Shown here: one piece after another, positions 1 through 36,396 of the stretch | How positions within the stretch are numbered: position 1 is the first letter of the stretch | Layout: the number at the start of each line of letters is the position of its first letter | Source: Deltaproteobacteria bacterium | GTDB taxonomy: Bacteria; Myxococcota_A; UBA796; UBA9615 | Direction of reading: 5' to 3' | Length of the DNA stretch: 36,396 nt | Assembly: GCA_023954745.1 (NCBI GenBank) | Contig: JAGSHC010000034.1 | Coordinates: 1 to 36,396, forward strand | Program-made: the position numbers and the translations under genes | The notes under the pieces: model-generated | What the model saw: the letters and a program-made list of their open reading frames with translations, nothing else | Told to the model about the DNA's origin: nothing | The model's database searches: none

Positions 1-516
1 CCCTCCGGCTTCGCCGACCTCGACGATGACTGCGACGACGAGAACGCAGCGACCTTCCCCGGAGCCGCGGAGATCTGCGACGGCGAGGACAACGACTGCG
101 ACGGCCTGCTCAGCACCGACGAGGTCGACGACGACGGCGACGGCGTCACCGAGTGCGATGGCGACTGCGACGACGTCGACCCCGTCAACTTCGCGGGCAA
201 CACCGAGGTCTGCGACGGACTCGACAACGACTGCGACGGACTGCTCGGAGCCATCGAGATCGACGACGACGGGGACGGCCTGACCGAGTGCGACGGCGAC
301 TGCGACGACACCAACGCAGGCGTCCTCCCCGGAGCCACCGAGGTGTGCGACGGCGCCGACAGCGACTGCGACGGCAACCTCGGCACGGACGAGATCGACG
401 ACGACGGCGACGGCATCACCGAGTGTGATGGCGACTGCGACGACGTGGACGCCGGCACCTTCCCCGGCAACGCCGAGGTCTGCGACGGGGTGGACGACAA
501 CTGCGACCCCAGCGAC
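1..516 (+). repeat. 135-bp in-frame tandem repeats (MopE motif)
   Basis: The GAG of the (A/T)ExCDG motif falls at 70, 205, 340 and 475, exactly 135 bp apart each time. Complete units run 127-261 and 262-396. There is a partial unit before 127 and a truncated last one from 397 to about 516. Units are near-identical at the DNA level apart from scattered substitutions, and each encodes 45 residues with acidic and Cys positions kept. The array continues beyond the left edge. Confidence 0.9.
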
Positions 517-1038
517 GTCTGCCACGGGGTGTCGGTGAACGGGACCACGCAGCCCATCGAGCCCTTCACGGGCACCACCCAGGACGTGACCACCTGGTAC
601 CAGTACGGCGCGCCCAACGGCGCCAGCGCGAACACGGGCCTCGAGATCTCCGACAGCGCGGTGGTGTTCCTCTTCGACGACGCCACGGACGGCGAGGTCT
701 ACCTCGTCGTCATCCTGGACGCCGCCAACGACGGAGCTGGCGGAAGCGCCACCGGCAACTTCAACGGCATCTTCGGCGCATCGATGATCCTCAAGGACGA
801 CCCCAACGAGGGCACCACCACCATCGACCCCGTGGCCGGCACAGGTCTGGTGACCTGGAACTGGGTCTCCTGCTGCACCGACGGCGGGGTCATCGGACCC
901 CTCAATCCCGGGTTCATGGTGGACGTGCAGTTCTCCGTCGCCAACGGGTTCAACAGCGTGACCACCTACGACGGCTCCCTCGCGGTGCCTCTCGGGCTGC
1001 CGTCGGACACGCACACCTTCATCGAGATCTTCGAGTAG
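1..1038 (+). CDS. MopE-type Asp/Cys repeat protein, 3' part (5' end outside window)
   Basis: The frame is open from base 1 and ends at TAG 1036-1038, giving 345 visible codons. Residues 1-172 hold 45-residue repeats of the form DDDGDGxTECDGDCDD...PGxxExCDGxDNDCDG. This is the putative metal-binding MopE motif found in secreted or surface proteins of Myxococcota and methanotrophs, where Asp/Cys-rich loops bind Ca or other metals. Residues 173-345 form a non-repeated, Gly/Asn/Thr-rich, probably all-beta domain with a CC pair (WVSCCTDGG); I do not recognise this domain. The C-terminus (TFIEIFE) shows no sorting tail or membrane anchor. Signal peptide and start lie outside the window, so export is inferred from the family. 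The gene converges on the EF-G paralogue across a 104-bp gap that contains hairpins. Confidence 0.85.
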   Translation, partial: PSGFADLDDDCDDENAATFPGAAEICDGEDNDCDGLLSTDEVDDDGDGVTECDGDCDDVDPVNFAGNTEVCDGLDNDCDGLLGAIEIDDDGDGLTECDGDCDDTNAGVLPGATEVCDGADSDCDGNLGTDEIDDDGDGITECDGDCDDVDAGTFPGNAEVCDGVDDNCDPSDVCHGVSVNGTTQPIEPFTGTTQDVTTWYQYGAPNGASANTGLEISDSAVVFLFDDATDGEVYLVVILDAANDGAGGSATGNFNGIFGASMILKDDPNEGTTTIDPVAGTGLVTWNWVSCCTDGGVIGPLNPGFMVDVQFSVANGFNSVTTYDGSLAVPLGLPSDTHTFIEIFE

Positions 1039-1063
1039 GCAGAAGGGCCTCCCAAGCAGCGAC

Positions 1064-1086
1064 GCCCGAGGACCGAAGTCCCCGGG
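1064..1086. terminator. Hairpin between convergent genes
   Basis: GCCCG-a-GGAC pairs with GTCC-CGGGC around a CGAA loop: a 9-bp GC-rich stem with one bulged A. It lies 25 bp after the stop of the repeat protein and is followed by a pyrimidine-rich stretch (ctcttcttct) rather than a clean T run. It could end transcription from the left, or from both sides. Confidence 0.5.
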
Positions 1087-1110
1087 CGCCGCGCTCTTCT
1101 TCTCGCCGCC

Positions 1111-1124
1111 CAGAGACGGCTCTG
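1111..1124. terminator. Short hairpin downstream of EF-G paralogue
   Basis: CAGAG-ACGG-CTCTG forms a 5-bp stem with a 4-nt loop about 19 bp past the EF-G stop codon (minus strand). No T tract follows, so this is a weak candidate. Confidence 0.3.
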
Positions 1125-1142
1125 TCGTCGGGGTGACTGGAT

Positions 1143-3137
1143 CTAGGCCACCGGCCGGTAGCCACTGAAGGCCACCGCGTACTCGCCGGTGCCGCCGGTC
1201 GCGCTGCGAAGCGCCGATGCGAAGCCGAAGAGCTCCTCGAGAGGAACCTCCGCCTCGACTCGGCTGCGACGCCCGTCCTGGACCGCATCGCGGATCGCTC
1301 CGCGCCGCTGCATCAAGGTGCTGAGCACCGCGCCGTGCCGCGCGCCGTCCGCCTCTGCCGAGACCGTCATCACGGGCTCCAGCAGCTGCGGCCTGGCGTC
1401 CGCAAAGCAGCCCCGCAACGCCGCCGCGCTGGCGGCGTAGAAGGCCTGCTCCGAGCTGTCGTTGCTGTGGGTCGCCCCACCGGTGATCACGACACGCACG
1501 TCGAGGACCGGGATGCCCTCGCCGAAGCCCGCCTCCAGGAGGTCCCGGAAGCCCGACTCCACCGCCCGCCGATACACGACCGGAATCGCTCCACCCACGA
1601 CCTCCCAGTCGAAGACGAAGCCACCCTCACTCGGCTCGATCCAGCCGCTGACCCGCGCGTACTGCCCGGGTCCGCCGCCCTGCTTGCGATGCAGGTGGTC
1701 GAACGTCGCGCGCCCCCGAATCCTCCGTCGCATCGACACGCTCGGCCGACCGAGCCGGGCGGTGACGCCATGCTCGTCCTGGAGCCTCTCGACCGCGATC
1801 TGCAAGTGCAGCTCGCCCATGCCCCGCAAGCGAAGCTCGCCAGACTCGGGGTCCGTGAAGACCGCGAGGGTGGGGTCCTCCGCCAAGAGGCGGCCCAGAG
1901 CCTTCGCCAACCGGTCCGACGGCCCGTCGGTCACCAACCTCGCCTCCACCACCGGCTCCGGCAGCTCGAAGGCGACGCAGGCCACGTCGAGGTCGTCGGT
2001 CAGTGTGTCTCCGGTGACCGCGTCGAGACCAAAGGCCGCGACGATGTCTCCGGGGACCGCCTCGTCCACCGCTTCGATGCGCCCACCGTGCAGACGGCCC
2101 AGACGGCCCACCCGGACGCGACGACCGGTGCGCTGCACCGTGAGGCTCTGGCCCTTGCGCAGACCGCCCTGCATCAGCCGCAGCCAGGTCAGGGAGCCAT
2201 GGTCGCCAGCCTGCGCCTTGAAGGCGAAGGCGACGGTCTCGGCTCCGTCGAGGACGACCTCGTCACCCTCAGGGGTGAAGGCGACGTTCTGGACGTCCTC
2301 GGGACCGGGCAGATAGCTGACCACCGCGTCGAGCAACGGCTGCACGCCGATGTTCTTGTGGGCCGAGCCCAGGAACACGGGATGCAGGACGCCCTCGAGC
2401 ACGCCGACGCGCAAGGCAGCCTCGAGCTGCTCTGGAGACACCGAGCCCCCCGCGAGGACCTGCCCCGCGAGCTCGTCGGACACCATGGTGGCTGCCTCGA
2501 TGGCGGCCTCCCGAGCCGACGCCGACATGGCGCGGAGCTCCGGCGGCACCGAGTGGCGGACCACCTCGCGCCCCTGCTCTCCCTCGAAGGAGTAGGCCAC
2601 TCCCCGCACGACGTCGATGACGCCGCGCAGCTCGCGCCCGGTTCCCCACGGGAGCTGCAGAAGCACCGGGGTGAGGCCGAGGGAGTCTTCGAGCTCACCG
2701 GCGACGCGCAGGGGGTCAGCCCCAGGCTTGTCGACCTTGTTCACGAAGACGATGCGAGCCACGCCGTGTCGGTCCATCTGCCGATTGACGGTGTGGGTCT
2801 GCGCCTGGGCGCCCGCGATGGCATCCACCACGAGGATGGCTCCGTCGAGGACCCGCAACGCGCGCTCCACCTCCGCGGTGAAGTCCACGTGTCCCGGGGT
2901 GTCCACCAGGTTGATCGTGGTGTCGCCCCACTGCGCCGTGGTGGCCGCAGCGGACACGGTGATCCCGTGAGCCTTCTCGACCCCGATGTGGTCGAGAGTG
3001 GCGCCCGGGCCCTTGCCGCCCACGTCGTGGGCCACGCGGATCCGACCGGTGTACAGGAGCATCCGCTCGGCGAGGGTGGTCTTGCCAGCGTCGATGTGAG
3101 CGCCGATGCCGAGGTTACGAAGAGTGCGAACAGTCAT
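1143..3137 (-). CDS. Elongation factor G paralogue (EF-G2 type)
   Basis: A 664-residue translational GTPase, somewhat shorter than the roughly 700 of standard EF-G. EF-G moves tRNA and mRNA through the ribosome with GTP hydrolysis. Visible motifs are the P-loop AHIDAGKTT near residue 14, DTPGHVDFT (G3), NKVD (G4) and GSA (G5). Domain II, domain III and domain IV follow, the last with a GGGPGQYARV loop and THSNDSSE, which matches the YHDVDSSE tip that carries the translocation-critical His. Domain V ends LFGFASALRSATGGTGEYAVAF. The start is ATG 3137-3135 with a GGAGG six bases upstream. It stands alone, without rpsL, rpsG or tuf, which argues for a secondary paralogue rather than the str-operon copy. 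A ribosome-protection or recycling role is possible but not shown. Confidence 0.9.
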   Translation of the reverse strand: MTVRTLRNLGIGAHIDAGKTTLAERMLLYTGRIRVAHDVGGKGPGATLDHIGVEKAHGITVSAAATTAQWGDTTINLVDTPGHVDFTAEVERALRVLDGAILVVDAIAGAQAQTHTVNRQMDRHGVARIVFVNKVDKPGADPLRVAGELEDSLGLTPVLLQLPWGTGRELRGVIDVVRGVAYSFEGEQGREVVRHSVPPELRAMSASAREAAIEAATMVSDELAGQVLAGGSVSPEQLEAALRVGVLEGVLHPVFLGSAHKNIGVQPLLDAVVSYLPGPEDVQNVAFTPEGDEVVLDGAETVAFAFKAQAGDHGSLTWLRLMQGGLRKGQSLTVQRTGRRVRVGRLGRLHGGRIEAVDEAVPGDIVAAFGLDAVTGDTLTDDLDVACVAFELPEPVVEARLVTDGPSDRLAKALGRLLAEDPTLAVFTDPESGELRLRGMGELHLQIAVERLQDEHGVTARLGRPSVSMRRRIRGRATFDHLHRKQGGGPGQYARVSGWIEPSEGGFVFDWEVVGGAIPVVYRRAVESGFRDLLEAGFGEGIPVLDVRVVITGGATHSNDSSEQAFYAASAAALRGCFADARPQLLEPVMTVSAEADGARHGAVLSTLMQRRGAIRDAVQDGRRSRVEAEVPLEELFGFASALRSATGGTGEYAVAFSGYRPVA

Positions 3138-3510
3138 GAGAGCCTCCGAACGCCCGCAGGAGGCGTTGAAGCAAGGCGCAGCAATGCGCGGACCCCGAGG
3201 ACGGGGCCAGAAATGGGGGGCCCCGGAGAACCAGGGCGTTCAAGCTCGAGGGGGACCCGAGGGAGAAGGGATCAGCTGCGTGTCAGGCAGATACGCCGAG
3301 TGGGCCGAGCGGCCCGCGTCAGTGCGACGTCAGGCGGACGCCCCGATTCCCTCGGGCAACGTCAATCCGACGACGAACGGGAGTCCGACGCGCAGAGAAG
3401 CCAGTGGAATCAGGGGAACAGTCATGGGCTGAGGTTGGGGCTCGGCCTCCGGGATTGCAAGAGCCGCGGCGGCCAACCCTGACAGGGCGGATCCCGACAC
3501 CGCCCACATC
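3138..3510. other. Gene-free 373-bp interval
   Basis: This stretch separates the divergent EF-G paralogue and CrtI-like genes. I see no tRNA-like T-loop and no convincing protein. It contains small GC hairpins (CCCCG-AGGA-CGGGG near 3190-3205 and GGGCC-GAGC-GGCCC near 3302-3315). A 31-codon minus-strand ORF (3425-3330) encodes a hydrophobic peptide but has no ribosome binding site. Promoters for both flanking genes must lie here or just inside the called 5' end of the + gene. Confidence 0.5.
3144..3148 (-). promoter_or_regulatory. Shine-Dalgarno site of the EF-G paralogue
   Basis: Minus-strand GGAGG with 6 nt to ATG 3137. It supports that start and contrasts with the SD-less starts common elsewhere in this window. 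Confidence 0.7.
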
Positions 3511-5085
3511 GTGGCGAGGCCACGGACGCTCGCTAGTCTCCCGGCCGGAGGACCCCTGGAGCACGACTACGACTTCGTTGTCATCGGAGCAGGCCTCGGT
3601 GGCCTCTCGGCGGCGGCATCCCTGGCGAAGAAGGGCTTCTCGGTACGCGTGCTGGAGCGGCACATCGTGCCGGGCGGCTATGCCACCAGCTTCGTGCGAG
3701 GCCGGTACGAGTTCGAAGTATCCCTGCACGTCTTGTCGGACATCGGATCCCCCGACCGGCCTGGCGGGCTCCAGCGGTTTCTTCGAGACCTCGGAGCCTG
3801 GGACGACGTCGAGTTCGCCCAGGTCCCCGACTTCTCCCGCTCGATCTTCCCGGGCCTCGACATCCGGCTTCCGATGCACCCCGAGGGGTTCACCGAGGCC
3901 ATCTGCGCCGCGTTCCCGGCGTCCGCAGCGGGGGTCCGCCGCTTCATGGGCCGGGTCCTGGCGGTCGCGCGGGAGGCCGACGGCCTGAGCGAGGCCTTCG
4001 GTCGCTCCAAGGGCTCACGACTCCTGCGGATGTTGAGCATCCCCCTGCGGATGCGCGCCATGCCGCGATACGCCTTCACCTTGCTGAAGGACGTGCTCGA
4101 GCGCGACGTCCCCGAAGAAGGCGCCCGGGCCCTTCTCTGCCAGGGCTGGAGCTACGTGGGACTCCCGCCGTCGGACTGCTCGTTCCTCTACTACGCGGCG
4201 ATGCTCGGCAGCCTGCTCAACCACGGCGGCTGGTACCCCCGCATGCGCTCTCAGGGCCTCTCGAGCGCTCTTTCCGGCGCCCTCGAGAGCCACGGCGGCA
4301 GCCTCCAGCTCGGCTGTGGGGTGCGGCGCATCCTCACCGAGGGCAAGAGGGTCGTGGGCGTCGAGGACGACGAAGGGAACGTCATTCGGGCCCGCGCGGT
4401 GGTCAGCAACGCTGGGCCCATCGTCACGTATCAGCTCGTCGGCCACGACAAGGTGCCGAGGCGGACTTTGGAGGGGCTGAACAAGCGCGCCATGGGGACC
4501 TCGATCTTCCAGGTCTACCTGGGCATCGACCGCCCGGTGGAGGACCTCGGTCTCGACTGCCACGAGGTGATGGCCAACGACGGATTCGACATCGAGGCGC
4601 AAGTGGCCCTGGGACGCACCTTGCGCCGGCCCGGACACATGCTGATCGGGTGTCCGAACCTCGCCGTGCCGGGGATCTCCCCCCCTGGTACCTCCACGGT
4701 CACCCTCACCTCGATGGTGCGCGGCGAACCCTGGCTCGACGTCGCGCCGCCGGACTATGTGGCGACGAAGACCCGCTTCGCTGAGGGGATGCTCGGGTGG
4801 GCCGACGAGCTGTTCCCGGGGCTGCGCCGGACCGTCGAGGTGGTGGAGGTCGGGTCTCCCATCACCATGGCGCGATACACCGGACATCCCACGGGGGCGA
4901 TCTACGGATTCGACAGCAATCGGCTGGGCCACACCGCCCTGCGCCCCGCTCCGGTGGGCCCCCTTCGGGGGCTGTATCACGTCGGGGCTTGGACCAATCC
5001 TGGGGGCGGCTATTGGCCAGCGATCGCCTCGGGGCAGATCGTCGGGGAGATCGCTGCCTCCATCGTCAGCCGGACCGCCGCATGA
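3511..5085 (+). CDS. CrtI/retinol-saturase-like FAD-dependent oxidoreductase
   Basis: 524 residues from GTG 3511. The FAD dinucleotide fold is clear: VVIGAGLGGLSAAASLAKKG near residues 23-42 followed by VLERH. The C-terminus has the family's second FAD-contact region (YHVGAWTNPGGGYWPAIASG). Size and layout match phytoene desaturase / carotenoid isomerase / retinol saturase relatives, which desaturate or isomerise polyenes. The substrate cannot be told from sequence. No SD precedes GTG 3511. By contrast, a -10-like TAGTCT (3534-3539) and GGAGG (3547-3551) precede an in-frame CTG at 3556, which would give the compact N-terminus LEHDYDFVVIGAG typical of the family, so the true start may be 3556. 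The stop overlaps the next gene's ATG (ATGA), indicating coupled translation with a ferredoxin reductase that could be its redox partner. Confidence 0.85.
   Translation: MARPRTLASLPAGGPLEHDYDFVVIGAGLGGLSAAASLAKKGFSVRVLERHIVPGGYATSFVRGRYEFEVSLHVLSDIGSPDRPGGLQRFLRDLGAWDDVEFAQVPDFSRSIFPGLDIRLPMHPEGFTEAICAAFPASAAGVRRFMGRVLAVAREADGLSEAFGRSKGSRLLRMLSIPLRMRAMPRYAFTLLKDVLERDVPEEGARALLCQGWSYVGLPPSDCSFLYYAAMLGSLLNHGGWYPRMRSQGLSSALSGALESHGGSLQLGCGVRRILTEGKRVVGVEDDEGNVIRARAVVSNAGPIVTYQLVGHDKVPRRTLEGLNKRAMGTSIFQVYLGIDRPVEDLGLDCHEVMANDGFDIEAQVALGRTLRRPGHMLIGCPNLAVPGISPPGTSTVTLTSMVRGEPWLDVAPPDYVATKTRFAEGMLGWADELFPGLRRTVEVVEVGSPITMARYTGHPTGAIYGFDSNRLGHTALRPAPVGPLRGLYHVGAWTNPGGGYWPAIASGQIVGEIAASIVSRTAA
3534..3551 (+). 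promoter_or_regulatory. Candidate -10 and SD for a CTG start of the CrtI-like gene
   Basis: CTCGCTAGTCT carries the GCTAnnnT pattern seen before other genes here (hexamer 3534-3539). GGAGG at 3547-3551 lies 4 nt before CTG 3556. If real, it sits inside the longer GTG-started reading frame and excludes it. Confidence 0.35.
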
Positions 5086-6248
5086 GGTCCGACTGGCTCT
5101 GTCTGCTCGAGGACCTGGCCACCTACGCCGAGCCCCTGCGCCGGCTGGGCCGAAGACAGCTGCCCGCCCCGGAGACCCACAGCGAGCTGCTCGGGAAGAG
5201 CCGTGCCCTGGTGAACGCCTTGCACCCGCGCAGCATGCGTCTGCGACTGGCTGAGAACCTCGAGGTGACACGGTCCACGAGGACGCTGCGGTTCGAGCGG
5301 GTCGACGGGGAGTTGCCGCCCTTTCGCCCGGGGCAGTACGTGAGCCTGTCCGTCTCCATCGGAGAGGTGAGCACCTCGCGGCCCTACAGCATCTCGTCGC
5401 CCCCGGGCATCGGGACCCTGGACCTGACGGTGAAGCGGGAGCCCCAAGGCTTCGTCTCCCCCTGGCTCTGCGACCGAGAACCTGGCTGGGAGGCAAGCAG
5501 CAGCGGCCCCGCGGGCAGCTTCGTGCACGAGCCCCTTCGCGACCGCGGCCCCCTCGTCCTGCTGTCGGGTGGCAGCGGCATCACCCCCTTCATGAGCATG
5601 CTCCAGCACTTCGCCGCGGTCGGGTTCCCCGGGAAGACCACGCTGCTCCACAACAGCCGAAGCACCGACGATGTGATCTTCGGCGACGCCGTCGCTTCCC
5701 TCGCCCGCGACCACGAGGACTTCGACGCCGTCTCGGTGATCTCCCGCCCCCCGGCGGACTACACCGGCGTCTCGGGCCACCTCGACGCACAGCTCATCCG
5801 CGAGAGGGTCGGCGAGCTCGACGGGGCCAGCTTCTTCGTGTGCGGCCCCGATGGCCTGATACGCCACGTCGAGGAGCAGCTCGCCCTCCTCGACGTGCCG
5901 GCCCACGCCATTCGGCGCGAGGCCTTCGGGCCACCAGCAGACGTGACCGTGATGCCCGAATGGCCCCAGGGGATTGGGAGCGACGACACCTTCTCCGTCT
6001 CCCTCGTAGGGGGACAGACCCTGTACGCCCGGGCGGGTGAGCCGCTGCTGAACTCCCTCGAGCGCGCGGGGGAGGTGATTCCCGCCGTCTGCCGGACCGG
6101 GGAGTGCGCCGACTGCCGGATGAAGGTGGTGTCCGGCGACGCCTGGTCCCTGCCCGGGGCCGGGGTGCGCGAGGCAGACCGCGCCCAGGGCTTCGTGCAC
6201 GCCTGCGTCGCCTATCCCACCAGCGACCTACGCCTCGACCGGGGCTGA
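5082..6248 (+). CDS. FAD/NAD(P)H ferredoxin reductase with C-terminal 2Fe-2S domain
   Basis: 388 residues from ATG 5082, overlapping the upstream stop by 4 bp. Order of domains: an N-terminal extension of about 45 residues; FAD-binding barrel with GQYVSLSV and the RPYS flavin motif (100-103); NAD(P)-binding domain with SGGSGITPFMSM (162-173) and FVCGPDGL (252-259); and a plant-type ferredoxin with Cys337, Cys342, Cys345 and Cys375 (C-x4-C-x2-C...C). This architecture moves electrons from NAD(P)H through FAD to the iron-sulfur cluster and then to an oxygenase, desaturase or similar enzyme. The overlap with the CrtI-like gene suggests they act in one pathway, perhaps lipid or polyene modification. 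Its 3' end overlaps the convergent MMPL gene by 21 bp. Confidence 0.92.
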   Translation: MRSDWLCLLEDLATYAEPLRRLGRRQLPAPETHSELLGKSRALVNALHPRSMRLRLAENLEVTRSTRTLRFERVDGELPPFRPGQYVSLSVSIGEVSTSRPYSISSPPGIGTLDLTVKREPQGFVSPWLCDREPGWEASSSGPAGSFVHEPLRDRGPLVLLSGGSGITPFMSMLQHFAAVGFPGKTTLLHNSRSTDDVIFGDAVASLARDHEDFDAVSVISRPPADYTGVSGHLDAQLIRERVGELDGASFFVCGPDGLIRHVEEQLALLDVPAHAIRREAFGPPADVTVMPEWPQGIGSDDTFSVSLVGGQTLYARAGEPLLNSLERAGEVIPAVCRTGECADCRMKVVSGDAWSLPGAGVREADRAQGFVHACVAYPTSDLRLDRG

Positions 6249-8879
6249 TGCGGGGCGGATCTCCGGAGTCACCAACAGCAAGAGCGACGGCAAGACCAGC
6301 AGGGCGGCCGCGAGGGCGAGCAGGATCATCACCGCCGTGAGCAGCCCATATGCGGCGAACATCGGCATCGGGGCGAAGGCCAGGATCGAGAACCCGACCG
6401 CGCTGGAGAAGGCGCTGGCGGCGAGAGCCTGGCCGGTGCCGGCCCCCGCCGCCCGAAGCGCCGCGAGTCGGCTCGGTGCCCCCTCCAGCTCTTCGCGGAA
6501 CCGCATCGTGAAGTGCACGGAGAAGTCGATGCCGACGCCGATGGAGATGGCCCCGATCGTGGCGGTGACGACGTTGAGCGAGTAGCCGACCGCGTACATG
6601 AAGCCGTAGAGCCAGACCGCGACGAGCACGACGGGCACGGTGCTGACAACGCCGTAGCGCACCGAGCGCATGAAACCGGAGGCTGCGAGCAGGCAGAGCA
6701 ACACCGCGAAGGGGAACGAGAGCTGGAAGGCGAGCACGACGGCGTCGAGGCTGGCCTGCCGCACGATGGCTCCTCCGGTGAGGACGGCACGCGCCGCGGG
6801 ATCGTGGGCTCGGAGGTCGGCTTGAAGTTGCGCCACAACGGGGGCCAGGAAGGCGCGAGTCCGCTCGACCTCGTCCTGATCGCGGGAGTCGCGAAGCTCG
6901 AGATGCAGACGCGTCGCCGCGGAGGTCAGCGCGCCGTCCCCCTCCCCGAGGGAGACCATGCTCCGCGCTCTCTCGGCCGTCACCGCCATGGGACCTCCCG
7001 CGGCCCCAGGCACTCCATCCCGGCGGGCGTCCCGGAGCCGCTGCTCCATGGCCGCGCTCCCATCGAGAGCCCCGCCCGCGATCTCGACGAGCTCCACCAC
7101 ACCGCCGCCCGTCTTGATCCGCCCCTGGGCGTCCTGCGAGAGGCGCTCCGTAGACAGCCCGCGGATGGTCTCCCGGGTCGTCCGCAGCACGGCGAGCACC
7201 GCGGGGTCGGAGAGGTCGGCCTCGATGTAGATGTCCGCTGGCTCCCCGGCCTGCTCGACAGCGTGGCGGTCGTACTTGTCGAGGCCCACCACGAAGTCGG
7301 TCGAGGCAGAGAAGAAGTCCCGCACGTCGAAGGAGGCCCGGGACTGCAGACCTCCCCAGCCAGCGGCCACGGTCACGAGCGCGAGCAGGGGCAGGACGAG
7401 GGCGCGGTGAGCCGTGGCCCCAGCCACGACCGCGCCGATGCGGGCAGACCCTGCGCCCGAGGGACGACCTGCTTCCGAGGGCGCAGTCGAGCCAGCGGGC
7501 CTCCCAGGGAGCAGCCGAGCCGGCAAGGCGAGGCAGACGAGTCCCTGTCCCGCAAGCAGGGCGACGCCCCCGAGGGGAGACACGAACACGCTCACCACGA
7601 CGGTCCCCATCGCCCACAGGGACGCCACGAGCCCCGCCACCGCGGGGCCCCCGCCGTGAGGCACGAACCCAAACCGCCCCTCGAGGCGACTCAGGACGAG
7701 CGGGGTGAAGACTCCGAGGAGGAAGAAGGCAGACACCGTCGCGAGCGAGGCAGCGATGGCGAACTGGACCAGCGACTCGATCCCGGCCAGCCCATTCGAG
7801 AGAAATGCCACCGCGTCGCTGACCATCGCGACAATCAGGGCAGACAGGACCGCACCGAGGCCGGCGACGAACGCGCCCCTTGGAGCGCGTCCTCCCCGCG
7901 CCAACTCCTCCCGGTACCGCCCGATGGCGTGGAAGGCGAAGTCGACCCCGAAGGAGACCATCGCGATGGGCACGATGATGCTCAGGATCTGGTCGTTCTC
8001 GAGGCCCAGGAGGTTGCTGAGGCCCCGGAGCCAGACCATCAGCATGCCCAGGCTGAAGCCCGTCACGGCGACCGCCCAATACGAACGGAACGTCAGCCCG
8101 AGTAGCAGGAGCACCGCCAGCACCGTCAAGGCGATGAACGGGCCCGCGCTCTCCCCCTGCTCCGTGCTGGTCAGGTTCACGTCGATGGCGAGCCCCCACA
8201 CCTGCAGGTGCTGCTCATCTCCGCGAAGGACCTCCAGGACCGCGCGGGCGTATTCCTCCTTCGTTGTGTCGTCGGAGCCCAGGACCGCGTCGACGCTCCC
8301 ACCACCGAGGAGGGCGTTGTCCGCGAGCACGTGCCCGAGCAGCGCCGGCGCGACCCAGCGTCCCGCCTCGTCTCGATGAGCCTCCGGCGAGAGCTGAAAC
8401 ACCTCCGGGCCCGGCGAGTCCATGAGGACCGCCACCGCGTCAGAGACCTGCTTCTCCGTCGCACCTTGGAGGCCGAAGGTGCCCCGCGCGAAGAGCATCG
8501 CGTTCACGACGTCGGCCAGGGTCAGGATCCCGTGGATGTCGGCCTCGGGCGCCTCGGACCGCCAGTGCGCGAGCTTTCCGCCGAGATCGGGATGGCCCCG
8601 AAGAGTCAGCCCCCGAGTGAAGAGCGCCAGAAGCGACTCACGGTCGAGCACATTCCCGTCCGGCGCCTCGATCACGAAGACCATGTGGTGCACGGGCCAG
8701 GGGAGCCGTTCGGCCAGCAGGTCTCGGGCCTCGAAGACGGGACCGGTGGGCTCCTGGGAGGCCGTCGCCGTGGGCGCCATGGCGACGAAGGGCACTGCCA
8801 GCAGGACCGTCACCAAGACGGTGAGGGCGATCACGGCGCCGGCGCGGCGGTCCAGGAATTCGGCGACAGCCCTCAGCAA
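6228..8879 (-). CDS. MMPL/RND-superfamily transporter
   Basis: 883 residues from TTG 8879. Two similar halves each have one leading membrane helix, a large periplasmic domain and a cluster of about five more helices, giving 12 in all. The signature follows the fourth-helix region in both halves: GVDFAFHAIGRYREEL in the first and GVGIDFSVHFTMRFREEL in the second. This is typical of MMPL and HpnN/patched-like members that move lipids or hydrophobic compounds with proton motive force. No periplasmic adaptor or outer-membrane partner is adjacent. The TTG start has no SD but sits 6 nt after a TACGAC -10-like hexamer, fitting a leaderless transcript. An 8-bp inverted repeat lies upstream. The substrate is unknown; hopanoid, polyene or other lipid export is a guess. 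Confidence 0.9.
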   Translation of the reverse strand: MLRAVAEFLDRRAGAVIALTVLVTVLLAVPFVAMAPTATASQEPTGPVFEARDLLAERLPWPVHHMVFVIEAPDGNVLDRESLLALFTRGLTLRGHPDLGGKLAHWRSEAPEADIHGILTLADVVNAMLFARGTFGLQGATEKQVSDAVAVLMDSPGPEVFQLSPEAHRDEAGRWVAPALLGHVLADNALLGGGSVDAVLGSDDTTKEEYARAVLEVLRGDEQHLQVWGLAIDVNLTSTEQGESAGPFIALTVLAVLLLLGLTFRSYWAVAVTGFSLGMLMVWLRGLSNLLGLENDQILSIIVPIAMVSFGVDFAFHAIGRYREELARGGRAPRGAFVAGLGAVLSALIVAMVSDAVAFLSNGLAGIESLVQFAIAASLATVSAFFLLGVFTPLVLSRLEGRFGFVPHGGGPAVAGLVASLWAMGTVVVSVFVSPLGGVALLAGQGLVCLALPARLLPGRPAGSTAPSEAGRPSGAGSARIGAVVAGATAHRALVLPLLALVTVAAGWGGLQSRASFDVRDFFSASTDFVVGLDKYDRHAVEQAGEPADIYIEADLSDPAVLAVLRTTRETIRGLSTERLSQDAQGRIKTGGGVVELVEIAGGALDGSAAMEQRLRDARRDGVPGAAGGPMAVTAERARSMVSLGEGDGALTSAATRLHLELRDSRDQDEVERTRAFLAPVVAQLQADLRAHDPAARAVLTGGAIVRQASLDAVVLAFQLSFPFAVLLCLLAASGFMRSVRYGVVSTVPVVLVAVWLYGFMYAVGYSLNVVTATIGAISIGVGIDFSVHFTMRFREELEGAPSRLAALRAAGAGTGQALAASAFSSAVGFSILAFAPMPMFAAYGLLTAVMILLALAAALLVLPSLLLLVTPEIRPASAPVEA

Positions 8880-8885
8880 GGCTCA

Positions 8886-8891
8886 GTCGTA
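8886..8891 (-). promoter_or_regulatory. -10-like element of the MMPL gene
   Basis: Minus-strand GCTACGAC with the hexamer TACGAC 6 nt before TTG 8879. It shares the GCTAC core with other promoters in the window. No good -35 is visible. Confidence 0.45.
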
Positions 8892-8902
8892 GCTGAAGTC
8901 GG

Positions 8903-8925
8903 CGCCCGCCGCGTGAAGGCGGGCG
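8903..8925. promoter_or_regulatory. 8-bp inverted repeat in a divergent promoter region
   Basis: CGCCCGCC, a 7-nt loop GCGTGAA, then GGCGGGCG: a perfect 8-bp inverted repeat about 15 bp upstream of the MMPL -10. It overlaps where the MMPL -35 should be and could be an operator. Chance is possible in such GC-rich DNA. Confidence 0.35.
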
Positions 8926-8997
8926 GATTGCCGTGCCCGCTCTGGGGAGCCCGCCCCTTGCGCCGAGGGGGCCACGCGACGTAGACCGTGCCCGCCG

Positions 8998-9612
8998 ATG
9001 GATGTCGACTACTTCCTGCGCCCGTCCCGGTGGGTGTTCTACGCGCACACCGTGTTCTGGGCTGCCTTCCTGGTGGCTCGGATGCGCGCGCTGGCCGGAG
9101 CCGGTGCGGCCGAGCAAGCGGATCAGCCGCGGCACCGCGCGGAGCCCGTGGACGCGGCCCACGCCAGCCTCCTGGTCCGAGCCCACGTCGTCACCCTCGT
9201 CGCGCTGTACCCCCTCCTGTGGGCGGCCTGCAGCGTGTCCCGCGATGCCCCCACGCTCCTTCGTGGCAGCCTCGCCGTGGCCCTGATCGTGGGAGGTGGA
9301 GCCGTCGCCGCCTGGGCCCTCACCGTGTTCCGCTCCTACCGCCTCAAGGCGACACTGGAGCCGGGACACGAGCTCTGCCAGGACGGTCCCTTTCGCTACG
9401 TGAGACACCCCATCTACCTCGCCTTCGGGCTGCTCGGCGCGGGCACCGCCCTGTGGGCAGACACCGCCGCCCTCTGGGGCGTTGCGGCCCTGCTGTGGCT
9501 GATCGCAGACCTGCGGGGCCGGACCGAAGAGAAGCTGCTCGTCGAGACCTTCGGTGAGCGCTATCGCTCCTACTTGGGGAGTACGTCGCGCCTGCTCCCG
9601 TGGGTCTACTGA
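8998..9612 (+). CDS. ICMT/PEMT-family membrane methyltransferase
   Basis: 204 residues from ATG 8998. Four to five hydrophobic segments are seen (roughly 12-28, 62-82, 92-112, 140-170). The conserved C-terminal signature is present: GPFRYVRHPIYLAF near residues 130-143, then EEKLLVETFGERYRSYL near 178-194. The RHP-x-Y and EE...F-G-xx-Y elements bind S-adenosylmethionine in isoprenylcysteine carboxyl methyltransferase and phospholipid methyltransferase relatives. Bacterial members of this superfamily methylate assorted small or lipid substrates, so the target is open. It is divergent from the MMPL gene across 118 bp and convergent with the next gene. The ATG has no clear SD. Confidence 0.85.
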   Translation: MDVDYFLRPSRWVFYAHTVFWAAFLVARMRALAGAGAAEQADQPRHRAEPVDAAHASLLVRAHVVTLVALYPLLWAACSVSRDAPTLLRGSLAVALIVGGGAVAAWALTVFRSYRLKATLEPGHELCQDGPFRYVRHPIYLAFGLLGAGTALWADTAALWGVAALLWLIADLRGRTEEKLLVETFGERYRSYLGSTSRLLPWVY

Positions 9613-9630
9613 GCGGCCGAACCGCCCGCA

Positions 9631-10896
9631 TCAGCGACCCAGGGTCCTCCACAGGAAGAACCAGGCGGTCAGTTCCTCGAGCCGGTCGTCCCGCTCCTCC
9701 AGGGGACGCAGCTGCCGGGACGCCCTCGCGAGGGCCACGAAGCGGGCGAGCCGGGTCAGCGCGGGCCGAAGCTCCGCCTCCTCGAGCAGGCCGTGGCCGT
9801 GCACGATGTGCGCGGTGGTGAGGGCAGCGCGGCGGTTCCAGTCCGCAGCCCGTCCGCGTCCTTCACGCCGGGCCGGCTCCTCCCCGGCGAGCAGCGCGTC
9901 CACGCACTCGGCCCCCCACTCCGCAGCGATGCGCAGGGGCGAGGTGGGCGCGTGGGAGTGCTTCGCCAGCGCCACCTCGTCGGCGAGCCACGGCTGGAGC
10001 GAGCGCAGCCAGTCGGGGTCGAGCAGCTGGTCGTTCTCGAGCTTGTACGGATCCAGCTCGGCCACCACGTCGAGCTCGGCGTGGGCGATGCAAAGAGTCG
10101 CGACGGGGTCCAGGGTGTTCGACAGCGCCGCCACCTGGCGCTCGGTCCACTTCCTGTAGGCGGTGCGGGTCACCACCACGTCGTCTTCGATGGTCACCAG
10201 CATGGGCACGGTCCACACCGCCGCCATCATGGAGCGGAGCTGGGCCCAGCCCGTGGGGTCGTCGGACAGCCGAGGGCCGTCCGTCGCCGTGCGCATCATG
10301 CACGCGCACTCGGGGCGCAAGGACGCGACCCAGCGCTCGCCACACACGACCAGGTGCGCCGGGTAGTTGATGCAGGCCTGGGGCTTGGCCTCGATGCCGC
10401 CCTTCTTGTGCACCGCGCACAGCCCATCGGGATCGAGGAACGCACAGGAGCCCTCGATGTCGAGCACGTTCAGCGGCCCATCGGGGTGCGCGTCGAAGGC
10501 GGGGACGAACACGTCGTCCAGGGGGACGTCCCGATCCCAGTCGTCGGCGAGCAGCGAGCGGATGCGCGTGGCGTCCTGGGGCATCGCCGGGATGTGGTGA
10601 TAGAGCCCACAGCAGGACCCGCTGCCATCGCAGGAGGCCCGCAGGAACGGAAGCGCCATGGGGCGCGCGAGGTCCCGCGGCTCCACGTTGCGGCCCACCA
10701 GCTGTCCCAAACGGTTCACGCCGGCTTCGGGGATCGGTCCGCCGAGCACCAGCGGCTCGGCTTCTCCCGCGGGCTCAGGGGCGCTCCCCACCTCCCGCTC
10801 GACGGGCATGGACCCATCGGGGGGATGCACGAACTCACGAAGCTCGCCGTCGATCACCGCGCGGCGCACAAGGGGCAGGGAAGAGCCGGGTCGCAT
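9631..10896 (-). CDS. YkgJ-family cysteine-cluster protein
   Basis: 421 residues from ATG 10896. The middle carries a Cys cluster: CDGSGSCC near residue 89-96, then GSCAFLDPDGLCAVH, ACINYP and ECACMM. This pattern fits the YkgJ / CxxCxxCC family, thought to bind zinc or an iron-sulfur cluster. The N-terminal 80 residues and C-terminal 200 residues (helical, no motif I know) make it much longer than the usual stand-alone domain. No membrane segment or signal peptide is evident, so it is probably cytoplasmic. Function is unknown. The start lies 8 nt after TACCCT, leaderless style, and its promoter interlocks with that of the divergent glycosyltransferase. Confidence 0.75.
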   Translation of the reverse strand: MRPGSSLPLVRRAVIDGELREFVHPPDGSMPVEREVGSAPEPAGEAEPLVLGGPIPEAGVNRLGQLVGRNVEPRDLARPMALPFLRASCDGSGSCCGLYHHIPAMPQDATRIRSLLADDWDRDVPLDDVFVPAFDAHPDGPLNVLDIEGSCAFLDPDGLCAVHKKGGIEAKPQACINYPAHLVVCGERWVASLRPECACMMRTATDGPRLSDDPTGWAQLRSMMAAVWTVPMLVTIEDDVVVTRTAYRKWTERQVAALSNTLDPVATLCIAHAELDVVAELDPYKLENDQLLDPDWLRSLQPWLADEVALAKHSHAPTSPLRIAAEWGAECVDALLAGEEPARREGRGRAADWNRRAALTTAHIVHGHGLLEEAELRPALTRLARFVALARASRQLRPLEERDDRLEELTAWFFLWRTLGR

Positions 10897-10904
10897 GGGG
10901 TCGG

Positions 10905-10910
10905 AGGGTA
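10905..10910 (-). promoter_or_regulatory. -10-like element of the YkgJ-family gene
   Basis: Minus-strand GGCTACCCT; TACCCT lies 8 nt before ATG 10896, with no SD between. Confidence 0.45.
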
Positions 10911-10930
10911 GCCGAGGGCCTCGTGGCGGG

Positions 10931-10936
10931 TACCCT
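10931..10936 (+). promoter_or_regulatory. -10-like element of the glycosyltransferase gene
   Basis: GGGTACCCTC with TACCCT 7 nt before GTG 10944. Its expected -35 position falls on the opposite-strand -10 at 10905-10910, so the two divergent promoters overlap. Confidence 0.45.
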
Positions 10937-10943
10937 CACCGCC

Positions 10944-12131
10944 GTGCCGCCAAGCTCCGACCAGCCAGGGGACTCCGAGGAGAGCCGCCGCGACGCCCAC
11001 TGGGGCTCCGGCGCCTCCTACGCAGGGGACGCTCCCCTCTTCTCCGTGGTGGTGCCCACCTGGCACGGTGCCATGGAGTGGCTGGGCGAGTGCCTCGAAG
11101 GGATCCGGGCCCAGCGCGAGCATGTGCCTGAGGTCCTCGTCGTGTTCGACGGACCTGCCGAGGAAGCCCGCGCCCTCACCCGACGCATCCTCCCCGCCGC
11201 GAGGCACCTGCCTTTCCGGGACCAGCGAGGCTTCGCCGCCGCCGCGTCTGCTGGCCTGCGCGCCGCCAGGGGTCGCCTCGTCGCGCTCCTCAACGACGAC
11301 GCGGTAGCCCAGCCCGACTGGCTCGAGTCCATGGCCGACGCCGCCGATCGTCACCCCAACGTGGGCTCCTTCGCCTCACGGGTCCTGCGCGCTGACGACC
11401 CCTCGATGCTCGACAGCGCCGGCCATGGACTCACCCGGTGGGGAGAGCCCTTCGCCCTGGGTCACGGCTCCCCCGACGGTCCGCCGTTCCACGTGGAGCG
11501 ACCGGTCTTCGGCGCTCCTGCTTGTGCGGCCGTCTACCGGTGGGAGCTTCTGCGCGACGTGGGGGCGTTCGACGTGGACTTCGGCGCGTACCTCGAGGAC
11601 GTCGACCTGTCCCTCCGAGCGCAGGTCATGGGCTTCTCCTGCCTCTACGTGCCCTCGGCGCGGGTGTTCCACCGGGGATCGAGCTCCTACGGCTGGGGGC
11701 CCGACGGCGACGGGACCGCCGAGCGACTCGTGGCCCGCAACCGCGTGCGGCTGATGCTCAAGTCCATGCCCCGCAACGCGCTGCGGGCCGCCGCGATCCC
11801 CGCCCTGGCCTCCATCGCGGCCGATCTCGCGTGGCGCGCGGTGCCCGGGAGCGACGCCCACCACGGCGCCGCAGCCCTCGTCGGCACCCTCGAGGGTCTA
11901 CGCGATGCCCGCGCCTCCGTCGCCGCGCGCGGACCGGCTCTCGGAGGACGGCGAGTGGACGACGAGGCCGTCCGCCGGGTACTAGGTGACGCCGAAGCCC
12001 ACCTGCAGGAGATGGGCGGAGCCGGAGGAGGCCGTGCGCGGCGCCTCCAGCTGGCCCAACGTCTGGCGCGCTGGGTGGACCGACGCGAAGAGCGGATCAA
12101 GCACCCTCTCTTCGCCACCGAGGCTTCCTGA
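10944..12131 (+). CDS. Family 2 glycosyltransferase (rhamnosyltransferase-like)
   Basis: 395 residues from GTG 10944, chosen because it lies 7 nt after TACCCT; GTG 10923 would add seven residues but precedes the -10. The GT-A fold begins FSVVVPTWHG near residue 33. The nucleotide/metal site is LLNDDAV near 115, and the acceptor/base region is YLEDVDLSLRAQVMGF near 215, followed by a helical C-terminal region. This resembles WbbL-type enzymes that add sugars to cell-surface polysaccharide. There is no membrane segment. It heads an operon with an NAD-dependent sugar epimerase (17-nt gap), which could supply its nucleotide sugar. Confidence 0.88.
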   Translation: MPPSSDQPGDSEESRRDAHWGSGASYAGDAPLFSVVVPTWHGAMEWLGECLEGIRAQREHVPEVLVVFDGPAEEARALTRRILPAARHLPFRDQRGFAAAASAGLRAARGRLVALLNDDAVAQPDWLESMADAADRHPNVGSFASRVLRADDPSMLDSAGHGLTRWGEPFALGHGSPDGPPFHVERPVFGAPACAAVYRWELLRDVGAFDVDFGAYLEDVDLSLRAQVMGFSCLYVPSARVFHRGSSSYGWGPDGDGTAERLVARNRVRLMLKSMPRNALRAAAIPALASIAADLAWRAVPGSDAHHGAAALVGTLEGLRDARASVAARGPALGGRRVDDEAVRRVLGDAEAHLQEMGGAGGGRARRLQLAQRLARWVDRREERIKHPLFATEAS

Positions 12132-12148
12132 GCCGACCTGGAGACTCC

Positions 12149-13099
12149 ATGCGCGTTCTCGTCACCGGTGCCGCCGGATTCATTGCCTCCCACATCGCCG
12201 ACGTCCTCGTGGGGCGCGGAGACGAGGTGGTCGTGCTCGACGACCTCAGCAACGGCGTGGTCACCAACATCCCCGAAGGGGCGGCATTCATCGAAGGCGA
12301 CGTGCGCGACCCGGCGGCCGTGGACCGGGCCTTCACCGCGCTGGCCGGGCCCATCGAGGGCGTCTGCCACCTCGCGGGGCAGGCATCGACCTTCAAGTCC
12401 TTCGACGAGCCCGCCTGGGACATGGACGTCAACGGGGTCGGAACCGCCCGCATGCTCGAAGGGGCGCGACGCCACGGCGCCAAGACCTTCCTCTACGCGT
12501 CGTCCATGACGGCGTACGGCCATCCCGAGCGCCTGCCCGTCACCGAGGACCAGCGCTGCGCGCCGGTCAGCTACTACGGGATCACGAAGTGGGCCGCCGA
12601 GCAGGCCGTGCTCATCAGCAGCAAGCCCGAAGCCATGAACCTCAAGGCCGCCTGCTTCCGCATGTTCAACGTGTACGGACCCCGCCAGTCATTGACCAAC
12701 CCCTACCAGGGTGTTCTCGGTATCTTTCTGGGCAACGTGCTGAGGGACGAGCCCATTCGCATCTTCGGAGACGGCGAGCAGAGCCGAGACTTCGTGTACG
12801 TGGGAGATGTGGCTGCGGCCTGGGTCGCTGCCCTGGACGGACCTCCGGACGAGGCCGCCGCCCTGAACATCGGCACGGCCACCCAGACCAGCATCAACGA
12901 GCTGTGGCGCGCCGCGGTCACCGCGTGTGGCCGCGATCCAGAGACCTACCCCGTCAGCTACGAGGAGACGCGCCCGGGCGACCAGCGGCACATGCGCGCG
13001 AACATCGACAAGGCCTGCGCCACCATCGGCTGGGAGCCGCAGGTGAGCTTCGCCGAGGGGATGAAGCGCACAGCGGACTGGGCACGAGGGGCCGTGTGA
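12149..13099 (+). CDS. NAD-dependent nucleotide-sugar epimerase/dehydratase (extended SDR)
   Basis: 316 residues from ATG 12149, preceded by a GGAG. The Rossmann motif reads TGAAGFIASH at residues 6-15. The first two glycines of GxxGxxG are kept and the third is Ala, a tolerated but less common change. The catalytic Ser is in SSMTAYG (about 124), and Tyr/Lys are in YYGITKWAAE (about 149-153). FRMFNVYGPRQ and RDFVYVGDVAAA are typical of UDP-glucose 4-epimerase-like enzymes. It probably makes a nucleotide sugar for the upstream glycosyltransferase. Epimerase and dehydratase cannot be separated by eye. Its stop overlaps the next start (GTGA). Confidence 0.9.
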   Translation: MRVLVTGAAGFIASHIADVLVGRGDEVVVLDDLSNGVVTNIPEGAAFIEGDVRDPAAVDRAFTALAGPIEGVCHLAGQASTFKSFDEPAWDMDVNGVGTARMLEGARRHGAKTFLYASSMTAYGHPERLPVTEDQRCAPVSYYGITKWAAEQAVLISSKPEAMNLKAACFRMFNVYGPRQSLTNPYQGVLGIFLGNVLRDEPIRIFGDGEQSRDFVYVGDVAAAWVAALDGPPDEAAALNIGTATQTSINELWRAAVTACGRDPETYPVSYEETRPGDQRHMRANIDKACATIGWEPQVSFAEGMKRTADWARGAV

Positions 13100-14169
13100 G
13101 GACGTTCGTTCTCCTGGGGCTGCTGGCGGCGAGCGCGAGTGCGGGGTGCGATCCCGCACCGGCGCTGGACTGGGACCACCCCACAGCCGTGGGCTCGGCT
13201 CCCGACCCTGTCGATGCAGGCGTGGACGAGATCGTGTTCGCTGCCATCGGCGACTTCGGCGAGGAGGGCGAGCCTCAGACCCGCGTGGCGGGGGCGGTGG
13301 CAGACGCCTGCGTGGAGGCCGGCGGGTGCGACTTCGCCCTGACCCTGGGCGACAACCTCTATGACTTCGGCCTCAATGGCAGCGAGGAGGCCGAGCAGCG
13401 GCTTCGCGCCCTGGTGGATTCGTATCCACAGATGCCGAAGTTCATGGTGCTGGGCAACCACGACTGGCACGCCATCCGCACCGAGCTGTCCCGCGCGCAG
13501 CGGGAGCTGGAGTGGATCGCCGAGCAGGACGACGTCTTCGGCGCCTTCCACTACTACGACTTCCGCGCCGGGCCCGCGCAGTTCCACGGGATGGACTCGA
13601 ACTGGATCGTGCGCCACCTCGACTCCGATGAGGCGACGGAGTTGGACGCGTGGGGCCAGACCATCGGCGCCTCCGACGCCCCGTGGACCTTCACCTTCGG
13701 CCACCACCCGATCTTGTCCAACGGGCGCCACGGCAACGCTGGCGACTACCGGGACACCGGGCTCGACCTGTGGCCCGGCACCAACTACCGCGCGTTCCTC
13801 GACGAGCACGTCATCGGCACGGCCGACCTCCACCTGGCGGGCCACGACCACAACCTCAACTTCTTCCCCGGGACCGGCGGCCCCAACGGCGACGCCACCG
13901 CGACCCTCGTGTCTGGCTCGGCGGCGAAGTGTCGGGGCCTCGGCCCCGTCAGCGCGAACCCCGGAACGGGCGACGCGGGGACTGGGGTCACCGCCACCTA
14001 CGAGTTCTACGGCTTCGGCTTCGCCCTGGTGCGGGTGACCGACGACGAGCTGGTCGTGACCATGCACGCGGAGGGAATGGATCCCTGGACCACACGCCGC
14101 TCGCTGGACTCCGTCGCCTGGACCATCGACGGCGACCCCTTCATCGACACCAGCTCCCACTGCGAATAG
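13096..14169 (+). CDS. Calcineurin-like metallophosphoesterase lipoprotein
   Basis: 357 residues from GTG 13096, which overlaps the epimerase stop. That start gives a clean lipoprotein signal (LLGLLAASASAGC, lipid-modified Cys18). The dimetal motifs run in order: GDFG (52-55), GDN (85-87), GNHD (120-123), FGHHPI, and GHDHN further on. This matches tartrate-resistant/purple acid phosphatase-type phosphoesterases, acting in the envelope on phosphomonoesters or phosphoproteins. Coupling to the sugar genes is by operon only; the substrate is unknown. It lies just upstream of the kinase operon, with 92 bp to the CTG at 14262 or 158 bp to ATG 14328. Confidence 0.9.
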   Translation: MRTFVLLGLLAASASAGCDPAPALDWDHPTAVGSAPDPVDAGVDEIVFAAIGDFGEEGEPQTRVAGAVADACVEAGGCDFALTLGDNLYDFGLNGSEEAEQRLRALVDSYPQMPKFMVLGNHDWHAIRTELSRAQRELEWIAEQDDVFGAFHYYDFRAGPAQFHGMDSNWIVRHLDSDEATELDAWGQTIGASDAPWTFTFGHHPILSNGRHGNAGDYRDTGLDLWPGTNYRAFLDEHVIGTADLHLAGHDHNLNFFPGTGGPNGDATATLVSGSAAKCRGLGPVSANPGTGDAGTGVTATYEFYGFGFALVRVTDDELVVTMHAEGMDPWTTRRSLDSVAWTIDGDPFIDTSSHCE

Positions 14170-14211
14170 GTCCCGACGCTCGGTAAACCTCCGACGAGGC
14201 CCCGCCCCACC

Positions 14212-14254
14212 TTGGCTCCTGTCCCTCGCCCCCGGCATGATTCCGCCGAGGAGG
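14212..14254 (+). promoter_or_regulatory. Candidate sigma70-type promoter and strong SD before the kinase operon
   Basis: TTGGCT (14212-14217), an 18-bp spacer, and CATGAT (14236-14241), each matching 4 of 6 consensus bases. GAGGAGG at 14248-14254 lies 7 nt before an in-frame CTG at 14262. The predicted transcription start falls at or just before the SD, which makes the SD's role less certain. Confidence 0.4.
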
Positions 14255-14327
14255 TAGCGGTCTGAGTCAGGGACCCCCGAGTCGACGCATCATCACGAAC
14301 CACGGCCCGCTGCCCGAAGCCATCCAG

Positions 14328-15860
14328 ATGGCGACGGCGCATGCGCCCGACGAGCTGCAGGACGTCGCTGCGGCCCAGCTCGGCGTCGTCGCCATCCAGT
14401 TCGCCGTGGTGCTCGTGGCCGGGTGGGTCGCCATCAAGGCCACAGTGGGAGGCGCAGACTTCTTCGCCGGTGACGTGGGCGCCCTCGTCGCGCGGGGAGC
14501 CCTGGGCAACCTGGGGGATCTCATCACCCTCATCACGGTTGGGCTCTGCGTGGGGTTGTTCCTCCGGACGCGTCGGGAGGTGTCGGGCTTTCCCGTGCTC
14601 ACCGGCGCGGCGGTCCTTCACGTGGGAGCGGCTCTGGGCGTCGCCTGCACCGAGCTGTGGGGACCCTGGCCGCCCGACCTGCTCCCGCGAGGGGTCACGT
14701 ACGCGAGCGTGTGGATCGCCATCTTTCCCCTGGTGATGCCCACGACCTTCCGGCGCTCCGTCATCACCTCGTTCCTGGCGGCGGCGATGATCCCGGTGGG
14801 ACTTGCGCTCTCGGTGCTCTTGGGGCCCAACGAATGGCCTACGACGGGGGTTGCGGCGGCGCTGGTGGTGCCGACGTTCATCATCGCCGCCCTCGCCATC
14901 TTCCCGGGGAGCACCCTGCATCGACTGCGGGAGGAGGCCGCTCTCGCTCGGTCCATCGGCTCCTACACCCTGACGGAGAAGCTCGGCCAGGGGGGCATGG
15001 GCGAGGTGTGGCGCGCCTCCCACCAACTGCTCGCGCGCCCGGCCGCCGTGAAGCTGGTGCGGCAGGAGAACCTGGGGACCGAGGAGGAGGCGGAGGCGGC
15101 GCTGACTCGCTTCGAGCGGGAGGCCCAGGCGACCGCCACCCTCGTCTCACCCCACACGATCCAGCTCTTCGACTTCGGCCGGACGCGGGAGGGCGACTTC
15201 TACTACGTGATGGAGCTCCTCGACGGGGTCGACCTGCAGGCGCTGGTGACGGAGCACGGGCCCCTGCCTCCCGAACGGGTGGTCTGGCTCCTCGAACAGG
15301 CCTGCCACAGCCTGGAGGAAGCCCACCGGCGCGGCCTGGTCCATCGGGACATCAAGCCCGCGAACCTGTTCGCCTGTCGCTACGGCCTCGATGCGGACTT
15401 CGTCAAGGTGCTCGACTTCGGACTCGTGCGTCGCGACCAGGGCGCCCAGGACGACGTCCAACTCACGGCCGTGGGCACGGTGACGGGCACTGCGGCCTAC
15501 ATGGCCCCGGAGCGGGTCGATGGACTCGCCGGGGGAGCCCCAGTCGACATCTACGCCCTCGGATGCGTGGCCTACTGGCTCCTCACGGGCGGCCTCGTGT
15601 TCGAAGCCGACTCGGCGATGAAGCAGCTGGTGATGCACGCCCGAGACACCCCCGACCCGCCGTCTCGGCGCTCGGAGTTCGAGGTGCCCGACGACCTCGA
15701 CGCCCTGATCCTGCGTTGTCTGGCCAAGGACCCCCAGGAGAGGCCAGGGACTGCTGGGGTGCTTCGGGATGAGTTGCTCGCCCTCGCGCTGCCGAGGCCC
15801 TGGACCGGAGAGCGCGCAACCCGCTGGTGGAACCGGGTCTTCCCGCCGTCCAATACGTGA
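14328..15860 (+). CDS. Membrane-anchored Hanks-type Ser/Thr protein kinase (C-terminal kinase domain)
   Basis: 510 residues from ATG 14328. About six hydrophobic segments occupy residues 16-195. A full Hanks kinase domain follows from about 213: Gly loop KLGQGGMGEVW (218-228), Lys242, alpha-C Glu265 in RFEREAQ, HRDIKPAN (339-346), DFG (363-365) and GTAAYMAPE. All catalytic residues are present, so it should be active, with the kinase on the cytoplasmic side. Most bacterial relatives have the kinase first and the anchor after; here the order is reversed. ATG 14328 has no SD. CTG 14262 lies behind GAGGAGG and would add 22 residues, so it may be the true start. It is the first gene of the five-gene operon; its stop overlaps the next start (GTGA). 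Confidence 0.9.
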   Translation: MATAHAPDELQDVAAAQLGVVAIQFAVVLVAGWVAIKATVGGADFFAGDVGALVARGALGNLGDLITLITVGLCVGLFLRTRREVSGFPVLTGAAVLHVGAALGVACTELWGPWPPDLLPRGVTYASVWIAIFPLVMPTTFRRSVITSFLAAAMIPVGLALSVLLGPNEWPTTGVAAALVVPTFIIAALAIFPGSTLHRLREEAALARSIGSYTLTEKLGQGGMGEVWRASHQLLARPAAVKLVRQENLGTEEEAEAALTRFEREAQATATLVSPHTIQLFDFGRTREGDFYYVMELLDGVDLQALVTEHGPLPPERVVWLLEQACHSLEEAHRRGLVHRDIKPANLFACRYGLDADFVKVLDFGLVRRDQGAQDDVQLTAVGTVTGTAAYMAPERVDGLAGGAPVDIYALGCVAYWLLTGGLVFEADSAMKQLVMHARDTPDPPSRRSEFEVPDDLDALILRCLAKDPQERPGTAGVLRDELLALALPRPWTGERATRWWNRVFPPSNT

Positions 15861-18106
15861 GCGACTCGGACGCAGCGCTGCGGCGCACCGCCAACGTCGC
15901 GGCGCTGGGCTCGGCCGCTCTCATCGCCCAGCAGGTCGGCTCCAAGGCGGCGCGAGACGCACTCTTCCTCTCCAGCTTCGACGTCACCTCGCTCCCCCTG
16001 ATGCTGGGGGCCGCCGCGGCGATCTCCGTGGTGGGCTCGCTCCTCATCGCCCGGGCCATGAGCCGGGTGGGCCCGCAGCGCCTCGTGCCCGCAGCGTTCT
16101 TCACCAGCGCCGTGCTCCTGCTCCTCGAGTGGCTCGCGGCCTCCGCGCTCCCCCGCGTCGTCGCCGTCGTGTTCTTCATCCACGTCGCCGGGTTCGGTCT
16201 CATCCTGATCAGCGGGTTCTGGTCGCTGCTGTCGGAGCGCTTCGACCCGCGCAGCGCCAAGGCCATGCTCGGGCGCATCGCCATGGCGGGGACCGTCGGC
16301 GGTCTCGTGGGGGGCCTCCTCGCCGAACGCATCGCGGCCACGTTGGGTCTGCTTCCGATGCTGCCCGTGCTGGCCGGCCTGACGGCCGCAGCTGGGGTCA
16401 CCACCCTACGCATCCGGGGGCCTGCCACCTCGAGGGCGGTCTCGATGGAGGAGTCCTCGGGGGTCGCAGTGCTCCGCCGGGTTCCGTACCTGCGCCACCT
16501 CGCGATGCTCGTCCTTCTGGGCACCATCGCCGCCACGTTCCTCGACTACGTCTTCAAGGCGAGGGCGGCAGCGAGCCTCGCCGACGGAGACGAGCTCCTC
16601 CGCTTCTTCGCCGTCTTCTACACGGCGGCGGCCTTCCTCACGATGGTGGTGCAAGGCGGCTTCGGACGGCGGGTCCTCCAGACCTGGGGCATCGTGCCCG
16701 CCGTCCTGGCCCTCCCCGCAGGAGTGGTGGGGGGCTCCCTCGTCGCCCTCGCCGCCCCAGGTCTCGCCGCCGCCGCCATCGCCCGGGGTACTGAGTCGGT
16801 CCTCCGCTCGTCCCTGTATCGCGGGGGGTACGAGGCCCTCTTCGCCCCGCTGCGCACCGCCGAGAAGCGCGCGACGAAGTCCATCATCGACGTGGGCTTC
16901 GACCGCCTGGGGGACGGCCTCGGGGCCGCGGCTGTGCTGGGGCTGCTCGCCCTGGGGACCTACGGCGAGCAGGCGATGCTCGCTGCCGCGGCGCTCCTCG
17001 GGCTCGCGAGTGTCTTCGTGGCCCTCAAGCTGCGCGCGGGGTACGTGGCGGCCCTGGAGCGCAGCTTGCGAGAGATGTCGCTGGAGGTGGAGGCCCTGCA
17101 GGAGATGGACGAGGCGACACAGCACATCCTCACCGTCACCCTGAAGTCGTCGTACCTGTCCGACTTCGGTCAGTACATCGACAAGCTCCGCACCACGGCC
17201 CAGCGGCTGCCTCCCGTGGCGAAGCCCCCCTCTACCGAGGCTTCATCGGCTCCGATGAGCGCAGAGGCCCGGCTGCTGGAAGACCTGCGCTCGGGGGACG
17301 TCGACCGAGTCCTGCAGAGCTTGACGCAGGGCCGCCTCGACGACTCCCTGATCCCAGCCGCGGTGGGACTCCTGGGCTGGGATGACGTAGCACCGGCAGT
17401 CACTGCCGCCCTCATGGACGTGTCCGAGGAGGCCGTCCCGGCGGCCCGCGACGCCCTGCTGGACCCCGACGAGGTCTTCGCGGTGCGACGAAGGGTGGCG
17501 GCAATCCTGGGGGCGGCGGCGAACCCCGAGTCCGTGAACGCGCTCCTCACCGGACTGAGCGACCCGCGCTTTGCGGTGCGCTTTCGGTGCGGCCGCGCCC
17601 TCCGCTCGGCCGTGGAGGCTCACCCCGAGCTCGCGCCAGACTCCGGGCTGGTGCACGAGGTGGTCATCGCCGAGGTCGCCCGCCAGCGGAAGGTGTGGAA
17701 GGGCCAGCGACTCCTCGATGCCGCCGGGGAGTCTCCCTTCGTCAGCGACGTGCTGAGCGACCGCGCCGACCGGGGCCTCGAGCACGTCGTCACGCTGCTC
17801 TCCCTCGTCCTGGAGACGGAGCCGCTGGTCATCGCCTACCACGCGCTGCACACCGACGACCGCATGCTCAAGGGGACGGCCCTCGAGTACCTCGAGCACG
17901 TGCTCCCCGAGTCGGTGCGCACCGTGCTGTGGCCCTTTCTGGAAGCCGATGACCGTCGCGACTCTGGGGATGGGCGCACGGATCAGGAGGTCCTGGACTC
18001 CCTGCTCAACTCCCACCGGTCCATCGTCATGCATCTGGAGAGCGCAAAGGTTCGCGGGGCCGCTGCTACGGTGCTGACACCCACTGTGGAGGAGGGGAAT
18101 GACTGA
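15857..18106 (+). CDS. ATP/ADP translocase (Tlc/Npt)-family transporter with C-terminal HEAT-like domain
   Basis: 749 residues from GTG 15857, which overlaps the kinase stop by 4 bp; GTG 15827 would add ten residues. Residues 1-400 hold about 11-12 hydrophobic segments with the SKAARDALFLSSFD and LPLMLGAAAAI pattern typical of the family. These are nucleotide exchangers best known from Rickettsia, Chlamydia and plastids, with homologues in free-living bacteria. A helical linker at about 400-470 is followed by alpha-helical repeats at about 480-690 (DPDEVFAVRRRVAAILGAAA, LSDPRFAVRFRCGRAL) that look like HEAT repeats and may bind a protein partner. Substrate and direction are not shown by the sequence. 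It is followed immediately by a second family member with an 8-bp overlap. Confidence 0.82.
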   Translation: MSDSDAALRRTANVAALGSAALIAQQVGSKAARDALFLSSFDVTSLPLMLGAAAAISVVGSLLIARAMSRVGPQRLVPAAFFTSAVLLLLEWLAASALPRVVAVVFFIHVAGFGLILISGFWSLLSERFDPRSAKAMLGRIAMAGTVGGLVGGLLAERIAATLGLLPMLPVLAGLTAAAGVTTLRIRGPATSRAVSMEESSGVAVLRRVPYLRHLAMLVLLGTIAATFLDYVFKARAAASLADGDELLRFFAVFYTAAAFLTMVVQGGFGRRVLQTWGIVPAVLALPAGVVGGSLVALAAPGLAAAAIARGTESVLRSSLYRGGYEALFAPLRTAEKRATKSIIDVGFDRLGDGLGAAAVLGLLALGTYGEQAMLAAAALLGLASVFVALKLRAGYVAALERSLREMSLEVEALQEMDEATQHILTVTLKSSYLSDFGQYIDKLRTTAQRLPPVAKPPSTEASSAPMSAEARLLEDLRSGDVDRVLQSLTQGRLDDSLIPAAVGLLGWDDVAPAVTAALMDVSEEAVPAARDALLDPDEVFAVRRRVAAILGAAANPESVNALLTGLSDPRFAVRFRCGRALRSAVEAHPELAPDSGLVHEVVIAEVARQRKVWKGQRLLDAAGESPFVSDVLSDRADRGLEHVVTLLSLVLETEPLVIAYHALHTDDRMLKGTALEYLEHVLPESVRTVLWPFLEADDRRDSGDGRTDQEVLDSLLNSHRSIVMHLESAKVRGAAATVLTPTVEEGND
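18067..18097 (+). promoter_or_regulatory. Possible internal promoter and strong SD of the second translocase gene
   Basis: TGCTACGGT (hexamer TACGGT 18067-18072) lies within the end of the upstream gene. GGAGGAGGGG (18088-18097) precedes ATG 18099. The SD is convincing. The internal promoter rests only on the GCTAC pattern seen elsewhere here. Confidence 0.4.
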
Positions 18107-19457
18107 GACTGCGCGGAAGGGGCCGCTGGCGCGCCTCTTGGCCTTGTTCAGCGAGGTGCGACCGGGGGAGGGGGTGAACCTCCTCCTCATGGCCCTCAAT
18201 CTGTTCCTCGCCCTCGTGGGCTACTACGTCATCAAGACAGTGCGGGAGCCGCTGATCCTCGAGAGCGGGGGCGCGGAGCTGAAGTCCTACGCCTCGGCGC
18301 TGCAGGCATTCGTGCTCATGGGGCTGGTCCCCTTCTACTCGTGGTTCAGCGAGCGCGTGGACCGCAGCAAGCTCATCCGCGGCGTCGTCATCTTCTTCGT
18401 GGCGTGCATCGAGGTCTTCTACTTCGCGGCGAAGCTCGACGTCCCCTTCGTGGGGCTCGCCTTCTTCGTGTGGGTGGGCATCTTCAGCCTCGCGATCATC
18501 GCGCAGTTCTGGTCCTACGCGAACGACGTGTACGACGAGGAGTCGGGGAAGCGCCTGTTCCCCGTCATCGCCATCGGCGCCGCCGCGGGCTCGATGGTGG
18601 GGAGCCGCGTCGCCGGGTGGCTCTTCGACCTCGGGATCTCGGCCCACAACATGATGCAGGTGACAGCAGGCTTGCTCGTGGCGCACCTGGCGATCTACCT
18701 CGTGCTGGAGCGGCGGTTGGTGGCCGGCATCGGGGTGCCAGAGCCGGACACCGAGCGCGGCGCCCTCAGCGGGGGGAACGGCTTCACCCTGGTGTTCAAG
18801 AGTCGCTACCTGCTGCTCATCGGCGGCGTGTTGGTGCTCGCGAACCTCGTGAACACCACCGGCGAGTACATCCTCAGCAAGATGGTGGTGAGCAAGGCCG
18901 AGGCCCTCGCCGTGGCGGACCCGACCCTCGAGGTGGGCGCGTGGATCGGCGCGTTCTACGGGGACTACTTCTTCGTGGTGAACGTGGTGACCCTCGTGCT
19001 CCAGGCCTTCGTGGTGTCCCGCATCGTGAAGTTCCTGGGCCTGCGCGGCGTCGTGCTCGCGCTCCCCATCGTGGCCATGGGGACGTACGCAGCGGCGGCG
19101 GCGGGAGTGGGCTTCGCGGCGATGCGCTGGGCAAAGACGGCGGAGAACTCCACCGACTACTCGGTCATGAACACCGCGAAGGCCATGCTCTGGCTACCCA
19201 CGACCCGCGAGGAGAAATACAAGGCGAAGCAAGCCATCGACACGTTCTTCGTGCGCTTCGGCGACGTGATGGCGGCGGGCCTGGTGTTCGCCGGAACCAC
19301 GTGGCTGGGCTTCGGGTTGCGCGGCTTCGCGGCGACGAACCTGGTGCTCATCCTGGTGTGGATCGCCCTGGCGATGGTCTTGCTCAAGGAGTACCGCCGC
19401 ATCAGCGCCGAGCGAGAGAAGGCATCGACGAGTCCCGAGGAAGGGAGCCCCGAATGA
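18099..19457 (+). CDS. ATP/ADP translocase (Tlc/Npt)-family transporter
   Basis: 452 residues from ATG 18099, overlapping the previous gene by 8 bp, with a strong SD. About 11-12 membrane segments span the whole chain. YYVIKTVREPLIL near residue 42 matches the conserved K-x-x-R-(D/E) stretch of the family, followed by FVLMGLVPFYSWFSERVDR and FWSYANDVYDEESGKRLFP. It lacks the HEAT-like tail of its neighbour, so the two are diverged tandem paralogues that might work as a pair. Nucleotide exchange across the inner membrane is the family role; here the substrate is unproven. Its stop overlaps the ATG of the barrel gene (ATGA). Confidence 0.85.
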   Translation: MTETARKGPLARLLALFSEVRPGEGVNLLLMALNLFLALVGYYVIKTVREPLILESGGAELKSYASALQAFVLMGLVPFYSWFSERVDRSKLIRGVVIFFVACIEVFYFAAKLDVPFVGLAFFVWVGIFSLAIIAQFWSYANDVYDEESGKRLFPVIAIGAAAGSMVGSRVAGWLFDLGISAHNMMQVTAGLLVAHLAIYLVLERRLVAGIGVPEPDTERGALSGGNGFTLVFKSRYLLLIGGVLVLANLVNTTGEYILSKMVVSKAEALAVADPTLEVGAWIGAFYGDYFFVVNVVTLVLQAFVVSRIVKFLGLRGVVLALPIVAMGTYAAAAAGVGFAAMRWAKTAENSTDYSVMNTAKAMLWLPTTREEKYKAKQAIDTFFVRFGDVMAAGLVFAGTTWLGFGLRGFAATNLVLILVWIALAMVLLKEYRRISAEREKASTSPEEGSPE

Positions 19458-21106
19458 GGTGGATGGCATGGGTGGCCCTGCTGCTGCTGCTCGGCGGAGC
19501 CGAGGTGGCGAGCGCGCAGGAGGAGGGGGAGGCCGAAGCGGAGGAGGAAGCCTCCGACACCGCGGAGGAGCCGGAGCCGGAGCCGGAGGGTGAGGCGGAG
19601 CCGGAGCCGGAGACCGCGGAAGAGCCGGAGGCGGAGACCGAGACCGCGGAAGAGCCGGAGACCGAGCTCGAGGCGGAGACTGAGCCCGCCGAAGAGCCGG
19701 AGACCGCCGAGGAGGCAGAGCCCGCGCCAGAGCCGGAGCCGGAGCCCGCGCCAGAGCCAGAGCCCGAACCCGCCGCCGAGGCCGCCACGGACGAGCCCGC
19801 CCCGAAGGGCAAGAAGTCGAAGCAGCCCCGGCGGGAGCTCCCCAGCTACGACGGTCGGTCCAAGCGCCCCCTGACCCCTGCCGAGTCCGCCGCGTGGATC
19901 CCCCGCGTCTTGCTCGCGCCGCTCTACGTCGTCAGCGAGTACCTGATCCGCATCCCCGCCGGGGCCCTCGCCACGGGCCTCGAGAAGAACCGCATCCCCG
20001 ACAAGGTCCGCCACGTCCTGTCCTTCGGCAGCCCAGGCAAGGCCATGTGGTACCCCACGGCCCTCATCGACTTTGGCTTCCGGCCCTCCATCGGCCTCTC
20101 CCTCTTCGCCAACGACGCCCCGGGCAAGAACGCCAAGTTCCGCTTCAGCTTCGCCTGGGGCGGCAACAAGTGGTGGCTGGTCTCCCTGCGCGAGCGCATC
20201 TACTTCGGAGAGGGAGCGGAGTTCAACACGCCCTTCGCCGGCAGCCACCTCTCCTTCCACTTTCGATACCTGTCCCGCCCCGACTACCAGTTCTACGGCT
20301 ACGGCCCGACCTCTGGCGGCACCCGCACCCGATTCACGGAGAAGGAGCTCGGCGGCGGAGTCGGTCTGGAGCTGGTGTTCGGCAAGCTCGATGGACTGAC
20401 CCTCGACGTGGGCGTCACCAACCACCGCTTCGAAGGGGGCCACCCCAACCGCAAGCGCGGCGACCTCTCCATCGAGGAGCGCTTCAACACCGCCAACATC
20501 CCCGGCTGGGACGGGTACACCCTCTTCACGGGAGACCTCGGACTCGTGCTCGACAGCCGCAAGGCGCTGCCCGCCGGGGGCTCCGGGGTGCGTCTCGTCC
20601 TCGGCACCAGCGTGCACGGCGACCTCGAGGACACCAGCAACTGGTTCCTCAAGATTCGCGGCGAGGTGGGAGCCGCCCTCGACCTCAACGGGGGCAACCG
20701 CGTCCTCGCGACGCGTCTTCACGTCCAGCTGATCGAACCCCTGACGGGACAGGAGGTCCCGATGGCGGAGCAGATCGCTCTCGGGGGCAACCAGCTCCTC
20801 CGCGGAATCCAGCAAGGTCGCTACCGCGGCATGAGCTCCTTCGTCACCACCGTGCAGTACAGCTACCCCATCTGGGTGTTCCTCGACGGCTTCGTCTTCG
20901 CGGAGACGGGCAACGTCTTTGGGACCAACTTCGCAGGCTTCCATCCCGAAGACTGGACCCTCAACTTCGGAATCGGCTTCCGGAGCAACGCAGACCGGGA
21001 CGCGCGCTTCAACGTGTTGATCGCCGCCGGCACGACACGCTTCGGTGACGAGAACTTCAAGGTGGACAGCTTCCGGCTGGTCATCGGCAACGATCGGGGG
21101 CTCTAG
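19454..21106 (+). CDS. BamA/Omp85-type outer-membrane beta-barrel protein with Glu/Pro-rich linker
   Basis: 550 residues from ATG 19454 (ATGA overlap). A signal peptide ends in VASAQ at about residue 21. Residues 22-115 are almost wholly Glu, Pro, Ala and Thr. After a basic patch (KGKKSKQPRR) comes a region of alternating beta strands to the end. LLRGIQQGRYRG near residue 455 matches the conserved L-R-G-(F/I)-xx-G-R-x-R-G element of the Omp85/surface-antigen barrel. No POTRA repeats are visible, so it is not a classical BamA; it resembles POTRA-less patatin/surface-antigen-like barrels. It may form a pore or anchor for its neighbours, while the acidic linker would span part of the periplasm. 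It is followed 2 nt later by the kinase-like lipoprotein. Confidence 0.8.
   Translation: MRWMAWVALLLLLGGAEVASAQEEGEAEAEEEASDTAEEPEPEPEGEAEPEPETAEEPEAETETAEEPETELEAETEPAEEPETAEEAEPAPEPEPEPAPEPEPEPAAEAATDEPAPKGKKSKQPRRELPSYDGRSKRPLTPAESAAWIPRVLLAPLYVVSEYLIRIPAGALATGLEKNRIPDKVRHVLSFGSPGKAMWYPTALIDFGFRPSIGLSLFANDAPGKNAKFRFSFAWGGNKWWLVSLRERIYFGEGAEFNTPFAGSHLSFHFRYLSRPDYQFYGYGPTSGGTRTRFTEKELGGGVGLELVFGKLDGLTLDVGVTNHRFEGGHPNRKRGDLSIEERFNTANIPGWDGYTLFTGDLGLVLDSRKALPAGGSGVRLVLGTSVHGDLEDTSNWFLKIRGEVGAALDLNGGNRVLATRLHVQLIEPLTGQEVPMAEQIALGGNQLLRGIQQGRYRGMSSFVTTVQYSYPIWVFLDGFVFAETGNVFGTNFAGFHPEDWTLNFGIGFRSNADRDARFNVLIAAGTTRFGDENFKVDSFRLVIGNDRGL
19566..19795 (+). repeat. Low-complexity GAGCCG-type coding repeat
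   Basis: Runs of GAGCCGGAGCCGGAG and GCGGAGACCGAG variants encode the Glu/Pro/Thr/Ala linker of the barrel protein. Such simple repeats can change length by slippage in 6- or 3-bp steps without frameshift. Confidence 0.7.
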
Positions 21107-21108
21107 TC

Positions 21109-22866
21109 ATGAAGCACTGCCTCCTCCCCCTCCTCGCCCTCACCGGCCTCCTCAGCGGCTGCGCCCACACCGTGCGCATGTTCCCCCTCGCTCCTCCCAT
21201 GACTGAGGACACGGACCGCCAGCACGTCACGACCACCCCGAAGGACTACTTCAGCCCCCTGCTCTGGGATGGCGCCGACCAGATCGCCTTCCGCCCCATC
21301 AGCCGGTTCCTCGCGGTCGAGACTCCTGGCCGCTCCCTGAACGTGAACTCGCTCGATGAGGTCCCCAACTCCTCGTGGTTCGAGAACCGCATCGGCCTCG
21401 GCACCTTCACCCCCGAGATGGCGAAGCAAGGCGCCTGCGACGAGTCGCCCCTGGACCCGAACAAGGCGCCTTGGACCGTGGTCGCCGCCAAGCCCAACGG
21501 CGCCAACCCCGGGTTCATCATCAAGGACTCCGAGGGACGCGGGTACCTGCTCAAGATGGACGGCCGCACCGAGGGCGATCGCGCAACCACCGCCGACGTC
21601 TTCGGCTCCCGCGTCTACCACGCAGCCGGGTTCCACGCGCCGTGCAACAAGGTCGTGTTCTTCGACCCGTCGGTGCTCGCCGTGGACCCCGAGGCGGAGA
21701 CCGAGGACCACCTCGGACGGGACCGGCCCATGACCCAGGAAGACGTCGAGACGGTGCTCGGCAAGGCCATCCAGCTCGAGGATGGGCGCCTCCGCGCATC
21801 GGCGAGCCGCTTCCTCAGCGGGCGCCCCATCGGACCTTGGACCTACCAGGGCAAGCGCCGAGACGACCCCAACGACGTCATCCGGCACGAAGACCGTCGC
21901 GAGCTCCGAGGCGCCCGCATCCTCGCGGCGTGGCTGAACCACTTCGACGCCCGCGAGCAGAACACGCTCGACATGTGGGTCACCGACCCCGACGGCACGA
22001 GCTACATCAAGCACCACTACATCGACTTCGGGGACTGCCTCGGGAGCCGATGGGCCCAGGACGGCCTCAGCCGCCGGTTCGGACACAGCTACTACCTCGA
22101 CGTGGCCGACGTGCTCCTCGACTTCGTGTCTCTGGGCGTGGTGGTCAGGCCTTGGCAGAAGGTCGGCATCAGCGAGTACACGCCCCAGTGGGGCTACTAC
22201 GACGCCGAGCACTTCAAGCCGCCGAACTGGAAGGCCGGCTACCCGAACATCTCCTTCAACCGGATGCTCGACGACGACGGCGCCTGGATGGCGCGAATCC
22301 TCGCCCACTTCACGGACGAGCACATCGCCGCGATGCTGTCCGAGGCCCACATGGGCCGGGAGCGGGACCGCGAGCAGATCACCCGCACCCTCATCACCCG
22401 CCGCGACAAGCTGCTCGCCTGGTACCTCCAGGTGCGCAGCCCCCTGGCGGACTTCGAGGTGGTGGAGGGAGACGACGGGCCCGAGGTCTGCTTCACGGAC
22501 CTCGCCGCGAAGACCGGCGCCCTGGACCCCCGCCGCATCCGGTACGAGAGCCGCATGTACGTCGGGGACTGGGAGACGCCCGCCTGGGTCCGGCACGAGA
22601 ACGAGGCCGTGTCTCCCCCCGCCGATGGAGCGTCCTGCGTGGCCCTGGTCGAGGGAGGGGTGAGGGCGTCAGCGAGCGGCGCCGGCGCGTCGAACGACCC
22701 CTCGCGCTACCAGATCCTCGACCTGCTGGTGTACCCGGAGACCGGCTCTGAGCCCATCGGGCCCGCGCGCCTGCACTTCTACGACACCCCCGAGGGCTTC
22801 GTCCTGGCAGGGGTGGAGCGGCCCGCTGACGACCGACCTCCTGCGAAGCGGGAGAAGGGCCCCTAG
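21109..22866 (+). CDS. Lipoprotein with PI3/4-kinase/HipA-like kinase signature
   Basis: 585 residues from ATG 21109, 2 nt after the barrel gene. A lipoprotein signal (LLALTGLLSGC, Cys18) places it in the envelope. I know no named family, but kinase-fold landmarks appear in order. There is a Gly-containing stretch and strand ending in GYLLK (Lys149). A helix follows (DVFGSRVYHAAGFHAP, 163-178). The catalytic-loop candidate is NHFDAREQNTL (Asp280-x4-Asn285), and the metal-binding strand is YIDFGDCLG (Asp306 in IDFG). The D-x4-N then IDFG(D) layout and 26-residue spacing match PI3/4-kinases and HipA rather than Hanks kinases. The remaining residues, about 320-585, are unassigned. If active it would phosphorylate a protein or lipid outside the cytoplasm and need nucleotide there; the two translocase-family genes in the same operon could bear on this. 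The kinase call is inference from motifs only. Confidence 0.6.
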   Translation: MKHCLLPLLALTGLLSGCAHTVRMFPLAPPMTEDTDRQHVTTTPKDYFSPLLWDGADQIAFRPISRFLAVETPGRSLNVNSLDEVPNSSWFENRIGLGTFTPEMAKQGACDESPLDPNKAPWTVVAAKPNGANPGFIIKDSEGRGYLLKMDGRTEGDRATTADVFGSRVYHAAGFHAPCNKVVFFDPSVLAVDPEAETEDHLGRDRPMTQEDVETVLGKAIQLEDGRLRASASRFLSGRPIGPWTYQGKRRDDPNDVIRHEDRRELRGARILAAWLNHFDAREQNTLDMWVTDPDGTSYIKHHYIDFGDCLGSRWAQDGLSRRFGHSYYLDVADVLLDFVSLGVVVRPWQKVGISEYTPQWGYYDAEHFKPPNWKAGYPNISFNRMLDDDGAWMARILAHFTDEHIAAMLSEAHMGRERDREQITRTLITRRDKLLAWYLQVRSPLADFEVVEGDDGPEVCFTDLAAKTGALDPRRIRYESRMYVGDWETPAWVRHENEAVSPPADGASCVALVEGGVRASASGAGASNDPSRYQILDLLVYPETGSEPIGPARLHFYDTPEGFVLAGVERPADDRPPAKREKGP

Positions 22867-22886
22867 CTCATCCACCCGCGGCGGCT

Positions 22887-23906
22887 TCACCCGCGCAGGC
22901 CGAGCATCACGAACGCCGCCAGCGTCAGGACGACACCCACCCCGTAGAGCGCGTAGACCGCGGCCCGATGGGACATGCCCCCTCCCACCAGGCGATGGTG
23001 GATGTGCCCCCCGTCCGCCTCCCAGGGCTTTCGGCCCGCGGCCACCCGGCGCACGACGGCGAAGAGGGTGTCGCCCAACGGCAGGCCAAACACCACCACG
23101 AGCACCACCACCGCCACGCCCGTCGCTGACTTCTGCCAGGCGAGCACGCTCCATGCAGCGAGGACGAAGCCCAGGAACATGGAGCCGCTGTCGCCGAGGA
23201 AGATGCTCGCGGGGTGGGAGTTGTGGCGCAGGAAGCCCAGGAGCGCCCCGGCAAGGCTCGCGCCGACGATGACCCCCAGGGGCTGGCCGTTGAGCACGCT
23301 CACCACGAAGAGCACGGCCACGATGCCCAGGGAGACCCCCGAGGCGAGCCCGTCGAGCCCATCGATGAGGTTCACGGCGTTCATCACCACCACGAGCCAG
23401 AGCACCGTCGCCGGCATCGCCCAATGCCCCAGGCTGAGCACGCCCACCCCGGGCACGGACAGCATCTGCATCGTCAGCCCCAGTGCCACGACGCCACACG
23501 CGATGAGGAGCTGTCCTCCGAGCTTCGCCAGGGGATGCAGGGGACGCAGGTCGTCCCGCGCGCCCAGCGCCAGCGCGCTCAGTCCGCCCAGCAGGAAGGC
23601 CAGACCGACCCGGGGCGATCGGGCGAGGGCCCAGTTGGCGCCGGGGTCCCCGAGCCAAAGGGCGACGGTCGGGACGTAGAAGGCGACCGCCACCGCCAGG
23701 CCTCCGAACCGCGGGACTGACTCGCGCTCGCCCCGAGCGATGACTTCCTCGATGCGGACCTCGCCGGTCTCGGAGCCGGCCTCGGGGGTGCGGGCGTGCT
23801 CGCCTCGTGGCTGGGCCGGAACGCGCCGGGCCCACTGACGGACGAGGGGGGTGACCCCGACCGCGAGGATGGCGGCCAGAAAGAAGGCGAGGAGCGGGGC
23901 GGTCAC
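22887..23906 (-). CDS. MraY/WecA-family undecaprenyl-phosphate sugar-1-phosphate transferase
   Basis: 339 residues from GTG 23906, whose first bases overlap the HflX stop (GTGA). About ten membrane helices. Conserved motifs: PRFGGLAV near residue 67, ARDDLRPLHP, NAVNLIDGLDGLASG near 158-172 (Asp-rich catalytic loop), FLGDSGSMFLG near 233, and GGHIHHRLV near 300. The HIHHRL form is typical of WecA/TagO-type enzymes rather than MraY. These move a sugar-1-phosphate (often GlcNAc-1-P) from UDP-sugar to undecaprenyl phosphate, starting surface glycan synthesis at the inner membrane. It fits with the glycosyltransferases and epimerase nearby. Confidence 0.92.
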   Translation of the reverse strand: MTAPLLAFFLAAILAVGVTPLVRQWARRVPAQPRGEHARTPEAGSETGEVRIEEVIARGERESVPRFGGLAVAVAFYVPTVALWLGDPGANWALARSPRVGLAFLLGGLSALALGARDDLRPLHPLAKLGGQLLIACGVVALGLTMQMLSVPGVGVLSLGHWAMPATVLWLVVVMNAVNLIDGLDGLASGVSLGIVAVLFVVSVLNGQPLGVIVGASLAGALLGFLRHNSHPASIFLGDSGSMFLGFVLAAWSVLAWQKSATGVAVVVLVVVFGLPLGDTLFAVVRRVAAGRKPWEADGGHIHHRLVGGGMSHRAAVYALYGVGVVLTLAAFVMLGLRG

Positions 23907-25219
23907 CGCGCCCGGAGCCGCTCGAACTCGCTGACGAGACGACTGGGGAGCTCCACCTCGGCGATCCAGCTGGTCTCGTCGAAGCGCTCCGTACGCACGG
24001 TCCCATGTTCGTGGGCGTAGGCGCGCAAGCGTCCGTTGCTGGCGTCGTCCTCCACGTCGATGCGCACCCAGCCTTCTCGGGCCCGTCGAGCCACCAGCGC
24101 CCGCAGGTCGTCCAGCCCCGATCCCGTGACCGCGCTGACCTCGATGATTCCTCCATGGAGGAACTCTCCCCCCTCCGCGTCGAGCTCCGCGGCGCGGCGC
24201 ACGTCCTCGAGGGCCTCGGGCGAAGCGGCGTCCACCTTGTTGATGATCGAGACCGTCGTCGCGGGGTCACACTCGAGCTCCTCGAGCACGCCACGCACCG
24301 CATACATCTGGTCGATGGCCAGAGGATGGGAGGCGTCGATGACGTGCAGGCGCAGGTCGGCGTGCACTGCTTCCTCCAGCGTCGCGCGGAAGCTCGCCAC
24401 CAGGTGGTGGGGCAGGTCGCGCACGAAGCCGACGGTGTCGGACAGGACCACGTCGAGCCCATCGCCGACGGTCCACTTTCGCGTCAAGGTGTCGAGCGTC
24501 GCGAAGAGGGCGTCCTCCCCACCAACTCCGGCGCCGGTCAGGGCGTCGAGCAGGGTGGTCTTTCCCGCGTTCGTGTACCCCACGAGACCGACCGTGAAGT
24601 CGTTGCGGGCCTTCACCGCCCGAGCACGACGCCTCTGAATCTGGGTGATCTCGCCCTTCAGTCGCGCGACCCTGCGATTGACGATGCGTCGGTCGATCTC
24701 GATCTGCTTCTCACCGGGTCCGCGACTCCCCACGAAGCCCGCCCCGCTCCCGGCCTGCCGGGCCAGGTGGGTCCACATCCCGCGGAGCCGAGGCGCGGTG
24801 TACTCCAGCTGGGCCAGCTCGACCTGCAGGACGGCGGCCCGGGTGCGCGCCCGTCCCGCGAAGATGTCCAGAATGAGCTCGCTGCGGTCGAGCACCCGGG
24901 TCCCCAACTCCTTCTCGAGGTTGCGAATCTGGGCGGGTGAGAGCTCCGCGTCGAACACGACCATCCCGGCGTCGAGGCGCTCCACGAGCCCGGCGACCTC
25001 CTCCACCTTCCCGCGGCCAATCCACGTCGCCGCCGCCCGGGGCACCCCAGGCTTGTGCGCTGGCTGCCACACCGCGTGGGCGACCTCCGCGCCAGCGGCC
25101 GCCACCAGCGAGCCCAGCTCCTCCAGGCGGTCCTCGGGAGACGGGATGCAGTCGGGCACGTAGAGCCCGACGAGAATGGTTCCGCCCTCACGGGGTTCCT
25201 GGTCCACCATCTCCGACAA
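23903..25219 (-). CDS. hflX: GTPase HflX
   Basis: 438 residues from TTG 25219, behind a GAGGGA; ATG 25210 is an alternative three codons in. The N-terminal HflX domain includes WIGRGKVEEV and VFDAELSPAQIRNLE. The signature GSRGPGEKQIEIDRR follows, then a coiled-coil hinge and the G domain: GYTNAGKTT (P-loop), DTVGFVRDLPHHLV (G3) and NKVD (G4). HflX binds the 50S subunit and rescues or splits stalled ribosomes, notably under heat stress. Its usual partner hfq is absent; it is coupled instead to the WecA-like gene. Confidence 0.95.
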   Translation of the reverse strand: MSEMVDQEPREGGTILVGLYVPDCIPSPEDRLEELGSLVAAAGAEVAHAVWQPAHKPGVPRAAATWIGRGKVEEVAGLVERLDAGMVVFDAELSPAQIRNLEKELGTRVLDRSELILDIFAGRARTRAAVLQVELAQLEYTAPRLRGMWTHLARQAGSGAGFVGSRGPGEKQIEIDRRIVNRRVARLKGEITQIQRRRARAVKARNDFTVGLVGYTNAGKTTLLDALTGAGVGGEDALFATLDTLTRKWTVGDGLDVVLSDTVGFVRDLPHHLVASFRATLEEAVHADLRLHVIDASHPLAIDQMYAVRGVLEELECDPATTVSIINKVDAASPEALEDVRRAAELDAEGGEFLHGGIIEVSAVTGSGLDDLRALVARRAREGWVRIDVEDDASNGRLRAYAHEHGTVRTERFDETSWIAEVELPSRLVSEFERLRAR

Positions 25220-25267
25220 TCTGGGTCCCTCGCCGCCCGCGGTCCAATGCCTTCTGGGGCGGCGTCG

Positions 25268-25273
25268 AGAGTA
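25268..25273 (-). promoter_or_regulatory. Possible -10 of hflX
   Basis: Minus-strand CTCTACTCTC with TACTCT about 48 nt before TTG 25219. It resembles the GCTACCCT pattern, but the longer leader fits an SD-using gene. Confidence 0.3.
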
Positions 25274-25313
25274 GAGGATCCTTGCCCTGCCAGCCCTTTG
25301 CCGAGAAGTCGTT

Positions 25314-25319
25314 TAGGCT
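25314..25319 (+). promoter_or_regulatory. -10-like element of the DarP gene
   Basis: GTTTAGGCTC with TAGGCT 6 nt before ATG 25326 and no SD, consistent with a leaderless start. Confidence 0.45.
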
Positions 25320-25325
25320 CCCCTC

Positions 25326-25898
25326 ATGCCGAAGCAGAAGTTCCAGTGGGAGCGTGGCGACGACGACGAGGAGCAGCACTTCGCCGTGGGCGAGCGCGAG
25401 GGTCGTGGCGGCGTGCAGCGCAAGAAGGAGGCCGAGGCCATCTACAACCTCGGCAGGCAGCTGGTGGACATGCCGGCCCACGAGTGGGCTCATCTGTCCC
25501 TCTCCGAGCGTCTGATCGAGAGCCTCGCCAAGGCCCAGGAGCTCGAGGGACGCGCCCGGCATCGCAACGCGTACCGTCGCCAGCTCCTCGCCGTCGCCGG
25601 CGTACTCCGCACCGAGGAGCACGCAGCCATCGCCGAAGCCCTCGATGGGACGGAGCGAGGCACGGCGAAGGACCGAGCCCTCGTCGAGGTCGAGTACTGG
25701 CGCACCCGCATCCTCGAGTCCGGCGACGACGCCATCGATGCGCTCCTCGCCGACCACCCCGGCGGCGACCGCCAGCGGCTCCGCCAGCTCGCCCGGCAGG
25801 CACGCAAGGACCGGGCAAAGGCCAAGGAAGGAGAGCCGGTGCCCGGAAGGGCCTTCAAGGGTCTCTTCGCCGCGCTACGTGAGGCCATGGGGGTGTGA
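25326..25898 (+). CDS. darP: DarP/YjgA (DUF615) ribosome-biogenesis protein
   Basis: 190 residues from ATG 25326. All-helical and highly charged. Its pattern is an N-terminal RKKEAEAIYNLGRQLVDM, then LSLSERLIESLAKAQEL and a block of HRNAYRRQLLAVAGVLR (family: eA.rRq.qyIGklmR). The C-terminal half is weakly related helices ending LARQARKDRAKAKEGEP. YjgA/DarP associates with the 50S precursor and helps the peptidyl transferase centre fold. Length is near the family norm of about 180. It is divergent from HflX, another 50S-associated factor, across 106 bp. Its stop overlaps the next start. Confidence 0.82.
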   Translation: MPKQKFQWERGDDDEEQHFAVGEREGRGGVQRKKEAEAIYNLGRQLVDMPAHEWAHLSLSERLIESLAKAQELEGRARHRNAYRRQLLAVAGVLRTEEHAAIAEALDGTERGTAKDRALVEVEYWRTRILESGDDAIDALLADHPGGDRQRLRQLARQARKDRAKAKEGEPVPGRAFKGLFAALREAMGV

Positions 25899-26707
25899 CG
25901 GTGCACGTCGATGTGCTGGTCGCCACCACCGGGCGCCCTTGCCTTGCCGCCGCCGAGCGCTCTGCCGAACGCGCGCTCCTCGCCAGCGACGACATCACGC
26001 TGCACCTCCAGGTGGTCCACGACTCCGACCGCCGAGGCCCCGCGTGGGCGCGCAATCGCGCCGTGGAGCAAGGCAGCGCCGAGTTCCTCGCCCTCCTCGA
26101 CGACGACGACCTGTGGCTTCCCGGACGCCTCTCGCGCGCCTTGGAGGTCCTCCGGGAGCGCCCCGAGGTCGCCCTGGTCTGCGGCGAAGCGCTGCCCCTG
26201 GAGGGTGGCTTGTTCCTCGCAGCTGATCCCCTGGGCTCCGGCCGGCCCGCCACGATCGAGCCGGGCGACCACTCCCACGCCGACCTTGCCGCGGACTGCT
26301 TTGTGGCGGCGTCGAGCGTCACCCTGCGGCGGGCCGACTGGGACCGCGCGGGGGGGATGCCCGAGAGCTTCCGCCAGGCTGAGGACTACGCCCTGTGGCT
26401 GCAGCTGACCCGCGGAGGAAGGCCGGTGCACGTCCTCCCCGACGCGCTGTGCCGACTGGGGACCGACGGGGTGCGTGGGGCCTCCGCCGAGCCAGGGTCT
26501 GCGGCGGCCACCCTCGCCGCCCTCGAGGAGTACGCAGAGCCCTCAGCCGTCCAGGCAGCGCGCCGAGGACCGCTCCTCGCCGTGATGGCAATGGACGCAC
26601 GACGCAGTGGCGACCGCGGCGCAGCGAGAAACCTCGCCCGCCGTGCCCTGAATTCTGCGCCCGATCGGTCCCTCTCCTGGAAGGCTGCATTGCGCGCGCT
26701 TATCTAG
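25895..26707 (+). CDS. Family 2-like glycosyltransferase
   Basis: 270 residues from GTG 25895, overlapping the DarP stop (GTGA). It starts directly with the GT-A strand (VDVLVATTGRPCLAAAERS). Further motifs are RRGPAWARNRAVEQG, LLDDDDLWLPGRL near residue 68 (metal/nucleotide site) and AEDYALWLQLTRGG near 158 (acceptor site). The C-terminal 70 residues are helical. It is short for the family but complete. A role in surface glycan assembly would fit the WecA-like gene 2 kb away. Translational coupling to DarP is probably not functional. Confidence 0.8.
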   Translation: MTVHVDVLVATTGRPCLAAAERSAERALLASDDITLHLQVVHDSDRRGPAWARNRAVEQGSAEFLALLDDDDLWLPGRLSRALEVLRERPEVALVCGEALPLEGGLFLAADPLGSGRPATIEPGDHSHADLAADCFVAASSVTLRRADWDRAGGMPESFRQAEDYALWLQLTRGGRPVHVLPDALCRLGTDGVRGASAEPGSAAATLAALEEYAEPSAVQAARRGPLLAVMAMDARRSGDRGAARNLARRALNSAPDRSLSWKAALRALI

Positions 26708-26721
26708 ATCTGACGATGGGC

Positions 26722-26748
26722 TACCCTCCTCGGCCCGGGTGCGGAGGA
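26722..26748 (+). promoter_or_regulatory. -10-like element and SD of the exported-protein gene
   Basis: GGGCTACCCTC (TACCCT 26722-26727) would start RNA near 26734. GGAGG at 26744-26748 is 8 nt before GTG 26757. This argues for GTG 26757 over GTG 26739. Confidence 0.5.
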
Positions 26749-26756
26749 TTCCCAAC

Positions 26757-27737
26757 GTGATTGACCGACCAGCGCAGCGCCTGCTGCCCACGCTCCTTCT
26801 CATGCTCGCTCTGCTCGTCCCGAGCAGCGCGTATGCCGTGGATGGGCTGTCCTCCCTCGGACTCACCTGGGGCATGACGGTCGAAGAGGTCAAGGGCGCA
26901 CACACCACGAAGTACGAGAAGGAGCCGAAGTCGCAGCCTGACGGCACCGTGGCTGGGCGCCTCCTCCTCACCCAGGACGTCGAGATGTTCGGCGAGCGCC
27001 TCGAGGTCGCTCTCTACTTCTCCGTCTCGGGCCTCAGCATCATCCGCCTGCAGTACCGCAAGCCCGACAACGGCGACGCGAAGAAGCTCGTGGACTGGTA
27101 CCAGCCGCATTGGGGCGAGGCCCTGTACACGTCGGAGCGCAAGCGCGGGCGCAAGAACAAGACCTGGGCGTGGCCCTGGGAGGGCGTCGAGATTCGGGAG
27201 GTCGTCGAAGACGGTGACGTGCGCTACGCCCGAGCCGACTTCTCCGCTGCGGTCTCCGAGGAGTGGAGCCGCTCCGACGCGATGCTGTGCTCGCTCCTGC
27301 CGTCCACCACTGGCTGCCCCTTCGCCGAGACCACCTGTCCGCAGCAGGACAGCACCTTTGCCGACGGGAAGAAGGCGCAACCCTGGTCGCTGCTCGGCAG
27401 CACCGGCGAGGTGACCTGCACCTACACCGGCTACCGCCTCCAGGAGATGCGGCTCACCTTCGACAGCCCCAACGAGAAGACGGCGAAGTGGCTGAGGCAG
27501 CTCCTGGTGCAGCGCATCGGCTCCGGCATGCAGGACCGGGACGAGAACAGCCAGAAGGTGAAGATCCAGCACGACTGGCCCACTCACTCGCTGAACCTGC
27601 TCATCTACCGCAAGTCGGTGACGCAGCTGAAGGACGGCAGTTGGACGGGGCCGGCGGAGCGCATTCGCCTCAAGCGGACCATGGCCGCCCCCAGCGATCA
27701 GCCCGAAGAGACCAAGGTCATCGAGCCACCGAAGTAG
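26757..27737 (+). CDS. Exported protein of unknown function
   Basis: 326 residues from GTG 26757. A signal peptide (LLPTLLLMLALLVPSSAYA) is cleaved near residue 27. The mature protein opens GLTWGMTVEEVKG, a start common to many periplasmic proteins that compare an input with a size-dependent response. Beta-rich segments follow (QDVEMFGERLEVALYFSVSG), then a four-Cys region (CSLLPSTTGC ... TTC ... TC) likely to hold disulfides, and a Lys/Pro-rich tail ending in EPPK. I do not recognise a named family. Its 3' end overlaps the convergent DUF3604-like gene by 20 bp. Confidence 0.75.
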   Translation: MIDRPAQRLLPTLLLMLALLVPSSAYAVDGLSSLGLTWGMTVEEVKGAHTTKYEKEPKSQPDGTVAGRLLLTQDVEMFGERLEVALYFSVSGLSIIRLQYRKPDNGDAKKLVDWYQPHWGEALYTSERKRGRKNKTWAWPWEGVEIREVVEDGDVRYARADFSAAVSEEWSRSDAMLCSLLPSTTGCPFAETTCPQQDSTFADGKKAQPWSLLGSTGEVTCTYTGYRLQEMRLTFDSPNEKTAKWLRQLLVQRIGSGMQDRDENSQKVKIQHDWPTHSLNLLIYRKSVTQLKDGSWTGPAERIRLKRTMAAPSDQPEETKVIEPPK

Positions 27738-29460
27738 CGCGCCCGGCCGCCGTCGACGTGGGCCGCCAGACTCCGCGCCAAGCGCGCCCTCCGTCGGGAA
27801 GAAGGACCCGGACGTAGCGCCAAGCATTCGCCGGCAGCCCGTCGAGGGTGAACCACTCCCCCAGAAGAGGGGCGTCTCTGCGGGCGACGACGGAACGGTC
27901 CCCCACCACCTCGACGGCCTCGATGTCTCTTCCCACCACGAGCACCTGGACCGAGTCCGCGTGCCAGCGCACCCGGAGCAGAGTGCGCTCCCCCGTGGTG
28001 GCCCACGCGTTCCCTGCCGCGATGGCCTCGAACACCGCCCCTCGGGTGAGCTCGGGGACCTCCACGGCCGTGAGTCCGCCGGGCCAGGCTCCCCAGTTGC
28101 GGGTCGCCGGCCGCCCGTCGTGCGCGTCACTCGCGGCGATGAGCGTGAAGTCCATCCCCGCATCGAGGGCATCCCAGAGAGACCCGACGGCTTCCCCCGG
28201 CTCGAGGTCTCCCCCCTCCACCCGGCGCGGGCAGCTGTCGCACTCGCTGCTCCCATGAGCGGAGTAGATCTCGTACGCCTGGTTTGCCGGCAGCGGGGAC
28301 GCCAACGGAAAGCCGGTTCCCATGTGCGCCGCCAGGGAGGTGTGAGTGGCCACGAGCAGGTCCGCGCCGCTGGCGCCTTCCGACCGAGCCTGCGTGTACA
28401 TCCCCAGGACGTCGGGGACCTTCGCGGTGGGCTGCCCGCGGTCCGTCTCCTCCCAAATCGTGCGGGCTCCGTCCCGGGACCCCTTGCTCGGCAACGCCGC
28501 GAGCCTCTGCGCGTCGGCGAAGTAGGCGATCTCGTGACCGTGCACGTTGGTCTCCACCGCGGGCAGAGTCACGAAGAGCCCAGGCTCGTTGGCCTGCTCG
28601 GTCACCGTCAGGAGCTGTCCCCATTCGGCGTCCGTCAGCTGCCAGTCGTGGTCCGACAGCGCGACCCCATCGAGGAACTGCCAGCCGACGGCGGCGAAGA
28701 ACCACCCATCCGGCGCGCCACGACCGTCGGAGAGCCCGCTGTGGCCGTGCGGATCGAGCCACGCGATGCGCTCGATGCCAGGCTCGAGCGGCGCAACGAG
28801 GACCGGCTGCGACGTCCCCGTCCACGAGCCCTCGTGCTCCATCTGCATGGGCAGGCTCACCACGCCCGGCTCCGTTGGCGCGACGCCGCTGTTGCGCTGG
28901 GCGGCGATGGGGTTGCCATGGGCGTCTTCGAGGCGCGAGCCCACCAGCATCGGCGCGCCGGGCTCCACCCAGGAGGGCGCCACCACCGCGAGCCCCTTGG
29001 GGGGCCCTGGCTCCAGGGATTGGTCCTCGATGCCTGGCAGGAGCTCCCAGTCCAGGAACACCAGGGGCGCAAAGCCTCCAAAGGTCTGGGGGAGCCGCAT
29101 CGACGGCAGCTCCCAGCGCACGACCTCGCCCGCCGCGAGGGGCTCCTCGAGGGTCCGCACGACATACCAGTGACCGTAGGCCCCTTTCTCGGCGCCCTTT
29201 GGCGGACGCACGTCCCGGCTGCCGTAGACCCAGTGCGGGAAGCCGACCCGAAGCTCCGCGCCCGCCTTCACGCCGGCGACCCCAGCGGTGATCTCCACGG
29301 TCAGGACTGCGTGTGCTCCCGTGAGCAAGGTGTCGGCGGACCAGCTCGCAGTGGTCTCTGCGGGAGGGACGAGGACCACGTCTGCGGGTGACTCCGAGCG
29401 ACCGCAAGCGACGAGCAGGCACCCAGCGACGGTCAGAAGGAGGAGTCGCAGCCCGGTCAC
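27718..29460 (-). CDS. DUF3604/PHP-like metallohydrolase lipoprotein (CehA/McbA-like)
   Basis: 580 residues from GTG 29460; this start gives a lipoprotein signal ending LLVAC (Cys19). Longer upstream versions run into the preceding gene. An N-terminal beta region leads to a PHP-type metal site: DPHGHSGLSDGRG near residue 264, SDHDWQ, NVHGHEIAYF, ATHTS, YSAHGSSE and ASDAHDG near 490. WPGGLTAVEVPELTRGAVFEAI then follows, characteristic of DUF3604-type hydrolases. Several ligand-bearing His and Asp residues are present, so it is probably an active metal-dependent hydrolase in the envelope; the substrate is unknown. It lies 10 nt after the CRTAC1 gene and is cotranscribed with it. Confidence 0.8.
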   Translation of the reverse strand: MTGLRLLLLTVAGCLLVACGRSESPADVVLVPPAETTASWSADTLLTGAHAVLTVEITAGVAGVKAGAELRVGFPHWVYGSRDVRPPKGAEKGAYGHWYVVRTLEEPLAAGEVVRWELPSMRLPQTFGGFAPLVFLDWELLPGIEDQSLEPGPPKGLAVVAPSWVEPGAPMLVGSRLEDAHGNPIAAQRNSGVAPTEPGVVSLPMQMEHEGSWTGTSQPVLVAPLEPGIERIAWLDPHGHSGLSDGRGAPDGWFFAAVGWQFLDGVALSDHDWQLTDAEWGQLLTVTEQANEPGLFVTLPAVETNVHGHEIAYFADAQRLAALPSKGSRDGARTIWEETDRGQPTAKVPDVLGMYTQARSEGASGADLLVATHTSLAAHMGTGFPLASPLPANQAYEIYSAHGSSECDSCPRRVEGGDLEPGEAVGSLWDALDAGMDFTLIAASDAHDGRPATRNWGAWPGGLTAVEVPELTRGAVFEAIAAGNAWATTGERTLLRVRWHADSVQVLVVGRDIEAVEVVGDRSVVARRDAPLLGEWFTLDGLPANAWRYVRVLLPDGGRAWRGVWRPTSTAAGRATSVAR

Positions 29461-29470
29461 GCGCGGAGCG

Positions 29471-31471
29471 CTACTCGCCACCATCCCACGCGGGCCACAC
29501 CGGCTCGTCTTGTCCCTCGACGAGGTGCGTCTCGTAGTTCGCCGGGAGGTTCTCGAAGGTCTGGATGGTGCCGGCGGCGTCGTTCCAACGCACCTCGACC
29601 GTCTCCGCGGCGCACTCCCCTCGCAGCCCGATGTGGAGCAGCAAGGTGTTCTGCACGCCCTCGTGCCCGTTGCCACCCGTGAGCTCCCGTACCTGCGTGA
29701 GGCCGCCCGCGGTGACCTTGACTGTGGCGCCGATGCCCGAGCGGTTCGTGCCGCCGCGGCCCGCCCCCTGGAGGCGAAGCTGCAGGCTGTTCACCTGCTC
29801 GGCGCCGTCGTTGCGGAAGAGGTGCACCTCGGGGGTCGCGTACTCGCAGTTCGCGTCGCAACGCATGCGGGAGAAGGAGGTGGCGACGTCGAGGTCGCCG
29901 TCCCGGTCGAAGTCCGCCACGGCCATGCCAGCCGCCCGCGGGAAGTCGATGCCGGCTTCTGGGGCCACGTCCGCGAACGTGCCGTCGCGCCGGTTGCGGT
30001 ACAGGTACATCCGGGTGTCGGGGTAGTCGCTCTGGGGCCGAAGGAGGTCGAGCCAGCCGTCGTTGTCGAAGTCGAAGGCGCCCACGGTGAGGTCACCCTC
30101 GTTCCAGTCGTTGCCCGTCAGACCCTGGGCGAGACCCGTGTCCTCGAGGGGGCGACGAGAGAAGGTCGGCGGCGACCCCCCATCGTTCCAGGCGATGTTC
30201 GACGGGTCCGAGGCGCCGGAGGTCCACCAGTGGCGAATCTCACCGGTGGCGAGGTCGGCGTCCCCGTCGTTGTCGAGGTCGGCGCACACCGCCGCGAACG
30301 TGTTTCCAGCCAGGCGGTGGATCTCGTCGTCCCAACCGGGGAGCCAACCACCAGCGCTGCATCCGATGAGGGGGGACGGGACCCCGACGCAGTCCGGGGC
30401 GCCAGCCCCTTCGTTGGCGCAGTAACACTGGAAGCGCTGATCGGTGTCGTAGTTGTCGCCGTCGTCGCGAGACCAGCCGGAACCGGCCGTGATGTTGGTG
30501 TAGGACCCGGTGCCGTCGTTCAGCCACATCTGGTTGAGGCCGCGCCCATAGGTCTGGGTGACGAGGTCCTGATCGCCATCGTCGTCGAGGTCACAGGCGA
30601 GGACGCCGAAGGTCGCCCAGGAGACGTTGCCGCCTTCCTGGTCCGTGTAGTCGCTGGCGTTGGCGGGGCTCCTCGAGCCTCCGTTCCCCACCTCCAGCCC
30701 GGAGTCGCGGGTGCGCTCGCGGAAGTAGCCTTCGGCTCCCAGGTAGAGGTGATCCTGCTCCGCAGTGGAGTGCACGCCGAACACGCCGTACTGATTGCCC
30801 ACGAAGAGGTCGAGGCGCCCATCCCGGTCCGCGTCCAGGAACGTCGAGGAGGTGGAGTGCAGCCAGGTCTCGTGCAGCTCCGAAGGCTCGGTGCTGATGT
30901 CTGCCAGGGAGAAGGTGCCGTCCCCGTTGTTGAGCATCACCTCGGTGCGGTCCCCGGTGTCGGGGTTGTCGACGTCGACCTCCCAGGTCTCCGTCATGGT
31001 GACACCATCGACATCTCCGTCGTTGTCGACGTCCGCGAAGAGCGCGTACGAGTAGGCGCGCCCCTTCGTGAGGTCCGAGCCACCGCTCGCGTCCGTCCGC
31101 ACAGCGGCAAAGCCCGAGCTCTCGGTGACGTCTTCGAACCCGCCGGATCCGGTGTTTCGGAGGAGGAATCGTCGGCGAAGGACCTCAGAGTCGGCGAAGT
31201 CATCGCGAGCGCCGTTGCCCACCCCGCGAGAGACAGCCAGGTCGGCCCATCCGTCGCCGTCGTAGTCAGCTGTGGAGAGCCGGAACCCGTCCACGAGGTT
31301 GGCGCGCAGGCCCCATTCCTCGGATACATCGGTGAAGCGGAGGTCCTGAACGTCCGCGCTCTTGCAGAGTTGAGGGGGTCGCGGTGCCGACGCGGGGCAG
31401 CTCGTTCCGAGGAGCGGCGCACCGATGAGCAAGGCGAGGGAGAGACGGCCAAGGGGGAGTGAGTCCTTCAC
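29471..31471 (-). CDS. CRTAC1-family FG-GAP/VCBS repeat lipoprotein with ASPIC/UnbV domain
   Basis: 666 residues from GTG 31471, which places a lipoprotein signal (LALLIGAPLLGTSC, Cys25) at the N-terminus; ATG 31561 would add 30 non-signal residues. At least six Asp-rich, Ca-binding FG-GAP/VCBS repeats of the form D-x-D-x-DG-x-x-DL are present (DYDGDGWADL, DVDNDGDVDG, DADRDGRLDL, DLDDDGDQDL, DLDNDGDADL, DFDNDGWLDL, DFDRDGDLDV), building a beta-propeller. The ASPIC/UnbV domain ends the chain (RSGIGATVKV, GHEGVQNTLLLHIGL, VEVRWNDAAGTIQTFENL). These are surface or periplasmic proteins with a probable adhesion or ligand-binding role. It pairs with the downstream metallohydrolase lipoprotein. Confidence 0.9.
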   Translation of the reverse strand: MKDSLPLGRLSLALLIGAPLLGTSCPASAPRPPQLCKSADVQDLRFTDVSEEWGLRANLVDGFRLSTADYDGDGWADLAVSRGVGNGARDDFADSEVLRRRFLLRNTGSGGFEDVTESSGFAAVRTDASGGSDLTKGRAYSYALFADVDNDGDVDGVTMTETWEVDVDNPDTGDRTEVMLNNGDGTFSLADISTEPSELHETWLHSTSSTFLDADRDGRLDLFVGNQYGVFGVHSTAEQDHLYLGAEGYFRERTRDSGLEVGNGGSRSPANASDYTDQEGGNVSWATFGVLACDLDDDGDQDLVTQTYGRGLNQMWLNDGTGSYTNITAGSGWSRDDGDNYDTDQRFQCYCANEGAGAPDCVGVPSPLIGCSAGGWLPGWDDEIHRLAGNTFAAVCADLDNDGDADLATGEIRHWWTSGASDPSNIAWNDGGSPPTFSRRPLEDTGLAQGLTGNDWNEGDLTVGAFDFDNDGWLDLLRPQSDYPDTRMYLYRNRRDGTFADVAPEAGIDFPRAAGMAVADFDRDGDLDVATSFSRMRCDANCEYATPEVHLFRNDGAEQVNSLQLRLQGAGRGGTNRSGIGATVKVTAGGLTQVRELTGGNGHEGVQNTLLLHIGLRGECAAETVEVRWNDAAGTIQTFENLPANYETHLVEGQDEPVWPAWDGGE

Positions 31472-31477
31472 GCCCCG

Positions 31478-31483
31478 TTTGTA
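31478..31483 (-). promoter_or_regulatory. -10-like element of the CRTAC1 gene
   Basis: Minus-strand TGCTACAAAC with TACAAA 6 nt before GTG 31471 and no SD. This supports GTG 31471 as a leaderless start. Confidence 0.5.
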
Positions 31484-31491
31484 GCAGCGTC

Positions 31492-31508
31492 GCTGCCCTC
31501 GCGGCAGC
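31492..31508. promoter_or_regulatory. Inverted repeat upstream of the CRTAC1 -10
   Basis: GCTGCC-CTCGC-GGCAGC, a 6-bp inverted repeat whose edge lies 8 bp upstream of the -10 hexamer. It could be an operator or chance. Confidence 0.25.
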
Positions 31509-31535
31509 CGGGTTTTCGGCAAGGAGCGGGTCCGC

Positions 31536-31564
31536 CTGACTCGCTGTGCTTGCCACGGCATGAT
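31536..31564 (+). promoter_or_regulatory. Sigma70-like promoter of the zinc-ribbon gene
   Basis: CTGACT (31536-31541), a 17-bp spacer and CATGAT (31559-31564), each 4 of 6 matches. Six G residues then separate it from ATG 31571. Those Gs could also act as a weak SD. Confidence 0.45.
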
Positions 31565-31570
31565 GGGGGG

Positions 31571-32389
31571 ATGGCCCTAGCGAGCACTGCAGTCTCGGCC
31601 TTCGAGCGCGAGCACCCAGAAGTGGCGGTTCTGCTCCGGGCAGCCCTCAAGCAAGGCGAGAAGGTCAACCTGATCACCACGGGCTGGCGTTCGTGGTTCG
31701 TCGACGACATCTTCCTCGGCGGGCCGACCCTGCTCGCGAACCGGCACCTCATCGTGGGCACGGACGAGCGGCTCCTCCTCATCCACATGTCGCGGCAGGG
31801 CCTCAAGCCCGAGGGATACCTCCACGAGGTCCCTCGCAGCAGCATCATGGGCTCGCTCATGCTTCCGTTGCTCTCGATCTTCACGAGCGGCGGGACCCTT
31901 CGCTTCCTCGGAGTCCCCTTCACGGGGAGGCGCGCCCTGGAGTTCGAGCCAGACCCGGACAAGACCACCTCGGGGCAGCCGCGCCCGCTCTGTCCCGCCT
32001 GCTTCGAGCCACAACTGGAGGGCGTCGCTCAGTGCAGCCGTTGCGAGACCGCGTTCAAGACCCCCCTGGCTGCCGGCGTGCGCTCGTTGCTGATCCCCGG
32101 ATGGGGGGACGCCTGGCTCGACAGCCGCATCGTGGGCGCGATCACCCTTCTGTTCACGATGTTCTTGTGGCTCAACGTCGTCGCGTTCCTCCAGGCCGCG
32201 GCGGCCACCGGCCCAGGCCAGGCGGACGTCGTCGGCAAGATGGTGACGGGCTTCCTGATGGCCACCGCGGCCGCCCACACGCTGTCTGGACTCGTGTCTG
32301 CGGCGCGAGCGCGCCACGGGCTCCGGGCGAAGAGCGGGCGGCTCCCCGCGACCGCGCCCCGCTCCGCTACAGAGCCACCCCAGGGTTGA
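31571..32389 (+). CDS. Membrane protein with PH/GRAM-like N-terminus and zinc ribbon
   Basis: 272 residues from ATG 31571. Residues 30-130 read like a PH- or GRAM-type strand series (NLITTGWRSWFVDD, RHLIVGTDERLLLIHM, HEVPRSSIMG). A zinc ribbon follows near residue 142-158: CPACFEPQLEGVAQCSRC, with paired CxxC motifs 12 residues apart. RSLLIPGWGDAWL leads into two hydrophobic segments (about 185-210 and 222-245). Membrane location and zinc binding are likely; function is unknown. It overlaps the convergent GlcD-like gene by 23 bp. Confidence 0.75.
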   Translation: MALASTAVSAFEREHPEVAVLLRAALKQGEKVNLITTGWRSWFVDDIFLGGPTLLANRHLIVGTDERLLLIHMSRQGLKPEGYLHEVPRSSIMGSLMLPLLSIFTSGGTLRFLGVPFTGRRALEFEPDPDKTTSGQPRPLCPACFEPQLEGVAQCSRCETAFKTPLAAGVRSLLIPGWGDAWLDSRIVGAITLLFTMFLWLNVVAFLQAAAATGPGQADVVGKMVTGFLMATAAAHTLSGLVSAARARHGLRAKSGRLPATAPRSATEPPQG

Positions 32390-33764
32390 GAATGCCCCGC
32401 GGGTCCCAGGCGGACTTCAGCGATCGCTGAAGCGCAAGAGCCGGGGCACCGAGCCGGTCCTCCAGCCACTTCGTCTTCGCCCGCCCGATGCCGTGCTCCC
32501 CGGTGACCGTGCCGCCGACCCGAAGGGCCAGCGCCATGACGTCGTCCACGGCGGCCGAGGCCTGGCCCGCGCCCGCCTCGGTCTCCCAGAGCACGTTGAC
32601 GTGCAGGTTGCCGTCCCCGATGTGGCCGTAGCAGGCAATGGTCAGATCGTGACGCGCACCGATGTCCGCCAGCTCCGCAGTGACTGAGGGCATCGTGCCC
32701 AGCGGAACCGCGATGTCCTCGGTCACCCAGCCCAGCGCACCTCGCTTGACCCGCTTGCTCATCTCTCGCCGCGTCGCCCAGAGGGCACCTCGCTCTGCGG
32801 CCGAGCTCGCCTCGCGCACGGAGTTGGGGCCGGAGCGCATGCCGTCGAGCATCGCCTGGAGCGCCGCCTCGGTGGTGCCCTCGGGCCCGTCCACCTCCAC
32901 GAGCAGCAAGGCGTTCGTTGCCTCGTCGACTCCGAAGGGGCTGCCCTCGTGCTCCCAGGTCGAGCGCACGCGCTGGAGCGCGACCGGATCGACCACCTCC
33001 ATCGCCCGGGGGAGCACCCCAGCGCGCCGCGCATCCACGAGGGCCGATGCAGCCTCGCCCATGGACGAGAACCCCAGCAGCGCGGTGCGCACTTCGCGAG
33101 GGATGGGGAGCAAGCCCAACCGGACCCCCACGATGACCGCGAGCGTCCCCTCCGACCCCACGATCTGCGAGGTGAGGTCGTAGCCGGCCACGTCCTTGGG
33201 CTGGCGCCTCCCCGTCTCGATGACGCGACCGTCCGCGAGCACCAGGGTCAGTCCCATCACGTGCTGCCCCGTCACTCCGTACTTCAGCGCGACCGGTCCT
33301 CCGGCATTGGTGGCGACGTTGCCCCCGAGGGTGCACCAGTCGAGCGACGCAGGATCTGGCGGGTAGAACAGCCGGTGCTCGTGCTCCATCGAGTCGCGGA
33401 AGGTCTCGGTGATGACGCCGGGCTCCACTTCGGCGTAGCCGTGCTCGGGGTGCACCACGGTGATGGCCGTCATGGGGGCGAGAGAGAGCACGAGGCCCCC
33501 GGGAGTCGGCACACATCCGCCCGCCTTCCCGGACCCTGCGCCGCGGGGGGTCACGGGGACGCCGTGTGTGTGGGCCCAGCGCATCGTGGCGGCGACGTCC
33601 TCGACGCTCCTCGCCATCACGGCGGCACCAGGGACCACAGGCTGAACCACGGACTCGTCCCCCGCGAGCAGCGCCAGCTCCTCGGGATCCCGCTGGACGT
33701 CCACCGTCGCGGCGAGCTCCGACAGTCGCTGGTCGTCGGGGCCGTTGAGAGGAAGAAGGCTCAT
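32367..33764 (-). CDS. FAD-linked 2-hydroxyacid oxidase/dehydrogenase (GlcD/D-LDH type)
   Basis: 465 residues from ATG 33764. The PCMH/VAO-type FAD-binding domain is visible: PVTPRGAGSGKAGGCVP near 69-85, FYPPDPASLDWCTLGGNVATNAGGP near 132-156 and DLTSQIVGSEGTLAVI near 195-210. The C-terminal FAD-oxidase cap has CYGHIGDGNLHVNVL (His metal ligands), GTVTGEHGIGRAKTKWL and DPRGILNPG. These enzymes oxidise D-lactate, glycolate or D-2-hydroxyglutarate and pass electrons to quinone or an iron-sulfur partner. No glcE or glcF is adjacent. The substrate cannot be fixed by eye. Start is 7 nt after TACCCT. Confidence 0.93.
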   Translation of the reverse strand: MSLLPLNGPDDQRLSELAATVDVQRDPEELALLAGDESVVQPVVPGAAVMARSVEDVAATMRWAHTHGVPVTPRGAGSGKAGGCVPTPGGLVLSLAPMTAITVVHPEHGYAEVEPGVITETFRDSMEHEHRLFYPPDPASLDWCTLGGNVATNAGGPVALKYGVTGQHVMGLTLVLADGRVIETGRRQPKDVAGYDLTSQIVGSEGTLAVIVGVRLGLLPIPREVRTALLGFSSMGEAASALVDARRAGVLPRAMEVVDPVALQRVRSTWEHEGSPFGVDEATNALLLVEVDGPEGTTEAALQAMLDGMRSGPNSVREASSAAERGALWATRREMSKRVKRGALGWVTEDIAVPLGTMPSVTAELADIGARHDLTIACYGHIGDGNLHVNVLWETEAGAGQASAAVDDVMALALRVGGTVTGEHGIGRAKTKWLEDRLGAPALALQRSLKSAWDPRGILNPGVAL

Positions 33765-33771
33765 CGCGCGA

Positions 33772-33777
33772 AGGGTA
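33772..33777 (-). promoter_or_regulatory. -10-like element of the GlcD-type gene
   Basis: Minus-strand GGCTACCCTT with TACCCT 7 nt before ATG 33764 and no SD. Confidence 0.5.
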
Positions 33778-33819
33778 GCCGGCTCGACGCCGCAAACCGT
33801 CCACTGCGCGCGCGATCAC

Positions 33820-33835
33820 TGTGAAGTACTGCAAA
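33820..33835. promoter_or_regulatory. Imperfect palindrome in the GlcD/TonB divergent region
   Basis: TGTGAAGTACTGCAAA, 12 of 16 positions symmetric about AGTACT. It is AT-richer than its surroundings and lies between divergent promoters, so it is a candidate operator. Confidence 0.25.
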
Positions 33836-33862
33836 GCACCGACCAACCCGCCCACGAGTCCC

Positions 33863-33880
33863 TATCCTTCGCGCACGGAG
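33863..33880 (+). promoter_or_regulatory. -10-like element and SD of the TonB receptor gene
   Basis: TATCCT (33863-33868) and GGAG (33877-33880), 5 nt before ATG 33886. The leader would be short but SD-bearing. Confidence 0.4.
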
Positions 33881-33885
33881 AAGGC

Positions 33886-36396
33886 ATGACGTCTCGACTT
33901 GTGTACGCACTACTTACTTTGCTGCTGCTCGGAGCAGCGGCTTCGCCGTCTTGGGCGCTGGCTCAGGAAGCGGAGGCCGAGGCCGAGGCAGATCCAGCCA
34001 CGGACGCCGCGACCGAGGCCGCCGAGGGCGGCGCGGAAGAAGCGCCGGTTGAGGAGCAGGTGTCCTTCCCGGTCGCCCTGGGTTCGCTGGCGCCGCCGCC
34101 GTTGCCCGAAGGCTTGCTCGAGCCGGGCAACGAGCCCGTCAAGGTCATGCTCCAGTTGGCGATCGATGAGGATGGCGATGTCACCGATGCTCAGGTCAAG
34201 GAGTCCTGCGGCATCGAAGAGGTAGACAACGCGGCCGTGGACTCGGCCCTGTATCTCAGCTTCTACCCCGCCCAGACCTCCGACGGCACCGCAGTGGCCG
34301 TCACCATCGACTACCCGTTCTTCTTCCTGCGTCCTGCCCCTCCGCCGCCGATGGTGCCGCCGGCGCGTCTGTCCGGGATGGTCGAGATCAAGGGAGACCG
34401 TGACCCCCTCCCCGCAGCCATCGTCGAGCTGTTCAAGGCCACCCCCAAGGAGGAGTTCAAGGACGACCCGAAGAAGCTCGAGCGGGCCGAGAACTGGGAC
34501 ACCGAGGACGAAGCCACCTACATCACCGAGACCGACGACGAGGGGCTCTTCGTCATCGACGACATCAAGCCCGGCATCTACATGGCGACCTTCGGCGGGG
34601 GCGCGTACCGCGTCGAGCGATTCATCGAGGACCTCGGCGAAGGCGTCCTCCGCGAGGTGCTGTACCGCGCTCGACCGACGGGCCTGAACGAGAGCACCAC
34701 CGTGGCGCGACGTACGGCCGACGCGCCAAGCCGTGTCCTGACGCAGCAGGAGCTGCGGAAGATGCCTGGAGCCGGCGGCGACCCCATCGCCGCCATGCAG
34801 TCGCTGCCCGGCGTCGTGCGCGCCGCCAGCCAGGTCGGCGGAGGCTTCGCAGGAACCAACCAAGCGCCCATCATCCGCGGCGCGGCCAGCGAGGACAGCG
34901 TCCTCTACATGGACGGGCTGCCCGTCCCGATTCTCCTGCACTCCATCACCAACAAGACGGTGACTGGGGACTACATCCTCGACCAGGCGTACCTGCGCCC
35001 CGCGGCGCCGGAGGCTCGCTTCGGCGACCTGACTGGCGGTGTGCTGGGCATCGAGACGCGCTCCCCGAAGGAGAAGCGGGTCGGCGGCTTCGTGGACATC
35101 GGCATCGGCGAGTCCGGCGCCGCCATCGAGGGGCCGATCACGAAGAAGAGCCGCTTCTACGTCGGAGTTCGGCGCACCTACTACGACCTGATCATCAAGC
35201 TGGCGTTCCCCGGGGACAGCCGGCTTCAGTTGACCACGGCTCCGTTCGCTCAGGATCAGCAAGCCATCATCGAGTTCGACGTGGCGGAGTTCCTCACCGC
35301 GCACCTGAGCTACATCGGCACCCTCGACGGCATCAAGGTCGTGGACAACGGGGACGAGGATCAGGAGGAGCGGGGCCTCTTCGACACCCGCACCGACATG
35401 CACCGCTTCACGCTGCGGGGCGACTTCGAGCTGGGCAAGAACAAGAAGATCAAGAACCGCGCCGGGGTCGCGCTGACGCTGTGGGGCACGGAGTTCAACG
35501 CTCTGGACATCATCTCCCGCAAGGAGCGCCACACCACCGTCCACGTCTTCGACGACCTGAACCTGCCCATCTTCGAGTGGCTTCAGTTGGACGCAGGGTT
35601 CCTGGTGGAGATCGACGGCATCCGCCTCAGCGAGAACCTCCCTCCCCTCAGCCGGGAGGACACGGGGCCGAGCACCAACACCGGTCAGGAGCAGAACGTC
35701 GTGGGCTCGTCCCGCCAGACGCGCGCGTGGGTGGGTGGCTACGTCGGTCTGCCCATCACGCCCGTCGAGGGCATCACGGTGGCGCCGGAGTTCCGCCTCG
35801 ACTGGCGCAACGACCTCAAGCAGGTGATGCCCCAGTTTCGGATGCGGGCCGGCTTCGAGCCCATCGAGCAGGTGCGCATCTCCGTGGCCGGTGGCCGCTA
35901 CCTCCAGTCACCGTCCCAGGAGGAGCTGAGCTCCATCTCGGGCAACCCGAACTTGAAGGCCGAGGGCGCCTGGCACCTCAACGTGGGCGTGAACGTGCAG
36001 CCGGGGACGTTCCTCAACGTCAACCTGCAGGGGTACGCCAAGTTCCTCGACAACCAGACCGTGAGCTCCAACAGCTCCGGGGACGCCGCCGCCTTCGCGG
36101 ACCTCGGCTTCGACTTCAGCGACCCGGACGACGACGATCCCACCAACGGCCTGACCAACGCTGGGATTGGCCGTATCTGGGGGACGGAGCTGTTCACCCG
36201 CTGGAATCTCTTCCCGGGCGGCCGCCTCGTGGGCTGGCTCGGCTACGGGCTGTCGTGGGCTCAGCGCAAGGACTTCGAGGACGAGGAGTGGCGCTTCTTC
36301 GCCAACGACCGGCGGCACCAGCTCACCGTGGTCCTCCAGGGTCGCTTCCCGGGGGAGGTCTCGCTGGGCGCGCGCTTCCAGATCCAGAGCGGCGCG
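33886..36396 (+). CDS. TonB-dependent receptor with N-terminal TonB_C-like and CarboxypepD_reg-like domains (3' end cut)
   Basis: 837 codons are open from ATG 33886 to the window edge. A signal peptide ends ALAQ at about residue 27. An Ala/Glu linker (28-58) precedes a TonB C-terminal-like domain (about 86-145: VMLQLAIDEDGDVTDAQVKES and AVDSALYLSFYPA). A proline stretch (151-159) leads to a carboxypeptidase-regulatory-like beta domain (161-260). The receptor plug follows (LTQQELRKMPG near 285, PIIRGAASEDSVLYMDGLPV near 328-347, GGVLGIETRSP near 384) and then the outer-membrane barrel from about 395. It imports a ligand across the outer membrane using ExbB/ExbD energy. Having a TonB_C-like module on the receptor is unusual. 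No exb genes or ligand clue are nearby. Confidence 0.88.
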   Translation, partial: MTSRLVYALLTLLLLGAAASPSWALAQEAEAEAEADPATDAATEAAEGGAEEAPVEEQVSFPVALGSLAPPPLPEGLLEPGNEPVKVMLQLAIDEDGDVTDAQVKESCGIEEVDNAAVDSALYLSFYPAQTSDGTAVAVTIDYPFFFLRPAPPPPMVPPARLSGMVEIKGDRDPLPAAIVELFKATPKEEFKDDPKKLERAENWDTEDEATYITETDDEGLFVIDDIKPGIYMATFGGGAYRVERFIEDLGEGVLREVLYRARPTGLNESTTVARRTADAPSRVLTQQELRKMPGAGGDPIAAMQSLPGVVRAASQVGGGFAGTNQAPIIRGAASEDSVLYMDGLPVPILLHSITNKTVTGDYILDQAYLRPAAPEARFGDLTGGVLGIETRSPKEKRVGGFVDIGIGESGAAIEGPITKKSRFYVGVRRTYYDLIIKLAFPGDSRLQLTTAPFAQDQQAIIEFDVAEFLTAHLSYIGTLDGIKVVDNGDEDQEERGLFDTRTDMHRFTLRGDFELGKNKKIKNRAGVALTLWGTEFNALDIISRKERHTTVHVFDDLNLPIFEWLQLDAGFLVEIDGIRLSENLPPLSREDTGPSTNTGQEQNVVGSSRQTRAWVGGYVGLPITPVEGITVAPEFRLDWRNDLKQVMPQFRMRAGFEPIEQVRISVAGGRYLQSPSQEELSSISGNPNLKAEGAWHLNVGVNVQPGTFLNVNLQGYAKFLDNQTVSSNSSGDAAAFADLGFDFSDPDDDDPTNGLTNAGIGRIWGTELFTRWNLFPGGRLVGWLGYGLSWAQRKDFEDEEWRFFANDRRHQLTVVLQGRFPGEVSLGARFQIQSGA

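Follow-up and report, generated by a model that had tools for sequence, protein, structure and literature searches.

The five-gene array at 14262-22866 belongs to a cassette that is found across Myxococcota. The core of this cassette is an outer-membrane barrel and a lipoprotein with a predicted kinase fold; carriers of the NTT (ATP/ADP-carrier) superfamily are frequent partners, a Hanks-type kinase is optional, and a phosphoesterase encoded upstream is not conserved. As judged from alignments and structural models, the lipoprotein is probably exported, carries a putatively complete kinase active site and has a gene that is linked with those of an Omp85 barrel and of NTTs. We tentatively propose, at a little under even probability, that the cassette is an ATP-fuelled phosphorylation system of the envelope that acts at the outer membrane.

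Layout of the array

The window, meaning the whole stretch of DNA that was analysed, is 36,396 nt long and comes from a genome of 7.1 Mb. All five open reading frames were confirmed on its plus strand:

14262..15860, + strand: membrane-anchored Hanks-type Ser/Thr kinase (Pfam Pkinase PF00069, 149 bits; transmembrane scan); optional cassette member
15857..18106, + strand: Tlc1, an NTT (ATP/ADP-carrier superfamily) domain with C-terminal HEAT repeats (profile A3 against solved NTTs)
18099..19457, + strand: Tlc2, a single-domain NTT-superfamily carrier (PF03219, 47 bits against a Pfam cut-off of 21; profile A2 against solved NTTs)
19454..21106, + strand: Omp85-superfamily 16-stranded outer-membrane barrel without POTRA domains (PF01103, 39.5 bits against a cut-off of 24; AlphaFold; Foldseek); core member
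21109..22866, + strand: lipoprotein of a new protein-kinase-like family (alignment A1, AlphaFold, Foldseek); core member

Adjacent genes overlap by 4 bp (15857-15860), 8 bp (18099-18106) and 4 bp (19454-19457), and a gap of 2 nt (21107-21108) separates the last two, which is the geometry of co-translation. These coordinates bear out an earlier sequence-only reading of five same-direction genes, and its family assignments (a membrane Hanks kinase, two Tlc/Npt-family proteins and a POTRA-less Omp85 barrel) were upheld. No structured RNA was found in the array region.

In the Hanks kinase, five predicted transmembrane segments precede the kinase domain, and the translation contains HRDIKPANL and DFGL, so that both the HRD and the DFG motifs are present. 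Its start is uncertain: a strong GGAGG lies 7 nt before a CTG at 14262, and no ribosome-binding site precedes an ATG at 14328. We rejected a reading of the array as a defence system, for which the PADLOC models match the generic kinase domain only.

The Tlc2 profile A2 matched the solved NTTs 9j3n (6.8e-25) and 9j3j (1e-17), and the Tlc1 profile A3 matched the same two (3e-21 and 3.8e-20, respectively); these structures are chlamydial-type and plastid ATP/ADP carriers. As a single sequence, Tlc1 scored 20.2 bits with the Pfam TLC model, slightly below the 21-bit cut-off.

The barrel resembles BamA, TamA and other Omp85 barrels in its C-terminal PF01103 match, its 16 strands (AlphaFold pLDDT mostly 85-97 within the barrel) and its L6-type RGF/RGI motif, and its best Foldseek matches were BamA and TamA (E 1.7e-11 for BamA). 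It differs from them at the N terminus, where the AlphaFold model has no POTRA domains and instead places a signal peptide and a disordered Glu/Pro-rich linker (residues 1-140), followed by helices at 142-178 and 181-189, and it differs in being dedicated to one lipoprotein family.

The lipoprotein and its predicted fold

The lipoprotein comprises 585 aa, with a lipobox Cys18, a kinase fold at about 50-440 and a C-terminal beta domain at about 446-570. It had no family match among Pfam, NCBIfam and PDB sequences. An AlphaFold model from 34 sequences (pLDDT 89.6, pTM 0.91) showed a two-lobed kinase fold. The top 15 Foldseek matches all belonged to the Fam20 family, Golgi casein kinase included (best E 4.7e-5, probability 1.00), and every match at E <= 0.001 was a Fam20-family kinase; amicoumacin kinase (hAmiN), Rio2, PINK1 and HipT followed. 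The beta domain (446-570) showed weak similarity to beta-sandwich domains. With TM-scores as low as 0.2-0.37 and no sequence-profile link to Fam20C, placement inside the kinase superfamily is soft, and we describe the lipoprotein as having a confidently predicted kinase-like fold nearest to Fam20, without claiming Fam20 membership. Whether the lipoprotein folds as a kinase had been fixed beforehand as a refuting test, and the outcome was a confident kinase-fold prediction.

Membership of Fam20C by sequence was rejected at the profile level: the Fam20C profile (PF06702) matched none of 34 lipoprotein-family members at E <= 5, and a profile-profile comparison of the family with Myxococcota PF06702 proteins gave P = 0.081. 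True PF06702 proteins do occur in Myxococcota. HipA_C and HipA_2 profiles gave one match only in the same 34 members (HipA_2, E 0.23). HipA and PI3/4-kinase-like enzymes share with the lipoprotein a D-x4-N catalytic loop and a metal-binding D, which belong to the general kinase-like fold, but the lipoprotein has no match to these families above chance and is predicted to be secreted, neither a cytoplasmic toxin nor a lipid kinase. The earlier description of PI3/4-kinase/HipA-like catalytic residues thus holds for a kinase fold with invariant residues and fails for the family, the nearest structural matches being Fam20 kinases. CotH spore-coat kinases, described in a review as bacterial relatives of Fam20C that lack a DFG-type metal-binding motif (PMC12189002), are likewise bacterial atypical kinases set apart from normal cytoplasmic signalling. 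In contrast to CotH, the metal-binding D306 of the lipoprotein is invariant and its predicted setting is the outer membrane rather than the spore coat; the lipoprotein had no CotH Pfam match.

An alignment of 99 sequences showed the kinase residues to be invariant (K149 in 98/98, D280, N285 and D306 each in 99/99), which suggests that the lipoprotein is probably an active enzyme rather than a pseudokinase. The lipobox cysteine is conserved in 96/97 sequences, and there is no Asp at +2; the protein is most likely lipid-anchored outside the cytoplasm, in the outer membrane. Cysteines 110, 179, 461 and 510 are near-invariant in the alignment and compatible with disulfides. As a whole, this pattern of conservation indicates an active, exported and probably disulfide-bonded enzyme.

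Conservation of the cassette across genomes

An alignment-based scan of genome contigs identified lipoprotein relatives at 197 loci; a contig scan with the single lipoprotein sequence as query gave no match. The best 80 of the 197 relatives were all labelled Myxococcota, Deltaproteobacteria or unclassified, and among them were two Sorangium cellulosum strains, Labilithrix and Sandaracinus. No match to the lipoprotein was found on plasmids or phages. Within the phylum, the lipoprotein was matched in 44/379 genomes, strongly in 37, and it was found in 0/6 other genomes of the source order, so its distribution is patchy.

Across 98 distinct loci, the barrel gene lies directly upstream of the lipoprotein gene on the same strand in 63/91 cases. 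An NTT gene is found within 6 kb at 30/56 loci, and most of the genomes whose loci lack one encode an NTT elsewhere. To remove ascertainment bias for NTTs and barrels, we conducted a whole-genome census of 16 genomes. Of the 31 barrel genes, 27 had a lipoprotein gene no more than 500 bp away, where chance would give 0.04, and of the 51 NTT genes, 19 had one within 6 kb, against 0.17 by chance. Homologues are co-located far above chance, so that this refuting test of the sequence-only reading did not refute it. A barrel homologue was present in 16/16 lipoprotein-bearing genomes and, at 1e-20, in 0/16 lipoprotein-free genomes. No other partner accompanies the lipoprotein as constantly as the barrel, which is not accessory and is of the POTRA-less Omp85 type that had been recognized.

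Gene order varies between loci: barrel-lipoprotein-Tlc2 (L037, L038), kinase-Tlc1-barrel-lipoprotein (L100), kinase-lipoprotein-barrel-Tlc1 (L054) and kinase-Tlc2-barrel-lipoprotein (L034). Membership is kept although the order is reshuffled, which argues for a functional linkage of the cassette genes. A local accident, in which unrelated genes overlap by chance in the source genome, would fit the patchy distribution and the absence from six other genomes of the order, but co-location is conserved across dozens of distantly related Myxococcota and the census refutes this explanation, to which we assign a negligible probability.

Of the 37 genomes with a strong lipoprotein match, 32 carry a Tlc2-type NTT, compared with 35 of the remaining 342 (379 genomes in all; odds ratio 56); the associated P of about 1e-22 is too small, since related genomes are not independent. 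Almost all lipoprotein-bearing genomes encode one close relative of Tlc2 each, and lipoprotein paralogues number up to six per genome. A somewhat unlikely explanation is that the functional unit is the barrel-lipoprotein pair alone. In that case the barrel would export, insert or surface-display the kinase-fold lipoprotein, the NTTs would belong to a different envelope process, and the kinase would use released extracellular ATP or another donor. Barrel and lipoprotein are indeed near-obligate partners, NTTs are present at only about half of the loci, BamA and TamA are handlers of proteins, and critical NTT residues are not conserved (see below). Against the pair acting alone are the linkage of NTTs, about 100-fold over chance, and the strong phyletic co-occurrence of the Tlc2 subtype.

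The Hanks kinase is an optional add-on, as a same-strand kinase gene lies within 3 kb of the lipoprotein gene at only 6/56 loci; its place in the set, claimed from this one array, is real here and dispensable elsewhere. The cassette-adjacent kinase was the best genome-wide match to the Hanks kinase of the window in one genome (G048) and the third best in another (G181). A calcineurin-like phosphoesterase just upstream (13096-14169) had been suggested to reverse the phosphorylation. It is not conserved near the lipoprotein, and we rejected it as part of the system: a single 32-bit match lies near a lipoprotein gene (the same one at L069/L148). In a survey of neighbours, a cNBD gene (7 loci) was the only obvious further recurrent partner, and cNBD partners and fusions of NTTs have been reported (Major et al. 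2017, PMC5381601). The largest cluster of neighbours (19 loci) was set aside, as it resembles low-complexity noise produced by high-GC reading frames.

The same survey bears on the target of the kinase. Small-molecule action is common for kinase-like folds with unusual inserts, and the lipoprotein might act on a non-protein target (an outer-membrane glycan, a lipid or an extracellular metabolite), in which case the cassette would alter secreted small molecules or the surface of the cell rather than phosphorylate proteins. A glycan is the substrate of Fam20B (Nat Commun 2018, PMC5865150), the Foldseek matches include hAmiN, and as many as six paralogues in a genome would suit varied substrates. 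We nevertheless regard such a target as unlikely: no sugar- or lipid-modifying gene recurred in the neighbour survey.

Carriers and a possible supply of ATP to the envelope

The periplasm is thought to be ATP-free. Carriers of the NTT family are known from parasites, which steal energy with them, and from plastids, which they feed. In the envelope phosphorylation system that we propose, NTT-type carriers in the inner membrane would pass cytoplasmic ATP out and take spent ADP or AMP in, as family and gene linkage suggest, and this exchange would supply the envelope with nucleotide that is otherwise lacking there. The lipid-anchored lipoprotein kinase would phosphorylate a target in the envelope or at the surface. 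Its constant pairing with the dedicated Omp85-type barrel suggests that the two form a complex, in which the barrel may display, export or gate the kinase, or present its substrate. The Hanks kinase, with its catalytic domain predicted to be cytoplasmic, heads the operon here and probably regulates the cassette. The gene set suggests that myxobacteria and related free-living bacteria may ship ATP from the cytoplasm to phosphorylate envelope targets.

Transport is the weakest step of this model. Plastid NTT1 needs four charged residues, K155, E245, E385 and K527 (PMC3306366, PMC4256464), of which K527 is important for ATP binding (PMC3306366). Unlike in canonical NTTs, these residues of the Arabidopsis protein are not conserved in Tlc2: the aligned profile positions are A, G, N and D, the D aligned with K527 is invariant, and K62 and E256 lie four residues off. 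Some microsporidian NTTs have three of the four charged positions changed, with suitable residues nearby (PMC4256464), so the loss weakens nucleotide transport by Tlc2 and does not exclude it. For this reason, substrate and direction of transport are inferred. The suggestion that the translocases deliver nucleotide is plausible in that both fall in the NTT superfamily, and is weakened by the residues of Tlc2.

Alternatively, Tlc1 and Tlc2 could be NTT-fold carriers with a switched substrate, such as another phosphorylated metabolite or a lipid, in a cassette for outer-membrane homeostasis, with the lipoprotein acting as a sensor or being a pseudokinase. The invariant D at the K527-equivalent position agrees with a switch, as do weak MFS-like and lysophospholipid-transporter-like matches in family searches, and negevensis NTT4 counts in its favour as far as it is cited in PMC5381601. 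This explanation is quite unlikely, as the kinase catalytic set is fully invariant and the NTT profiles match ATP/ADP carriers specifically.

Envelope phosphorylation invites a more specific comparison. The cassette could be a Myxococcota counterpart of the eukaryotic secretory-pathway kinases, in which NTTs would export ATP and Fam20-like outer-membrane lipoprotein kinases, each with its own Omp85-type barrel, would phosphorylate surface or envelope targets; we consider this possible, with a probability well short of even. Fam20 kinases (Fam20C, the Golgi casein kinase, and Fam20B) resemble the lipoprotein in their location outside the cytoplasm and their atypical kinase-like fold, they are its best structural matches, and both would work in a compartment that depends on imported nucleotide. 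The lipoprotein differs in having no significant sequence similarity to Fam20 and in being bacterial, lipid-anchored (as predicted) and 585 aa long with an extra C-terminal beta domain; moreover, the carriers here are of the NTT family, not SLC35B1, and the barrel partner has no counterpart in the Fam20 system. In a survey of the Legionella kinome, FAM20 was treated as a metazoan or eukaryotic cluster (PMC9758233). We found no description of this set of genes in open-licence papers on Fam20-like bacterial kinases, envelope kinases and free-living NTTs.

The cassette makes ATP-dependent enzymology beyond the cytoplasm of Gram-negative bacteria directly testable, and likewise the role of NTTs in free-living bacteria, left open in PMC5381601. 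It names a kinase, probable carriers and a barrel, and offers invariant residues as targets for mutation, with many genomes available for comparison. If the model is true, it would define a new outer-membrane kinase family and give free-living bacterial NTTs an ATP-exporting, energizing role, the opposite of energy parasitism.

Both carrier types, the NTT-HEAT fusion (Tlc1) and the single-domain NTT (Tlc2), were already described by Major et al. (2017), who reported a wide occurrence among free-living bacteria and assigned no function there (PMC5381601). That study differs in that it does not connect NTTs with a barrel and an outer-membrane lipoprotein of kinase fold. The HEAT repeats of Tlc1, absent from the sequence-only reading, reached 1.7e-4 with HEAT_2 as a single sequence, under the Pfam cut-off, and positions 520-614 of profile A3 matched HEAT-repeat structures at 4.4e-51.

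Fam20C-family proteins in Myxococcota

FAM20 is commonly termed metazoan-specific; in contrast, some Myxococcota proteins gave genuine matches to PF06702 (Fam20C), with E values as low as 2.5e-18. These putatively exported proteins form a family distinct from the cassette lipoprotein. The matches, and the carrier near one of them, lie in three loci:

L157 8246-9532, +, PF06702 protein
L163 9346-10419, -, PF06702 protein
L161 12141-13289, -, PF06702 protein with a lipobox-like start
L161 5642-7087, +, Tlc2-type nucleotide transporter (NTT)

At L161 (genome G033), about 5 kb separates the NTT from the PF06702 protein. The cassette lipoprotein family had no match in this genome, and an NTT and a Fam20-like kinase have possibly been paired here independently.

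Lipoprotein copies and the carrier

Some loci hold tandem lipoproteins or two lipoprotein-barrel pairs (L047/L109, L125 and L144) and genomes encode up to six lipoprotein paralogues (G153), which suggests that their substrates have diversified. In Tlc2, D389 is invariant among 14 aligned sequences (window 18099-19457 and related loci) and occupies the position of the ATP-binding Lys527 of the plastid ATP/ADP carrier; this substitution suggests that the subfamily may have a distinct transport chemistry.

Neighbouring genes

One further gene lies upstream of the operon:

13096-14169, exported calcineurin-like phosphoesterase

Across related loci, this neighbour was not conserved. A cyclic-nucleotide-binding-domain gene repeatedly occurs near the cassette, adjoining NTT-HEAT genes (L046, L051, L053, L065, L114 and L143), as in the NTT-HEAT operons with such partners reported elsewhere (Major et al. 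2017, PMC5381601).
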